A stretch of DNA of 64,000 nt, taken from an uncultured Alphaproteobacteria bacterium. GTDB lineage: Bacteria; Pseudomonadota; Alphaproteobacteria; Rhodobacterales; Rhodobacteraceae. This document shows positions 1-64,000 of the stretch, piece by piece (within the stretch, counting starts at the first letter, position 1; every line of letters begins with the position of its first letter). Location of the stretch: the NCBI GenBank assembly GCA_902600895.1, contig CACKLF010000001.1, positions 62,001 through 126,000 of the forward strand. The letters are read 5' to 3'. A program made the position numbers and the translations under genes. The notes under the pieces were generated by a model. That model was not told where the DNA came from and searched no databases. It saw only the letters and a list, made by a program, of their open reading frames with translations.

Positions 1-434
1 AACAAGACTGTGTCTTCGGTTTTTACCTGGTATGTTCGATTAATCAGATATGAGACGGTCAACCCCTTTAAAAGCATGCCTGCTGCAGTTTCGTCTGAAA
101 TATTTTCTGGGAGCTTTATTAGACGCTCCGATGGGAAGGTACGTTGTTCAACATATGATCCCGGCTGACCCATAACATAACCTACTCGGTCTCCCAATTT
201 GAAGTTTTGTACGTTTTGACCCAGATCTATAATTTTACCTACAGCCTCCATACCTATTCCTGTGGGAAGTGCTAGTGGATAACTGCCAGAGCGATGGTAA
301 ATATCTATAAAATTCAATCCTACCACGGATTGCTCGATATGTACGTCATTGGGACCCATTTCTTCTAAACTAATATTTCCCCAGCGCATAACCTCTGGTC
401 CCCCATGCTCATTAATGATAATTCCCTTAACCAT
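1..434 (-). CDS. zinc-type alcohol dehydrogenase/NADPH:quinone oxidoreductase, partial (runs off the window start)
   Basis: minus-strand reading from CAT at 432-434 gives MVKGIIINEHGGPEVMRWGNISLEEMGPNDVHI..., typical quinone oxidoreductase N-terminus. Confidence 0.8.
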   Translation of the reverse strand, partial: MVKGIIINEHGGPEVMRWGNISLEEMGPNDVHIEQSVVGLNFIDIYHRSGSYPLALPTGIGMEAVGKIIDLGQNVQNFKLGDRVGYVMGQPGSYVEQRTFPSERLIKLPENISDETAAGMLLKGLTVSYLINRTYQVKTEDTVL

Positions 435-534
435 AAATATCTCCCTATTTCTCTTTTCAATCCTCTGAAAAATATTTATAAAATACAAGGTATATTCTCT
501 GATCATCGACTTTTTTTAACAAATAAGTTTTTAA

Positions 535-1194
535 ATGGACAACAAGCCCTCAAAGCCTCTTCCAGAAACACTACTCAAACAATTTCAGAAGTGGAAATCT
601 ACTCAATTTGAAGAATACAAATACCTGCATAAAAAGCTTTCCGAAGAGGGCCAAAGTCCAGAAGCGATGATAGTCTCTTGCTGTGACAGCCGTGTCAATC
701 CAACATCAATTTTTGATGCAAATATTGGTCAATTCTTTATTCATCGAAATATAGCTAACCTCGTACCTCCTTGTGAAATTGATAATGATCATAGTGGAAC
801 CTCAGCGACACTAGAATACGCTATAGAAAATTTAAAGATTTCACATTTAATTATTCTTGGTCATTCGAGCTGTGGTGGAATACGGGGAGCATACGAGTTG
901 CATAAAAAAAATATTTTGGGTGGTGATAAAAAAAATATTTTTTTACAAAAATGGCTAAAACTTTTATTGCCCACCATAAAAAACCTAAACAAAAATTTGC
1001 CCTCTGAAGAAGCTATTTCAGAACTTGAAAAGTTGTCTATAGTAACTTCCTTAGATAACGTGCTAACCTATCCTTTTGCGCGGAAGGCGTTTGAAAATAA
1101 TACACTTTCAATTTATGGGTTGTGGCATAATATTTCATCTGGAGATTTGGAGCAGTACAACCCTGAAACAAAAAATTTTGAGTTAATTGAGTGA
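535..1194 (+). CDS. beta-class carbonic anhydrase
   Basis: CCDSRVNP, HRNIANLVPP and GHSSCGG motifs. Confidence 0.92.
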   Translation: MDNKPSKPLPETLLKQFQKWKSTQFEEYKYLHKKLSEEGQSPEAMIVSCCDSRVNPTSIFDANIGQFFIHRNIANLVPPCEIDNDHSGTSATLEYAIENLKISHLIILGHSSCGGIRGAYELHKKNILGGDKKNIFLQKWLKLLLPTIKNLNKNLPSEEAISELEKLSIVTSLDNVLTYPFARKAFENNTLSIYGLWHNISSGDLEQYNPETKNFELIE

Positions 1195-1195
1195 T

Positions 1196-1792
1196 TTAAT
1201 ATAAAGTGTTTTTATAAATTTTGTTAACTTGCTCTTCGTCAGCTGCTAGCGATTTTAGGCCAGTTTGGTCTTCTAGAATATTGTACAAACTTTCAAGTGG
1301 TCGTTCCTTTGGCCAATTTTCAGGTTGCCAAAGTGATGATCGTATCAGAGCTTTCCCACAGTGAAGGCCCACAGTCTCAATCTTTATTTTTGTCACTGTT
1401 TTTGGCACCCGGTTTCTAATTTTATGACGATCAAGAGTCTTTTTATCTCTTGATATTTCAGCAAAACCTTGAACCCGAAGGGTTTCATTTACGTTTGGTA
1501 TAAAAAATAAAAGAGCTACTCTAGGGTTAATTAGAATATTGAGTAAACCATCTATTCTATTGTTTCCAGGTCGATCAGGTATTTCAATTGTATTTTTGTC
1601 AAGTATTTTCACGAAACCGTTTGGATCACCTTTTGGTGAAAGATCAAGAGACTCATTATTCGAAGTTCCCAAGATCAAAAACGAAGAATTTTTTATAAAT
1701 CTCTTACTATGTTTATCTAAACTGGGTAAAATTTTTTGTGATGCTCTCTCAGATGGAAGTCCATATAATTCTCGAAGTGTTTTTGCGTCCAT
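1196..1792 (-). CDS. pyridoxamine 5'-phosphate oxidase-family FMN-binding protein (MSMEG_1061-like)
   Basis: SPKGDPNGFVKILDKNTIEIPDRPGNNRIDGLLNIL and RVQGFAEI motifs. Confidence 0.8.
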   Translation of the reverse strand: MDAKTLRELYGLPSERASQKILPSLDKHSKRFIKNSSFLILGTSNNESLDLSPKGDPNGFVKILDKNTIEIPDRPGNNRIDGLLNILINPRVALLFFIPNVNETLRVQGFAEISRDKKTLDRHKIRNRVPKTVTKIKIETVGLHCGKALIRSSLWQPENWPKERPLESLYNILEDQTGLKSLAADEEQVNKIYKNTLY

Positions 1793-1908
1793 TTACAATA
1801 CTCTAAATAAAAGAAATATTTTTTTCACTTAAAATTATTTTCTGGTATAAAGGAAGTATAATACTAAATCTATTAGTTCTAAAAAAAAAAATAGAAATAG
1901 GATAAAAG

Positions 1909-2355
1909 TTGGTCTGGAATACATATTTATCTGGTGAGATTCATTCGGATTGGCGAGACGAAATTATTAGTGGCTGTAATCATTTAGACGTTATATTCAC
2001 CAGCCCTGTTACCGACCACGAGGCATCAGACGACTGTGGCACTTCAATTCTTGGAAAAGAGGATAAAAAATTTTGGCATGATCGAAAGGGTGCTGGAATA
2101 AATTGTATCAGAACCAGAAAACTCCTAATGAGTGCTGATATTGTAGTAGTTAGATTCGGTGATAAGTATAAGCAATGGAATGCTGCATTTGAAGCAGGTT
2201 ATGCTTCAGCACTAGGTAAGTCTTTAATTATACTTCACTCAGAGGAATATCAACACGCCTTGAAAGAGGTTGACGCAGCTGCACTCGCAGTCGCTTCAAG
2301 TACAGAGCAAGTAATTCAAATTCTATCTTATGTTGTTAATGGCAAGTTGGATTAG
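1909..2355 (+). CDS. YtoQ family protein
   Basis: YLSGEIHSDWRDEI...KYKQWNAAFEAGYA resembles the YtoQ family; TTG start. Confidence 0.75.
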   Translation: MVWNTYLSGEIHSDWRDEIISGCNHLDVIFTSPVTDHEASDDCGTSILGKEDKKFWHDRKGAGINCIRTRKLLMSADIVVVRFGDKYKQWNAAFEAGYASALGKSLIILHSEEYQHALKEVDAAALAVASSTEQVIQILSYVVNGKLD

Positions 2356-2358
2356 TAT

Positions 2359-2913
2359 ATGAAAAAATATTTTTTATATGTTCTGTCTATAATGTATTTG
2401 ACTATTTTGCCTTCTGTAGTCATGGGAGAAAACATGCTGATAGATAATTTTTCCAAAAAACCCAAAAATAAGTGGCAGTTCTTTACAGATCAGGTGATGG
2501 GTGGAGTATCAGAGGGAAATGCAAATATTATATCAGATGGTAATGAGAATTATGTAAGGCTTGAAGGATCTGTCAGTACGGCTAATAATGGAGGCTTTAT
2601 ACAAATTAGAGCAGATATAAGTGCCGCAAAAAAAGATACAAAAGGTATAATAATAAAGGCAAAAGGAAATGGTGAAAACTATTATATTCATCTGAGGACT
2701 GGTAGTACAGTTCTGCCCTGGCAATATTACCAAATGAGTTTTCCTACCTCTAAAAATTGGAGTGAAATAAAGTTGCCTTTTGTTGATTTTGAGCGATCCA
2801 GCTCTTGGATCAGTAAAAAAGTAACTGGAGATAAAATAAGAACGATTGGAATAGTTGCCTATGGGAAAAACCATAAAGCTAAGCTAGATGTATCTTATCT
2901 TTCGTTTTACTAA
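2359..2913 (+). CDS. CIA30 family protein with signal peptide
   Basis: N-terminal signal peptide; WQFFTDQVMGGVSEGNANI and CIA30-like C-terminus. Confidence 0.75.
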   Translation: MKKYFLYVLSIMYLTILPSVVMGENMLIDNFSKKPKNKWQFFTDQVMGGVSEGNANIISDGNENYVRLEGSVSTANNGGFIQIRADISAAKKDTKGIIIKAKGNGENYYIHLRTGSTVLPWQYYQMSFPTSKNWSEIKLPFVDFERSSSWISKKVTGDKIRTIGIVAYGKNHKAKLDVSYLSFY

Positions 2914-2939
2914 AAAAGTAAGTCAGCACTGTAACTACT

Positions 2940-4739
2940 TCAATTATCCATCTTTAGTGCAGTTATAAATGCCTCTTGAGGTATTTCCACGCGCCCAAAC
3001 TGGCGCATCTTCTTCTTACCAGCCTTTTGCTTTTCTAAGAGCTTTCGCTTTCTTGTCACGTCACCCCCATAGCATTTTGCGGTTACATCTTTACGAAGTG
3101 CTGATATTGTTTCTCTTGCTATGACTCTTCCACCAATAGCTGCCTGAATAGGAACTTTAAACATATGCTGAGGTATTAAATTTTTAAGCTTTTCACACAT
3201 AGCTCTTCCTCTAGATTCAGATCGAGCTCTGTGTACCATTATCGATAGTGCGTCTACTGGCTCCTCATTAACTAATATTTGCATTTTTACCAAATCATCT
3301 TGTGAGTATTTATCCATTTGATAGTCGAAGCTTGCATAGCCTTTCGTGACTGACTTAAGCTTGTCATAAAAATCAAAAACTACTTCGTTTAAAGGCAAAT
3401 CATACACGACCATAGCTCTTGAGCCGGCATAGGTTAGGTCTAACTGGATTCCGCGTCTATCTTGACAAAGTTTCAATACATCCCCTAAATATTCATCGGG
3501 TACCAAAATGGTAGCCTTTATTCGTGGTTCCTCTATGTGGCTAATCTTTACGGGATCAGGCATATCTGCAGGATTATGAAGTGGTTGCATAGACCCATCG
3601 GTAATGTATATTTGATAGATAACGCTTGGCGCAGTTGTTATAAGCTCGATATTATATTCCCTCTCTATTCTATCACGCACTACCTCTAAATGGAGCAATC
3701 CCAGGAAGCCGCAACGAAATCCAAAGCCAAGAGCGGCTGAAGTCTCCATTTCATAAGAGAATGAGGCATCATTTAGAGCCAGTTTATCAATCGCATCTCT
3801 CAAATTTTCAAAATCTGAGGTGTCAACGGGGAACAAACCGCAAAAAACAACGGGTTGAGATGGTTTATAACCAGGCAATGGAGTTGTGCATGGACTCTTT
3901 TCATGAGTGATTGTATCGCCAACTCTTGTATCTCTAACTTGCTTGATTGATGCGGTCATAACCCCAATTTCTCCAGGCCCTAAAATTGGGATGTCTTCCA
4001 TTTCAGGTGTCAATACTGCCAATTTATCTACATTATAGGTAGCACCCGTTTTTATCATTCTTATTTTGTCACCTTTTTTTATTGATCCGTCTATAATTCT
4101 AATGAGTACTACCACACCAAGATAAGCATCATACCAACTATCCACTAACATTGCTTTGAGTGGAGCTTCTAAGTCTCCCTCAGGATGGGGAAGTTCATTC
4201 ACTATAGTTTCGAGAACATTTCTAACACCCATTCCAGTCTTTGCAGAGATCTCTACAGCCCCACTAGCATCTATTCCAATAACATCTTCAATTTGGGTTT
4301 TAACTCTTTTACAATCAGCGGCTGGTAAATCAATCTTGTTCAGTATTGGGACTATCTCATGGTCTGCGTCTATTGCGGTGTAAACATTTGCTAAAGTTTG
4401 TGCTTCAACACCTTGCGATGCGTCTACTACAAGTAAAGAGCCCTCAACGGCTTTCATGGATCTTGAGACCTCATAAGCAAAATCCACATGGCCAGGGGTA
4501 TCGATTAAGTTCAAAATAAATGATTCTCCATTTTCAGATTTATAATTCAATCTCACAGTGTTAGCTTTAATTGTTATTCCCCGCTCTCTCTCTATATCCA
4601 TTGAGTCTAATATTTGGGCTCTCATGTCTCTGCCAGAAACAGTATGAGTTTCTTCAATCAATCTGTCAGCTAGAGTTGATTTACCGTGATCAATGTGGGC
4701 AACTATTGAGAAATTTCGTATTTTTTTTAAATCAACCAT
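2940..4739 (-). CDS. lepA: elongation factor 4 (LepA)
   Basis: [21 protein letters not shown], GTPase motifs, LepA C-terminal domain; start chosen at MVDLKKIRN. Confidence 0.97.
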
Positions 4740-4823
4740 AATTTTTGACCTTACCAAATTCTCTGGAGGTTAAAATTTAGTTATTGCATATAAGTTTTTC
4801 AGCTCTTCAGTCCTAAATTTTCA

Positions 4824-5111
4824 TCAAGAGGGGGACTTGGTTGAAGTAATTTGTCTCTTAACTTTTAAGGCGTTGGAAGATAATAAATGATCTTTTGCTT
4901 TCAGTAAGAATGGATCAAGACCGCCTTTGGCATCCACAGTGCGTAAAGTGGAAGCAGCAACTTTAAACTTAAAAGACTTACCTAATAATTCTGAGCTAAG
5001 AGTAACATTGCTTAAATTAGGAAGAAATCTTCTCTTAGTTCTATTTTTTGCATGGCTTACATTATTACCAACTTGAACAGTCTTGCCTGTTAATTCACAC
5101 TTTCTAGACAT
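4824..5111 (-). CDS. rpmB: 50S ribosomal protein L28
   Basis: [33 protein letters not shown]. Confidence 0.97.
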
Positions 5112-5215
5112 AATTTATCACTTACCTTAATTTTCTGAAAACTTCTAACCTTCATTATATTATTCGTCAAGACAAACATTTTTGTCTTAATTCAATAAAA
5201 TCAACCATCAAAAAG

Positions 5216-6424
5216 CTAAATTTCTGTATCATAAGATATCATATTATCACTCATTTCAAGATGAAGATTATTAAGAGAGTAGGGGTTTTCTCTAGCTATT
5301 TTCTCATTAAGCTCTATACCTAGTCCAGGCTCTTCAGGGGGCACAATAAATCCAGTGTCCCAGATTATGTCTTTTGAAATAAGTTCTCTTTGAAAACCTT
5401 TGCCAGTTTTAATAGTTTCTAAAATTAGTAAATTTGGGATACTTGTTCCTAAATGAATATTTGCTATCCACTCTATTGGGCCTGCATACAGATGTGGTGC
5501 AATTGATGCATTATATGTTTCAGCTAATACAGAAATTTTTTTTGCTTCCCAAATTCCACCCACTCTACCTAACGCGGGCTGCAAAATGTTCGCCGCACCA
5601 AACTTTAGTACCTGACTAAATTCCTGTTTCGTTGTGAGCCTCTCCCCAGTTGCTATTGGTATTGTGGTAGATTTTGCAACCTTTGCCATTTCTTCAGGGT
5701 TGTCTGGTGGTATAGGTTCTTCAAACCATAAGGGGTCGTAGAGTTCAATTTTCCTTGCTAATCGACATGCCCCTGAGGTTGTGAATTGGCCATGAGTGCC
5801 AAACAGAATGTCAGCTTTATTACCTATAGCCTTTCTGATTTCCCTGCAGAAATCTTCAGTTCTTTCCAAATCAGACATACTTGGTTGATGACCGTCAAAA
5901 ATAGTATAGGGTCCAGCAGGATCAAATTTGACTGCAGTAAAACCTAACTTAATATATTTTTCAGCTACTGAAGCTGATGCTACAGGGTCAGCATAAAAAG
6001 TATCTGGGTTTTCATTATCATTCGGATATAAATAAGAATAGCTTCTCAGACGACTATTTACTTTACCACCCAGAAGTTTGTAAACTGGCTCGCCATACAT
6101 TTTACCAATGATATCCCAGCACGCTATTTCCATACCAGAGAATGCACCAATTATTGTGGGGTCTGGGCGTTGGGAAAATCCGGAAGAGTATACCTTTCGA
6201 AACATCAATTCAATATTACGTGGATCTTCATCGTAAAGGTACCTCTCGAACACATCGAAAATAATACCTTTCATTGCTTCAGGACTTACCGACGATGCGT
6301 AACATTCTCCATAGCCAATTATTCCACACTTTGTGGTAAGTTTAACAAACTGAAAATATTTTCCACCAATGTAAGGAGGTTTATTTCCAACAATAAAAAC
6401 CTCTAAATCTGCTAAGACTGCCAT
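5216..6424 (-). CDS. mandelate racemase/muconate lactonizing enzyme family (galactonate dehydratase-like)
   Basis: enolase superfamily fold motifs (AVKFDPAGP, WFEEPIPPDN, ATGERLTTKQEF). Confidence 0.88.
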   Translation of the reverse strand: MAVLADLEVFIVGNKPPYIGGKYFQFVKLTTKCGIIGYGECYASSVSPEAMKGIIFDVFERYLYDEDPRNIELMFRKVYSSGFSQRPDPTIIGAFSGMEIACWDIIGKMYGEPVYKLLGGKVNSRLRSYSYLYPNDNENPDTFYADPVASASVAEKYIKLGFTAVKFDPAGPYTIFDGHQPSMSDLERTEDFCREIRKAIGNKADILFGTHGQFTTSGACRLARKIELYDPLWFEEPIPPDNPEEMAKVAKSTTIPIATGERLTTKQEFSQVLKFGAANILQPALGRVGGIWEAKKISVLAETYNASIAPHLYAGPIEWIANIHLGTSIPNLLILETIKTGKGFQRELISKDIIWDTGFIVPPEEPGLGIELNEKIARENPYSLNNLHLEMSDNMISYDTEI

Positions 6425-6445
6425 TTTACCTCACCAAAATCTTAG

Positions 6446-7525
6446 TCAAAAAACTATGACATTTCGTTTGGCATCTCCACGTCTAGTTTCGTCTATAGCA
6501 TCATTTATATTCTCTAATGAATATCTACCACTAATTAGCTCATCAAGGCGATAATTTCCTTTCCGCCATAAATCGATTATCAGGGGTATGTCTTCACCTA
6601 TGACAGTTTGACCCATTTTGGAACCCATTATACTTAAATTATTTCCAGCCATATCTAGAACATCATATGGTATAAGGGAATCTTGAGATGGGGGCATACC
6701 AACCAAGACAGCCGTTCCTCCTTTTTTTAAATATTTCAGTGCGTCTTCGAATAACCTTCCTACTCCTACCGTTATAAATACGTAATCAACACCCTCTCCA
6801 AATGTAAGTTCCATGACTTGATCTTTTAAATTAGTTGAATTGCCATTTATGCAGTGGGTGGCGCCAAACATTTTAGCTATGGCTAATTTTTTTTTTGAAA
6901 TATCAACTGCTATTATTTTTGAGGCTAAATTGTGTTTTGCTCCTTGTAAAGCATTCAACCCAACTCCACCACAACCAAATATCATTGCGGTTTGGCCCTG
7001 AGAAAGCCTAGCTGTATTTTTAACTGAGCCAAAGCCAGTTATTACACCACATGCTAATAACGAGGCTACGTCAAAAGGGATATCATCCGGCAATTTAACA
7101 CACTGGCTTTCTTGAACAACGACTTTTTCTGCGAAGGCTCCTACTTTTATTCCACGGACAAATTTTTCCCCAATTTTGTTTGACAGGGGTGTATATTCAT
7201 CATCCCACTTAAAATTACAGGAAGTAGGATCTAAGTTAATGCATGAGGAGCATACACTGCAGCTTCTAATTAATGTCACGAGGACTTTGTCTCCTAATTT
7301 CAAATTGTTAACCTTTGTGCCAATTTTTGTTATGTAGCCTGAGGCCTCATGGCCATATATTGCTGGTAATTTATCTTGCCAAATACCGTCCATAGAGGAT
7401 ATGTCTGAGTGACAGATTGCACTTGCCTTTAAGGTCACCTCAATTTCGTTTTCCATAGGATCATCAAGGCTTACATTTTCAATAATTAAAGGTGATTTAT
7501 AATCTCTACAAACCGCTGCCTTCAT
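6446..7525 (-). CDS. zinc-dependent alcohol dehydrogenase
   Basis: GHEASGYI, CxxCxxC zinc motif, Rossmann GCGGVGLNALQGA. Confidence 0.9.
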   Translation of the reverse strand: MKAAVCRDYKSPLIIENVSLDDPMENEIEVTLKASAICHSDISSMDGIWQDKLPAIYGHEASGYITKIGTKVNNLKLGDKVLVTLIRSCSVCSSCINLDPTSCNFKWDDEYTPLSNKIGEKFVRGIKVGAFAEKVVVQESQCVKLPDDIPFDVASLLACGVITGFGSVKNTARLSQGQTAMIFGCGGVGLNALQGAKHNLASKIIAVDISKKKLAIAKMFGATHCINGNSTNLKDQVMELTFGEGVDYVFITVGVGRLFEDALKYLKKGGTAVLVGMPPSQDSLIPYDVLDMAGNNLSIMGSKMGQTVIGEDIPLIIDLWRKGNYRLDELISGRYSLENINDAIDETRRGDAKRNVIVF

Positions 7526-7696
7526 AATGTATCTTTCTTTTCCATAAGAATTCCCTGTAATAGAGAATAATGCAAGAATATTATCAATCTAGCTTCTTAA
7601 TTTCTAGTGCAAAAAATTGAAGTTTATAATTTGCGCTATTAATAATTTTTCCCTATTAATTAAATCTGCCATAATTTTTATTTGGGATACGTAAAT

Positions 7697-9520
7697 TTGT
7701 GCGGAATTGTTGGAATAATAGGATCAACCTCAGTTCAATCCTCAATTATTGAAGCTCTGGAAAAGCTTGAATATCGTGGGTATGATAGTGCAGGCATTGC
7801 AACAATTTCAGAAAATGAAATCCTTTGTAGAAGATCGGTAGGAAAACTTTCATGTCTAAAAAATGAATTATCCAATGCCCCTGTTCTCGGGAAGATTGGT
7901 ATTGGGCACACCCGTTGGGCCACTCATGGTGCTCCTTCAATAGATAATGCTCATCCTCATCAAGTTGGAAAAGTAGCATTAGTTCATAATGGGATAATTG
8001 AAAATTACAATGAGCTAAAGGCACAGATTATAAGTGAAGGTGGTATAATGGTGAGTGAGACAGATACTGAAGTTGTTGCTGCTTTTTGTAATATGTTTTT
8101 AGAGTCTGGTATGAGCCCAGAGGAGGCTGTTTCTTCTACTTTGGGCCAACTGAAAGGTGCTTATGCACTATGTTTTATCTTTGAGGGCAATGAAGATCTA
8201 ATAATTGCGGCCAGAAAAGGAAGTCCTTTAGTCGTTGGGTGGGGTGTTGAGGAAATGTTTGTTGGGTCAGATGCTATTGCGTTGGCTCATTTGACTAACC
8301 AATTGACTTATGTAGAAGAAGAAAATTACGTGGTAATTTCAAGAAAAGAGGCAAAATTTTTTAACTTTGAGGGAAAAGAGCAACCTTCAAAAAAGGTATT
8401 TGTCAATTCTGAAAGTGTACTGGTTACAAAAAGTGGTTATAGACATTTCATGCATAAAGAAATTAATGAGCAAGCTTCAGTAATATCTTATGCTCTTGGT
8501 TCCTACACAAGTTTTGATAGAAAAAGAATACTTTTACCTAACCAAATACCAAGTTTTGCAAAGATGGATCGTCTAATTATCTCTGCCTGCGGTACTGCAT
8601 TCTTGGCCGGTCATGTCGCAAAGTATTGGTTTGAAAAAATTTCTGGTCTACCATCTGACATAGATATAGCATCTGAATTTCGATATAGAGAGCCCATAAT
8701 ATCCAAAAAAACTGGTGCTATCTTCGTTAGCCAATCGGGTGAAACAGCTGATACATTAGCTGCGTTGCGGATGGCAAAATCCAACTCAATTGAGACAATT
8801 GTAGTAGTAAATTCAGAAAATAGTACAATGGCCAGAGAGTCAGATATTATCATGCCAATAAAGGCTGGTGTTGAGGTAGGTGTTGCCTCTACAAAGGCTT
8901 TTACCTCTCAATTATTAGTGTTGGCTGCACTGGTCATTGAAGCGGCTCGACAGAGAAAAAAGATCAGCCCAAAACAAGAAGAAGAGTTTATTAACCAATT
9001 ATTTGCAATACCAAGGTTAATAAATGAGGTTCTTTCTAGAGAAAATGAAATAATAAATATATGTTCGGAGCTCGCAAATGCTCAAGATATTCTTTTTATT
9101 GCAAGAGGTCCTCTTTATCCACTCGCTTTAGAAGGGGCTTTAAAACTTAAAGAGATAAGTTACATACATGCCGAAGGTTATGCTGCGGGTGAGCTAAAGC
9201 ATGGGCCCATCGCATTGGTCGATAGCAGTGTCCCCATAATATGTTTCGCCCCAAGTAATATTCTTTATGACAAGACGACAAGCAATATACATGAAGTTAT
9301 CGCAAGGGGTGGAAAGGTTATTTTAGTATCAGATAAAGGGGGTTTAAGTGATTTTAAAGGAGACGTTTGGAAGTCTTTTGAGATGCCTTTTTCTGAACCT
9401 TTCATTCTACCCATACTCTACGCATTGCCCGCCCAATTACTTGCATATTATTCAGCTATAGAAAAAGGTACGGACGTAGATCAGCCTAGAAATCTGGCTA
9501 AATCAGTGACGGTTGAATGA
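7697..9520 (+). CDS. glmS: glutamine--fructose-6-phosphate aminotransferase
   Basis: CGIVGIIGS N-terminal nucleophile Cys (TTG start at 7697 puts Cys at position 2), SIS domains, C-terminus DVDQPRNLAKSVTVE. Confidence 0.97.
   Translation: MCGIVGIIGSTSVQSSIIEALEKLEYRGYDSAGIATISENEILCRRSVGKLSCLKNELSNAPVLGKIGIGHTRWATHGAPSIDNAHPHQVGKVALVHNGIIENYNELKAQIISEGGIMVSETDTEVVAAFCNMFLESGMSPEEAVSSTLGQLKGAYALCFIFEGNEDLIIAARKGSPLVVGWGVEEMFVGSDAIALAHLTNQLTYVEEENYVVISRKEAKFFNFEGKEQPSKKVFVNSESVLVTKSGYRHFMHKEINEQASVISYALGSYTSFDRKRILLPNQIPSFAKMDRLIISACGTAFLAGHVAKYWFEKISGLPSDIDIASEFRYREPIISKKTGAIFVSQSGETADTLAALRMAKSNSIETIVVVNSENSTMARESDIIMPIKAGVEVGVASTKAFTSQLLVLAALVIEAARQRKKISPKQEEEFINQLFAIPRLINEVLSRENEIINICSELANAQDILFIARGPLYPLALEGALKLKEISYIHAEGYAAGELKHGPIALVDSSVPIICFAPSNILYDKTTSNIHEVIARGGKVILVSDKGGLSDFKGDVWKSFEMPFSEPFILPILYALPAQLLAYYSAIEKGTDVDQPRNLAKSVTVE
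9500..9520 (+). other. att0: native glmS tail AAATCAGTGACGGTTGAATGA (KSVTVE-stop), proposed primary attachment site
   Basis: same tail recurs downstream at 9926, 12325, 14484, 14910, 15330. Confidence 0.75.
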
Positions 9521-9538
9521 TGGGGTTGTGTGGATTTT
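9521..9538 (+). repeat. cassette 1 left arm TGGGGTTGTGTGGATTTT
   Basis: inverted partner AAAACCCACACAACCCCA at 9907..9924; 17/18 complementary, 13 bp perfect core. Confidence 0.9.
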
Positions 9539-9550
9539 AGGAGATAATCA

Positions 9551-9904
9551 TTGAGTAGAAATATTGTAAAAATTCTAGATAAAGGGTTTTCCGATATCTC
9601 TGCTGGCGAGAAAATGCTGATTTCTTCGCCAGAAAAAATTTCAGATTTTATTTTTAACATACCCAAGGGTTCTTATTTAAGCATTAAAGAACTTAGGCGT
9701 GGACTAGCATTAAAAGCAGGAGCAGATAATACTTGTCCAGTAACAACGGGGATATTTCTGAGGATGGCAATTGAACAGCATAAAGATGATGTAACTTTCC
9801 CTTACTGGAGAGTTGTTAATGAAAAACACCCTGTAGTGAAAAAGTTAAACCTTGATGAAAATCAAATAAAAAAGAGGAGAGTTGATGAGGGAATACCATG
9901 CTAA
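9551..9904 (+). CDS. 117-aa protein, possibly 6-O-methylguanine-DNA methyltransferase/alkyltransferase-like (ATL) family (cassette 1 cargo)
   Basis: IPKGSYLSIKELRRGLALKAGADNTCPVTTGIFLRMA...FPYWRVVNEKHP; TTG start preceded by AGGAG; family from recollection. Confidence 0.6.
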   Translation: MSRNIVKILDKGFSDISAGEKMLISSPEKISDFIFNIPKGSYLSIKELRRGLALKAGADNTCPVTTGIFLRMAIEQHKDDVTFPYWRVVNEKHPVVKKLNLDENQIKKRRVDEGIPC

Positions 9905-9906
9905 GA

Positions 9907-9924
9907 AAAACCCACACAACCCCA
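9907..9924 (-). repeat. cassette 1 right arm AAAACCCACACAACCCCA
   Basis: inverted repeat of 9521..9538, ends 1 nt before the att1 glmS-like tail. Confidence 0.9.
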
Positions 9925-9925
9925 C

Positions 9926-9946
9926 AAATCGTTCACTGTGGAATAG
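9926..9946 (+). other. att1: glmS-tail copy AAATCGTTCACTGTGGAATAG (reads K-S-F-T-V-E-stop)
   Basis: alignment by codon to glmS tail K-S-V-T-V-E-stop. Confidence 0.8.
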
Positions 9947-9961
9947 TTTTAGAATGAACTA
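9946..9961 (+). repeat. cassette 2 left arm GTTTTAGAATGAACTA
   Basis: inverted partner TAATTCATTGTAAAAC at 10351..10366, 14/16 complementary. Confidence 0.6.
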
Positions 9962-10274
9962 TTATGGTCAACATTACATTCATAACATCAAATTTTCAGT
10001 ACAAAGTTCTAAGTTAGGAATATTTCGTTTAAGTGATGAACGATTTAAAAGGTTAGATTTGATGAATTTTCTATCCAAAAATGGATATTCTTCAAAGCAA
10101 ATAAGTGAATTCTTTAAACTGAATAATATTAAAACAGTTCGAACGAATAAAAATTACACACCAAAAGATGTTTGGGGTGGTTTGAAGAAATATAGAAAAC
10201 GATTAGAAAGATATACAAAAGATAGTGTGAGATTAATTAGTGAAGATATACAAATTATCTTTAAATCTAACTGA
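9954..10274 (+). CDS. small HTH protein resembling the DNA-binding region of recombinases (cassette 2 cargo)
   Basis: LSKNGYSSKQISEFFKLNNIKTVRTNKNYTPKDVWGGLKKYRKRLE; start set at ATG 9954 because the ORF-track start (9882) merely reads through att1. Confidence 0.5.
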   Translation: MNYYGQHYIHNIKFSVQSSKLGIFRLSDERFKRLDLMNFLSKNGYSSKQISEFFKLNNIKTVRTNKNYTPKDVWGGLKKYRKRLERYTKDSVRLISEDIQIIFKSN

Positions 10275-10350
10275 TTATAGAATTTATAAAATATACACAG
10301 GTGATATAAATTATCGATTTTATTCAATAATTTTCACCTAGTTTATTTGT

Positions 10351-10366
10351 TAATTCATTGTAAAAC
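10351..10366 (-). repeat. cassette 2 right arm TAATTCATTGTAAAAC
   Basis: 14/16 inverted repeat of 9946..9961; the glmS-tail expected next to it is degenerate or absent. Confidence 0.55.
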
Positions 10367-10496
10367 TTCAGACCTATTTCTTTTGGAAGTCATTTAATAA
10401 ATCAGGGTGGGTTTCTGATAAAAGATTTCAGTTGGTGAATGATTGAATATTTTTTCTTTTTTTTTAATATTTTATAAAAAATTGATTCAGGTCATT

Positions 10497-11966
10497 ATGA
10501 AATTATATTTTAAGTTCTTTAATTTATTGATTATTCCTTTTCTCATTAATGGTGCTGCCTTTTCAGACATAAATAAAACAACAGACCGTTATATAAGAGA
10601 TAAATATGGTTGTATGATAACCACACAGGACGGAATAAAACCCAAATTCAGTGAGAAAGAAAATGTATGGGTGAGTTCGATTCAAGGTTATGCTGATTTA
10701 AATCAAGATAAAATTCCTGAAATAATAGCAGGTTATGAACATGAATATTCTAAAAGAGGAGGTGTTTGGGCACGTACTACTTATCAATATGGTTTTTACA
10801 GTACAGATCCAAAATTTGTTCACCCATCTGGTACAAAGTTCCTAGCGGCAAGAACTATGCTTACTCAGGATTTTAATGGGGATGGCAAAGATGATGTTGT
10901 CTTTATCCAGCACGGACCAGATTTTGCTCCCTATGTTCCATATAGAAATGAAATTCTTTTAAGTCATAAAAAAGGATATAAAACTTTTTACCTACCAGGT
11001 GGAAAAAGTTTATATCATGGTGGTGCTGCAGGAGATTTTGATAATGATGGTGATATAGATATAGTCACTACACCAGGTTCAAATAACGAAATAAAAATTC
11101 TTCTTAACAATGGTTTTGGAAAATTCTCTGTAAGAAATATTAAAGGTTTTGGTCGAAATTATAATGTTAAAACATGGGATATAGATCAAGATGGAAATCT
11201 TGATCTGATCTTTGATGGACATGATGAAACAGTTACGATTTTATGGGGTTTGGGTAATGGTAGGTTTAAAAATAGTGGTATTGAATTTTCTCAATTAAAT
11301 TCATTTGATCTTCTACAAGATGCTGTTTTTCACAAAAAAGAAAATGGAAAAACAGATGTTATCATTGTATCAAGCAATGGCATTGATAAAAAATCTGCAC
11401 CTTATTTTGGATATTCTTTGGATAAACTTACTTTTAGTGGAAAAGAATTAATAGAAACCATTTCATTAGATAAACTCATAACATCCAGTTGGGGTGGTGA
11501 CTGGATAAATTTCATTCATGCTTGTGATTTAAAAAAAAATGGAACAATTGATATTATTTTTGAAAATAGTGGGGCATTAGGGAGATTCAGAAATTTAACA
11601 AACAAATATCTTTTTTTGGATAAAATTATATGGGAAAATACGGGTATTAAATATACAAGACATTTGGTTTTTGACCCTAACGACCATCTAATTCCAAAAG
11701 AAATTATTCCTCCAAACTTTTTTGGTGAAGATGAGATAGTTAAAAATTTGGGCATTTCTTTAAAAAAATATTTTCCTACTCAAACCTATGCACAAAAACC
11801 AAATGAGGAAAAGTTTTATATAAAACATAAAGGAATTATAGAAAGTATTTTTAGTGGGAAAACTATTTCAAATACAAGCGTAGCAGTAGAAAACGATCCC
11901 AACAAAGTCTCTCCACGTGTCAAAGAGATAATTGATAAAATGAAAAGTAATAAATCTTCAAAATAA
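10497..11966 (+). CDS. secreted FG-GAP/VCBS-repeat protein (cassette 3 cargo)
   Basis: signal peptide MKLYFKFFNLLIIPFLINGAAFS; DxNxDG repeats (QDFNGDGKDDVVF, GDFDNDGDIDIVT, WDIDQDGNLDLIF). Confidence 0.8.
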   Translation: MKLYFKFFNLLIIPFLINGAAFSDINKTTDRYIRDKYGCMITTQDGIKPKFSEKENVWVSSIQGYADLNQDKIPEIIAGYEHEYSKRGGVWARTTYQYGFYSTDPKFVHPSGTKFLAARTMLTQDFNGDGKDDVVFIQHGPDFAPYVPYRNEILLSHKKGYKTFYLPGGKSLYHGGAAGDFDNDGDIDIVTTPGSNNEIKILLNNGFGKFSVRNIKGFGRNYNVKTWDIDQDGNLDLIFDGHDETVTILWGLGNGRFKNSGIEFSQLNSFDLLQDAVFHKKENGKTDVIIVSSNGIDKKSAPYFGYSLDKLTFSGKELIETISLDKLITSSWGGDWINFIHACDLKKNGTIDIIFENSGALGRFRNLTNKYLFLDKIIWENTGIKYTRHLVFDPNDHLIPKEIIPPNFFGEDEIVKNLGISLKKYFPTQTYAQKPNEEKFYIKHKGIIESIFSGKTISNTSVAVENDPNKVSPRVKEIIDKMKSNKSSK

Positions 11967-11981
11967 AATAATTAACTAATT

Positions 11982-12392
11982 TTAAAACATATTTACCAAA
12001 GTCTTATCAACCACCTCTAGACTAAAATCAGACCATTGCTCTGGATACTCTCTTTCTAACTTCTCATCTTTCAGTCTTTTCTTCTTCACTATGGAATGAA
12101 CATGAGCACCTCTGAACTTCTTTCCACGAACTGATAGATATCCATTCATGTTTAAACATTCTGCAATTTGGTCAAAGGTCTTTCCTTTTTTTCTTTTTTC
12201 AGTGATTGTCTCATAAAGGAAGAATTGGTATTGTGAATACTGAGGAACATTAAGAGCAGGGTGACGAACGGTTATGGTGAAGCAAAAGAATGCGTCAGCA
12301 GGGAAAAGTGCATACCCACAACGCTTCTTATCCACCGTGGAGTGATTTTGAGAGGTGAATTTGCCTACTTCCTCCGTTTCCAAATTACCCAA
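11982..12392 (-). CDS. small HTH protein, minus-strand member (N-terminus uncertain; true start probably below 12324)
   Basis: KRKKGKTFDQIAECLNMNGYLSVRGKKFRGAHVHSIVKKKRLKDEKLE. Confidence 0.5.
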   Translation of the reverse strand: MGNLETEEVGKFTSQNHSTVDKKRCGYALFPADAFFCFTITVRHPALNVPQYSQYQFFLYETITEKRKKGKTFDQIAECLNMNGYLSVRGKKFRGAHVHSIVKKKRLKDEKLEREYPEQWSDFSLEVVDKTLVNMF

Positions 12393-12674
12393 AGATTTAA
12401 CGACCTAATCATTCCCTACAATCCAAGAAACTGGTCTGAGGAACAACAAGAGACTCACGACCTTATCAAGTCTCTTCATGATGGTGGTCTGCGTTATCGT
12501 AAGATTGCACAGCACTTGAATGAGAAGGGTATTAAGACTGCGAAGGGTAATGTTTGGAAGAATACTCAAGTCTATTCTGTTCTAAAGAGATATGAAGAGA
12601 AGATGTTCCGACAACAAATCGCAACAACCAAATACGAACCAGTTTGGTCAAAAATGTGGTTGGAATATGCCTGA
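12261..12674 (+). CDS. small HTH protein, plus-strand member (N-terminus uncertain; ORF reads through att2)
   Basis: LHDGGLRYRKIAQHLNEKGIKTAKGNVWKNTQVYSVLKRYEEK. Confidence 0.5.
   Translation: MTNGYGEAKECVSREKCIPTTLLIHRGVILRGEFAYFLRFQITQRFNDLIIPYNPRNWSEEQQETHDLIKSLHDGGLRYRKIAQHLNEKGIKTAKGNVWKNTQVYSVLKRYEEKMFRQQIATTKYEPVWSKMWLEYA
12309..12323 (-). repeat. cassette 3 right arm TGCATACCCACAACG
   Basis: located 1 nt before att2; reverse complement matches 15351..15365 at 12/15 with a perfect TGGGTATGCA. Confidence 0.55.
12325..12345 (+). other. att2: diverged glmS-tail copy TTCTTATCCACCGTGGAGTGA (reads F-L-S-T-V-E-stop)
   Basis: TYCACYGTGGA core shared with att1/att4; T-V-E-stop retained. Confidence 0.65.
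12346..12360 (+). repeat. cassette 4 left arm TTTTGAGAGGTGAAT
   Basis: starts right after the att2 stop; inverted partner ATTCACCTCTCTAAAA at 14468..14483 (11 bp perfect GAGAGGTGAAT). Confidence 0.75.
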
Positions 12675-12724
12675 TTATAAATTGTTTACATAAATTAACC
12701 TCTAAAGTTTTAACTATTAGAGAA

Positions 12725-12967
12725 TTATGGATTTGAGATCTGAAAAGCATTCCGTTTTATACCCACACAGTTAAAACCACTATTGTCACAAATAGTAATT
12801 TTGGTCACCCCATTTGTTGCAAGCGCCGGTGCGATTATGTTCGAAGAATACGGAATGGAAGCAATTGATAGAGCGATAAGTACTAAACCAATTAATATTG
12901 CTTTTTCGGTAGTTAGTGGTTGCATAATAACCTCACTTTCTTTTGGTTTAAAAAAATCAAATTTCAA
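12725..12967 (-). CDS. small membrane/exported protein of unknown function (start probably at internal MQPLTTEK)
   Basis: single TM segment ILIGLVLIALSIASIPYSSNIIAPALA then TICDNSGFNC. Confidence 0.5.
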   Translation of the reverse strand: MKFDFFKPKESEVIMQPLTTEKAILIGLVLIALSIASIPYSSNIIAPALATNGVTKITICDNSGFNCVGIKRNAFQISNP

Positions 12968-13104
12968 AATTTTAATGATTAAAATACCCGAATTGTATAT
13001 CTGTCGAAAAAATTTAATGAATTTTCATCTATTTATAAACTACTATGATTTTTCTATTCCAATACCGGTTATTAACTTACCCCTAAATCTTGCTTCTCAG
13101 TATA

Positions 13105-14361
13105 TCAAAAATCTTTCTCTTCCTTTGTGATATCTGTCTTTACTAACTGTTTTTCAAATTGCTTAGTTATCATTCTGATAAATTGTAAGGATTCTGGTAA
13201 AACCTCCTCAACACACTTATTTATCCTTTGCCGGTCTGTCAGAGAGTCATACATCGCTATAAGCATTCCATTTTCGTCTAACCACTTTTGATGCTCGGGG
13301 GTTGATACTTCCCACGCGGCATCCGTTATTTCATCCCAACTTGTTTGGGAAGGGAATTCAACCTCACCTTGGTCAACTGCCTTCTTCATCACAGCAAATA
13401 GTTTTTTTACTTCGTCCGCATAGGGAGCAGCACCTTCCTTTAGACAAATTGCTTTAAAGTTCCTATAATTTGCATAATGTGGCGCTAGGGCATCGTGTAT
13501 GAAACCACTTTGCTCGTCATTAAAACCTTCTATCCTTCTTGCGAGTCTCTCTTCTTCCAGTCTTCTCTTTTCTTCGTCCTCTGCTCTTTTTTCTTCTGCT
13601 ACTCTTACTATCTCGTCTTTGATATCTGCTAAGTCACGTAAACCAAGGTTAAATCCTATAATATATCCTTTTGTTGTTTGGCAGCGTTCAAAAAACAGAT
13701 CATCAGGCAAACTATTATTTTCATCGAACCTCTCTTGATAAATATCTATGAAACCGTCAATCTGCTGAAGAAAATTAAATGTATTTCTCATAAGACTTGT
13801 ATAGTTTCCGACTGCTGTAGAACCTAAAGATTCTGTTAACCATTGCTCGCAACTAGAGAAATTGGCGCTTAATAGCGCTACAATTACTATTGTTAATTCA
13901 TGTGAATCAGTTGCAATATTTTCATAATTACGTTCAATAATTTCTCCGTGTAAAACTCCCTCAGAGAAAGCAAAAGCATCACCACAAATCGCATCTAATT
14001 CTTCACTTGAACTGTTTGCTGTTCTGTTAGATCCTTTCATAAAGGTTTCTGAGAACAAGGGGATTTTTTGTAACTCTTCAAGTTTTGAGGTATTGAGTTC
14101 TGAAAAGTTTTCCACATAATTTGTATTCGTTATTGGATCGATAAAATCAGCACATTCTAAAACATTTGCATATAAGGACGCCATTTCAACAGGTGAGAAT
14201 GTTTCAGAGCGTACTACAAGTCCTAGTACTTTGGTTATATTAAATGGACTACTATTGAACTGTGCATAATCGAGTGAATTAATCGCTGATCCCTTAATTG
14301 GAATTGCCAAAAAAAATAAACTAAATATTAAACTAGTGATTACTCTATTGATCATTCGCAT
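13105..14361 (-). CDS. 418-aa secreted protein of unknown function (cassette 4 cargo)
   Basis: signal peptide MINRVITSLIFSLFFLAIPIKGSA; coiled-coil EEKRAEDEEKRRLEEERLARR. Confidence 0.7.
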   Translation of the reverse strand: MRMINRVITSLIFSLFFLAIPIKGSAINSLDYAQFNSSPFNITKVLGLVVRSETFSPVEMASLYANVLECADFIDPITNTNYVENFSELNTSKLEELQKIPLFSETFMKGSNRTANSSSEELDAICGDAFAFSEGVLHGEIIERNYENIATDSHELTIVIVALLSANFSSCEQWLTESLGSTAVGNYTSLMRNTFNFLQQIDGFIDIYQERFDENNSLPDDLFFERCQTTKGYIIGFNLGLRDLADIKDEIVRVAEEKRAEDEEKRRLEEERLARRIEGFNDEQSGFIHDALAPHYANYRNFKAICLKEGAAPYADEVKKLFAVMKKAVDQGEVEFPSQTSWDEITDAAWEVSTPEHQKWLDENGMLIAMYDSLTDRQRINKCVEEVLPESLQFIRMITKQFEKQLVKTDITKEEKDF

Positions 14362-14467
14362 ATCTGCAGGAAAACCTCCGTTAAGATTGATACAAGCAAG
14401 TTTATACGGTATACTTTATATTTCAATTTAAAAATGGAAACTGCCTTAATGATATCATGATTACTGT

Positions 14468-14483
14468 ATTCACCTCTCTAAAA
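14468..14483 (-). repeat. cassette 4 right arm ATTCACCTCTCTAAAA
   Basis: inverted repeat of 12346..12360, abuts att3. Confidence 0.75.
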
Positions 14484-14504
14484 CACTCAGTGACGGTTGA
14501 ATGA
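14484..14504 (+). other. att3: glmS-tail copy CACTCAGTGACGGTTGAATGA (reads H-S-V-T-V-E-stop) with no glmS upstream
   Basis: 18 nt identical to the real glmS 3' end at 9503..9520. Confidence 0.85.
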
Positions 14505-14926
14505 TGGGGTTGTGTGGATTTTAGGAGATAATCATTGAGTAGAAATATTGTAAAAATTCTAGATAAAGGGTTTTCCGATATCTCTGCTGGCGAGAAAATG
14601 CTGATTTCTTCGCCAGAAAAAATTTCAGATTTTATTTTTAACATACCCAAGGGTTCTTATTTAAGCATTAAAGAACTTAGGCGTGGACTAGCATTAAAAG
14701 CAGGAGCAGATAATACTTGTCCAGTAACAACGGGGATATTTCTGAGGATGGCAATTGAACAGCATAAAGATGATGTAACTTTCCCTTACTGGAGAGTTGT
14801 TAATGAAAAACACCCTGTAGTGAAAAAGTTAAACCTTGATGAAAATCAAATAAAAAAGAGGAGAGTTGATGAGGGAATACCATGCTAAGAAAAACCCACA
14901 CAACCCCACAAATCGTTCACTGTGGA
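14487..14926 (+). repeat. 440-bp perfect direct repeat, copy 2 (identical to 9503..9942)
   Basis: base-by-base comparison. Confidence 0.97.
14535..14888 (+). CDS. 117-aa possible ATL-family protein, second identical copy (cassette 5 cargo)
   Basis: identical protein and nucleotide sequence to 9551..9904. Confidence 0.6.
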   Translation: MSRNIVKILDKGFSDISAGEKMLISSPEKISDFIFNIPKGSYLSIKELRRGLALKAGADNTCPVTTGIFLRMAIEQHKDDVTFPYWRVVNEKHPVVKKLNLDENQIKKRRVDEGIPC

Positions 14927-14930
14927 GTAA
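14910..14930 (+). other. att4: glmS-tail copy AAATCGTTCACTGTGGAGTAA (reads K-S-F-T-V-E-stop)
   Basis: differs from att1 only at the E and stop codons. Confidence 0.8.
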
Positions 14931-14949
14931 GTTTCAAAGGACACACTTA
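14931..14949 (+). repeat. cassette 6 left arm GTTTCAAAGGACACACTTA
   Basis: starts right after the att4 stop; inverted partner TAAGTGCGTCCTTTGCAAC at 15310..15328, 17/19. Confidence 0.85.
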
Positions 14950-14961
14950 TAGGAGAAAAAT

Positions 14962-15303
14962 ATGAATTTTGGTCAAGCCGTTTCAAGTTGTTTTTCAAAT
15001 TATGTTACCCTTTCAGGGCGAGCATCGCGTTCTGAATATTGGTATTGGTGTTTATTCGTTTTTATTGGAAGTTTATGCACACTTATTGCTGATGGTTTTA
15101 TTTTAGGAAACATGGAAACCCAACCAATAAATTTGATATTCGCTTTGGCAACTTTTTTGCCTGGTCTTGCAGTGACAGTAAGAAGGTTACATGATGTTAA
15201 AAGAAGTGGTTGGTGGTTATTAATATCGCTAACTGGTATTGGTATTTTGCTATTACTATATTGGGCAGTTCAACCCTCTATTGATGAAGAGAATAAATAC
15301 TAA
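14962..15303 (+). CDS. DUF805 membrane protein (cassette 6 cargo)
   Basis: SRASRSEYWYWCLF and AVTVRRLHDVKRSGWWLL. Confidence 0.88.
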   Translation: MNFGQAVSSCFSNYVTLSGRASRSEYWYWCLFVFIGSLCTLIADGFILGNMETQPINLIFALATFLPGLAVTVRRLHDVKRSGWWLLISLTGIGILLLLYWAVQPSIDEENKY

Positions 15304-15309
15304 TGGTCT

Positions 15310-15328
15310 TAAGTGCGTCCTTTGCAAC
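15310..15328 (-). repeat. cassette 6 right arm TAAGTGCGTCCTTTGCAAC
   Basis: 17/19 inverted repeat of 14931..14949; ends 1 nt before att5. Confidence 0.85.
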
Positions 15329-15329
15329 A

Positions 15330-15350
15330 AAGTCCGTCACTATGGAATAG
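15330..15350 (+). other. att5: glmS-tail copy AAGTCCGTCACTATGGAATAG (reads K-S-V-T-M-E-stop)
   Basis: five of six codons match the GlmS C-terminus at amino-acid level. Confidence 0.8.
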
Positions 15351-15365
15351 TGCTATGGGTATGCA
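15351..15365 (+). repeat. cassette 7 left arm TGCTATGGGTATGCA
   Basis: starts right after the att5 stop; matches reverse complement of the cassette 3 right arm (12309..12323). Confidence 0.55.
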
Positions 15366-15447
15366 AATTTTTTATTTGTATGTCTTAATTTAAATTTAAA
15401 ATGAAATAATTTATAAAGATGACTCATATATGGAAAGATTAAGTTAG

Positions 15448-15873
15448 ATGCATTTATTGCACAATATAGTATCTGTAATTTTTTTGTTTGTATTTTCGAA
15501 TGCTCTATATGGTAAAACTATTCAAATTGCTTTCACTAAAGATGACTCCTACAGCATCGAAGTTGCACATGTCGATGTTGCTGATACCATTGAGTGGTTA
15601 CCCAAAAACGAGGGGCACAATGTAGAGTTTCTTATAGGTCCAAATGTTAACGCTTTGCCAAAAAAGTCTGTATTAAATGCTTTCTACGCTGTAACTTTTG
15701 ATTTACCTGGACTTTATTTGTATCAATGTACCCCACACGGTCATATGGGTATGCTAGGTTTAGTGGTTGTAGGGAATGACTTTCATAATCTAAAAGATAT
15801 CAGGGAACTAGAACTATCTAGGGTAGCAAAGTCAGTATTGCAAAGATTGATTAGAATTGCGGAGTCACATTAG
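15448..15873 (+). CDS. cupredoxin (pseudoazurin/plastocyanin-like) with signal peptide
   Basis: EGHNVEF...YQCTPHGHMGMLGLVVVG type-1 copper ligands. Confidence 0.85.
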   Translation: MHLLHNIVSVIFLFVFSNALYGKTIQIAFTKDDSYSIEVAHVDVADTIEWLPKNEGHNVEFLIGPNVNALPKKSVLNAFYAVTFDLPGLYLYQCTPHGHMGMLGLVVVGNDFHNLKDIRELELSRVAKSVLQRLIRIAESH

Positions 15874-15903
15874 CAAACAATCTAGGCAATTTTTGAACAT
15901 GTA

Positions 15904-15998
15904 GACCAAGTTTTATCAATCACCGCTAAACCAAAGTCAGATCAAACCTCTAGATTTCTTTTTCTAACTTTTCATCTTTCAGTCTTTTCTTTACTAAA
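15904..15998 (-). pseudogene. degenerate copy of the 3' part of the minus-strand HTH gene at 11982..12392
   Basis: ACCAAGTTTTATCAATCACCGCTAAACCAAAGTCAGATCA...TTTCTAACTTTTCATCTTTCAGTCTTTTCTT aligns to 11995..12086 by eye with gaps. Confidence 0.7.
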
Positions 15999-16142
15999 AA
16001 AAATACATATCTCTAGAAATATTCTGACAATACTTTTTAAGCCTAAAAAAACAGTTCTTGCACACACATTTAGGTCTAAATGTCTATCTAGCGATCAAAA
16101 TTATGAATTCCAGTTATTTATCAGCTTTAATGAGTTTTAGGG

Positions 16143-16424
16143 TCAAGACCAATATTCTTTTGATATAGTTTCAATTACTTCCTGGCTTTCCAATTCAACT
16201 CCAGCATCTGCTCTTTTTTTTGTAATATCTTCACGTTTAACTAAAATCTCAAAGTTTGCAGGGTTTTGTACTTCAGTGATGTCAAATACCTTGGTTTCAT
16301 CCGAGTTTGTTCCAGCCCATAGAATTTTTATCCCAAGTTCATTTAAGTCAGGTTCAATTTCCTTGTACATTTTCAACCAGGTATCAAAACCTTTAGTTAT
16401 TTTAAAAGTCGAAAGAAATTTCAT
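16143..16424 (-). CDS. small DUF3764-like protein
   Basis: MKFLSTFKITKGFDTWLKMYKEIEPDLNELGIKILWAGTNSDETKVFDITEVQNP; family assignment tentative. Confidence 0.5.
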   Translation of the reverse strand: MKFLSTFKITKGFDTWLKMYKEIEPDLNELGIKILWAGTNSDETKVFDITEVQNPANFEILVKREDITKKRADAGVELESQEVIETISKEYWS

Positions 16425-16620
16425 TAAGGTTCTCCTTATTAACTTTTTAGAATGTTATTTTTAACATTAATAACTATTTCATAGCTATTTTTTTAAGTCT
16501 ACCTTGAAATCATAAGAAGAAGATAGCCATAAAAAGTTCAAAGCATTTTAAAAAAAATTTGCTTTACGCAGCATATGATAAATACTTAAAATGAAATGCT
16601 ATGAAAAATGGAAGCCTTTT

Positions 16621-16950
16621 TTATTGTAATAATCCAACCATCAACTGCTTTTCAAAGGATCTTATCAGGTTTTTGTTTTCCTCTGAACAATCAAAAAGGA
16701 GTAGAGCTATATGCTTGTTGGGACCCATTCCAGACAACCTGATCACTTTTCGCAATTTCGTAGGATTCAAAGCATAGATATAAGAGCTTAAATATTACTC
16801 GAACCAATGTGGGCTGTTATAAAAAACACTACCTATCTGTTAAAAAAGTGTGGTTTCAAGTTCTTTTGTCCCAAAGCATAATTTTGTAAGACCTACAATA
16901 ACACACATTTGTTTGTACTGATCTTCAATTTCACCTTGGGAAAATACTGG
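16621..16950 (-). pseudogene. decayed coding region with in-frame stops
   Basis: one minus frame reads PVFSQGEIEDQYKQMCVIVGLTKLCFGTKELETTLF*QIGSVFYNSPHWFE*YLSSYIYALNPTKLRKVIRLSGMGPNKHIALLLFDCSEENKNLIRSFEKQLMVGLLQ*. Confidence 0.5.
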
Positions 16951-17323
16951 TTATGAGAATGACATTTTAGAGAAATTAAAAGCAACAGTTTTTTGAAAGC
17001 TTCACATCTGCAACCTCTTCCAAAACTAAGAAATGAAATTTATTTTACATTTGAATAGTATGAAATTTAAGTAACTTACATAGCGTAATGCAAAAAAGAA
17101 CTTATGCAAAAATGCTAACAAGGTTGACACAGCCCAAGACTTAGAAGAGTAAGTTAAAGATAAGAGCAAAGTCTGGAAAACAAATGGTATCATGGCTAGA
17201 CAGAGTTAGAGACGATATAAAAATAAGATAAAAAAAATCTTAGAAAAATGTGAAATAAAGCATTTCACAGGTTTATTAGAAGTAAATTATTTGTAAATAT
17301 ACCAGTTTAAAAATAAGTAGAAG

Positions 17324-17734
17324 CTATTTCCTAGGGGGTGTTGTGTCAAAAGTGCTTACACCTTCAGGTATTTGATGAAAAGGTTGTTTGTCAATGCAAT
17401 ATATTGCCGTTTGAGGTTTAAACCAAGAATGATCGTCTAGGGTTCCCACTTTGACCACCAACATACCTGGTCGCGGTGGACTTTTAACACAAATATGAGT
17501 TCCACAATTAGCACAAAAATACCTAATTCTAGGTTTGTGTAAGTCTTCCCTCGCAAAAGTTTTTAACTTTCCTCTTGTAACTCTAAATTTATCTTCAGAA
17601 ATAATTATTGAAGCGTTGGGCTCACCACCTGATAAATACCGACACTCCCGGCAGTGGCAAAGAATTTGAGAATGTATTGGATCATCAAACTCGAATTCTA
17701 CCTCTTTGCAATAGCATCTGCCTTTATATATCAT
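17324..17734 (-). CDS. GFA-family (glutathione-dependent formaldehyde-activating-like) zinc protein
   Basis: GRCYCKEVEFEF, CHCRECR, FCANCGTHI. Confidence 0.9.
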   Translation of the reverse strand: MIYKGRCYCKEVEFEFDDPIHSQILCHCRECRYLSGGEPNASIIISEDKFRVTRGKLKTFAREDLHKPRIRYFCANCGTHICVKSPPRPGMLVVKVGTLDDHSWFKPQTAIYCIDKQPFHQIPEGVSTFDTTPPRK

Positions 17735-17989
17735 AGAATTTGTCTCACTTATTTCGTATTAATTAGTATAGATTAGACTTAAAATAATCGTTAAACGCAA
17801 CCAAAATTCTAATTTCAATTGAAAGCAACATTTTTTAGGTTTTAAAAAATAAAGTTTTTTAAAAAGCTAGGAAATAGTTTTTTATAAGAAATCAAAAGAT
17901 ATTGGCAAAGCATTTTCATGCCAGTAATAAATATAATATAAATTGAAAAAAACATCTGTTTTGGCAACTAAATTTGGGAGATAAATCTA

Positions 17990-18277
17990 ATGAATGCGAC
18001 TAATGTGGTTTCATTAACCTTTAAAAATAAAGAAGCGATGAATCAGTTTCTCACGATGTATAATAATAAAAGTCCACAATTATTTCCTGAAGCGAAAATA
18101 TTAATGATGGTTAAGATCACTGACACAAACTGTTTAGGCATTTCTGTCTACCCTGATGTCGAAAGTCGAGATAAATCTAGAAGACTTGCAGAAACTCATA
18201 TATTAGGAAAGTTGAGCGAGCTTTTTGAGGAGGATTTCAGGCTAACTGGTGAAGTAGTCGTACAGCATATTCGTTAA
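17990..18277 (+). CDS. hypothetical small protein
   Basis: intact 95-aa ORF. Confidence 0.5.
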   Translation: MNATNVVSLTFKNKEAMNQFLTMYNNKSPQLFPEAKILMMVKITDTNCLGISVYPDVESRDKSRRLAETHILGKLSELFEEDFRLTGEVVVQHIR

Positions 18278-18426
18278 AATGGAAAGTAATTTGTTTTCGA
18301 AAGCTATTTTACGGGACAAAACTCAAAAAAAGCGTTATGGTGTGATGTCACTATGTTAGATTATAAAAGCCCATTAAAAGATGTTTCTTTATTAGTTTTT
18401 GTGTTGCTAGGGGACGATACAATATT

Positions 18427-18990
18427 GTGAAGAAAATTGTATTGATTGTCGCTTTAGAGGTTGAATTACCTCAAATAGAGTTGCCAAACTTTAAAATTGA
18501 GTATTGTGGCGTTGGAAAAATAAATGCAACACATAAGACATTAGAAGTAGTAAAGAACGACAATCCTGATTTGATCATAAACTACGGAACGGCTGGATCT
18601 TTAAGAAGAGACTTAAAAGGCTTGTATGAGGTTTCTAAATTTTTACAACGTGATATGGACGCAACTCCATTAGGTTTTAAGATTGGTGAAACACCTTTTG
18701 ATAATATTACAGAAATTGACTTTGGCAGAACTGGTTTGTCATGCAGTACTGGCGATAACTTTGTTATTTCACCACCATCATTAAAAACTGACTTAGTTGA
18801 TATGGAAGCCTATGCTATTGCCAAGGTCTGTTGGTTAAGTGGTATTGATTTTATGTGTTTTAAATATATTTCGGATGATGCAGATAGTTTTTCACCTAAT
18901 AATTGGGACAAAAATATTGGGTTTGGTAAAGAAGCTTTTAAAAAATTTATTTCTGACTTAGATTTTTTAGATCACATATTTGCCACATAG
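18427..18990 (+). CDS. nucleoside phosphorylase/MTA-SAH nucleosidase-like
   Basis: VALEVELPQ, NYGTAGSLR, LVDMEAYAIAKVC, KYISDDAD. Confidence 0.8.
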   Translation: MKKIVLIVALEVELPQIELPNFKIEYCGVGKINATHKTLEVVKNDNPDLIINYGTAGSLRRDLKGLYEVSKFLQRDMDATPLGFKIGETPFDNITEIDFGRTGLSCSTGDNFVISPPSLKTDLVDMEAYAIAKVCWLSGIDFMCFKYISDDADSFSPNNWDKNIGFGKEAFKKFISDLDFLDHIFAT

Positions 18991-19000
18991 AGGAATTAAC

Positions 19001-19411
19001 ATGAAGGTCAATTTGCATCATATAAACTTATCAACAAATAATGTTGAAAAAATGAAAAAGTTTTACAAAAATATTTTATTTTTAGATGATATTTATGATG
19101 ATCTTCCAGAGCTCGAAAAGAAAAAGGGTTATTCCGGCAATGTTAGTTTTGTTGGAGATGGAAATATCCAGACACACATAGCGGAAAAAGATTTAGAAGT
19201 TAATTTCAAAACAGGTCACTTCATCAATCCTGTTGAAAAAGGTCATATTGCATATAGGACTGATGATTTAGATAAGTTTAAGGAGCATTTAAAGTATCAC
19301 AAAATTAGATTTGCAGATTGGGAAGAAACTGCAGTTTCCGGCTGGAAGCAGATCTTCTTTTATGATCCTGATGGTAATATTATTGAAGTTCACGAAAAAG
19401 TTTCAAAGTGA
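19001..19411 (+). CDS. VOC/glyoxalase-family protein
   Basis: LHHINLSTNNVEKMKKFY...FFYDPDGNIIEVHE. Confidence 0.85.
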   Translation: MKVNLHHINLSTNNVEKMKKFYKNILFLDDIYDDLPELEKKKGYSGNVSFVGDGNIQTHIAEKDLEVNFKTGHFINPVEKGHIAYRTDDLDKFKEHLKYHKIRFADWEETAVSGWKQIFFYDPDGNIIEVHEKVSK

Positions 19412-19493
19412 CAAAACCTACTTGAAAGGAAATTTTCATCGAAGATTCCAAGCTTATAAACTATTCTACAGCAGATTATAGTTAAAAGCTGAT

Positions 19494-19757
19494 ATGGAAT
19501 TATCATTCTATAAGTGGAGAGAAAAAAGAGATACTCTAATGCCAATGCTTAAAGCTATAGGTCTTTTGAGGTTTTCTATTTTACGAATATGGAACAAGGA
19601 TGGTATATTTAGACTTGGTTACTTATTTGAGTATAAAGACGAAGCAGCATACAAAAGCTGTCAGGAAATATGGACGAAGGAGGAAAGTGACATAAAGGCC
19701 AACTCGCCAGTCAAAAATTTTGCAAACCGTGGGGTAGTTCTTAAGGATAACTATTAG
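19494..19757 (+). CDS. hypothetical protein
   Basis: intact 87-aa ORF, no confident family. Confidence 0.45.
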
Positions 19758-20965
19758 GATCTACTTCTTTGGGAAAAAAACATAATTGAGACGAAGATAG
19801 TGATCAGCAATAATCCTTCACATCCCATTATTATTGCAACTTGAGAAGTTGAAATATTTTTAGACATTAATTGGATATTGGCTGACCCAATTGCGCCGGT
19901 TCCAATTGCTAAAGTTAATAGACTAAAAATAGATGATCTAAGTTCTTCGGGAGCTTCCTGGTAAATAATTGTGCTTTGCATTGCTGAATATGCTGCAGTA
20001 GAAACTCCGAAAGTTACAATACCAAAAATAAATAAAACCAAAGTTTGTGCTCCAGCTGATACAATTACTCCTACCAAAAGAAGTGCTAACATTAATTTAA
20101 ACCAGAAAGTCTTATTATCTGGAGAAAAAGCTGCAATAAAAATACCGCCTATAAAGGCGCCAATGCCCTCAATTGATGTGAGAAAACCAATTCCTAGGGA
20201 TCCAATACCAAAATTTTCAACAAGCAAAATACCAATCAAAGCAACAAATGGAAGGCCAAAAATATTAAACACTGGTGTTAGTGTTAAAACAGTAAAAATA
20301 TGTTTATTTTTGAAAGACACTTTCAGGACCTTTTGCACCGTATATGCCATATTACGGTCCACAAATTGTCCATTTTTTCTGTCCTTATGTGCAAATAGTA
20401 AACAGGTTGATAGAAAATAAAGAAAACCCAACGTCAATAAGGTGTACTGGTTGCTTAGGTAGGCTAGTGTTAATCCGCCTATAACTGGTCCAATTACTCG
20501 CGTAGCATGGGTTGATAGGACATCAATAGAGATACCAGTAGGGGCGAGCCTCTCGGGCAGCCCGTCACCCAGCATTCTTCTACGGAATGAAAAATCGACA
20601 CTCCAAAGTATTCCACTTAAACAAGATATTAAAATCAAACCTGAGACGTCAGTGGAAAAATCTTGACCAATTAAAAAAGAAAAAAACATACAGGTAATGA
20701 AAATGGAGCCTGTTGAAATAATCATAATGACCTGTCCTGATACGAGTGGACCAACGAAAAAAAAAATGATTCCTGCTACGCCTACAAAAAGTAATCGACA
20801 AGTTACAAAAAGCGCAGCTAAACTAGCATCTTCAGTATATTTCCAAGCAATCAGTGAGAATGCTAAGACTTCAAACCATCTCGCGATACTGGTCAGCAGA
20901 CCTGCAATAAATAGGTCTCGAAATGTTCTAAAGTACCAAATATCTCTAATAAGATGGCAGCCCAT
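19754..20965 (-). CDS. MFS transporter
   Basis: about 12 hydrophobic segments, MFS-like layout. Confidence 0.8.
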
Positions 20966-20978
20966 TTAGTTGGCAACT

Positions 20979-22241
20979 TCAAAAAATAAGATCAATAAGC
21001 TCATCTTTTCCAGTATTAACTTTATATTTGACTGGATTGGTAGAACTAATTACTCTTCCTTTTCTAATAACATAAAGTCTAGGGGGTTTGAGCCTTAACG
21101 CCTCTAAAGGGTTTTTGCACTGCAAAATAACTAAATCTCCATCACAACCTTTTTTAAGGCCATAATTATCAATGTGCATTGTCTTTGCAGGGTTTATTGT
21201 AACAGCTTTGAAACATTCCTCCATGTCTTTTACCCCAGTCATTTGGGCAACATGCAAAGCCATATGAGCAACTTCAAGCATATCGTGAGATCCCAGAGGA
21301 TACCATGGGTCCATGACACAGTCATGACCAAAAGCAACATTTAATCCAGCCTTAATTTGCTCTGGTACTCTAGTCAGGCCTCTTCTTTTTGGATATGTAT
21401 CGTGCCGTCCCTGTATAGTGATATTAATCAAGGGGTTAGGAATTATATGCAGATCTGCTTCTAAGAGTAGTTCCATCAGTTTAGAAAAGTAATAATTATC
21501 CATTGAATGCATTGAGGTAAGGTGAGAACCAGCTACGCGACCTTCAAGACCTAGGCGAGTTGTTTCAAATGCTAGTGTTTCAACATGTCTTGATAGGGGG
21601 TCGTCGCTCTCATCACAATGCATGTCTACCAAAAGGTCTTTTTTTGCAGCAAGCTCACAAAGTGTTTTTACTGAAGACGCCCCATCAAGCATAGTTCTTT
21701 CAAAATGTGGTATTCCACCAACAACTTCTACGCCCATTTTTAATGAGGTCTCAAGGTTTTTTAAACAGTTGGCTCTATACAACCCATCTTGAGGAAAAGC
21801 AACAAGTTGGATGTCCAAGAACTCTTTCATTTCATTTTTAACATCGATTAAAGCTTCAACAGCCATCAGGCTATCACCTGAAACATCTACATGGGTGCGG
21901 ATACCTAAGGTGCCTCTTGCTATTGACCATTTACATAGTTTTCTAGCTCGATTTTTAACAGCATCAGGAGTTAAATCTTTTTTTAATTCTCCCCAAAGAT
22001 TAATGCCTTCCAATAGAGTGCCACTTTCGTTAATGCGTGGTAAGCCATAGCTCAAAGTGGCATCCATATGAAAATGACAATCTATAAAAGGTGATGTCAC
22101 AAAATGCTCTTCAGCGTTAATTTCTGGTATATTAGATATTTGAATATTTTTCGATAACTCAGCAATTTTTCCATTTTTAATTAAAATATCAATTTTTTCC
22201 TGATTAAAGTCCAAGCAGTTTCTAATTACTAAATCATTCAT
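20979..22241 (-). CDS. cytosine deaminase-like amidohydrolase
   Basis: FIDCHFHMDATLSYG, DMHCDESDDP, AGSHLTSMHS, FGHDCVMDPWYPLG. Confidence 0.88.
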   Translation of the reverse strand: MNDLVIRNCLDFNQEKIDILIKNGKIAELSKNIQISNIPEINAEEHFVTSPFIDCHFHMDATLSYGLPRINESGTLLEGINLWGELKKDLTPDAVKNRARKLCKWSIARGTLGIRTHVDVSGDSLMAVEALIDVKNEMKEFLDIQLVAFPQDGLYRANCLKNLETSLKMGVEVVGGIPHFERTMLDGASSVKTLCELAAKKDLLVDMHCDESDDPLSRHVETLAFETTRLGLEGRVAGSHLTSMHSMDNYYFSKLMELLLEADLHIIPNPLINITIQGRHDTYPKRRGLTRVPEQIKAGLNVAFGHDCVMDPWYPLGSHDMLEVAHMALHVAQMTGVKDMEECFKAVTINPAKTMHIDNYGLKKGCDGDLVILQCKNPLEALRLKPPRLYVIRKGRVISSTNPVKYKVNTGKDELIDLIF

Positions 22242-22255
22242 AATTTCCTCACATA

Positions 22256-23206
22256 CTAGTGCCTCTCACCCCTTCTAAAAGGAATTAAGAGAGCTTTTGG
22301 GTATCTTGTTTTTTTTGCTGCAATAATCATAGCAATTATGCTCAAGAAAAAAGGCATCATTAGGAAGAATTGGTAAGGTACAACCGCACCCGCCAATTGT
22401 TGAGCTCGTACTTGATAGGCATCAAGACCTGCAAATAAAAGTGCTCCTAGAAGGGCCCGTTCTGGTTTCCAGGTAGCAAAAATAACAAGTGCTATCGCTA
22501 TCCAACCTCTTCCATTTACCATTCCAAAATAAAAAGCGTCGAAGGCAGACATGGTTAAATACGCTCCTCCAACTGCCATTAAAGCACTTCCTAAAATTAC
22601 TGCTACTGATCTTACAAATAAAACATCAATACCCTGTGCTTCAAGTGCCATCGGATTTTCCCCAGCCATTTTAATTGATAATCCAAAGGGAGTGGAATTT
22701 ATCAACCAAAAAATAATTATTACGGATGCAAGTGCTAAATAGGTGAAAGGTGTATGTTGAAAAAGAGCTTCGCCAAAAAAGGGAATATCTGAGAGTAAAG
22801 GTATATCAAGGGGCTGAAAAGGTTCTATCTTCGGTGGGGTGGTAGAATATGGTAAGATTAGTTTAAAAGAGAAAAAACCTAATGAAGATGCTAGCATTGT
22901 TACACCTATTCCGGTTACATGCTGAGAGGCGCCCAAATATACTGAGAAAATTGCATGTATTAATCCAAATATTGCACCTACAAAAGCGGCGGCCAGAATG
23001 CCAGAATACAGCCCAGCCCCTTGGTACACTGCCATCCAGCCAACCATAGCACCAATGGACATTATCCCTTCAATTCCAAGGTTAAGTACCCCTGAACGTT
23101 CACAAATCAATTCACCCAGAGTAGCGAAAATAAGTGGGCATGCGATTCTTATTGTTGCTGCCCAAAATCCTGCTGTAAAAAGTATTTCAATAAAGTCAAA
23201 GATCAT
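22256..23206 (-). CDS. ABC transporter permease (BMP/nucleoside type)
   Basis: permease of the SBP-ATPase-permease-permease operon; GELICERSGVLNLGIEG. Confidence 0.9.
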   Translation of the reverse strand: MIFDFIEILFTAGFWAATIRIACPLIFATLGELICERSGVLNLGIEGIMSIGAMVGWMAVYQGAGLYSGILAAAFVGAIFGLIHAIFSVYLGASQHVTGIGVTMLASSLGFFSFKLILPYSTTPPKIEPFQPLDIPLLSDIPFFGEALFQHTPFTYLALASVIIIFWLINSTPFGLSIKMAGENPMALEAQGIDVLFVRSVAVILGSALMAVGGAYLTMSAFDAFYFGMVNGRGWIAIALVIFATWKPERALLGALLFAGLDAYQVRAQQLAGAVVPYQFFLMMPFFLSIIAMIIAAKKTRYPKALLIPFRRGERH

Positions 23207-24276
23207 GACCTCTTTTCTCCAAACACTATTCTATACTGGATTATAACTATACTTAGAAGGACAAATAATACTGTCAGAGCCACGATAACATCTGCTAAAT
23301 AGGTTGGAACATTCATTGCTCTGCTCATAGCGTCTGCACCAACATAGATTGACGCTAAAAAGGTACCAGAGACAATAATTCCTATAGGATTGAGGTTAGC
23401 AAGCATCGCAACCGCTATACCAGCGTATCCAAAGCCTGGTGACAAATCCAAGGTTAAATAACCTTTTAAACCAGCTGTTTCTGTTACTCCAGCCATTCCT
23501 GCCATTCCACCACTCAGAAGTGCCACTATAATTATTGTCCGTATTACAGGTATACCAGCATGGTGGGACGCTGAAGGGTTTATGCCAACAGCCTTAATTT
23601 TGTATCCTAATATAGTACGGGACATTATGAGCCATATTGTTATAGCAGTGAAAATTGATATTATAAAACCAAGGTGTAATCTTGTTCTGGGTAAAATTTG
23701 AGGTAATACCCCTTCATCAATTACTGATGCTCCTTGGGGCCATCCAAGGGACATAGGGTCTTTCCAGGGACCTTCAAGGAGGTAGCCAACAAGCAGTACA
23801 ACAATAAAATTTGTTAGTAGTGTGGTAACTACTTCATCAACCTTATAATAATTACGAAGCAAGACAAGAGGGAGAAGCAGCAAACCTCCAGCGAGTGCAC
23901 CAACTAAAAACAAAAATGGTATCATCAGAAAATTTGGCAACTGTATAAGACCAGTTCCAAAAAAAGTCACAGCGAGTGCTCCAGCATAGAGTTGACCTTC
24001 AGCCCCTATATTCCAAAATTTCGCTCGAAAGGCTATGGCTGCTGCTAAGCCTGTAAGAATAATTGGTGTTGCCCTAGCTAGAGTTTCGGCAATGGCATTT
24101 TTAGAGCCAAAGGCTCCTATAAATAGTTTGTAGTATGACTCGAGAGGACTCACTCCAGCCAGTAATATTAAAACACTGGCTACAAGGAAGGAGAATATAA
24201 CAGCTCCCATAGGGGCAAAAAATGCCAACCTCCGAGATATGAAATCTCTTTGCTCCAATCTAAAATCAGCCATCAA
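23203..24276 (-). CDS. ABC transporter permease (BMP/nucleoside type)
   Basis: AKFWNIGAEGQLYAGA motif. Confidence 0.9.
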   Translation of the reverse strand: MMADFRLEQRDFISRRLAFFAPMGAVIFSFLVASVLILLAGVSPLESYYKLFIGAFGSKNAIAETLARATPIILTGLAAAIAFRAKFWNIGAEGQLYAGALAVTFFGTGLIQLPNFLMIPFLFLVGALAGGLLLLPLVLLRNYYKVDEVVTTLLTNFIVVLLVGYLLEGPWKDPMSLGWPQGASVIDEGVLPQILPRTRLHLGFIISIFTAITIWLIMSRTILGYKIKAVGINPSASHHAGIPVIRTIIIVALLSGGMAGMAGVTETAGLKGYLTLDLSPGFGYAGIAVAMLANLNPIGIIVSGTFLASIYVGADAMSRAMNVPTYLADVIVALTVLFVLLSIVIIQYRIVFGEKRS

Positions 24277-25783
24277 AGCTTTCCCCTGCCATCATCAAAC
24301 CAATTTTAGAACGATTTAATTTTTCTGCACCAAAACTATTTGAGAGGCTACCGTTAAATAACACTGCAATTTTGTCAGAAAGCATAAGTAGTTCGTCCAA
24401 ATCCTCTGTAATTAAGAGCACAGCGTTTCCCTTTTTTCTGACTTCCAAAATTATTTTCTGTATGGAGGCAATTGCACCTTCATCAAGTCCGCGTGTTGGT
24501 TGACAAGCAATTAGAAGTTTTGGACGTCTACTCAACCAACGTCCTAATAAAAGTTTTTGAACGTTTCCTCCTGATAACAGTCTGGCAGGCTGTTGCAGAG
24601 ATTGGGTTCGAACATCATAAGTACTACAAAGTAAATGCGCAGAATTCTTACAATTATCACGATTTAACCAGCCTAATGGAGACCTTACTTGTAGATCATT
24701 TGTCTCTGTCATTATTGAATTTTCCCAGACTGACATATCCCCTATCAATCCATCAATATTACGATCCTCTGGTATATATGCCACTCCAAGATCCATAAAT
24801 TGTTTTGGGGTATATGAAGTAATTTTTTTTCCCAAAAAAAACATCTCGCCATTTTTAGGTTTCAGATGGCCTGCCATCATTTTTGCCAAAGGAATTTGTC
24901 CATTTCCCGTTACTCCTGCTATACCAAGGATTTCTCCTTCAAAAAGACTTATGTTTATTTCATTTAAGCCTTTACTGGAATCATTAATTGCGTCACAAGA
25001 AATATTCTGGAGCCGTATTACTTCAGAACCTTTTTTGACAGCTTGTTTTTTTGGATAGTCAACAGTACCTCCAACAATCATCTCTGCTAATTTTTTTCGG
25101 TCAGCGTTTTTAGTACAAACCTCTCCGACAGACCTTCCTTGCCTGAGCACAACTATCCGATCACTTACTGAAAGAATTTCATTAAGTTTATGGGATATTA
25201 AAATGACTGATAACCCTTTTGAAACCATTTGTTTGATTGTAGAAAATAAAGAATCTGTTTCTTGAGGTGTGAGTGCAGCTGTGGGTTCATCTAGAATTAA
25301 TAGAGTACAGTCACGATAAAGCGTTTTAAGAATTTCTAGCCTCTGTTTCTCACTTACTGACAAGTTAATGACCAAAGTATCCGGCTCAATCGGTAAACCA
25401 AATATGTCACTTAAATTTCTTAATTTCTCTCTAGCAGATTTTTGTGGCAATGATGGGCTAAATAATGAACGCTCCCCTATGATAATATTCTCTAGAACAG
25501 TCAAGTTATCTGCCAAAGTGAAGTGCTGATGTACCATACCGATACCAGCAGCTATAGCGCTTTCTGGTTTTCCACTTGGTAATTCTGATCCCTTAAATAT
25601 TATCTCTCCATAATCCGCTTTATAATGACCAAATAAAATATTCATAAGCGTGGTCTTACCTGCTCCATTTTCTCCCAATATTGCCAATACTTCGCCCTCT
25701 TTTTGACTAAAGCTAATATTATCGTTAGCGGTCAAGTTGCCGAATCTTTTGGTTATATTTTTTATTTCTAGGAGATCAGTCAT
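24266..25783 (-). CDS. ABC transporter ATP-binding protein (double-domain, nucleoside/BMP type)
   Basis: two ATPase domains; GENGAGKTTLMNILFG, LLSGGNVQKLLLGRWL. Confidence 0.93.
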   Translation of the reverse strand: MTDLLEIKNITKRFGNLTANDNISFSQKEGEVLAILGENGAGKTTLMNILFGHYKADYGEIIFKGSELPSGKPESAIAAGIGMVHQHFTLADNLTVLENIIIGERSLFSPSLPQKSAREKLRNLSDIFGLPIEPDTLVINLSVSEKQRLEILKTLYRDCTLLILDEPTAALTPQETDSLFSTIKQMVSKGLSVILISHKLNEILSVSDRIVVLRQGRSVGEVCTKNADRKKLAEMIVGGTVDYPKKQAVKKGSEVIRLQNISCDAINDSSKGLNEINISLFEGEILGIAGVTGNGQIPLAKMMAGHLKPKNGEMFFLGKKITSYTPKQFMDLGVAYIPEDRNIDGLIGDMSVWENSIMTETNDLQVRSPLGWLNRDNCKNSAHLLCSTYDVRTQSLQQPARLLSGGNVQKLLLGRWLSRRPKLLIACQPTRGLDEGAIASIQKIILEVRKKGNAVLLITEDLDELLMLSDKIAVLFNGSLSNSFGAEKLNRSKIGLMMAGESFDG

Positions 25784-25792
25784 TTAAAAAAT

Positions 25793-25819
25793 GTCCCCGC
25801 AAATAGTTACTGCGGGGAC
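25793..25819 (-). terminator. GC-rich hairpin plus T-run between the SBP and ATPase genes (attenuator-like)
   Basis: minus strand GTCCCCGCAGTAACTATTTGCGGGGACATTTTTT; 9-bp perfect stem. Confidence 0.75.
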
Positions 25820-25837
25820 AAGCTTGGCTCGTAAACG

Positions 25838-26845
25838 TTAAAATGTTGATGTCGGTTCTTCGTCGTTAATTTCTACGACAAATTTCCCTGCTAAAATATC
25901 ATCCGCGAGTTTTGCTACCTGCTCTTTCACATCACCAGATATTTTGTTTTCAAACTCATAATATGGTGCTAGTGAAGCGCCGCCACCGGCCATCATTGTC
26001 CAGCTATGATACTCCTCAGCCTTGAAGTTGCCACTTTTCACAAGGCCTATGGCGTGGTTAATGGCATTTTCCATATGCCAAAGGGCTGATGTCACAACAA
26101 CATTTTCGCCATTTTCTTCTTTATTCATGTCATTCACATTTCCAAAAGCGAGGATACCTTTTTCTCTACATGCATCCACAACACCTGCTCTTTCGGCGTA
26201 CATAATATCAACACCGGCCTCTATTTGTGCAAATGCGGCTTCTTTTGCCTTTGGTGGATCATACCAAGATCCAATAAAGGTTACCTTAAATTGTATGTCT
26301 GGTTTAACGGATCGTGCTCCGTTCATGAATGCATGGAATAATCGATTTACTTCTCCAATCGCATATCCACCTACCATTCCGATCTTGTTTGCTTTTGTCA
26401 TATGGCCAGCAATTATTCCCATTAGATAACAAGGTTCATGGATATAGTTATCAAAGACTGAAAAATTATTTCCATGTGGTTTAAACGGGTCTCCCATTAA
26501 AAATGCAATCTCTGGATAATCGTCTGCTACTTTTCTTGCTTCCTTGCTTATTCCAAAAGCTTCTCCGACAATGAATTGCATACCACTGTCACAGTACTCT
26601 CTCATCACTCGGACGTAGTCTGTATTTGCTGTACTTTCCGAGTAAACATATTCAATTTCACCCCTTTTTGCGGCAGCATCGAGTGCTAGATGTAATCTCG
26701 CAACCCATTTTTGCTGTATTGGAACTGTATAAATTCCGGCTACTTTTATTTTTGATCCAGCAATTGCTGGTAAGGCTGTTAAGGCAGCAGTCGCTGCTGT
26801 TACTCCAACTGTGAATTCTCTTCGATTCATAAAAAGTTTTGGCAT
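25838..26845 (-). CDS. BMP-family ABC transporter substrate-binding protein
   Basis: exported, KIKVAGIYTVPIQQKWVARLH; head of operon. Confidence 0.9.
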   Translation of the reverse strand: MPKLFMNRREFTVGVTAATAALTALPAIAGSKIKVAGIYTVPIQQKWVARLHLALDAAAKRGEIEYVYSESTANTDYVRVMREYCDSGMQFIVGEAFGISKEARKVADDYPEIAFLMGDPFKPHGNNFSVFDNYIHEPCYLMGIIAGHMTKANKIGMVGGYAIGEVNRLFHAFMNGARSVKPDIQFKVTFIGSWYDPPKAKEAAFAQIEAGVDIMYAERAGVVDACREKGILAFGNVNDMNKEENGENVVVTSALWHMENAINHAIGLVKSGNFKAEEYHSWTMMAGGGASLAPYYEFENKISGDVKEQVAKLADDILAGKFVVEINDEEPTSTF

Positions 26846-27516
26846 TTTTTATTCTCCGTTTTTTTTTATAATTTCATTAAGACAAAAATATACTCTGAAA
26901 GCGATTCTTTTTTTTATAAAGAGTGATATATTTCAATTTTTCTGTGGTTAGAGCATTAAATCAAATTTTGTTTGGTTATTTTTTGGACAAATGCTTTTCA
27001 GAATCGCCACCACTATTTTGGAATAGATTATCTGGCAGTTAGTGAATGTGAAATTAATGATACTTAAAAAGTATTAACTTCAAGTTTGTCGTTTTTAACT
27101 TCACCTTTTTTTCATGAAGTGAATACCCATGAGCTAAAATACAAAGAGTTAAGAATTAATTATATTTTTTTTTGTAGAAAATAGGGAATTTCATAGGACT
27201 ATTTCCCAAAAACTGATGAAGGTTCTGCTAGTGAGTTCATGATAGGGTTCTTATCTAAATTATCTGAACTTTTCGAAAGATATGAATTGATGAAATCTCA
27301 AAAATTTCAGTTTGCTGGGTCTGTCAATGGTCACTGCAATAGCCGCAGTAAGGAGCCAATTAAATTGAATTCTGATTAAGGAATAGTATTTGATACGACT
27401 TATTATATGTTATATATAAAGTGATAGGTAGTGCACTTACTGGTTTGATCATCACAAAGCAGTTATTATAATCAAGTATGTTGAAAAGCATGTAATGAAA
27501 TTTGAGGTCGAACTTA

Positions 27517-27954
27517 ATGAGTCGTTATGAGTACAAAATTAGACCATTCAAGTTATCTGACCAAGTAGCACTGATAGATTTGTGGAAAATATGTAAACTG
27601 ATAAGACCGTGGAACAGTCCTGAAAAAGATATTCAAAGGAAGTTAGATGTCCAAAGTGATTTGTTTTTAGTGTTGGAAATTAATAAAAATATTTTTGGAA
27701 GTGTGATGGCTGCCTATGATGGTCATAGAGGTATTGTAAATTATTTGGCTGTTCATCCAAACTATCAAAAAAAAGGATTTGGGAGGATAATCATGGAGTA
27801 TGTGGAAGCCGAATTAATCAGGAGAGGTTGCCCAAAGATAAATTTGCTTGTGAGATCAGATAATCATATTGTGAGTGATTTTTACAGTAAATTACTCTAT
27901 CAAGAGCAGAATGACATCAAGGTTTTTGGTAAAAGGCTCATACCTGATAATTAA
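27517..27954 (+). CDS. GNAT acetyltransferase (YpeA-like)
   Basis: YLAVHPNYQKKGFGRIIMEYVE. Confidence 0.88.
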   Translation: MSRYEYKIRPFKLSDQVALIDLWKICKLIRPWNSPEKDIQRKLDVQSDLFLVLEINKNIFGSVMAAYDGHRGIVNYLAVHPNYQKKGFGRIIMEYVEAELIRRGCPKINLLVRSDNHIVSDFYSKLLYQEQNDIKVFGKRLIPDN

Positions 27955-27985
27955 TTAACAAATGTTAACCTACAGTGAAAATTGA

Positions 27986-28354
27986 ATGAAAAATGTAGTT
28001 GCAGCAGTTTTGAAGTGCAAAAATCGTTTTTTTATTGCACAGAGAAACAGAGACAAAGATTTCAGTTTTAAATGGGAATTTCCAGGAGGCAAGGTTGAAC
28101 CTAACGAGTCATTAGAGGAGGCATTGAAAAGAGAGATCATGGAAGAGCTTTGCATACAAATTAAAATCAAGCATAAAATTACAGAACTCAGATATAAGCA
28201 AAAAGACTTTGAAATATTTCTACATTATTTTCTCTGCACGAGTGTTGGGACAATATATTTAAAAGAGCATGAAAACAGTACTTGGGTTACCAGATCTGAA
28301 TTATATAATTTTGACTTTGCCCCCGGTGATTCAGAAGTCTTTCAATTCTTGTAA
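27986..28354 (+). CDS. NUDIX hydrolase (MutT-like)
   Basis: WEFPGGKVEPNESLEEALKREIMEEL. Confidence 0.9.
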   Translation: MKNVVAAVLKCKNRFFIAQRNRDKDFSFKWEFPGGKVEPNESLEEALKREIMEELCIQIKIKHKITELRYKQKDFEIFLHYFLCTSVGTIYLKEHENSTWVTRSELYNFDFAPGDSEVFQFL

Positions 28355-28397
28355 TTGCTGACCTTCAGAGATCAGCCTTGAGAAAAGACATGAATAG

Positions 28398-28808
28398 TCA
28401 CTGATAATCTACTGTCTTAAACCCCTTGTCTCTCCATTTGGTTATTCCTCCATTTACGCTGAAAACATTTTTAAAATTCGTATTTTCTAACATGTACTGC
28501 GCAGCTACTTTTGTCCGTCTGCCAGTTCTACAAATTAGTAGTATGGGTTGATCTACCGTAGCATTCTTTTTTACGTCACTTAGAAATTTTATTAAATTAG
28601 CCGTGCCATTTTTGTTAAATAAGGTAGAAGTAATACTGCCTTCAATTATACCAGTCTCTTTCCATTCTTCTTCTCTTCTAATATCAATTAATATGGCATC
28701 ATCTGATAATAATTTTACCATCTGCTCTATGGTAATTTCTAATTGTTTTGAATGGGCGAAGTTAAATGTAAATACAAGGGCCATTATGATTTTAAAGAAG
28801 AATTTCAC
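28398..28808 (-). CDS. rhodanese-like domain protein, exported
   Basis: ILLICRTGRRTKVAAQYM. Confidence 0.88.
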   Translation of the reverse strand: MKFFFKIIMALVFTFNFAHSKQLEITIEQMVKLLSDDAILIDIRREEEWKETGIIEGSITSTLFNKNGTANLIKFLSDVKKNATVDQPILLICRTGRRTKVAAQYMLENTNFKNVFSVNGGITKWRDKGFKTVDYQ

Positions 28809-28939
28809 CTATTTTTCCTTTCAATCAGTGTTGCGATTGAGATATGTGAATTATGATCCCTTTTTGCAAGAATAAAATATCACACTTACAAAATAAAATT
28901 AATTCATGTAGTAAATTGGAAAGGTTGGAGATCATTACA

Positions 28940-29389
28940 ATGCCGGAAAGTGTGTATCATTGTAGGGTAGTTGAGGAATTAAGTCCTTACATCACAGAGG
29001 TAAATTTTATTAAACGGACTTTAAAGGGTACTTGGAAAGTACCTCAAAAATTTTGTCACACAAAAGGTACGATAATTCATGGGGGTACGGTATCGTTTAT
29101 TTTAGATACATCAATGTTTATATTACTAGCTGCCTTGAGCGAAAATAAAAATTCGGGTTTAAGTTTAGGTTTAAATATACAATTCTTTAATATTGGTAAG
29201 CCAGGTCGCGTAGATGTCCATTCTCAACTTGAAAAAGAGGGAAGGAATATCGTTTTTGGTAGATGTGATTTATATCAGGAAGGTGAAACTATTGCTTCCG
29301 CAACACAGCAAATGAAAGTTTTTGAAAGCGAAACCAGATTGAACTTTGATTTATTCTTTTCACCAGCGATAAAATATATAAAGGGATAG
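28940..29389 (+). CDS. PaaI-family hotdog thioesterase
   Basis: IIHGGTVSFILDTSMF; start chosen at MPESVYH. Confidence 0.7.
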   Translation: MPESVYHCRVVEELSPYITEVNFIKRTLKGTWKVPQKFCHTKGTIIHGGTVSFILDTSMFILLAALSENKNSGLSLGLNIQFFNIGKPGRVDVHSQLEKEGRNIVFGRCDLYQEGETIASATQQMKVFESETRLNFDLFFSPAIKYIKG

Positions 29390-29395
29390 TTTGAT

Positions 29396-30286
29396 TTATT
29401 CAGAAAAAGTTCTGACCTTAGTGGGTTCTCTGAGCTGAAAAAAGCTATAAACTGTTACACTAGATATAACTATTATCCCACCAATTAGTGTCTGAGTTGA
29501 AATTGTCTCGTTCAAAAAAAACCACACCCAAATTGGACCCAGCGAAAATTCTAGTAACATGAAGAGTGTAACCTCTGAAGCATAAAGGTATCTTGTCGCA
29601 AAAATGAAAGCAGAATTAACAAGTCCTGATAAAATTCCTCCCCAAAAAAAGCAGTAGGCGATTTCATTTAACGGAATGATGACATTGCCTGACCTAGCAA
29701 AAAATGTGGTTCCCATCACAAGTATTGCTGATATTAAAAGACAGGGTATCATATCCAAATATCTATACTTTCTAAGAATAATAGCGAAACTAGAAAAACT
29801 CAGGGCAGTACAAAATGCTAATAATATTCCAACAGATTGATTGGCACGTAGTCCCTCTGAAACCATCAGGCTTATACCCAAAAAAGCACAAAACATGATT
29901 AAAAATGTTCTTTTCGTGATCACTTCATTGAGTAAAAAATAGGCTAGGGCGGCTGTGACGAATGGGATTGTGCTAAGTGTGAATAAGGTGTTTGCTACAG
30001 ATGTATTTTTGAGGCTATGAATAAAGCATATGTTTGCTATAGCTAAAAAACTTGCTGCTATTAGACTGGGCATACCCAGATTTATAATCATCTTAAAAGA
30101 TCCTGACCTATAGTTGAGCAAGGTGAATGCAAAAATCACAATAAAAAAAGCCAAATTTCTATAGAAAGTAATTTGCCACGCATCAGCAGTCTCAAACTGC
30201 CTCATTATCAAACCTCCGAAGCTTATCCCTAAGGTTGAGAACAATAAGAAATTTATAGCCATGGACTTTTGGGTAGGCATTGTCAT
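29396..30286 (-). CDS. EamA/DMT-family transporter
   Basis: 10-TM EamA-like pattern. Confidence 0.85.
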   Translation of the reverse strand: MTMPTQKSMAINFLLFSTLGISFGGLIMRQFETADAWQITFYRNLAFFIVIFAFTLLNYRSGSFKMIINLGMPSLIAASFLAIANICFIHSLKNTSVANTLFTLSTIPFVTAALAYFLLNEVITKRTFLIMFCAFLGISLMVSEGLRANQSVGILLAFCTALSFSSFAIILRKYRYLDMIPCLLISAILVMGTTFFARSGNVIIPLNEIAYCFFWGGILSGLVNSAFIFATRYLYASEVTLFMLLEFSLGPIWVWFFLNETISTQTLIGGIIVISSVTVYSFFQLREPTKVRTFSE

Positions 30287-30316
30287 TTAGGCGCTCACAA
30301 TAGCAATACAAATTTT

Positions 30317-31981
30317 TTATTTTTTTATCTTGTTTATAGCACTTATAACAGCTTTTATTGGTGCAACTGTAATGCTAGTATCAATTCCACATCCATAAAC
30401 TGATCTGCCGTCATGAAGCTTAAGCTCAACATAAGCGCTTGCCTCAGCTTTCGAAGTTGCGCTTCTGGTATTTTGTCCAAAATCTTCCAAACTAAATTTC
30501 AATCCAAACTCTTTTCTTATTCCTTCGATAAATGCGGAAATTGGACCATTGCCCTGTGCTGAAAGTTTTCTCGCTCTACCTTGAAACTCTATCGAAGCAG
30601 TGATCTTCTCTTTGTCGGTCTTTCTGCTTGCTGGGCTTGTTTTGAAATCAATTAGTTTAAACGGAGTTTCTATAATATATTCTGTCAAGAATATTTCCCA
30701 TATCATTTCACTTGTTATTTCCTTGCCTGAAGAGTCTGCAAGTTTTTGAACATATTTAGATAATTCAATCTCAGCACCCCTGGGTAGACGGATATGATGA
30801 TCTGCTTCTAGCAACCATGCGGTTCCACCCTTCCCAGATTGGCTATTCACTCTTATTATCGCTTCATAAGTTCTGCCTATGTCTGAGGGGTCTATTGGTA
30901 GGTATGGTACTTCCCATTTTGAAGAATTAGATTTGGAAATTGCGTCCATTCCTTTGCGTATAGCATCTTGATGACTTCCAGAAAAGGCAGTATGAACGAG
31001 ACTTCCTGCGTAAGGGTGTCTCTCGTGAACTGGTATTCGAGTACAATATTCTGCGGTTGCGATTAATTCATTTATATTGCCAAAGTCTAAGCATGGATCG
31101 ACTCCTTGTGTAAAGAGATTTAAACCTAGCGTAATAATATCCACATTTCCTGTTCTTTCTCCGTTTCCGAATAGGGTACCTTCCACTCTATCAGCCCCGG
31201 CCATCAAAGCTAACTCTGTGGCTCCAACCCCAGTACCTCTATCATTGTGTGGATGCAGCGAGAGAATAACTCGATTGCGTTGAGAAAAATTTTCATGCAT
31301 CCATTCAATTTGATCAGCATAAATATTGGGAGAAGACATTTCTACTGTTGCTGGCAAATTTATAATTACAGGTTTTTGGGGAGATGCATTCCAGGTGTCC
31401 AGTACCGCCTCACAAACTTCCAAAGCATAATCAAGCTCAGTTCCAGTAAAACTTTCTGGTGAATATTGAAGAGTTAAATTTGTATTTTTTAGTTGTCCTA
31501 ATTGTTCATTAATTATTTTTGCACCGTCAGTAGCAATTTTTTTTACTCCTGCCATAGTTTCGCGAAAAACCACGCGTCTCTGCAGTGTACTTGTAGAATT
31601 GTATAAATGAATAATAGCATTTTTTGAACCTTTTAAACTTTCGATGGTTTTAATTATTAAAGTTTCTCTTGCTTGTGTTAGCACTTGGATCACCACATCA
31701 TCAGGAATGTGGTTTCCAGTAATTAGCTCCCTTAAAAAGTTGTAGTCGGTTTCTGAGGCAGAAGGAAAACCCACCTCTATCTCCTTAAAGCCGATGTTAA
31801 CCAAGGCTTTGAACATTCTCATCTTTCTTGCCGAGTCCATTGGCTCAACCAAAGCTTGATTGCCATCTCTTAAATCTACTGAACACCAGATTGGGGCCTT
31901 ACAGATAGATGAGTCAGGCCATTTTCGGTTTCTCATTTTTATAGGCTTATAAGCCTCATATTTTTTAAAATTTTCAGACAT
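30317..31981 (-). CDS. leuA: 2-isopropylmalate synthase (long form)
   Basis: APIWCSVDLRDGNQALVEPM, HPHNDRGTGV. Confidence 0.95.
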   Translation of the reverse strand: MSENFKKYEAYKPIKMRNRKWPDSSICKAPIWCSVDLRDGNQALVEPMDSARKMRMFKALVNIGFKEIEVGFPSASETDYNFLRELITGNHIPDDVVIQVLTQARETLIIKTIESLKGSKNAIIHLYNSTSTLQRRVVFRETMAGVKKIATDGAKIINEQLGQLKNTNLTLQYSPESFTGTELDYALEVCEAVLDTWNASPQKPVIINLPATVEMSSPNIYADQIEWMHENFSQRNRVILSLHPHNDRGTGVGATELALMAGADRVEGTLFGNGERTGNVDIITLGLNLFTQGVDPCLDFGNINELIATAEYCTRIPVHERHPYAGSLVHTAFSGSHQDAIRKGMDAISKSNSSKWEVPYLPIDPSDIGRTYEAIIRVNSQSGKGGTAWLLEADHHIRLPRGAEIELSKYVQKLADSSGKEITSEMIWEIFLTEYIIETPFKLIDFKTSPASRKTDKEKITASIEFQGRARKLSAQGNGPISAFIEGIRKEFGLKFSLEDFGQNTRSATSKAEASAYVELKLHDGRSVYGCGIDTSITVAPIKAVISAINKIKK

Positions 31982-32173
31982 GGCATGGGTATTAAAAGTT
32001 ATTTATAATTTCTTATCCTTTCTTTCTATTCAGGACAAGACAAAGGTAAATATTATTTGAATATTTCTGAATTAGATGATTGACTGTACATATAAATGGT
32101 AAATTAGAAAACAGTCAGAATATAAGCAGTGGTGAGTTTTCTAATATGTGAACTGTAAACGGAAATTTGATTT

Positions 32174-35100
32174 TTGGTTGAGCGAGTTAAATTTGTACAT
32201 TTGTGTGTAAGGACTGCATATTCTCTATTGGAGGGTGCTATAACAGTCTCCAAATTAGCTGAGCTATGTTCTCAGCTACGTTATCCAGCAGTTGGTATAA
32301 CTGACAAAGGTAATCTATTTGGAGCTCTTGAGGTTTGTGAGGCACTCTCAGAAAAGAGTGTGCAGCCAATAATTGGATGTCAGTTGAATCTAGATTACTC
32401 ACATTATTTTGACTCTCAGAATAGCATAAAAGCGTACATATCACTGATCGCAAAATCTGAGTCTGGCTATAAAAATCTTATGAAACTCTCTTCATTGAGT
32501 TTTCTTAGGGCAGGAGACGACGTGCCACACATAAACTTAGAGTCTCTTAAGAAATATTCTGACGATTTGATATTATTGTCAGGAGGGCCGGATGGGCCAA
32601 TCGGTAAGTTATTCCTTGATAAAAAAAATCTTAAGGCCGAGCAATTAGCAAAAGATATGAGGGCCCTATTTGGGAACAGATTTTATATTGAAATTCAAAG
32701 GCACTTAAATGATGACGGAGTCTACATGCGTAAGGAGGTATTTACTGAGCCAGAATTTCTTAGAGTAGCCTATGATAATGATATTCCTATTGTTGCAACT
32801 AATGATGTATATTTCTCTGATAAATCAATGTTTGATGCTCATGATGCACTAATGTGTATAGCCAGTGGTGATTACGTTGATGGCAGGGAAGAGGACAGGA
32901 AATTAACTAGAAACCATCACTTTGCATCCCAAGAGGAAATGATTGGCATTTTTGCAGATTTACCAGAGGCTATAGAAAATACTGTAGAAATTGCTAAGAG
33001 ATGTGCATTCAAAGTTGGAAAGCGTAAGCCTATTCTTCCAAAATTCGCATTAAATGAGGTGGAAGAATTGAAAAACCAGGCCCATAAGGGTTTGGCACAA
33101 AGAATGAAAAGAATTGAACTAGCAGCAGAAAGTTCTGAATATTTTGAGAGACTAAATTATGAATTATCAGTAATTGAGAAAATGGGTTACCCTGGATATT
33201 TCTTAATAGTTGCTGATTTCATAAAATGGGCAAAGGAAAGAGGTATTCCGGTAGGACCAGGAAGAGGTTCTGGGGCAGGTTCATTAGTCGCATATGCCTT
33301 GACTATAACAGATTTGGATCCCCTAAGGTATAAACTACTTTTTGAGAGGTTTCTAAATCCTGATCGAGTTTCAATGCCTGACTTTGATATCGATTTTTGT
33401 ATGGATCGACGAGATGAGGTCATTGCCTATGTCCAGCAAAAATATGGCAAAGATAGAGTTGCTCAAATTATTACTTTTGGTGCCATGCTGTCTAAGATGG
33501 CAATAAGGGACGTAGGTAGAGTTTTGCAAATACCATATGGCCAAGTAGATAGACTGGCAAAAATGATACCTAGTGAAGGAGTTAAACCACTATCAATAGA
33601 GCGGTCGCTTAAGGAAGAACCTCGTTTAAATGAAGAAGCTCAAAAGGATGAAGTAATTGGCAGACTACTTAATTACTCACAGAAACTCGAAGGACTATAC
33701 AGAAATGCAGCTACACATGCTGCAGGTGTAGTAATTGCAGATAGGCCATTAGATGAATTAGTACCAGTATATCTAGACTCTCGAGCTCAGATGCCAGCTA
33801 CTCAATTTAGCATGAAGTGGGCCGAAGAGTCAGGTTTAGTAAAGTTTGATTTTCTGGGTCTGAAAACACTGACTGTAATTAAAAATGCCTTGGATCTTTT
33901 GAAGGAACGAGGTGTTGAAATAAAAATCGAGGATATTTCGCTTAATGATCAGGCAACCTTTCAACTTTATGCCGAGCAGAAAACTGTGGGAGTATTTCAG
34001 GTTGAGAGTACTGGAATGAAAGATGCACTTCGAAGATTAAAGCCTAACTGCATTGAAGATATTATCGCACTGGTAGCTCTATATAGACCTGGTCCGATGG
34101 AAAATATTCCAAAGTTTTGTGACGTAAAAAATGAACGTGTAGAAAGAGCTTTTATACATGAGTCAATCGATGATCTGCTGGATGAAACGCAAGGCATAAT
34201 TGTTTACCAGGAACAAGTTATGGAAATAGCGCGAAGAATGGCAGGGTATTCATTGGGGGAGGCAGATCTCCTGAGGCGTGCTATGGGGAAGAAGATTAAG
34301 TCAGCCATGGATGCTGAAAGACCTAGATTTTTATTGGGATCACAAAAAAACAATATTGACGAAAAAACGGCTAACTTTGTTTGGGATTTGCTTGAAAAGT
34401 TTGCAAACTATGGTTTCAATAAGTCTCATGCTGCAGCATACGCAGTAGTGAGTTACCAAACTGCTTGGTTAAAAGCAAATTATCCTGTGGAGTTCATGGC
34501 TGCGACGATGAATAGTGATATAAACAACACAGAAAAATTGAGAAAGTACAAATCGGAATTGACATCTATGGGTATTGACTTGCGTCCAGCTTGCATTAAC
34601 CGATCTCAAAGTCTATTTAGCGTGGAAGGCAATAAAATCTACTACGCTTTGGGCGCACTTAAAAACGTTGGGATCGACGCAATGCAGCGGGTTCAAGTGG
34701 AGCGCGAAGAACAGGGAGTATTTAAAGACCTTATTGATTTGGGTAGAAGACTTGACTTGAAAAAAATTGGGAAAAGACCGTTGGAAACTCTTACTAAGGC
34801 AGGAGCATTTGACAGTTTGCATCCAAACAGATGCCAACTTTTCTCCTCATTAGACAGTTTAGTTTCTTTTTCATCGACATGTTTTGATGAAAGAAATTCA
34901 AAGCAAACGAATTTATTTGGGGAAGATATTGGGGAAATATCTTCCCCAATTGTTTCTGATGATGATGAATGGTTGGATCACCAAAAACTGAAAGAAGAAC
35001 ATACCGCGTATGATTTTTATTTTTCAGGACATCCATTAGATGAAAATTTTATTTCTTTATCAAAGATAGGTATATTAACTAAAGATGAAGCTCATAAAAA

Positions 35101-35617
35101 GGCCTTTTCAGGTGCTTTCATAGGTAGAATTTGTGGACAAGTTCAAGGAGTTCAAGAAAGGAAATCAGCTAAAGGAAATAAGTTTGCTTTTGTTCAGATG
35201 GACGACCCCACTGGCACATTTGAAATTACTCTATTTTCTCAAATTTTGGAGAGTTCAAGGGACTATTTGTTCAAAGGCTCCAATATTGTAGTAAATGCTG
35301 AAGCAACTATTGATGGTCACCAATTAAAGTTATTAGCTAAAAGTATAGAGCCTTTAGAAAGTGTGATACATAAAACACCTGGTTTAGGGCTCAGGGTTTT
35401 TATAGATAATAAGGATGCAGCAAAAAATATTAGAGAACAGCTAGAGGTAAATTTAAGGGGAAAAAATAATAAAGAGGGACCCGTAGAATTTATTGTGATT
35501 GACCCAAAGCTTGACAAGGATGTAAAAATTAAGTTATCGGAAAATTATAGAGTAGATCATTTGCTTACAAAAGCAATCAAGTTAGTACCAGGGGTAATTG
35601 ATGCAGAAATATTCTAA
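32174..35617 (+). CDS. dnaE: DNA polymerase III alpha subunit
   Basis: PHP domain, GPGRGSGAGSLVAYAL, MPDFDIDFC; probable TTG start. Confidence 0.96.
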   Translation: MVERVKFVHLCVRTAYSLLEGAITVSKLAELCSQLRYPAVGITDKGNLFGALEVCEALSEKSVQPIIGCQLNLDYSHYFDSQNSIKAYISLIAKSESGYKNLMKLSSLSFLRAGDDVPHINLESLKKYSDDLILLSGGPDGPIGKLFLDKKNLKAEQLAKDMRALFGNRFYIEIQRHLNDDGVYMRKEVFTEPEFLRVAYDNDIPIVATNDVYFSDKSMFDAHDALMCIASGDYVDGREEDRKLTRNHHFASQEEMIGIFADLPEAIENTVEIAKRCAFKVGKRKPILPKFALNEVEELKNQAHKGLAQRMKRIELAAESSEYFERLNYELSVIEKMGYPGYFLIVADFIKWAKERGIPVGPGRGSGAGSLVAYALTITDLDPLRYKLLFERFLNPDRVSMPDFDIDFCMDRRDEVIAYVQQKYGKDRVAQIITFGAMLSKMAIRDVGRVLQIPYGQVDRLAKMIPSEGVKPLSIERSLKEEPRLNEEAQKDEVIGRLLNYSQKLEGLYRNAATHAAGVVIADRPLDELVPVYLDSRAQMPATQFSMKWAEESGLVKFDFLGLKTLTVIKNALDLLKERGVEIKIEDISLNDQATFQLYAEQKTVGVFQVESTGMKDALRRLKPNCIEDIIALVALYRPGPMENIPKFCDVKNERVERAFIHESIDDLLDETQGIIVYQEQVMEIARRMAGYSLGEADLLRRAMGKKIKSAMDAERPRFLLGSQKNNIDEKTANFVWDLLEKFANYGFNKSHAAAYAVVSYQTAWLKANYPVEFMAATMNSDINNTEKLRKYKSELTSMGIDLRPACINRSQSLFSVEGNKIYYALGALKNVGIDAMQRVQVEREEQGVFKDLIDLGRRLDLKKIGKRPLETLTKAGAFDSLHPNRCQLFSSLDSLVSFSSTCFDERNSKQTNLFGEDIGEISSPIVSDDDEWLDHQKLKEEHTAYDFYFSGHPLDENFISLSKIGILTKDEAHKKAFSGAFIGRICGQVQGVQERKSAKGNKFAFVQMDDPTGTFEITLFSQILESSRDYLFKGSNIVVNAEATIDGHQLKLLAKSIEPLESVIHKTPGLGLRVFIDNKDAAKNIREQLEVNLRGKNNKEGPVEFIVIDPKLDKDVKIKLSENYRVDHLLTKAIKLVPGVIDAEIF

Positions 35618-35711
35618 TAAATGTTCGTCTGAGTCAAATGGCTTTTCTTAGCACAAAGCTTGAGATGCTCCCATTAGGGGGATAAGAAAAACGAACTAGA
35701 AAGAATGTACT

Positions 35712-37205
35712 ATGAGTGAGCAAAAAAATCGAAAGCACAATAGGCCTATTCCCAAAGCTCCTCGAGGTTTTAAGGATGTTACCACCGATATCTATCGTTC
35801 AAGAACCCATATCATCAAAAATATTTCTGCTGTTTACGAGAAATATGGCTTCGATTTCCTTGAAACTTCGGCAATTGAAACAGTAGAGTCATTGGGAAAA
35901 TTCCTGCCTGATACAGATAGACCGAACGAAGGCGTGTTTGCATGGAAAGATGATGACGAAACTTGGCTGGCGCTTAGATATGATCATACAGCTCCCCTTG
36001 CGAGATTTTACGCTGAAAACATTAATTCTTTGCCCAATCCCTTCAGACGATACTCTTACGGTCCAGTATGGCGAAATGAAAAGCCTGGTCCAGATCGTTT
36101 TCGTCAATTCTACCAAATGGATGCGGATACAGTTGGATCTAAACAAATAGGGTCAGATGCAGAAATGTGCATGATGTTGTGTGACTCTCTGGGGTCAATT
36201 GGCATACACTATAATGAATACAGACTACGGATAAATAATCGTAAAATTTTATCAGGAATAGTAGAAAAAGCTAAAATAACAGATAAGGAACACCCAGAGG
36301 AAGCAGAAGATCTATTTTTCAATATATGTAGAGTGATAGATAAATTAGATAGATTAGGCATTGAAGCTGTTAAGAAGTTACTGGGTCCAGGAAGAGAAGA
36401 TAAAAGTGGGGATTTTACCCGTGGATTAAATTTGTGCCCAAGTCAGATTGATTTTTTCTCAGCTTTGCTGACAAAAAAGGACTCTCGAACAAATTTCTTT
36501 TCTGATCTCAGAGCTGTCCTGAAGGGCTCTTCTAAAGGTAATGAGGGTTTGGATGAATTGGAGAAAATGGCGGATATATTTTTAGCAGAAGGGTATTCTG
36601 AAAGTGTATTCTCGTTTGATCCTACAGTTGTTCGAGGGCTGGGTTATTATACTGGCCCTGTATATGAAGTAGAGCTTAACAGAAAGATGATTGATCGAAG
36701 AGGGAAAGAGTATGCCATCGGATCCATAGCTGGTGGTGGTAGATATGATGGATTAGTCAGGAGGTTTACAGGTCAGGATGTTCCTGCCACGGGAATATCT
36801 ATAGGAATTGATAGACTTTTAGCGATATCGAAAATCGAAGGTAAAATTAAGCAAAGTAATAGAGGTCCGATAATCGTTACTGTGATGGATAAGGAGCGGT
36901 ATGAGGATTATCAAAAAATAGTTTCAATGTTAAGAAAAGGTGGATTAAGGGCCGAAATCTTTTTGGGCAATCCTAAGGATCTTGGTAGGCAACTAAAATA
37001 TGCCGATCAGCGTGAAAGCCCATTTGCGATAATTCAAGGCTCTTTGGAGGCTGAAAAAGGTACCGTTCAGGTCAAGGATTTAATTTTAGGTTCGAAATTT
37101 GCACAAAAAATTGATACTAACGATGAGTGGAAGGAGCATCCATCACAGTTTGAAGTTAACTTACTAGATTTGGTTGAAGTAATAAAAAGTCGTATTGAAG
37201 TATAA
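35712..37205 (+). CDS. hisS: histidyl-tRNA synthetase
   Basis: PRGFKDV, class II motifs, GGGRYDGLV. Confidence 0.95.
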   Translation: MSEQKNRKHNRPIPKAPRGFKDVTTDIYRSRTHIIKNISAVYEKYGFDFLETSAIETVESLGKFLPDTDRPNEGVFAWKDDDETWLALRYDHTAPLARFYAENINSLPNPFRRYSYGPVWRNEKPGPDRFRQFYQMDADTVGSKQIGSDAEMCMMLCDSLGSIGIHYNEYRLRINNRKILSGIVEKAKITDKEHPEEAEDLFFNICRVIDKLDRLGIEAVKKLLGPGREDKSGDFTRGLNLCPSQIDFFSALLTKKDSRTNFFSDLRAVLKGSSKGNEGLDELEKMADIFLAEGYSESVFSFDPTVVRGLGYYTGPVYEVELNRKMIDRRGKEYAIGSIAGGGRYDGLVRRFTGQDVPATGISIGIDRLLAISKIEGKIKQSNRGPIIVTVMDKERYEDYQKIVSMLRKGGLRAEIFLGNPKDLGRQLKYADQRESPFAIIQGSLEAEKGTVQVKDLILGSKFAQKIDTNDEWKEHPSQFEVNLLDLVEVIKSRIEV

Positions 37206-37271
37206 AGCCTCTATGACACTGTTTATGATAAATTTTAATGCGCTGGATATTATCAAACATATCATATCTTT

Positions 37272-37706
37272 TTAAACTAACCCTAATTCTGACATAGCCA
37301 TCTTTAGATCTTTGGGTAGGTCATCATTTCCTGGACTATATTTTTCCAAATCTTTTGGAGCATCCGAAGTCTTTAAATATCTCCAGCCTTGAAAGGGTCG
37401 TTTTCGAACAGGATATGTTAAATACAGCTCCGGGCTTAATACTAATCCGCATTTTAAAATGCCATCAGCACTCCTAAGCTCCTGGAGAGATATAATTTCC
37501 TGGCGAGCTAAAATAAGTCCTTTAAATACCCAGTATATCGATCCACCGTTAAGTAATTCATGTTCTCGCTGAGGGCGCATTCTAGTTACATGTATTATTT
37601 TTGAGTTTATGTCAGTTGCTTGCTTTTCTTTTTGCCAAACCCATAGGTCATGCACGCCTTTTGCCCCCACGCAAATTTTAATTATATTTATTTTTTCTAA
37701 AGGCAT
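37272..37706 (-). CDS. DUF1489 family protein
   Basis: KICVGAKGVHDLWVWQ...RMRPQREHELLNGGSIYWVFKG. Confidence 0.85.
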   Translation of the reverse strand: MPLEKINIIKICVGAKGVHDLWVWQKEKQATDINSKIIHVTRMRPQREHELLNGGSIYWVFKGLILARQEIISLQELRSADGILKCGLVLSPELYLTYPVRKRPFQGWRYLKTSDAPKDLEKYSPGNDDLPKDLKMAMSELGLV

Positions 37707-37947
37707 TAAGTTTTTAAGAGAATATTATCCATTAATTTTTTTTTTACATAATAATTTTTTAAGAAAAATTCTAGCTTTCGTTTGACATTTTTGTATACAT
37801 TGTAAGCTGATATATTGACACTCTTGATTTATATCATTAAGAGGGCGAGATAATTTTTTTTGGTGTTTGTGGCTCCTGCAAAGGAATGTCTGTCGCTCAA
37901 AATAGAGAAAGGAAAACACCTTTCAAACAAAATGAAAGGAATCAGTC

Positions 37948-38568
37948 GTGACAAAACGCACCGCTGCCAAGCATAAAATAGATCGTAGGATGGGTGAGAA
38001 CATTTGGGGAAGGCCCAAATCGCCAGTGAATAGAAGAGAATATGGCCCTGGACAGCATGGTCAAAGGCGAAAAGCAAAATTATCTGACTTTGGTGTTCAG
38101 TTACGAGCAAAACAAAAACTTAAGGGTTACTATGGCGATCTTACGGAAAAACAATTTCGAAGAATATTCGCTGAAGCAGAAAGGTTAAGAGGGGATACAG
38201 GTGAAAAACTTGTTGGTCTTTTAGAATCTCGCCTTGATGCCATAGTATATCGAGCTAAGTTTGTTCAAACAATTTTTGCTGCAAGGCAGTTTGTAAACCA
38301 CGGGCATGTAAAAGTGAATGGAAAAAAAGTTAATATACCGTCCTTTAGAGTCAAAGTGGGAGACATTATTCAGGTTCGTGAAAAGTCCAAGCAATTAGCT
38401 ACCGTTTTGGAATCCATGTCTCTTCCAGAGCGAGATGTGCCTGAATATTTAAAAATTGATAACTCCAAGATGATGGTAGAGTATGTTAGAGTGCCAGAAC
38501 TAGGTGATATACCTTATCCCGTAATGATGGAGCCGAACCTTGTTGTTGAATTTTACTCAAAGAACTAA
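37948..38568 (+). CDS. rpsD: 30S ribosomal protein S4
   Basis: [29 protein letters not shown]4 domain. Confidence 0.97.
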
Positions 38569-38660
38569 TTCCTTCAGTCATTTAGGAATAACTTAAAATA
38601 GATTATGTTACTGGCGTTGGTAAACTAAATTTACTCTAAGGAACAGGAAAGCAGAACCGT

Positions 38661-39863
38661 TTGTTGTCTAAATATGCTAGTACTCATTTTTCGAGACAGA
38701 TCTTTCTTTTATTTTTGTTTTCCACTGCAATGCCTATATCGTTCGCAATTTGGGCTGCCCTATTGAATAATTTTGTCGTTGAAGTATCAAACTTCTCGGG
38801 AGTGGAGATTGGTTGGCTTCAAACTGTAAGAGAAATACCTGGCTTTTTAGCAGTGGGAGTTATTTTAATTTTGTTTTGGTTCCGAGAGCAAAACTTAGCG
38901 ATATTGGCGCTTATTGCTCTAGGCACTGCTACAGCAGCTACAGGATTTTTCCCTTCCTTTTCTGGTCTGCTAATTACAACAATCATTGGATCCTTTGGCT
39001 TCCATTACTTTGAGACAGTGAATCAATCCCTCCAGTTACAATGGATCCCTAAAGAAAATGCTCCCTGGATAATTGGTTTGTTAATTGCTTCGGGCTCTGG
39101 GGCATCACTACTAGCTTATTCTGTAGTAGCTTTTGGTTGGCAATATTTTGATTTTTCTTTTAAAGGTGTTTATTTTGCAGCAGGTCTTACTACGATTTTT
39201 ATCGCCTTAGCCTGCTATATTTTTTTTCCAGTATTTGAGAATTCAGTCAAACAAAATATTAAATTAGAAGTAAAGGCTAAATATTGGCTCTATTACTTGC
39301 TTCAATTTTTTGCCGGTGCGCGTAGGCAAATTTTTGTGGTGTTTGCAGCTTTCATGATGGTTGAAAAATTTCACCTTCATGTACACGAATTGACAGCCCT
39401 GTTTTTAGCAAATTACTTATTGAATATCATCTTTGCTCCCCTGATGGGTAAGGTTGTTCAATTTTTTGGAGAAAGAATATCGTTGGCCGTAGAATATATT
39501 GGCTTAAGTTTCGTTTTTCTAGCGTACGCTGGTATTTATTTTTGGAGCTGGGGAGTTGAGGTGGCAATAGCTTTATTTATTATTGATCATTTGTTTTTTG
39601 CTTTATCGATAGCAATGAAAACATATTTCCAAAAAATAGCTGATCCAGAAGATATAGCACCTCAAGCAGCAGTGGCGTTCACCATAAATCACATAGCTGC
39701 CGTTTTCTTACCAGCACTTCTAGGGTATTTATGGATTATTTACCCCAGTATGGTCTTTCAAGTTGCAGCGACATTAGCAGTACTATCATTCATGGCTTCT
39801 ATTCTAATACCTCGCCACCCTGCACCAGGAAGAGAAACTATTCTTTTTGTAATGGGCAAGTGA
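38661..39863 (+). CDS. MFS transporter
   Basis: 12-TM pattern. Confidence 0.8.
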   Translation: MLSKYASTHFSRQIFLLFLFSTAMPISFAIWAALLNNFVVEVSNFSGVEIGWLQTVREIPGFLAVGVILILFWFREQNLAILALIALGTATAATGFFPSFSGLLITTIIGSFGFHYFETVNQSLQLQWIPKENAPWIIGLLIASGSGASLLAYSVVAFGWQYFDFSFKGVYFAAGLTTIFIALACYIFFPVFENSVKQNIKLEVKAKYWLYYLLQFFAGARRQIFVVFAAFMMVEKFHLHVHELTALFLANYLLNIIFAPLMGKVVQFFGERISLAVEYIGLSFVFLAYAGIYFWSWGVEVAIALFIIDHLFFALSIAMKTYFQKIADPEDIAPQAAVAFTINHIAAVFLPALLGYLWIIYPSMVFQVAATLAVLSFMASILIPRHPAPGRETILFVMGK

Positions 39864-39925
39864 TTGAACTTGAATAAAATTTAATTAAAACATACCTTAA
39901 TAGAATTGATTTTTGGAGGTGCTTA

Positions 39926-40522
39926 ATGGGAATAAATTTAAATTTTATGACTAAACCTACATATTCACAGAGTGAATGTCATTTTGTTAATGGTAGAAAT
40001 TTGAAAGGCCCATTCCCAACTGGCCTTGAGTCAGCAATGTTTGGAATGGGTTGTTTTTGGGGAGTAGAAAAGGTTTTCTGGACTAGGAAGGGTGTTTGGG
40101 TCACGGCGGTTGGTTATAGTGGTGGAGATACTGAAAACCCAACCTATCAGGAAGTATGCTCAGGTCGAACTAACCATAACGAAGTTGTCTTTATAAAATA
40201 TGATCCTAAATTGCTTTCTTACCCGGATTTATTAAAACTATTTTGGGAGGGCCATAATCCTACTCAGGGGAATAGGCAAGGGAATGATATTGGAACACAA
40301 TATAGAAGCGGTATTTATACTTTTGATCCAAATCAATATAGCGAAGCGATGTCATCGAGAGAGAAATATTCTGAGAAGCTATCAAAAAGTGGATTTGGAT
40401 CAATTACAACTGAAATAAAATCAGCAGATAGCTTTTATTATGCTGAGGATTATCATCAGCAATATTTAGCAAAGAACCCAGGGGGTTATTGCGGTCTAGG
40501 TGGTTTGGGTATTTCTCTATAG
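39926..40522 (+). CDS. msrA: peptide methionine sulfoxide reductase A
   Basis: [14 protein letters not shown]...[17 protein letters not shown]. Confidence 0.95.
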
Positions 40523-40567
40523 GTAACTGATGAGATTACCTAGTTCTTTTAGCTATTTAATTTTAGT

Positions 40568-41473
40568 TTGTTGGGTGCTGTGGTTACATTTTCTGCAATT
40601 GCTCTAGTTTCAAATAAAGATGATGCTAGTGTTTTAGGTAAAGCTTTAGAAAAGCTTACACCGGCACCCAACGGAGTTGGTATCTTTGAGGTTGATGAAA
40701 TTTCAGGCGACTGGGAGGTTAGTGGTTTTTTTTTAGAACAGCCGAACAGTCTTCAATTGGACTTACTTGAGGCATGCTTTTCAGTAAAGTTTATTATAAC
40801 AAAAATACCTGAAGAGAACTGGGTAAATAAGGTACAGCGAGATTTAAAACCGGTCAGAGAGGAGCCTTTTGTCGTTTCTAGTGGTTATTACGCTGATAAT
40901 ATTCCACTAAATAAAATATCGGTCCTAGTTGAGGCTGCAATGGCGTTTGGAACAGGACACCATCCAACTACACTTCTTTGCTTGAGGGCAGTAGGGTTAT
41001 TAGACAGAATAAACTATGGACCCAAATGCATAGCAGACATCGGTTGTGGAACGGGTATTCTATCCATAGCCGCTTCTAAACTCTTTCGAGGACAGACCAT
41101 TGCTTCTGATATTGATTGTATAGCAGTTAAAACAGCTAAGAAAAATATTATGGCAAACGGTTTGGGTGGGAGCGTTAAGGTTTATAAAGCGAATGCTTTC
41201 AATCATTATAGTATTAATCTCACAAGACCATTTGATCTGATTTTTGCAAATATTCTTGCAGTTCCATTGAAAAGATTGGTTCTCCCTATCAAACGCAACA
41301 GCAAAGCAGGAGGTTTCATTGTATTGTCGGGTATCCTGAAAAGGCAAGCAAATTTGGTTGAGACAATATATTTTTGCAATGGCTACTTACGAGTTAAGAA
41401 AATAGAATTGGGAGAATGGGTTTGTCTAATAATGAAAAATTTCTGTCGATCTAGAAAAAAAAATAATTTATGA
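40568..41473 (+). CDS. prmA: 50S ribosomal protein L11 methyltransferase
   Basis: AMAFGTGHHPTTLLCL, IADIGCGTGILSIAA. Confidence 0.9.
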   Translation: MLGAVVTFSAIALVSNKDDASVLGKALEKLTPAPNGVGIFEVDEISGDWEVSGFFLEQPNSLQLDLLEACFSVKFIITKIPEENWVNKVQRDLKPVREEPFVVSSGYYADNIPLNKISVLVEAAMAFGTGHHPTTLLCLRAVGLLDRINYGPKCIADIGCGTGILSIAASKLFRGQTIASDIDCIAVKTAKKNIMANGLGGSVKVYKANAFNHYSINLTRPFDLIFANILAVPLKRLVLPIKRNSKAGGFIVLSGILKRQANLVETIYFCNGYLRVKKIELGEWVCLIMKNFCRSRKKNNL

Positions 41474-41556
41474 TAGATAAAATACACGTACGTAGCGACT
41501 TTATTTTAATTTTTGCAGCCATATTAGTTAACCTCATCTTTAATTTTGGGAGAATA

Positions 41557-42063
41557 ATGAAAATTATAGGAATTGATCCAGGTCTTAGAAAGACCGGGTG
41601 GGGTGTGGTAGAGATACGGGGTAATGTTATTGGTCATATTTCTAATGGAACCATCGAGTCGAATGGAAGGAAGGATTTAGCTTGTCGTTTACTGGAGATC
41701 TATAATAATCTGGTTGAAGTTTTTCAATTTGCTAAACCCGATGTAGCCGCTATTGAGAACACGTTTGTCAATAAAGATTCAGCTGGTGCTCTAAAGTTGG
41801 GTCAGGCTAGAGCTATTGCTTTGTTGGTGCCTGCTAGTTTGAAGGTACAGGTTTTTGAATATGCCCCTAACACTATCAAAAAAGCTGTTGTTGGGGTTGG
41901 GCATGCCGATAAATTACAGGTCAAAGCTATGGTGAAAATACAGTTACCAAAAGCAAAATTTAATGGCCAAGACTCTGTTGATGCTTTGTCAATAGCACTC
42001 TGTCATGCTTATCAGTACAAGAACCAAGATAGACTTAAACATGCAATTTCAGCGGCTAGGTAA
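41557..42063 (+). CDS. ruvC: crossover junction endodeoxyribonuclease RuvC
   Basis: MKIIGIDPGLRKTGWGVVE. Confidence 0.95.
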   Translation: MKIIGIDPGLRKTGWGVVEIRGNVIGHISNGTIESNGRKDLACRLLEIYNNLVEVFQFAKPDVAAIENTFVNKDSAGALKLGQARAIALLVPASLKVQVFEYAPNTIKKAVVGVGHADKLQVKAMVKIQLPKAKFNGQDSVDALSIALCHAYQYKNQDRLKHAISAAR

Positions 42064-42068
42064 TAGTA

Positions 42069-42740
42069 ATGATTGGTAAGATAAAAGGAATGGTTGAAAC
42101 CATTGGAACTGATACTGTTTTAGTAGATGTTGGAGGTATTGGATATATAATAAATGTATCTTCCATCACAAAAAATTCGTTATCGGCAGTTGGTGAAGAA
42201 GTTTCATTATTCACTGAAATGATGGTCCGAGAGGACTCAATACAACTAGTTGGTTTTGCGTCATGTATGGAAAAGGATTGGTTCAGATTGTTGATATCAG
42301 TACAAGGAGTGGGAGCTAAAGCCGCTTTAGCAATATTAGGAGCAGTTCCTTTGAAGCAGTTATCTCGTTCTATAATATCAGGCAACCCTGAATATATTAT
42401 CTCGGCACCCGGAGTGGGTCCCAAAATTGCAAAAAGAATTCTTTTGGAATTAGCCCAAAAAGCACTTTTGATAGAAAATAATCAGGACTTGGATCCATCA
42501 CACAAGAGTTTTGATACCAATGAAGTTTTTGAAGAAAATACTGTATCATCTCATGAAGGTGAGAGCCAAATAGGTTCTGAAGGCTCTAATGTAGAGCAGG
42601 AAGCTATTTTAGCACTTATAAAACTTGGTTACGAAAGAATGGCCGCAACAAGAGTTGTGGTAAAAATCTATAGTGAAAATGAAAAGCTTGAGATATCAGA
42701 CTTAATTCGACTATCGCTACAACAAATTTCTGGTGATTGA
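42069..42740 (+). CDS. ruvA: Holliday junction helicase RuvA
   Basis: [10 protein letters not shown]...[11 protein letters not shown]...[15 protein letters not shown]. Confidence 0.95.
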
Positions 42741-43786
42741 TGTCGGATTTTGATAAATTCACATTGGATAGTAAATTTCAATCTAATGATCCAGATAAAG
42801 CTTTGAGACCACAGCTTTTGCAAGATTTTGTTGGACAGAATGAGGCAAGATCAAACCTATCTGTTTTTATTGAAGCAGCAAAGAACAGATCAAAGGCAAT
42901 GGATCATGTTCTCTTCTACGGTCCACCGGGTTTAGGTAAGACTACCCTTGCACAAATTATTTCTCGTGAATTGGGCGTAAATTTTAAGATGACCTCTGGC
43001 CCAATTTTAGCTAAAGCTGGTGATTTGGCGGCCATTTTGACTAATTTGGATGAAAGAGATGTTTTGTTCATAGATGAAATTCACCGTTTAACCCCAGCAG
43101 TTGAAGAAATTCTTTATCCTGCAATGGAAGACCATGGACTTGATATTATGGTAGGTGAAGGACCATCAGCAAGATCAGTAAGGATTGAGTTGCAACCTTT
43201 CACTCTTGTAGGAGCTACTACAAGATTAGGATTATTAACAAACCCTTTAAGAGATAGATTTGGCATCCCAACTCATCTTGACTTTTATAAAGTAGATGAC
43301 TTGGTAAAAATTATAACAAGGGCAGCTCAATTACTAAATGCAGAAATAGATTTTGATGGTGCAATTGAGATAGCCAAAAGATCTAGAGGCACACCGAGAG
43401 TGGCTGGTAGACTTCTAAGAAGGGTTATCGATTTTGCTCAAGTTGAAGGTGATGGATTTATTTCGGTCAATATAGCCCAATCTTCTTTAACAAAATTAGG
43501 AGTTGACTCACTGGGTTTAGATATTTCAGACCGTAGATATTTACTTCAACTCGCTGAAAATTATCAAGGTGGTCCAGTGGGTGTAGAAACTATCTGTGCA
43601 GCTTTATCAGAGTCCAGAGATGCGATTGAAGATGTAATTGAACCTTACCTATTGCAAGTTGGATTAGTCCAGAGGACACCAAGGGGAAGAGTTCTTAGTA
43701 AAATTGCTTGGGATCATTTAGCTATTGAAATTCCAGAAATTACTAGGTTTGAAAGAGAAAAGCAGGGAAATATTTTTAAAGAATAG
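42737..43786 (+). CDS. ruvB: Holliday junction helicase RuvB
   Basis: [27 protein letters not shown]. Confidence 0.97.
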
Positions 43787-43836
43787 TGGTCAAATGGAAT
43801 TATTTAAATGTTTTACCTTTCAAGTAAGTTAATCTA

Positions 43837-44232
43837 ATGCCTAAAGAGTTTTTGAACAGGGTTTATCATGAAGATACTGATTTTTTAGGAGTCGTATATT
43901 ATGCTAATTACTTTAGGTTTATAGAGAGGGCTCGGTCAGAAGCAATAAGAGAAGTTGGGATTAGCCAAAGAAAATTAAAAACCGAGAGTGATCTATCTTT
44001 TGTAGTATCAAAGATAAATTCTCAGTTTTTAAAAAGTGCGATTTATGATGACATTCTAGTCACCAAAACAAGCTTAATACATTTGGGGGCAGCTAGTGTT
44101 ATTCTGGGGCAAAAAATTTTCAGAGAAGAAACTTTAATCTTTTCTTCTTCTGTTACGCTAGCCTCCATAAATCACTCAGGAAAACCTATCAGGTTGCCAG
44201 AAAATGTAAGGAATAGTTTGTTGTTAATTTAA
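43837..44232 (+). CDS. ybgC: YbgC-type acyl-CoA thioesterase
   Basis: VYHEDTDFLGVVYYANYFRFIERARSE. Confidence 0.92.
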   Translation: MPKEFLNRVYHEDTDFLGVVYYANYFRFIERARSEAIREVGISQRKLKTESDLSFVVSKINSQFLKSAIYDDILVTKTSLIHLGAASVILGQKIFREETLIFSSSVTLASINHSGKPIRLPENVRNSLLLI

Positions 44233-44270
44233 GTTAAAGGCTTACTTATCGTTTTAATAACTCCTCTAAC

Positions 44271-45008
44271 ATGGTAAAGTTAAATATTAACCTTTTGAAA
44301 GCTAAAATTATGGAAATTGGTATTGCATATTTTGATCAGGCTACTTTTACAGTAAAAATTGTAATGATTATTCTTGTTTTGGCCTCCATTTGGTCGTGGA
44401 CGGTAATTATTGAGAAGTTGATCTATTTCCCTCTTGAAAGGAGACGGATAGATAGGACTGTTACAAAGATTTTTGCCACACACGAGTGGGACAAAAGACA
44501 GGAAGAGTTAAACCAAAAAGTAACTAGAAATAAAGAACTCAACATGACTGAACTTCTATTCTTTGAGGGAATGCGTGAATTGAGCAGAGAGACCAAAACA
44601 AGTGATTTGAGTGATACAGGTATATCAAGAATAGAGCGAATATTAGATTTGACTTTAATGAAAGTTGGCGACAAATATAGATCGGGCCTATATTTGTTGG
44701 CAACTGTTGGGTCAGTGGCACCATTCATTGGTCTTTTTGGTACGGTTTGGGGTATAAAGAATTCTTTTGAAGAAATTGCATCTCAGCAAAATACCAACCT
44801 GGCGATTGTTGCACCTGGCATTGCCGAAGCTCTTTTAGCAACCGCATTGGGGTTGCTAGCAGCAATTCCAGCTGTAATTTTTTATAATAAGCTTTCAAAA
44901 GACTCTGAAAGACTGTTGTCGTACCAAGAAATTTTTCTTGATAGGTTTTTAAGAGAATTGCTCTATTTTAACGAGATTTTAAAGAGCAAGCAAAATTTTG
45001 TCAAATAG
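44271..45008 (+). CDS. tolQ: TolQ
   Basis: VGSVAPFIGLFGTVWGIKNSF. Confidence 0.93.
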   Translation: MVKLNINLLKAKIMEIGIAYFDQATFTVKIVMIILVLASIWSWTVIIEKLIYFPLERRRIDRTVTKIFATHEWDKRQEELNQKVTRNKELNMTELLFFEGMRELSRETKTSDLSDTGISRIERILDLTLMKVGDKYRSGLYLLATVGSVAPFIGLFGTVWGIKNSFEEIASQQNTNLAIVAPGIAEALLATALGLLAAIPAVIFYNKLSKDSERLLSYQEIFLDRFLRELLYFNEILKSKQNFVK

Positions 45009-45029
45009 AGTAACCGGCATGAGTATTAA

Positions 45030-45506
45030 ATGAAAAGTTTAGGATCTAATCAAAAATTTAAAACAAACAGACTTCGTGCTTTTAGGCAAGGTTCTGAATT
45101 GATGTCAGAAATAAATGTAACACCCTTCGTTGACGTAATGCTAGTTTTGCTTATTATTTTTATGATCACAGCACCCATGCTTACAGTTGGTATTGAGATT
45201 GAAATTCCAGAAACAAGTGCAAAATCTGTCACTGGGGCGGATAGTGAACAGGTCCCATTTGAGTTATATGTTGATAGTTCTGGTAAAGTATTCATAAACC
45301 AAACACCCGTAGATGATAAGCAATTAATGAGAAAGTTGGAACTAATTGCCAACCAACGGAAGGATAAAGTTTTATATGTAAAAGCTGATGGACGAAACTC
45401 TTATGGTCGCATTTCAAAAATTTTAGGTGAGTTGGATAATGCTTCTTTTTTAAAAAAATATATATTGGTACATCTTCCAAACTCTGGGAAGGCTGAAGAA
45501 TTTTGA
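45030..45506 (+). CDS. tolR: TolR
   Basis: SEINVTPFVDVMLVLLIIFMITAP. Confidence 0.93.
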   Translation: MKSLGSNQKFKTNRLRAFRQGSELMSEINVTPFVDVMLVLLIIFMITAPMLTVGIEIEIPETSAKSVTGADSEQVPFELYVDSSGKVFINQTPVDDKQLMRKLELIANQRKDKVLYVKADGRNSYGRISKILGELDNASFLKKYILVHLPNSGKAEEF

Positions 45507-46618
45507 AGATTGCTGCAACTATTTCGGCTGCTATTCATGGATTGATGATAAGTTACATGGCAGGATTTCAATTGCAAGACGAAATCTTAGAGGACATAAA
45601 GCAAAATTCTGGACCAGAGGTAATTAGTTTGGAAGAGTACTGTGAAATATCAACAAACTCCTGTTTTACTCCTGAGAGCTCAAAAGTGATCAATCCACTA
45701 ATTAGTTTGGAGCAGGAGATTGATAGTAAATTTGCTTTAGATAACATCGATTCAGAAAATCCTAAGCTTGGGAATTTACCACAGTTTGTTGAAGAAAAAA
45801 TGGAATTAGATAAAGCACCGCAGGTAGGAGAATTAGAGGATTTTAACGAGGAAAAAAAGAATATTACTGATTTAAAATCAGTAGGTAACGAAGAAAAACT
45901 TGATATTGTAGTTATATCGAACGAAAGGCCTCCACCTCGCAACAGCCAAAAAATTGCTAATGTTGCGAGTAATTTGTCAGAGCTTCAAAGTAACTTGTTG
46001 GAACCAAGTTTGACTTCTGTCATTCAAAAAGATGCCGTTATTTTAGCAAAGGAAAAAGAAGGTAACGCGAATGAAAAGAGTTCAGTGGAGATCTCTCTAG
46101 AAGGTCAAGATGTGGAAGCCATTTTAAATGCTGCTCCTAAAATAGCTAAACTGCCACCTAAAAGGCCATCAAATATAGAGATATTAGATACAGAAAACGT
46201 TAGTCCTGTGAACTATGAGGGATTAATTTCTGCAGCTTTGGATGATGTATTAGAAGAAGGCAGTAGCTCATCTTTACGTAAGGACAGTCAGGCCTCCGAT
46301 AATTACATACTTCATAAAGTGGAACAAAGTGTGGCATCTTTCTATAATACAGCTGCGCTGTTAGGACTAGCAGACCCAGAGCAGTACAAAGTGCGAGTAA
46401 AATTTTTTGTGAGCTCTAAAGGAGTTAATAGAAATAGTATAAAGTTGTTAGAGCCCAAAAACCCTACAGATAGACATTTGCTTAATTTAAAATATGCTAA
46501 AAACGCAATAATAAAAGCGCTTTCAGACAAAGCCAATTATATTTCTAGTGAAAACTATCCATCTGGTATAAATATAATATTAAATTTTACACCCACTTTA
46601 GGTGTAGGTTACGATTAA
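45503..46618 (+). CDS. tolA: TolA-like protein
   Basis: position between tolR and tolB, N-terminal TM, long charged linker. Confidence 0.75.
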   Translation: MKIAATISAAIHGLMISYMAGFQLQDEILEDIKQNSGPEVISLEEYCEISTNSCFTPESSKVINPLISLEQEIDSKFALDNIDSENPKLGNLPQFVEEKMELDKAPQVGELEDFNEEKKNITDLKSVGNEEKLDIVVISNERPPPRNSQKIANVASNLSELQSNLLEPSLTSVIQKDAVILAKEKEGNANEKSSVEISLEGQDVEAILNAAPKIAKLPPKRPSNIEILDTENVSPVNYEGLISAALDDVLEEGSSSSLRKDSQASDNYILHKVEQSVASFYNTAALLGLADPEQYKVRVKFFVSSKGVNRNSIKLLEPKNPTDRHLLNLKYAKNAIIKALSDKANYISSENYPSGINIILNFTPTLGVGYD

Positions 46619-46634
46619 GAATAGGAGTTAAAAC

Positions 46635-47969
46635 TTGTTAAGATCTCTAAAATTCACTCTAGCATCCTTTTTTTTGACTATTGTGCCAAATGTTGGTCTG
46701 GCTCAAGATAACATTATTACATTAGAGGGTAGTGTAAGCGGGGGAATTTTTGAACCGATAAAGATCGCTCTACCAGATTTCATCTTAAGCTCTGGGATAG
46801 ATAGCAATTTCATGACTGATTTTATGGTAGTGCTAGAAAATGATTTAGAGAATACTGGATTGTTTAAAAAGATCAATAAAAGTGCTTATCTAAGTAAGAT
46901 ATCAGAATTTGATGCTCCAGTTCAGTATTCTGATTGGTCTCTAATTAACGCGTCTGTTCTTTTGACTGGCGAATTAGAGCAAAAAAGTCCTATAGATTTT
47001 GAAATTAAATTTCGAATTTGGGATATTGTATCTCAAAATAAGTTAGGTAAAGGTCTTAAATTTGAGGCCAAAATATCAAACTGGAGAAGAGTAGCTCACA
47101 AGGTGGCTGACGAAATTTACAATAGGGTTACGGGAGAAGGTCCATATTTTGACTCAAAGTTGGTTTTTGTCGCAGAAAGTGGACCTAAAAATAAGAGGGT
47201 AAAACGAATAGCGTTGATGGACCAGGATGGAGCAAATGTTAAGTTTTTAACAGACGGTAAGCATATTGTCTTGAAGCCCATGTTTTCACCTGACTCAAAA
47301 AGCATACTCTTCACGAGTTATAGATCTGGTTTGCCAAGAGTATATCGAAAAGATTTGAACTCAGGCACAGAAACAACCTTTCGCACTTTACCAGGAATGA
47401 CCTTTTCCCCAAGGTATTCACCTGATGGTCAACATATGTTGTTGTCAATTACGGACAAAATGAACACGGATATATATAAAGTTTCTCTTGCCAGTGGTAA
47501 GAAGACACGCTTAACGAAGGATAGAGCTATTGATACGGCTCCAAGTTTTTCACCTAATGGAAGAAAAGTGGTTTTTGAAAGTGACAGAAGTCTTACTCAA
47601 CAGTTATATATAATGAATTCGAATGGCAGTGACATAAAAAGAATTACTTTTGGTAAAGGAAGATATGCAGAGCCAGCTTGGTCACCTCGAGGAGACCTGA
47701 TCGCATTCACAAAAATGGTGGATGGATTTTTTCACATAGGTGTTATAAAGCCTGATGGAACTGGTGAGAAGATTTTAACAAAATCCTCAAAAGACCAAGC
47801 ACCAACATGGTCACCTAATGGAAGAGTTATAATGTTTTACAGGGAAACTCTAGGTAGAAGAGGAGCACCTAGCATATACATGATTGATGTTACTGGAGCA
47901 AACCTGCGTAAAATGAGAACTGGTTCATATTTTGCGTCTGATCCAAGTTGGTCAGCGTTGCTAAATTGA
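46635..47969 (+). CDS. tolB: Tol-Pal system protein TolB
   Basis: TolB beta-propeller repeats. Confidence 0.95.
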   Translation: MLRSLKFTLASFFLTIVPNVGLAQDNIITLEGSVSGGIFEPIKIALPDFILSSGIDSNFMTDFMVVLENDLENTGLFKKINKSAYLSKISEFDAPVQYSDWSLINASVLLTGELEQKSPIDFEIKFRIWDIVSQNKLGKGLKFEAKISNWRRVAHKVADEIYNRVTGEGPYFDSKLVFVAESGPKNKRVKRIALMDQDGANVKFLTDGKHIVLKPMFSPDSKSILFTSYRSGLPRVYRKDLNSGTETTFRTLPGMTFSPRYSPDGQHMLLSITDKMNTDIYKVSLASGKKTRLTKDRAIDTAPSFSPNGRKVVFESDRSLTQQLYIMNSNGSDIKRITFGKGRYAEPAWSPRGDLIAFTKMVDGFFHIGVIKPDGTGEKILTKSSKDQAPTWSPNGRVIMFYRETLGRRGAPSIYMIDVTGANLRKMRTGSYFASDPSWSALLN

Positions 47970-48034
47970 GTATTTATAAGTATCCTATGCGTTTGTGTAC
48001 CTTATATGGTGTTAATTAAAGAGAGGTTAATATA

Positions 48035-48517
48035 ATGTATAAATCTAGAATTTCCCTATTAGGACTTTTAATTATATCGCTGGCATCTTGTAAATCAACA
48101 ACAGGTCCCACAAACTACAGCCAGACATTAGATGATGGAAGCATAAAAATTACTCAACTGGAGGATAATAAAACTCAAATTGGTGAGACAATTTATTTTG
48201 GAGTAGATGAAAGTGGAATAAATTCTGAGATGATGTCAGTACTAGATGCTCAAGTGGCTTATCTGAAAGAAAATGGGCGTCAAAATATTACAATCGAAGG
48301 CCATACGGATGAGCAAGGTACCAGGGAGTATAATTTGGGCTTAGGCGCAAAAAGGTCAAATTCTGTGAAGGCTTACATGGTGTCACAAGGACTCAGCACT
48401 AGCAGAATAGATGTGGTTACATATGGAAAAGAAAGACCTGTATCACTTTGCTCGGAGGAAAAATGCTGGAAAGAAAATAGGCGTGCTGTAACAGTAATAG
48501 CTGGTGGATTTAACTGA
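48035..48517 (+). CDS. pal: peptidoglycan-associated lipoprotein
   Basis: lipobox LASC; OmpA motif ITIEGHTDEQGTREYNLGLGAKRS. Confidence 0.95.
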   Translation: MYKSRISLLGLLIISLASCKSTTGPTNYSQTLDDGSIKITQLEDNKTQIGETIYFGVDESGINSEMMSVLDAQVAYLKENGRQNITIEGHTDEQGTREYNLGLGAKRSNSVKAYMVSQGLSTSRIDVVTYGKERPVSLCSEEKCWKENRRAVTVIAGGFN

Positions 48518-48577
48518 TAAAAATCCGTATTGGATATAGGATATAACTTTCCAATGTTATTTTGAAGTAGGTAAAAT

Positions 48578-49435
48578 ATGAAAAATTTTTATTTGCTGCC
48601 ACCAAAGCTAATTTTTGCATGTATAGTTTTTTTTGGAAATATTAGTTTCGCTGCTGATGAAAATAACGATTTATTTGATCTTGATCAAAATGAGGTTTTA
48701 AGTATTAGAAAAGAGTTAGAGGTTATCTCTGCAGAGCTATCTGATTTGGAGAATATTTTCATTTATGAAAATAAAGATACGTTAGCACGAGGAGCAAGCT
48801 TGGACATTTTTTTGAGGCTTAGTCGACTAGAAAATAGGTTAGCTTCTGCAATAGGATTTTTGGAAAATCTGGAAAATAGATTTGAAAAAACTACGAGAGT
48901 TTTAATTTTTAAGCTAACTGAGATCGAACAATTAATGAACGAAATTGTTGGAAAGAAATCTACTTCTGGGACATTAATTGAGCTATATGACGACGTAGCC
49001 AAAAGTACTGAGTTGAAAGATCAGGAGTTTAGACAGCTTCCCGAAGATCAAAGAGAGTATCTTTCGGTAAAAGCCATATTTGATGGTGGAAATTATGAAT
49101 TAGCGGTAGAAGAATTTTCTAGCTTTTTGGAAAGGTTCAGTGGAAGTAAACTGTCACTGCAAGTAAAATTTTGGAGATCTGAAAGTTATTTGCGTTTAAA
49201 AAATTGGCCCTCTGCTGCGGAAGGCTTTTTAGAAGTTTTCAGTGCTGATTCAAATGGAGCCCTATCCGTGTATTCTCTTTTTGGACTAGTTTTAAGTCTT
49301 TCGGAACTTGGTGAGAAAGAACAATCTTGTTCGGCACTTTTAGAAATCAAAAATCGAAATGCTCTTAAATTTAATGAATTTCAAGAGCAGCTTATAAACT
49401 ACGGAAAAAACCTAAATTGTGATTTTGAGGAATAA
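48578..49435 (+). CDS. cpoB: cell division coordinator CpoB/YbgF-like
   Basis: follows pal; TPR-like C-terminus. Confidence 0.8.
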   Translation: MKNFYLLPPKLIFACIVFFGNISFAADENNDLFDLDQNEVLSIRKELEVISAELSDLENIFIYENKDTLARGASLDIFLRLSRLENRLASAIGFLENLENRFEKTTRVLIFKLTEIEQLMNEIVGKKSTSGTLIELYDDVAKSTELKDQEFRQLPEDQREYLSVKAIFDGGNYELAVEEFSSFLERFSGSKLSLQVKFWRSESYLRLKNWPSAAEGFLEVFSADSNGALSVYSLFGLVLSLSELGEKEQSCSALLEIKNRNALKFNEFQEQLINYGKNLNCDFEE

Positions 49436-49443
49436 TCATCACG

Positions 49444-50778
49444 TTGCAAATTTTACAAGAATATCAAGATCTCCAGAAAATTTTTTTAGATAGTTTTTTA
49501 GAGTTTTCAGGTAAAAAAATCGGGGTAGCAGTATCTGGTGGAGGAGACTCTTTAGCCATGTTATTGGTTGCGGCAAGTTCGATTGACAGAATAAATTGCC
49601 AGATTGAAGTTGCTACAGTTGACCATGGGTTGCGCGCAGATAGTGGTGCAGAGGCTCAGTTTGTAAAAGATATATGTGACTCAATTTATCTAAAGCACTC
49701 TATCTTGCCGTGGGAGAAGCCTGACAAAATAAATAATATTCAAAATTGTGCACGCTTGGCTCGATTAAGACTTCTTACGGAATGGGCAAACAGAGATGAA
49801 ATTTCCATAATCCTTCTGGGACATTCAGCGGATGATCAAGCAGAGACCATAATTATGAATTTAATTAGAGGTTCAGGTATAGAGGGTTTAAGAGGAATGC
49901 CATCATTCTTTTTAAATGAAGGAATAATATTTGCACGTCCATTTTTGTCGGTTGGGAGAGAAAGGTTGAGGAGTTTTCTACAAGATCATGAATACTCATG
50001 GATTGAAGATCCTTCTAACTCTGACGAAAAATTTCAGAGAGTAAGAGTGAGGAAAATACTTCCTAAACTTTCTGAATTAGGTTTAACAATAAAAAAAATT
50101 AATCTAACAGGTGAGCGGATGGCCTGTGCTAGTAGTCTTTTAAGGCAGTTGGCAGGCTCTGAAATAGAAAAATGTATTTCAATAAATTCGTGGGGGGAGC
50201 TAAAATTACACAAGAAGCATTTCTTATTTCTGCCTATGGAAATTCAAATGAGAATATTAACTGCCGTGGTAGGTGGATTGAGGGGAACTCAATATAGGCC
50301 TAGATATAAGCTAATTAAATCTCTGTTGGGAAAGATGTCCAAAGATAAAAATCAGTTGGGAGTTACTACTTGCGGTTTAAAAGTTACAGAAAATACAAAT
50401 GATTTTTTATTTCAAAGGGAAATTTCTGGAATTCCAGAAATTGCCAAAATAACAAGCTTTACTGGAAGTAACTTGGTAGGAAAAACACTAAGGAAAGCAA
50501 AAAATAGGTTTGTCTGGGATAATCGGTGGGTAATTTCTATTAAGCTGGATCAAAGCTACTATACGGCGAAAATAGGTAGAATAACCAATAAAGCCATTTT
50601 GAAATGTCTAAGAAAAGGCAATTCAAATGTAAAATATTACACGGCGGCCAGTTTGCCAGCAATTTTTTTAGAAGGAAAAGTTATAGCCTTGGCCGGGCTA
50701 ATGGCCAATAAGCACATTTCTTTCTCTGTTTTATACACTAAACAAACCTTTGCAAAAAGATTAGAAAATGGCCAATAA
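49444..50778 (+). CDS. tilS: tRNA(Ile)-lysidine synthetase
   Basis: VAVSGGGDSLAMLL PP-loop; TTG start. Confidence 0.92.
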   Translation: MQILQEYQDLQKIFLDSFLEFSGKKIGVAVSGGGDSLAMLLVAASSIDRINCQIEVATVDHGLRADSGAEAQFVKDICDSIYLKHSILPWEKPDKINNIQNCARLARLRLLTEWANRDEISIILLGHSADDQAETIIMNLIRGSGIEGLRGMPSFFLNEGIIFARPFLSVGRERLRSFLQDHEYSWIEDPSNSDEKFQRVRVRKILPKLSELGLTIKKINLTGERMACASSLLRQLAGSEIEKCISINSWGELKLHKKHFLFLPMEIQMRILTAVVGGLRGTQYRPRYKLIKSLLGKMSKDKNQLGVTTCGLKVTENTNDFLFQREISGIPEIAKITSFTGSNLVGKTLRKAKNRFVWDNRWVISIKLDQSYYTAKIGRITNKAILKCLRKGNSNVKYYTAASLPAIFLEGKVIALAGLMANKHISFSVLYTKQTFAKRLENGQ

Positions 50779-50840
50779 TACTATTGAAATATTATATTTT
50801 GATATTAGTTTATAACGGCACAGGACAATGAGGTGACAAT

Positions 50841-52751
50841 TTGGGTAATGCAAAAAACATAGCATTTTGGGTAATATTGTTTTTATTATTGATATCCCTT
50901 TTTAACATCTTCTCTTCAAACAGTGGATCTATGATGTCTCGTGAGGTGCCCTTTTCTGAGTTTATGGACCAAGTGGAAAGCGGTAGAGTTGAATCCGTTA
51001 GACTTGATGGAGAAGTGATAGACGTTTTATTGGAGGGGGGTGAAAAGTATAAAGTTGTACGCCCAATCGGTAATGATGTTGTTACGCCATTACGAGATAA
51101 TGGTGTAAAGATTTTGGCGGTGAAACAAGCGCAATCGGGTTTGATGTCGACCATTAGCGTTTGGTTGCCGTTTATTTTACTAATTGGTATTTGGATCTTT
51201 TTGATGAACCGTATGCAAGGTGGTGGTCGTGGCGGAGCTTTGGGCTTTGGTAAATCTAAAGCAAAATTACTTACTGAGAAGCATGGTAGAATTACTTTTA
51301 ATGATGTAGCCGGTATTGATGAAGCAAAGGACGAACTAGAAGAAATCGTAGAATTTTTAAAAGATCCACAAAAATTTGGAAGACTGGGGGGAAAAATACC
51401 TAAAGGAGCTTTACTCGTCGGACCTCCTGGCACTGGAAAAACTTTATTGGCCAGAGCTATAGCGGGAGAAGCAGGAGTACCATTTTTTACTATATCTGGA
51501 TCTGATTTCGTAGAGATGTTTGTGGGCGTGGGTGCTAGCCGTGTAAGAGATATGTTTGACCAAGCAAAAAAAAATGCTCCTTGTATTGTATTTATAGACG
51601 AGATAGATGCTGTAGGGCGACACAGAGGTGCGGGATATGGCGGGGGAAATGATGAGAGGGAGCAAACTCTAAATCAGTTGTTGGTAGAAATGGATGGGTT
51701 TGAGGCTAACGAAGGCGTGATATTAGTCGCCGCCACCAATCGGCCTGATGTTCTTGATCCTGCTCTTTTAAGACCAGGTCGGTTCGATAGGCAGGTGCAG
51801 GTACCAAACCCAGATGTGACAGGTAGGCAGAAAATACTTAATGTACATGCAAAGAAAACAGTTTTAGGTCCAGACGTGGATTTACGAATAATCGCACGAG
51901 GCACTCCTGGTTTTTCTGGTGCAGACCTGGCGAACTTGGTCAATGAGGCTGCCCTTCTGGCTGCTAAAATTGGTAAGAGATTTGTTGGTATGGAGGACTT
52001 TGAGAACGCGAAAGACAAAGTAATGATGGGGTCTGAGCGTCGTTCAATGGTGATGACGGAGGACGAAAAAAAATTGACCGCTTATCATGAAGCAGGTCAC
52101 GCAATAGTTGGTCTAAATGTACCTCAGCATGATCCCATTCATAAGGCCACTATTATTCCCCGCGGGCGCGCTTTAGGATTGGTATTAAGCCTTCCCGAAA
52201 GGGACCAACTTTCCGTTACAAAAACAAAGTATAAATCAAAATTAACAATGGCAATGGGCGGGAAAGTTGCTGAAGAGATGATTTTTGGTGCTGAAAACGT
52301 AACTTCTGGCGCAGCGTCAGATATTCAACAGATTACCAAGATTGCTAGGGCCATGGTGACTCAATTTGGAATGTCTGAGGATTTAGGTAATATAGATTAT
52401 GCAAACGAGCAACAATCTTATCTTGGGCCAATGAGTGGTGGTCATCAATCTGGTCCGGAAACTCAGAGTAAGATTGACAAAGAAGTGAGGAAGCTTGTTG
52501 ACGATGCTTATGAAACCGCAAAAAAAATATTAAAGAAACACAAAGCTGATTTGAAAAGGTTGGCAGAGGGTCTATTAGAATATGAGACATTAACGGGTGA
52601 TGAAATCACTTCCGTCATTGCTGGTAAGGCTCTAAATAGGGATGGTGAAGAAAACTACCCTGATGAAAAGGGCCCCCCTAGTTTAGCATCGGTGCCGAAG
52701 GCTGGAAAATTCAGGGGCCCAGGTACAGGTAAGTTGTCACCTCAGTCATAA
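50841..52751 (+). CDS. ftsH: ATP-dependent zinc metalloprotease FtsH
   Basis: [28 protein letters not shown] start with upstream GAGGTG. Confidence 0.97.
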
Positions 52752-52860
52752 AAACATGAAAGCGGTAAGTTTATCTTTTTATTAACGCGATTTCATATTA
52801 GACGCTTATGCCAGACTAAATGTCGCATCTGAAGTTGTTAATATCTCTTATCTATTTCAA

Positions 52861-54564
52861 ATGAGGGATAAATATTCAGAGATAGTAATGCGGTATAAAT
52901 CAGACATAGAAATAGCGCGGGATGCTTCTAAGTTACCAATCCAAGACATAGGGAATAAGTTAAACATCCCGTCAAATCACCTGCTACCATTTGGGCATGA
53001 TAAGGCAAAAGTTTCCACAGAGTTTATTGAACATATAAATGAAAATTCCGATGGTAAACTTATACTTGTTACAGCTATAAATCCTACTCCTGCCGGTGAA
53101 GGTAAAACTACCACGACTGTAGGTCTTGGGGACGGTCTTAACAAAATTGGGAAAAAAGCTGCCATTTGTATAAGAGAAGCATCTTTGGGCCCATGCTTTG
53201 GTATGAAAGGAGGAGCGGCAGGCGGTGGGTATGCCCAAGTCATTCCCATGGAAGAAATGAACTTACATTTTACTGGTGATTTTCACGCTATCACTAGTGC
53301 ACACAACCTACTATCTGCCATGATTGATAACCATATTTATTGGGGAAACCAGCTTGGAATTGATCAGAGGAGAGTGGTGTGGAAAAGAGTGCTAGACATG
53401 AATGATAGGGCTCTAAGACAAATAACTGTCAGTTTAGGTGGTATTGCAAATGGGTTTCCCCGTGAGGGTGGTTTTGATATAACAGTAGCTTCAGAGGTTA
53501 TGGCAATATTGTGTCTTGCAACTGATTTAGAGGATTTACAAGAACGATTAGGTAATATTATTGTAGCTTATAGACGTGATAAATCGCCTGTTTTTTGTAG
53601 AGATTTGAAAGCTGATGGGGCAATGACAGTGCTTCTGAAACAGGCTATGCAACCCAATATTGTTCAGACCTTAGAAAATAATCCAGCGTTTGTGCACGGT
53701 GGTCCGTTTGCTAACATAGCTCATGGTTGCAACTCGGTAATTGCTACCAAGACTGCATTAAAGCTTGCAGACTACGTGGTAACTGAGGCAGGGTTTGGAG
53801 CTGATCTTGGCGCAGAGAAATTTCTTAATATAAAATGTAGGAAAGGTAAATTAAAGCCTTCTGTCATAGTTATTGTGGCCACTGTTAGAGCAATGAAAAT
53901 GAATGGTGGGGTGATGAAATCTGATTTAGATGCAGAAAATGTTATGGCAGTAAAAGAAGGTTGTTCGAACCTGGGTAGGCATATAGAAAATATGAAATCT
54001 TTTGGAGTGCCAGTTATTGTTGCAATAAACCACTTTGTTAAGGACACCGACTACGAGGTTGCTGCAATTTCTGATTTTGTAAAGTTACAAGGTTCAGAGG
54101 CTATAGTATGCAAGCACTGGGCAAATGGCTCGGACGGCACTATTGAGCTTGCCGACAGAGTAGTGGAGTTGGCCGACAGTAAAGAGGGAGATTTCAAATT
54201 TCTTTATGAAGATTCACTTCCTCTGTTAGACAAGATACAAATTATAGCTAAAAGGATTTATCGAGCAGATGAGGCGGTTATTAGTGGTACCATTAAAGAT
54301 CAATTAGCAGTCTGGGAGAAGGCGGGTTATGGAAATTTGCCAGTCTGTATGGCCAAGACTCAGTATAGCTTTTCTACTGATCCTAATCTTCGTGGTGCCC
54401 CAGAAGGACATTCAATTCCAATCAGAGAGGTAAGGTTGTCAGCTGGAGCCGGGTTTATTGTAGCAATTTGTGGTGATATTATGACTATGCCAGGGTTGCC
54501 TAGCAAGCCAGCTGCAGAAAATATTATGCTTAATGAAAACGACCTAATCGAAGGCCTTTTTTAG
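52861..54564 (+). CDS. fhs: formate--tetrahydrofolate ligase
   Basis: [23 protein letters not shown]. Confidence 0.96.
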
Positions 54565-54573
54565 GAGTGAAAA

Positions 54574-55479
54574 ATGGTTGGAAAACTATTGGATGGTAAA
54601 AATTTTTCTGCTCAAATAAGAGAAAAAGTTTCACTCCAAGTAAAAAAATTAATTGAAAATGAAGGGGTAACTCCTGGTCTTGCAGTGATATTAGTGGGCG
54701 AGGACCCAGCTAGTCAGGTATATGTAAAGAGTAAAGGTAAACAAACCGTAGAGGTAGGGATGAATTCGTATGAGTACAGGCTGGATAAAAATACTTCAGA
54801 AAAGGAACTCCTTACTTTAATTAAAAAGCTGAATAACGATAAAAATGTTCACGGTATTTTATGCCAACTTCCTCTGCCAGATCATTTAAATTCAGATCTT
54901 GTTATTAACGCTATAAGTCCTCATAAAGATGTGGATGGCTTTCACATATCTAACGTTGGCCTTCTGGGTACCGGTCAAAAAGCAATGGTGCCGTGCACAC
55001 CATTAGGTTGTTTGCTCATGTTAAGAGAAGAGATAGGCGACATGTCTGGGAAAAATGCAATAATAATTGGACGGTCAAACATTGTGGGAAAACCAATGGC
55101 GCATCTATTAATAAAAGAAAACTGTACTGTCACCGTAGCTCATAGTCGAACAAAAAAAATTCAGAAACTATGTAGCACTGCAGACATTTTGATTGCTGCG
55201 GTAGGTAGACCAGAGCTGATAAAGGAAGACTGGGTAAAAGAAGGGGCAACAGTAATAGATGTTGGTATAAATAGAATAGAACAGGATCTCAATATTAATC
55301 CAAAGGGGTATAAAATTGTTGGAGACGTAGACTTTGAGGGTGTAAAGAAAAGGGCAGGCGCAATTACTCCAGTCCCAGGTGGCATAGGGCCCATGACTAT
55401 AGCTTGCTTACTGTCAAATACACTGGTTGCATGTTGTAGGGCAAATAATCTTCAAGAGCCGAAAGGTCTCACAGCTTAA
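54574..55479 (+). CDS. folD: methylenetetrahydrofolate dehydrogenase/cyclohydrolase
   Basis: [32 protein letters not shown]. Confidence 0.96.
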
Positions 55480-56822
55480 ATTATTTTTCCCCAAAGATCA
55501 TACTCGGAGTAATCTTCAACAATTACTCTACAAAAATCACCAGGTTGGAGGCGGTCGAAGTTTGATTCAATAAAAAGGGTTCCATCAATTTCGGGGGCAT
55601 CAGCCTTAGTCCTGCATATTGCACTAACACTATTTACTTCATCAACGATTACTTCTTGTATTGAACCAACCTTCTTTTCTAGATTTATAGTTGATATCTC
55701 TTGTGCTTTTTTCATAAATTTATCATACCTTTGGTTTTTAATTGCTTCAGGCACTTGATCTGGCATCTCATAGGATTTTGCTCCTTTAACATTTTCATAC
55801 TTAAAGCAGCCTATTCTATCTATTTGCATTTCCTCAATCCAATTTAAAAGGCTTTGGAAGTGTTCTTCGGTTTCACCAGGAAAACCAACTATGAAACTCG
55901 AGCGAATTGTTAAGTCAGGACACATTTTTCTCCAAAGCGTAATCTTTTCAGAGATATTTTTATGATTTGCTGGGCGAGCCATTTTCTTTAGTATGTCTGG
56001 GTGGCTGTGTTGAAAGGGAATATCTAAGTAAGGCAATATCTTTCTTTCCGTCATTAAGGGGATTAATTTTTCAACTGACGGATATGGATAGACATAGTGT
56101 AATCTGATCCACATGTCTAACTTACCCAGCTCTTTTGCTAGTTCAAAAATATCCCCATATTGTTCTTTTTCGTTAGTGAATTTTAATTTATCAAATCCAT
56201 AAGCTGATGTATCTTGAGATATGACGAGTAATTCTTTGACACCTGCCTCAGCTAATCTAACAGCCTCATTTATAATGTGGGACTTTTTTCTGGAAACTAG
56301 CGGGCCCCTCAAATCCGGTATGATACAAAATTTACATTTGTGATTGCATCCTTCTGATATCTTTAGATATGAGTAATGACGTGGAGTGAGTTTTACGCCA
56401 GAATTAGGTACCAAATTGAGGAATGGCTCGTTTTTTGGTGGTAGGACTTTGTGTACTTCCTTTATGACCTGTTCATACTGATGTGGCCCAGTAATCGCCA
56501 GTACATTTGGGTTGGTTTTCGAAATTAAGTCTTTCTCTTTTCCCAAGCATCCAGTTACGATTACTTTACCATTTTTTGTTATTGCTTCCTGAATGGAATT
56601 TAAGCTTTCTTCCCTAGCACTATCTAGAAAACCACATGTATTAACAATTACAGCATCAGCATCTTCATATGATGGTGAAATAATATACCCCTCTGCCTTT
56701 AGGCGAGTTAAAATCCTCTCGCTATCAACTAAGGCTTTGGGACACCCCAAGCTGACCAAACCTACTTTGTTTTCTGCCCCTTGTATGTTTTTATGCATTT
56801 TTTCCATCTTAAAGGCTTTCAA
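55476..56822 (-). CDS. rimO: ribosomal protein S12 methylthiotransferase
   Basis: [27 protein letters not shown]. Confidence 0.95.
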
Positions 56823-57946
56823 ATAAAACTTTTTTCGTGGATTATTGCAGATCTTGTCCCAACTGGAGTCTGTATATATACCTGATCACCTTCATTCCAG
56901 CATTCCCTAGATATCATTCCCAAAGCAACGTTGGTTTGGAAATCTGGTGAAAATGCAGCAGAAGTAATCTGTCCAACATTTTTATTCTTGTAATTAATTG
57001 GCCAAGGTTCCATGCAGTAAGGTAATGCTCCACCGTCTATTTCAATCGACCTTATAATTTGCATTACTCCGTTATCAAGAACTTCATTTAGGGCCTTATC
57101 GCCAATAAAAGGTTTCACTTTTCCAGTACTCCAATCAATGCCCTTTTTACAAAACCTTTCTAGCCCACATTCAATTGGGTTGTTGATAATAGTCATGTCA
57201 TTACCGTAGGAAAGTAGGCCCGCTTCCACCCTTTCAATTCCATTAGGACAGCCTGCCGCAACATTTAGAGACTTCCCAGCCTCAAAAAAAGCATCCCACA
57301 TATCCTCAGCATACTTTTCATTTTCAACATAAATTTCAAACCCTCCTTGCTTTGAGAATCCAGATCTTGCTGCGATGAAACTGGTATCCTTAAATGGAAC
57401 TTTTACTATTGAGAATAATTTCATATTTTCAAAATTCATAGAAAAAACGTTTTGCATCAGTTTATTCGAAAGGGGGCCTTGAATTGCTAGTATTGAAACA
57501 TCTGGTTCTGAAATTTTAACATCGAGGGCTAAACCAGTAGCAATTCCAGAAACCCACAGTAGGACATCACTGTCAGCAATTGATATCCAATACCTATTCT
57601 CACCTACTTGGACTATTACTGGATCATTTAATATACCGCCTGATAAATTAGTTAAAGGAGCATAAAGACATTTATCTACACTTAAATTTCTTAAATCTCT
57701 GGGTGTAAGCATCTCGATGAGTTTCTTTGAATCAGGACCAGTTATCTCCACTTGTCTCTCACAGGCAACATCCCATACTTGTACAGCGTTTTTTAAATGA
57801 TGGTAGTCTTCCTCAACAGACTTAAAAACTGTTGGCAGTAGCATATGATTATAAACAGTAAAGCTGGTCACACCTGCTTCAAATACTTTTTTTGAAAAAG
57901 GAGTTTGCCTTAACCTTCTAGTTATTGAAATTTTATGATCAGTCAT
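56819..57946 (-). CDS. dmdA: dimethylsulfoniopropionate demethylase-like GcvT-family protein
   Basis: [61 protein letters not shown] closely resembles remembered Pelagibacter Dmd[11 protein letters not shown]. Confidence 0.85.
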
Positions 57947-58122
57947 ATTTAATTTGCACCTGTAATTATTAAAGACTAGCTACAATTAGTTGACTTGTTT
58001 GTAAATTAAAAATAGAGCTTCGAAATAAATTTGTTCTAATAACGTGGTGTTGGTATTATTAATGTGGCTGAATTATGAGCCTTTAAATGGATTAACCAAG
58101 AAATTATAGGTTATAATTAACA

Positions 58123-58569
58123 ATGGATATTAAGATTTTTATAATAAATGGTCCCAATTTAAATCTTTTAGGCCGGCGTGAGAATAATATATATGGAGAT
58201 AAAACTCTTGGAGACATAGAGAAATTATGCGAAGAAAAAATACAGAATTTTGCAGGAGCTTCCATATCTTTTTTTCAGTCAAACTCCGAAAGTCAACTTA
58301 TAGGCTGGATACACCAGGCACTTGATGAGGCGTATGCCATAGTTATAAATCCGGCTGGATACACACATACATCCGTGGCTATTTTGGACGCTTTGCGAAT
58401 ATTTAATGGACCTGTTGTGGAGGTGCATTTGAGTGATATTACACAAAGAGAACATTTTAGGAAATTTTCATATGTTTCTGAACGAGCCGATAAAGTTATT
58501 AAAGGGAAGGGACCTGAAGGCTATATAGAAGCCTTAGATTTTTTGGCATCAAAATTTTTCAAAAGTTGA
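58123..58569 (+). CDS. aroQ: type II 3-dehydroquinate dehydratase
   Basis: INGPNLNLLGRRE, NPAGYTHTSVAI. Confidence 0.95.
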   Translation: MDIKIFIINGPNLNLLGRRENNIYGDKTLGDIEKLCEEKIQNFAGASISFFQSNSESQLIGWIHQALDEAYAIVINPAGYTHTSVAILDALRIFNGPVVEVHLSDITQREHFRKFSYVSERADKVIKGKGPEGYIEALDFLASKFFKS

Positions 58570-59030
58570 ATAAGGCTTTTATTTTTAATAAAGCTTTCAG
58601 CATCTTTCGGATCAATCCATTTCAAAGTTCTCATATTTTTCTCTGGGAATTCATTTTTTTGGCTAATCATTTTCATGGGAAAAACATCAACGATACATTT
58701 AATGGGAGAACCATTTTTTAAAATTTTTGTAAAATCAAAATTACCAAACTTTTTTTTACTACAAATTCCTAAAATTCCAGCTTCCTCCCATGCTTCGACT
58801 GCAGCACTCCTGAAAGGACCCAATTCTTTTTGTATCCAACCTTTTGGAATAATCCAGCTTTTCGTTGTAAGGCTGGTAATCAAGAGAATCTGCAGCTTTT
58901 TTTCAACCCATTTATAGCAGAGGCAGCCGACTTGTTTTCTTAGTTGATCTTGAATATTTGAAGCTTTATCCACACCAAGTGTTAATTTACGCATTTGCGC
59001 TTTGAGAGAACTCTCTAATTCGTCTTTCAT
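58521..59030 (-). CDS. NUDIX hydrolase
   Basis: PKGWIQKELGPFRSAAVEAWEEAGI. Confidence 0.85.
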   Translation of the reverse strand: MKDELESSLKAQMRKLTLGVDKASNIQDQLRKQVGCLCYKWVEKKLQILLITSLTTKSWIIPKGWIQKELGPFRSAAVEAWEEAGILGICSKKKFGNFDFTKILKNGSPIKCIVDVFPMKMISQKNEFPEKNMRTLKWIDPKDAESFIKNKSLIQLLKNFDAKKSKASI

Positions 59031-59287
59031 ATATTCTGCCCGTTTTATATTTTTATGGCCTTGAGGCTCTTATTTAGATAAGTTATACGATAAAGTAATT
59101 TAACAATCAAATTTTTGTTGTTAATATTGTAACCATTGAAACTTTAAGTTTTTAACTAACCTACTTAATGCAGGCTCACCCTAATGGTTTTCCAATTCGG
59201 TTCATCTAATGGCCTGTCTACTTTCTTAGGTGCATTTAGTGAAAAAGTTTAAGAAAATTGTACAAAAGATTTCCTTGCAAATAATTA

Positions 59288-60550
59288 CTAGTTTCCAGGA
59301 GCTTTTTTCCCGAGAACAAATATGCCAATTAGGAAAAATAGAACTGCTGTCACCATTCCTGCTCTTTCATTCCCAGTCCAGAGGATTAGAGAGGCATAAA
59401 CGGCAGGGCCAACAAAGGACGTTATTTTTCCAGCTAGCATATAAAAGCCAAATATTTTTGCTGTGTGCTCAGCAGGAGCAACTCGTGATACCAATGATCT
59501 GCTCGCGGCTTGTACAGGACCAATAAAAAGACCTCCAATTAATGCCATAATCCAAAATACCTGAGCATTTGGCGCTACCAAAAAACCTATTCCGACGATG
59601 AAAAGGCTAACCAATGAGACACGTATGGTTAAAAATGCTCCAAACCGATCATCAAACCACCCACCAATAAGTGCTCCAACTCCACAGCTCAGATTTACAG
59701 CTATAGCAAAGTAGAGAACCTCCGTATTTGTAAAACCAAAGACCTTAGCAGCAAATATTCCAGCAAAAGCAAATACAACGCTCAATCCATCAGCATAAAA
59801 CATCCTAGCAACAAAAAATCTAGCAAAACCAGGTACTTTAATTATTTCATTCCAGCCACTTTTGATTATTTCTACTGGATTTGAGATATCAGATGCTGCA
59901 GGTGCTTCTCTGACGAAAAAGAACAGCGGAAGACTGAATATTAGTAGCCATAGGCCAGCCAGTATCATTGTAGCTCTCACGTGTTCTGATTTGTCTTTAT
60001 CAAGACCAAAGGGAGCGCTTTCAGGTAATATAAAAATAAACAGAGCTATGGCTAAAGCCACTATTGCTCCAAAGTAACCTACGCCCCAAGCCCAACCTGA
60101 AACTCTGCCAATATTTTCCTTTGTCGCTACAGAAGGTAGCAAAGCATTGTAAAAGACAAACATTAACTCATTTGCCACTATAGAAAAAAAAGATAAAACG
60201 ATGGCTATCCAAAAAAAGGAAGGTATAGGCTCAGCACTCCACAAGAAAATTGTAGCTACAATTCCTATCGTTGTAGTAACTGCTAAGAATATTTTTCTTC
60301 TTGCATTTGCATCAGCAAGACCTCCAAGTATTGGCCCAATGAGTGCTACAGTTAATGCGGCTACAGAGGTCATGTAGCCCCAGTAAGCAGTGCCATTCTC
60401 AGGTGCTATGGTTGTTGTGAAATAAACAGCAAAAATAAAGGTAGCGTGTATCGCTCCAACAGCAGAATTTCCAACATCAAATAAAGCATAGGCAACAGTT
60501 GCTAGTGAACCATTCTTGCCCCCGTTCTTAGTTTGGTTTTGCATTAGCAC
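59288..60550 (-). CDS. MFS transporter, UMF1-like
   Basis: AYALFDVGNSAVGAIHATFIF, MFS layout. Confidence 0.85.
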   Translation of the reverse strand: MLMQNQTKNGGKNGSLATVAYALFDVGNSAVGAIHATFIFAVYFTTTIAPENGTAYWGYMTSVAALTVALIGPILGGLADANARRKIFLAVTTTIGIVATIFLWSAEPIPSFFWIAIVLSFFSIVANELMFVFYNALLPSVATKENIGRVSGWAWGVGYFGAIVALAIALFIFILPESAPFGLDKDKSEHVRATMILAGLWLLIFSLPLFFFVREAPAASDISNPVEIIKSGWNEIIKVPGFARFFVARMFYADGLSVVFAFAGIFAAKVFGFTNTEVLYFAIAVNLSCGVGALIGGWFDDRFGAFLTIRVSLVSLFIVGIGFLVAPNAQVFWIMALIGGLFIGPVQAASRSLVSRVAPAEHTAKIFGFYMLAGKITSFVGPAVYASLILWTGNERAGMVTAVLFFLIGIFVLGKKAPGN

Positions 60551-60685
60551 CTTTTCCTTTTGAAGTATATAAATAGATTATTTGGCTGATCTAAGCAATT
60601 TTTTTCTCTTAGACTTTCATTTATGCTGTTTTATGCTTAGCATATGTTTATAAGAAATATCTCAATATCAGTCTTTGTATAATCA

Positions 60686-61333
60686 ATGAGAATCGACATG
60701 CCCCACGATAGCCCTAACGACGAATCATCTAAGAATACTGAATTACCCGACAAAATGGCTATAAAAGTGAAATCTCTAGAGACTTTGCTAGTTAGTAGAG
60801 GTTTGGTTGACCCTGCAGCTTTAGACAAAATAATTGATTTCTATTCTAATAAGGTTGGACCACGTAATGGTGCATATTTGGTTGCAAGGTCTTGGGTCGA
60901 AAAGGATTTTGCTTCTAAACTTCTTTCGGATCCAACACCAGTTTTAAAGGATTTGGGCTTTAATGGCAGGCAAGGTGAGAATATAATTGTCTTAAAAAAT
61001 ACGAGTAAAATTCATAACTTAGTAGTTTGTACGCTCTGTTCTTGTTATCCTTGGCCGCTTTTAGGTCTGCCACCTTCATGGTATAAATCTGATGAGTATC
61101 GTTCTAGATCTGTTATAGAACCTCGGAAGGTATTACAAGAATTTGGGTTACACATTCCGAAAGAGACAAAGGTTAAGGTCTGGGACTCCACTGCTGAAAT
61201 AAGATATTTGGTGTTACCAATGAGACCAGAAGGTACAGATGGAATGTCAATTGATGAGCTTTCTGTGTTGGTTACCAGAGATAGTATGATTGGAGCAGGT
61301 TATGCCTTAACACCTGAAAAAATTAGTGAATAG
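60686..61333 (+). CDS. nthA: nitrile hydratase alpha subunit (cobalt-type)
   Basis: VCTLCSCYPWPLLGLPPSWYKS metal-claw motif. Confidence 0.95.
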   Translation: MRIDMPHDSPNDESSKNTELPDKMAIKVKSLETLLVSRGLVDPAALDKIIDFYSNKVGPRNGAYLVARSWVEKDFASKLLSDPTPVLKDLGFNGRQGENIIVLKNTSKIHNLVVCTLCSCYPWPLLGLPPSWYKSDEYRSRSVIEPRKVLQEFGLHIPKETKVKVWDSTAEIRYLVLPMRPEGTDGMSIDELSVLVTRDSMIGAGYALTPEKISE

Positions 61334-62000
61334 GCCTCATGACCTTGGTGGTATAAAAAACAAAAGACCAATACCCATATCTGCTGCTGATGATGATGAG
61401 AAAATAGGTTTGATTGCTAATACTTGGCAAACTAGGACACCAGCTATTACTTTGGCGATAGGCTTTCTAAGAGCATGGAATCTGGATACAACTCGGTTTT
61501 ATCGTGAATGTTTGCCTCCCAATGACTATCGAGAATCTTCTTATTATGAACGCTGGTTTTTAGCTTTGGAGAGAATGATTAAGGATTTTGAATTACTTTC
61601 ACCTCATAAGGTAGGAACCTATGCTGATAAAATTCTGAGAGCAAAAGATGTTTTTGAAATTCTTAGAAAGGGAGGACCATCAATTAGATCTAAGCTAGAA
61701 AGACCAAATTTTCTAGTAGGGGATATAGTACAAACAAAGAAGAACTATGAAAATGAGCTTGTTTACGGTGGTCATTCACGGTTGCCGAGATACGCAATGG
61801 GCAAGAAAGGGAAAATAGTGATCCATCATAATGCTCACGTCTTTCCCGACAGTAATGCTCACTTTAAAGGTGACGCGCCAGAGCACCTTTATTCTATCGA
61901 ATTCTCTTCGGAAGAACTATGGGGTTTGAAGTGTGAAAACAAAAATGACTCTGTTACCTTGGATTTGTGGGAACCTTATCTGGAAAAGGCAGATGGTTGA
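61326..62000 (+). CDS. nthB: nitrile hydratase beta subunit
   Basis: RPHDLGG, ERWFLALERM, FKGDAPEHLYSIEFSSEELWG. Confidence 0.95.
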   Translation: MNRPHDLGGIKNKRPIPISAADDDEKIGLIANTWQTRTPAITLAIGFLRAWNLDTTRFYRECLPPNDYRESSYYERWFLALERMIKDFELLSPHKVGTYADKILRAKDVFEILRKGGPSIRSKLERPNFLVGDIVQTKKNYENELVYGGHSRLPRYAMGKKGKIVIHHNAHVFPDSNAHFKGDAPEHLYSIEFSSEELWGLKCENKNDSVTLDLWEPYLEKADG

Positions 62001-62001
62001 A

Positions 62002-62304
62002 ATGGAAAACGATTTTTCAAAATATATTTCAGTTAAAAACTTCGATGAACCATGGCACGCAAATTTATTTGCCTTAACAGTTAGTTTAAGTGAAAGCGGT
62101 GTTTTTAGTTGGCCCGAGTGGGTGTCTATTTTTAGTAGTAACCTTGGTGCAAAAAAAATAAAAGATAATAATAGTAGAGATTATTTTTCTGTGTGGTTGT
62201 TTTCCCTTGAGGAAGTACTTTTAAGAAAGAATCAGATTTCCAAAGAAAATTTAAGAGAAGTTTTCAAAGAATTGGTATCAGCTCAAAACGAGTCAGCTCA
62301 TTGA
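62002..62304 (+). CDS. nitrile hydratase accessory protein
   Basis: FDEPWHANLFALTVSLSESGVFSWPEWVSIFS; follows nthAB. Confidence 0.85.
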   Translation: MENDFSKYISVKNFDEPWHANLFALTVSLSESGVFSWPEWVSIFSSNLGAKKIKDNNSRDYFSVWLFSLEEVLLRKNQISKENLREVFKELVSAQNESAH

Positions 62305-62361
62305 GATTCTAAAAATAAAAAAATAATTTTACTTTGAGTTATTTCTATTTCATATTGGGCA

Positions 62362-62448
62362 TACTCTTGGGGTGTTTCTGTTTGGAAGCTGAGATAAACC
62401 CATTGAACCTGAACCAGATAATGCTGGCGGAGGAAAGAGATGAAGGAC
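62362..62448 (+). ncRNA. TPP (THI-element) riboswitch
   Basis: GGGGTG...AGCTGAGATAAACCCATTGAACCTGAACCAGATAATGCTGGCGGAGGAAAGA consensus; precedes thiB. Confidence 0.93.
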
Positions 62449-62510
62449 TATAAAATTTTATAGCATTAATTTTCTCCATTCTCAGTATTCAAATGACTAA
62501 CGTTTAAAAG

Positions 62511-63548
62511 GTGAAAATTATGATTAGAATACGACAAGGACTTTTTATTTGTTCTTTAACAATCTTAATGTTTTTTGGATTTTTTATTGTACAAAAGGTT
62601 GATGCTAAAGAAACTCTAACAATTTATACCTATGAGAGTTTCATAACAGATTGGGGACCAGGGCCACAAATTAAAGAGGTCTTCGAAAAGAAATGTAATT
62701 GCGAATTAAAATTCGTGGGATTAGACAGTTCAATAGGCATCTTAGGAAGGTTACAGATAGAGGGAGAAAACTCAAATGCCGATATTGTCCTGGGATTGGA
62801 CACCAATCTAATTTCTGTAGCTGCAGAAACTGGATTATTTGCGCCTCACCAAGTTGATATTGCGAACAAAGTTAATTTGCCAAACTCAGTTACAGGCAAA
62901 TGGGAAGATAAAGCATTTTTGCCGTTTGATTGGGGATATTTTGCGTTTGTTTATGATAACGAAAAATTATCGAAGCCTCCATCATCCCTCAAGGGACTCG
63001 TGGAAGATGCGCAAGTCACCATAGTTATTCAAGATCCAAGAACAGCAACACCTGGCTTAGGGTTACTATTGTGGGTGAAATCGGTTTATGGAAAAGATGC
63101 AAAAGATGCATGGGAAAAGCTATCGGATAAAATTGTTACTACAACAAAAGGCTGGTGGGATGCGTACTCAATATTTCTAAACGGGGAGGCTGATATGGTT
63201 CTTTCATACTCAACGTCGCCAGCCTACCATATAATTGCCGAAGGCAAAGAAAATTACAAAGCTGCTCAGTTTGAAGAAGGGCATTACGTTCAAATAGAGG
63301 TAGCTGGATTACTTGAAAGTTCCAAAAAAAAAGATTTAGGAAGAGAGTTTTTAAAATTTATGCTTACAGATGATTTTCAGTCAATTATACCCACGACTAA
63401 CTGGATGTATTCCGTAACCTATACGCAGCAGCCACCTGAATTTAATGAGCTTATAAAGCCAAAAAATGCATTCTTGTTTAGTTCAGAGGAGGTAAATAAT
63501 AACAGAAAAGTATGGGTTGATGAGTGGCTTGAAGCACTAACAAAATAA
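62511..63548 (+). CDS. thiB: thiamine ABC transporter substrate-binding protein
   Basis: TLTIYTYESFITDWGPGPQIKEVFE; downstream of TPP riboswitch. Confidence 0.92.
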   Translation: MKIMIRIRQGLFICSLTILMFFGFFIVQKVDAKETLTIYTYESFITDWGPGPQIKEVFEKKCNCELKFVGLDSSIGILGRLQIEGENSNADIVLGLDTNLISVAAETGLFAPHQVDIANKVNLPNSVTGKWEDKAFLPFDWGYFAFVYDNEKLSKPPSSLKGLVEDAQVTIVIQDPRTATPGLGLLLWVKSVYGKDAKDAWEKLSDKIVTTTKGWWDAYSIFLNGEADMVLSYSTSPAYHIIAEGKENYKAAQFEEGHYVQIEVAGLLESSKKKDLGREFLKFMLTDDFQSIIPTTNWMYSVTYTQQPPEFNELIKPKNAFLFSSEEVNNNRKVWVDEWLEALTK

Positions 63549-63556
63549 AAGCCAGA

Positions 63557-64000
63557 ATGAGTCCTTCTATTGATGAAAAATTTAAATACCCTCTTGTGGG
63601 TCTTTCCTTAACCGTTATTATTTTTAGTGGTTCTCTGTCTATTTTATTGTATCTGTATAATTTTGGTGTGTCCTCACAAGAAGATGACCTAATAACGTTA
63701 TTGGAGGGCTCCAGAGCAATAACTACTTTCTGGATTTCTTTTAAACAGGCTACATTGTCATGCATAATAAGCTTTTGCCTCGCTATTCCAATTGCCTCCA
63801 TAATTGCTAGGCGCCATCAGTGGCGTGTTGTGTCGGTGCTATTTGCTATACTTGGATTAGTGCTAGTGATGCCTACAACTGTTGCTGCAATGGGAATATT
63901 GAAAGTATTTGGTTTGAATGGTTGGATTTCCAACTTACTTGATTATTTATCATTTGGAAGGTTAGGTTGGATTAATGTGTATGGAATGCATGGCCTAATT
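63557..64000 (+). CDS. thiP: thiamine ABC transporter permease, partial (runs off window end)
   Basis: MSPSIDEKFKYPLVGLSLTVII...FWISFKQATLSCIISFCLAIPIASIIARR. Confidence 0.85.
   Translation, partial: MSPSIDEKFKYPLVGLSLTVIIFSGSLSILLYLYNFGVSSQEDDLITLLEGSRAITTFWISFKQATLSCIISFCLAIPIASIIARRHQWRVVSVLFAILGLVLVMPTTVAAMGILKVFGLNGWISNLLDYLSFGRLGWINVYGMHGLI

Follow-up and report, generated by a model that had tools for sequence, protein, structure and literature searches.

We identified a tandem array of small cassettes directly behind glmS in a window of 64,000 nucleotides (the whole stretch of DNA analysed: contig CACKLF010000001.1 of assembly GCA_902600895.1, positions 62,001 to 126,000) from an uncultured alphaproteobacterium of the family Rhodobacteraceae. 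Several of these cassettes carry inverted arms that pair privately within the cassette and lie beside cores resembling the end of glmS. It is likely that they represent an SCC-like cassette system related to CcrB, in which the arms would be the outer parts of the attP half-sites of a large serine recombinase (LSR) and the mini-cassettes would move in trans.

The cassette array downstream of glmS

The array comprises the following features (window coordinates; strand in brackets where one applies).

7682-9520 (+): glmS, its open reading frame ending in AKSVTVE and a stop codon
9500-9520: final seven glmS codons, inferred attB and left-junction core (0 mismatches to the core pattern in the own-genome search)
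9521-9924: cassette 1; left arm 9521-9538, right arm 9907-9924, 17/18 complementary, pairing with each other only
9551-9904: open reading frame of cassette 1 (117 aa, no family; no match in Pfam or PHROGs)
9926-9946 (+): right-junction core of cassette 1, AAATCGTTCACTGTGGAATAG
9947-12324: probably a fusion of cassettes 2 and 3 whose intervening core has decayed; no arm match as one unit
9957-10274 (+): small PF07508-like gene of the fused unit, found by profile A3
10443-11966 (+): FG-GAP protein gene of the fused unit
about 11982-12335 (-): small PF07508-like gene of the fused unit (weak PF07508 match; found by profile A3)
directly 5' of 12325: right arm of the fused unit, TGCATACCCACAACGC
12325-12345 (+): core TTCTTATCCACCGTGGAGTGA, left half diverged
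12346-14483: cassette 4; left arm 12346-12360, right arm 14468-14483
ending at 12674 (+): small PF07508 gene of cassette 4 (PF07508, E 2.8e-6)
13105-14361 (-): second open reading frame of cassette 4
14484-14504 (+): right-junction core of cassette 4
14505-14908: cassette 5, a copy of cassette 1; arms 14505-14522 and 14891-14908
14910-14930 (+): right-junction core of cassette 5
14931-15328: cassette 6; left arm 14931-14949, right arm 15310-15328, 17/19 complementary
14962-15303: DUF805 protein of cassette 6 (DUF805, E 2.2e-25)
15330-15350 (+): right-junction core of cassette 6, AAGTCCGTCACTATGGAATAG
15351-15991: remnant of the last cassette, right end lost; left arm TGCTATGGGTATGCAAA
15448-15873: plastocyanin-like protein of the remnant (Copper-bind, E 2.7e-10)
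about 15909-15991 (-): broken small PF07508-like gene of the remnant, with remnant matches to the cassette 3 protein

Cassettes 1 and 5 share 440 identical bp, including parts of their cores (9503-9942 = 14487-14926). Because they are copies of one cassette, they were entered once in the counts, and their identity indicates an apparently recent movement. A DUF3764 gene lies 3' of the array (16143-16424, minus strand); in the sister species G033 (single-cell genome AG-343-N19), a DUF3764 gene on another contig (G033:C7, L018) adjoins a broken homologue of the cassette 1 protein. One more core candidate, on contig 46 of the window's own genome, was set aside; its surroundings contain no visible array.

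Pairing of the arms

The arms of cassettes 1, 5, 4 and 6 are real. When every left arm was compared with every right arm (30 nt beside each core), cassettes 1, 4, 5 and 6 scored 15.5, 12.5, 15.5 and 14.0, respectively, with their own partners, while off-diagonal scores in the window did not exceed 7.5; higher ones occurred only between two other genomes with a common arm motif. Random pairs of 18-mers from the window reached 14/18 with a frequency of 1.7e-5. All sequences quoted in a first-pass annotation of this DNA are present where it had placed them, and its counts of 17/18 for cassettes 1 and 5 and 17/19 for cassette 6 were reproduced. For cassette 4 it had given arms of 11 nt; the pairing held but the length did not, as the arms are longer (TTTT-GAGAGGTGAAT / ATTCACCTCTCTAAAA). 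The pair that it had assigned to cassette 2 (9946/10351) was dropped: 318 of 1500 random 30-mers have an equal partner in the same 2.35 kb, and no recognisable core lies behind it.

A G-rich motif at the same position is common to many left arms. The left arm of cassette 2, TTTTAGAATGA (window 9947-9957), is identical in the distant genome G687 (L074), and the left arm TGGGGTTCGGTGGTAAGTC is present in both G699 and G969.

Seven further arm-bearing cassettes were found in six other genomes. The genus was sampled by the window's genome and G033, in which the same place is occupied by different cassettes with arms GTAGGTACGCAAGA / TCTTGCGTACCTAC and GTTTAAAATAA / TTATTTTAAAC and a glmS-like core behind each cassette. 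The former cassette is related to window cassette 3 and to the last-cassette remnant, and the arm GGTAT/ATACC of these window units corresponds to GGTAC/GTACC in G033, a compensatory change in a comparison in which the two window arms belong to different units. Arm-bearing cassettes also lie 3' of glmS in G699, G967, G969, G705 and, weakly, G895. Control loci, glmS regions of the family without an array, gave a chance partner of 9 nt at best, with no core behind it. The arrays of a third lineage (G818, G898 and G721) have cores and the small protein described below, but no arms. In these three genomes (L078, L077 and L143, respectively; same family, 1.4 Mb each), array content varies between relatives, and a mini-ORF mimicking the GlmS end (MKIDDQPRNLTKKITVE followed by a stop codon) precedes each further small-protein gene.

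Covariation was scored on 10 independent cassettes, aligned without gaps from the core, with the left arm taken as the 18 nt after the core and the right arm as the 18 nt that stop one base short of the next core. In this fixed register, complementarity within cassettes amounted to 149 of 180 positions, compared with 32-69 in other registers. Re-pairing left and right arms between cassettes gave a mean of 77.9 and a maximum of 132, none of 100,000 permutations reaching 149, and 320 of 566 doubly paired comparisons involved a different base pair. Taken together, these results show that each cassette has its own pairing and that the arms covary, which bears out the main point of the first-pass annotation more strongly than it had been put there. 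The arms of G895 were the least symmetric of the ten (10/18). The permuted mean lies far above a quarter of 180, owing in part to base composition and in part to a weak consensus common to the arms. Of the earlier description of conserved pairing between unrelated sequences, the conserved pairing therefore stands but the lack of relationship does not: several arms recur in distant genera, and judging from their sequences the arms are better called diverged relatives.

The core and its symmetry centre

As proposed in the first-pass annotation, the mobile cassettes carry a glmS-tail core, which is flanked by the arms in the predicted circle. The centre of symmetry is the dinucleotide AC at core positions 10-11, within the glmS tail, and it is invariant in all 10 cassettes. 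From AC onward, right-junction cores match the glmS codons in 99 of 100 tests, whereas before AC they match in 49 of 70; some cores were found with a glmS-like pattern, which biases these numbers toward conserved cores, and one search favoured the right half especially. Such a difference between the half-cores is expected if the crossover occurs at AC, the element then supplying the left part and glmS the right one. In six cases (cassette 1, the cassette designated A, and those of G699, G967, G969 and G705), a search that used only the arms and took no account of the core had its best match at the same place. The invariant AC and the half-core conservation are consistent with a predicted attP x attB recombination at the central dinucleotide.

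With positions numbered from the centre outward, dyad symmetry has its peaks at 6, 7, 9 and 16-26 and is low at 1-5, 8, 10 and 11. In a solved LSR-attP complex, the half-site is 25 bp long and the zinc domain contacts positions 16-24 (PMC3783163). The outer symmetric block of the arms (16-26) coincides with the outer motif of LSR attP sites, about 16-24 bp from the crossover. The arm motif AGGGGGTA occupies the same position in the LSR-encoding element of G895 and in the LSR-less cassette of G699, and in G895 all eight of its bases are symmetric, near the zinc-domain position.

In the mechanism that we propose, the right arm, a 22-nt centre and the left arm of an excised circle would together make up a single site of about 58 bp, two-fold symmetric about AC. 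The attB site would be the last seven glmS codons (K-S-V-T-V-E-stop), which carry the same AC. Crossover at AC would place the cassette behind glmS, which would receive the element's version of its last codons, and would leave a new glmS-like tail downstream, so that more cassettes could stack. The two attP half-sites would have to match because the same recombinase would bind both; the arms would covary because one dimeric recombinase reads both half-sites, and differing or drifting recombinase specificities would account for the differences between cassettes. In full-size elements the LSR would be encoded at the right end; the window mini-cassettes have no recombinase and would have to be moved in trans.

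Large serine recombinases at glmS

In G895, a 6-kb element lies between glmS and the next core. Besides two methyltransferases, a PLD-like protein and the small PF07508-only protein described below, it encodes an intact LSR of 537 aa with domains PF00239, PF07508 and PF13408; about 17 nt separate the end of the LSR gene from the right arm. Among curated families, CcrB is the nearest to this LSR (full length, E 1.8e-27), with a score of 96 bits against a cut-off of 900. The closest relative found (51%) is the stop-interrupted LSR of G745, which is encoded between glmS and a second glmS tail; by inspection, the left end of this broken element has no arm partner. A 607-bp inverted copy (98.5%) of the 3' part of the G745 LSR gene lies directly after glmS (L148; 10382-10988; about 16.4-17.0 kb), so the element either has very long inverted ends or has been rearranged. 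A 31% relative of the G895 LSR in G764 has a 3' end that runs over a tail-like core; the left end of that element and glmS were not found on the stretch examined. In G705, a 277-aa open reading frame without a Pfam match lies immediately before the right arm and, judged by eye, is probably the coiled-coil tail of an LSR.

The window's own genome (60% complete) yielded no serine recombinase, and the sister genome (74% complete) only a small resolvase-like protein and no LSR. Relatives of the LSR in plasmids were limited to recombinases of Firmicutes with 24-32% identity, and none were found in viral contigs. Titles and abstracts of the literature outside subscription journals contain no report of natural serine-recombinase integration at glmS.

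A small protein with only the PF07508 domain

Several cassettes carry a small protein of about 100-135 aa with the PF07508 'Recombinase' domain only. Profile searches found it in 19 alphaproteobacterial genomes, including the window's own; glmS is in the same locus in 18 of them, and the match in the remaining genome (G879) lies near a contig end. All located arrays are at glmS, and several of the small-protein genes seem, by inspection, to begin at a stop codon, either that of glmS or that of a core. The alignment of the small proteins contains no invariant serine or tyrosine, so they are unlikely to be the catalyst; perhaps they serve as directionality or target-binding accessories. A profile search against solved structures returned mainly designed helical proteins.

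Searches of phage records and viral contigs for homologues of the small proteins and of the cassette 1 protein gave one glmS-linked 4-kb contig and four weak partial matches. This contig (L058, IMG/VR 3300020177_001290), filed as viral, starts inside a glmS gene; a relative of the small protein, 49% identical, begins right after the glmS stop codon and is followed by a 288-aa protein without a family and two DUF723/treble-clef repeat proteins.

Cargo and hosts

The cargo of the window array consists of a protein without assigned function, an FG-GAP protein, a DUF805 protein and a plastocyanin-like protein. In other genomes, matches to defence models in or just behind the arrays include type III and type II methyltransferases, a type II restriction enzyme, a type I specificity subunit and the candidate systems PDC-S11 and PDC-S02, part of this cargo being placed between two confirmed junctions. 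The first element after glmS in G687 (L074) encodes the small protein and an open reading frame with a weak REP_ORF2-G2P (Rep-like) match, which hints at rolling-circle replication. The hosts of the arrays have small, AT-rich genomes and are probably marine.

Alternative modes of arm recognition

According to the first-pass annotation, the arms may be recognised by structure, as in integron attC. A recombinase would then read the shape of a folded single strand, a hairpin at the circle junction. Five of six junctions do fold far better than shuffled sequences (z -3.7 to -7.3), the pairing persists as the sequence changes, and the weakly matching Rep-like (HUH-type) protein of G687 could make single strands. 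However, any good inverted repeat must fold, so folding alone cannot separate the readings, and the junction of G895, the element with the intact LSR, forms no significant hairpin (z -1.1). Symmetric bases are also found inside the core (6, 7 and 9) with asymmetric ones between them, arm motifs recur across genera, and in the linear array the two arms of a cassette lie apart. Matches to the Phage_integrase domain (PF00589) in the genus were limited to an XerC/D-like gene of the sister and a weak fragment in the window's own genome, and no IntI-like integrase was found, both genomes being incomplete. Recognition of a folded strand is thereby weakened and appears quite unlikely; the symmetry pattern, the recurrent arm motifs, the AC centre and the right-end LSR genes favour a putative double-stranded attP of a serine recombinase.

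The arms could also be read not by the LSR but by the small PF07508-only protein, as a cassette-specific adaptor that recruits shared catalytic subunits. Although this protein is the most constant gene of the arrays and its similarity weakly tracks that of the arms (Mantel r 0.33, p 0.02), common descent may explain this correlation, and in some cassettes the arms overlap protein-coding DNA. Moreover, cassettes 1/5 and 6 and the cassette designated B have arms without a small-protein gene, and the LSR-bearing G745 and G764 gave no match to the small-protein profile in the class samples, which leaves such an adaptor rather improbable. A broader, integron-like scheme without an integron is doubtful: in it, mini-cassettes of ~0.4 kb, most of them without a recombinase, would move in trans between glmS arrays, and the small protein would adapt shared catalytic subunits to particular arms or targets. 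Ordinary transposons with element-specific terminal inverted repeats would likewise have arms at their ends, and glmS is the target of Tn7, so the insertion address would fit. Yet the cassettes each carry a diverged glmS-tail core and not a short, exact duplication of the target, this core contains the symmetry centre, no transposase was recognised among the cassette ORFs scanned, and LSRs are present instead; we regard this explanation as very improbable.

Comparison with known systems

If the attribution to LSR att sites is correct, an SCC-like cassette system exists outside Gram-positive bacteria, in alphaproteobacteria with small AT-rich genomes. The glmS tail may then be a widespread port for the exchange of phage defence, given that in other genomes several units have methyltransferases, nucleases and further genes that match defence models. 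Natural arm variants would be ready-made material for studying site choice by serine recombinases, and a testable question arises from the mini-cassettes, namely what moves units without a recombinase.

Tn7 and Tn7-like elements at attTn7 use the same chromosomal address, glmS, but the site of the glmS cassettes lies inside the coding tail and is recreated, and no tns-type genes were recognised among the cassette ORFs scanned. Integron cassettes resemble the glmS cassettes in their tandem arrays, mostly single-gene units, fixed site and pairing arms of variable sequence. In contrast to attC, the arms of glmS cassettes are split to both ends of the unit, and their symmetry fits a double-stranded site. 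The strand-biased circularizing elements SE-6945 and SE-6283 also have imperfect inverted repeats of 19 bp at their ends, but they employ two tyrosine recombinases and a 6-bp central region (PMC9345347), neither of which was seen in glmS cassettes. The attP and attB sites of serine integrases such as that of phage A118 (PMC3783163) are similar in half-site length, in the symmetric zinc-domain block and in the short central overlap, whereas the glmS sites are predicted ones and no phage genes were seen in the elements.

The staphylococcal and enterococcal cassette chromosomes (SCC and ECC; PMC6222049) are driven by Ccr recombinases at rlmH. There, too, an LSR-driven cassette with variable cargo is inserted at the 3' end of a conserved gene, and like these elements the glmS cassettes have inverted repeats and gene-tail direct repeats at their ends. 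In the glmS system, however, the target is glmS rather than rlmH, the hosts are alphaproteobacteria, there is one divergent LSR whose score falls far short of the Ccr cut-offs, many units (0.4-2 kb) lack a recombinase, a small PF07508-only protein is present, and the arms vary more. The glmS system would work like SCC/ECC but is not a member of it, because target gene and recombinase differ. The glmS cassettes would resemble the staphylococcal cassette that confers methicillin resistance, at a different location and partly on a much smaller scale.
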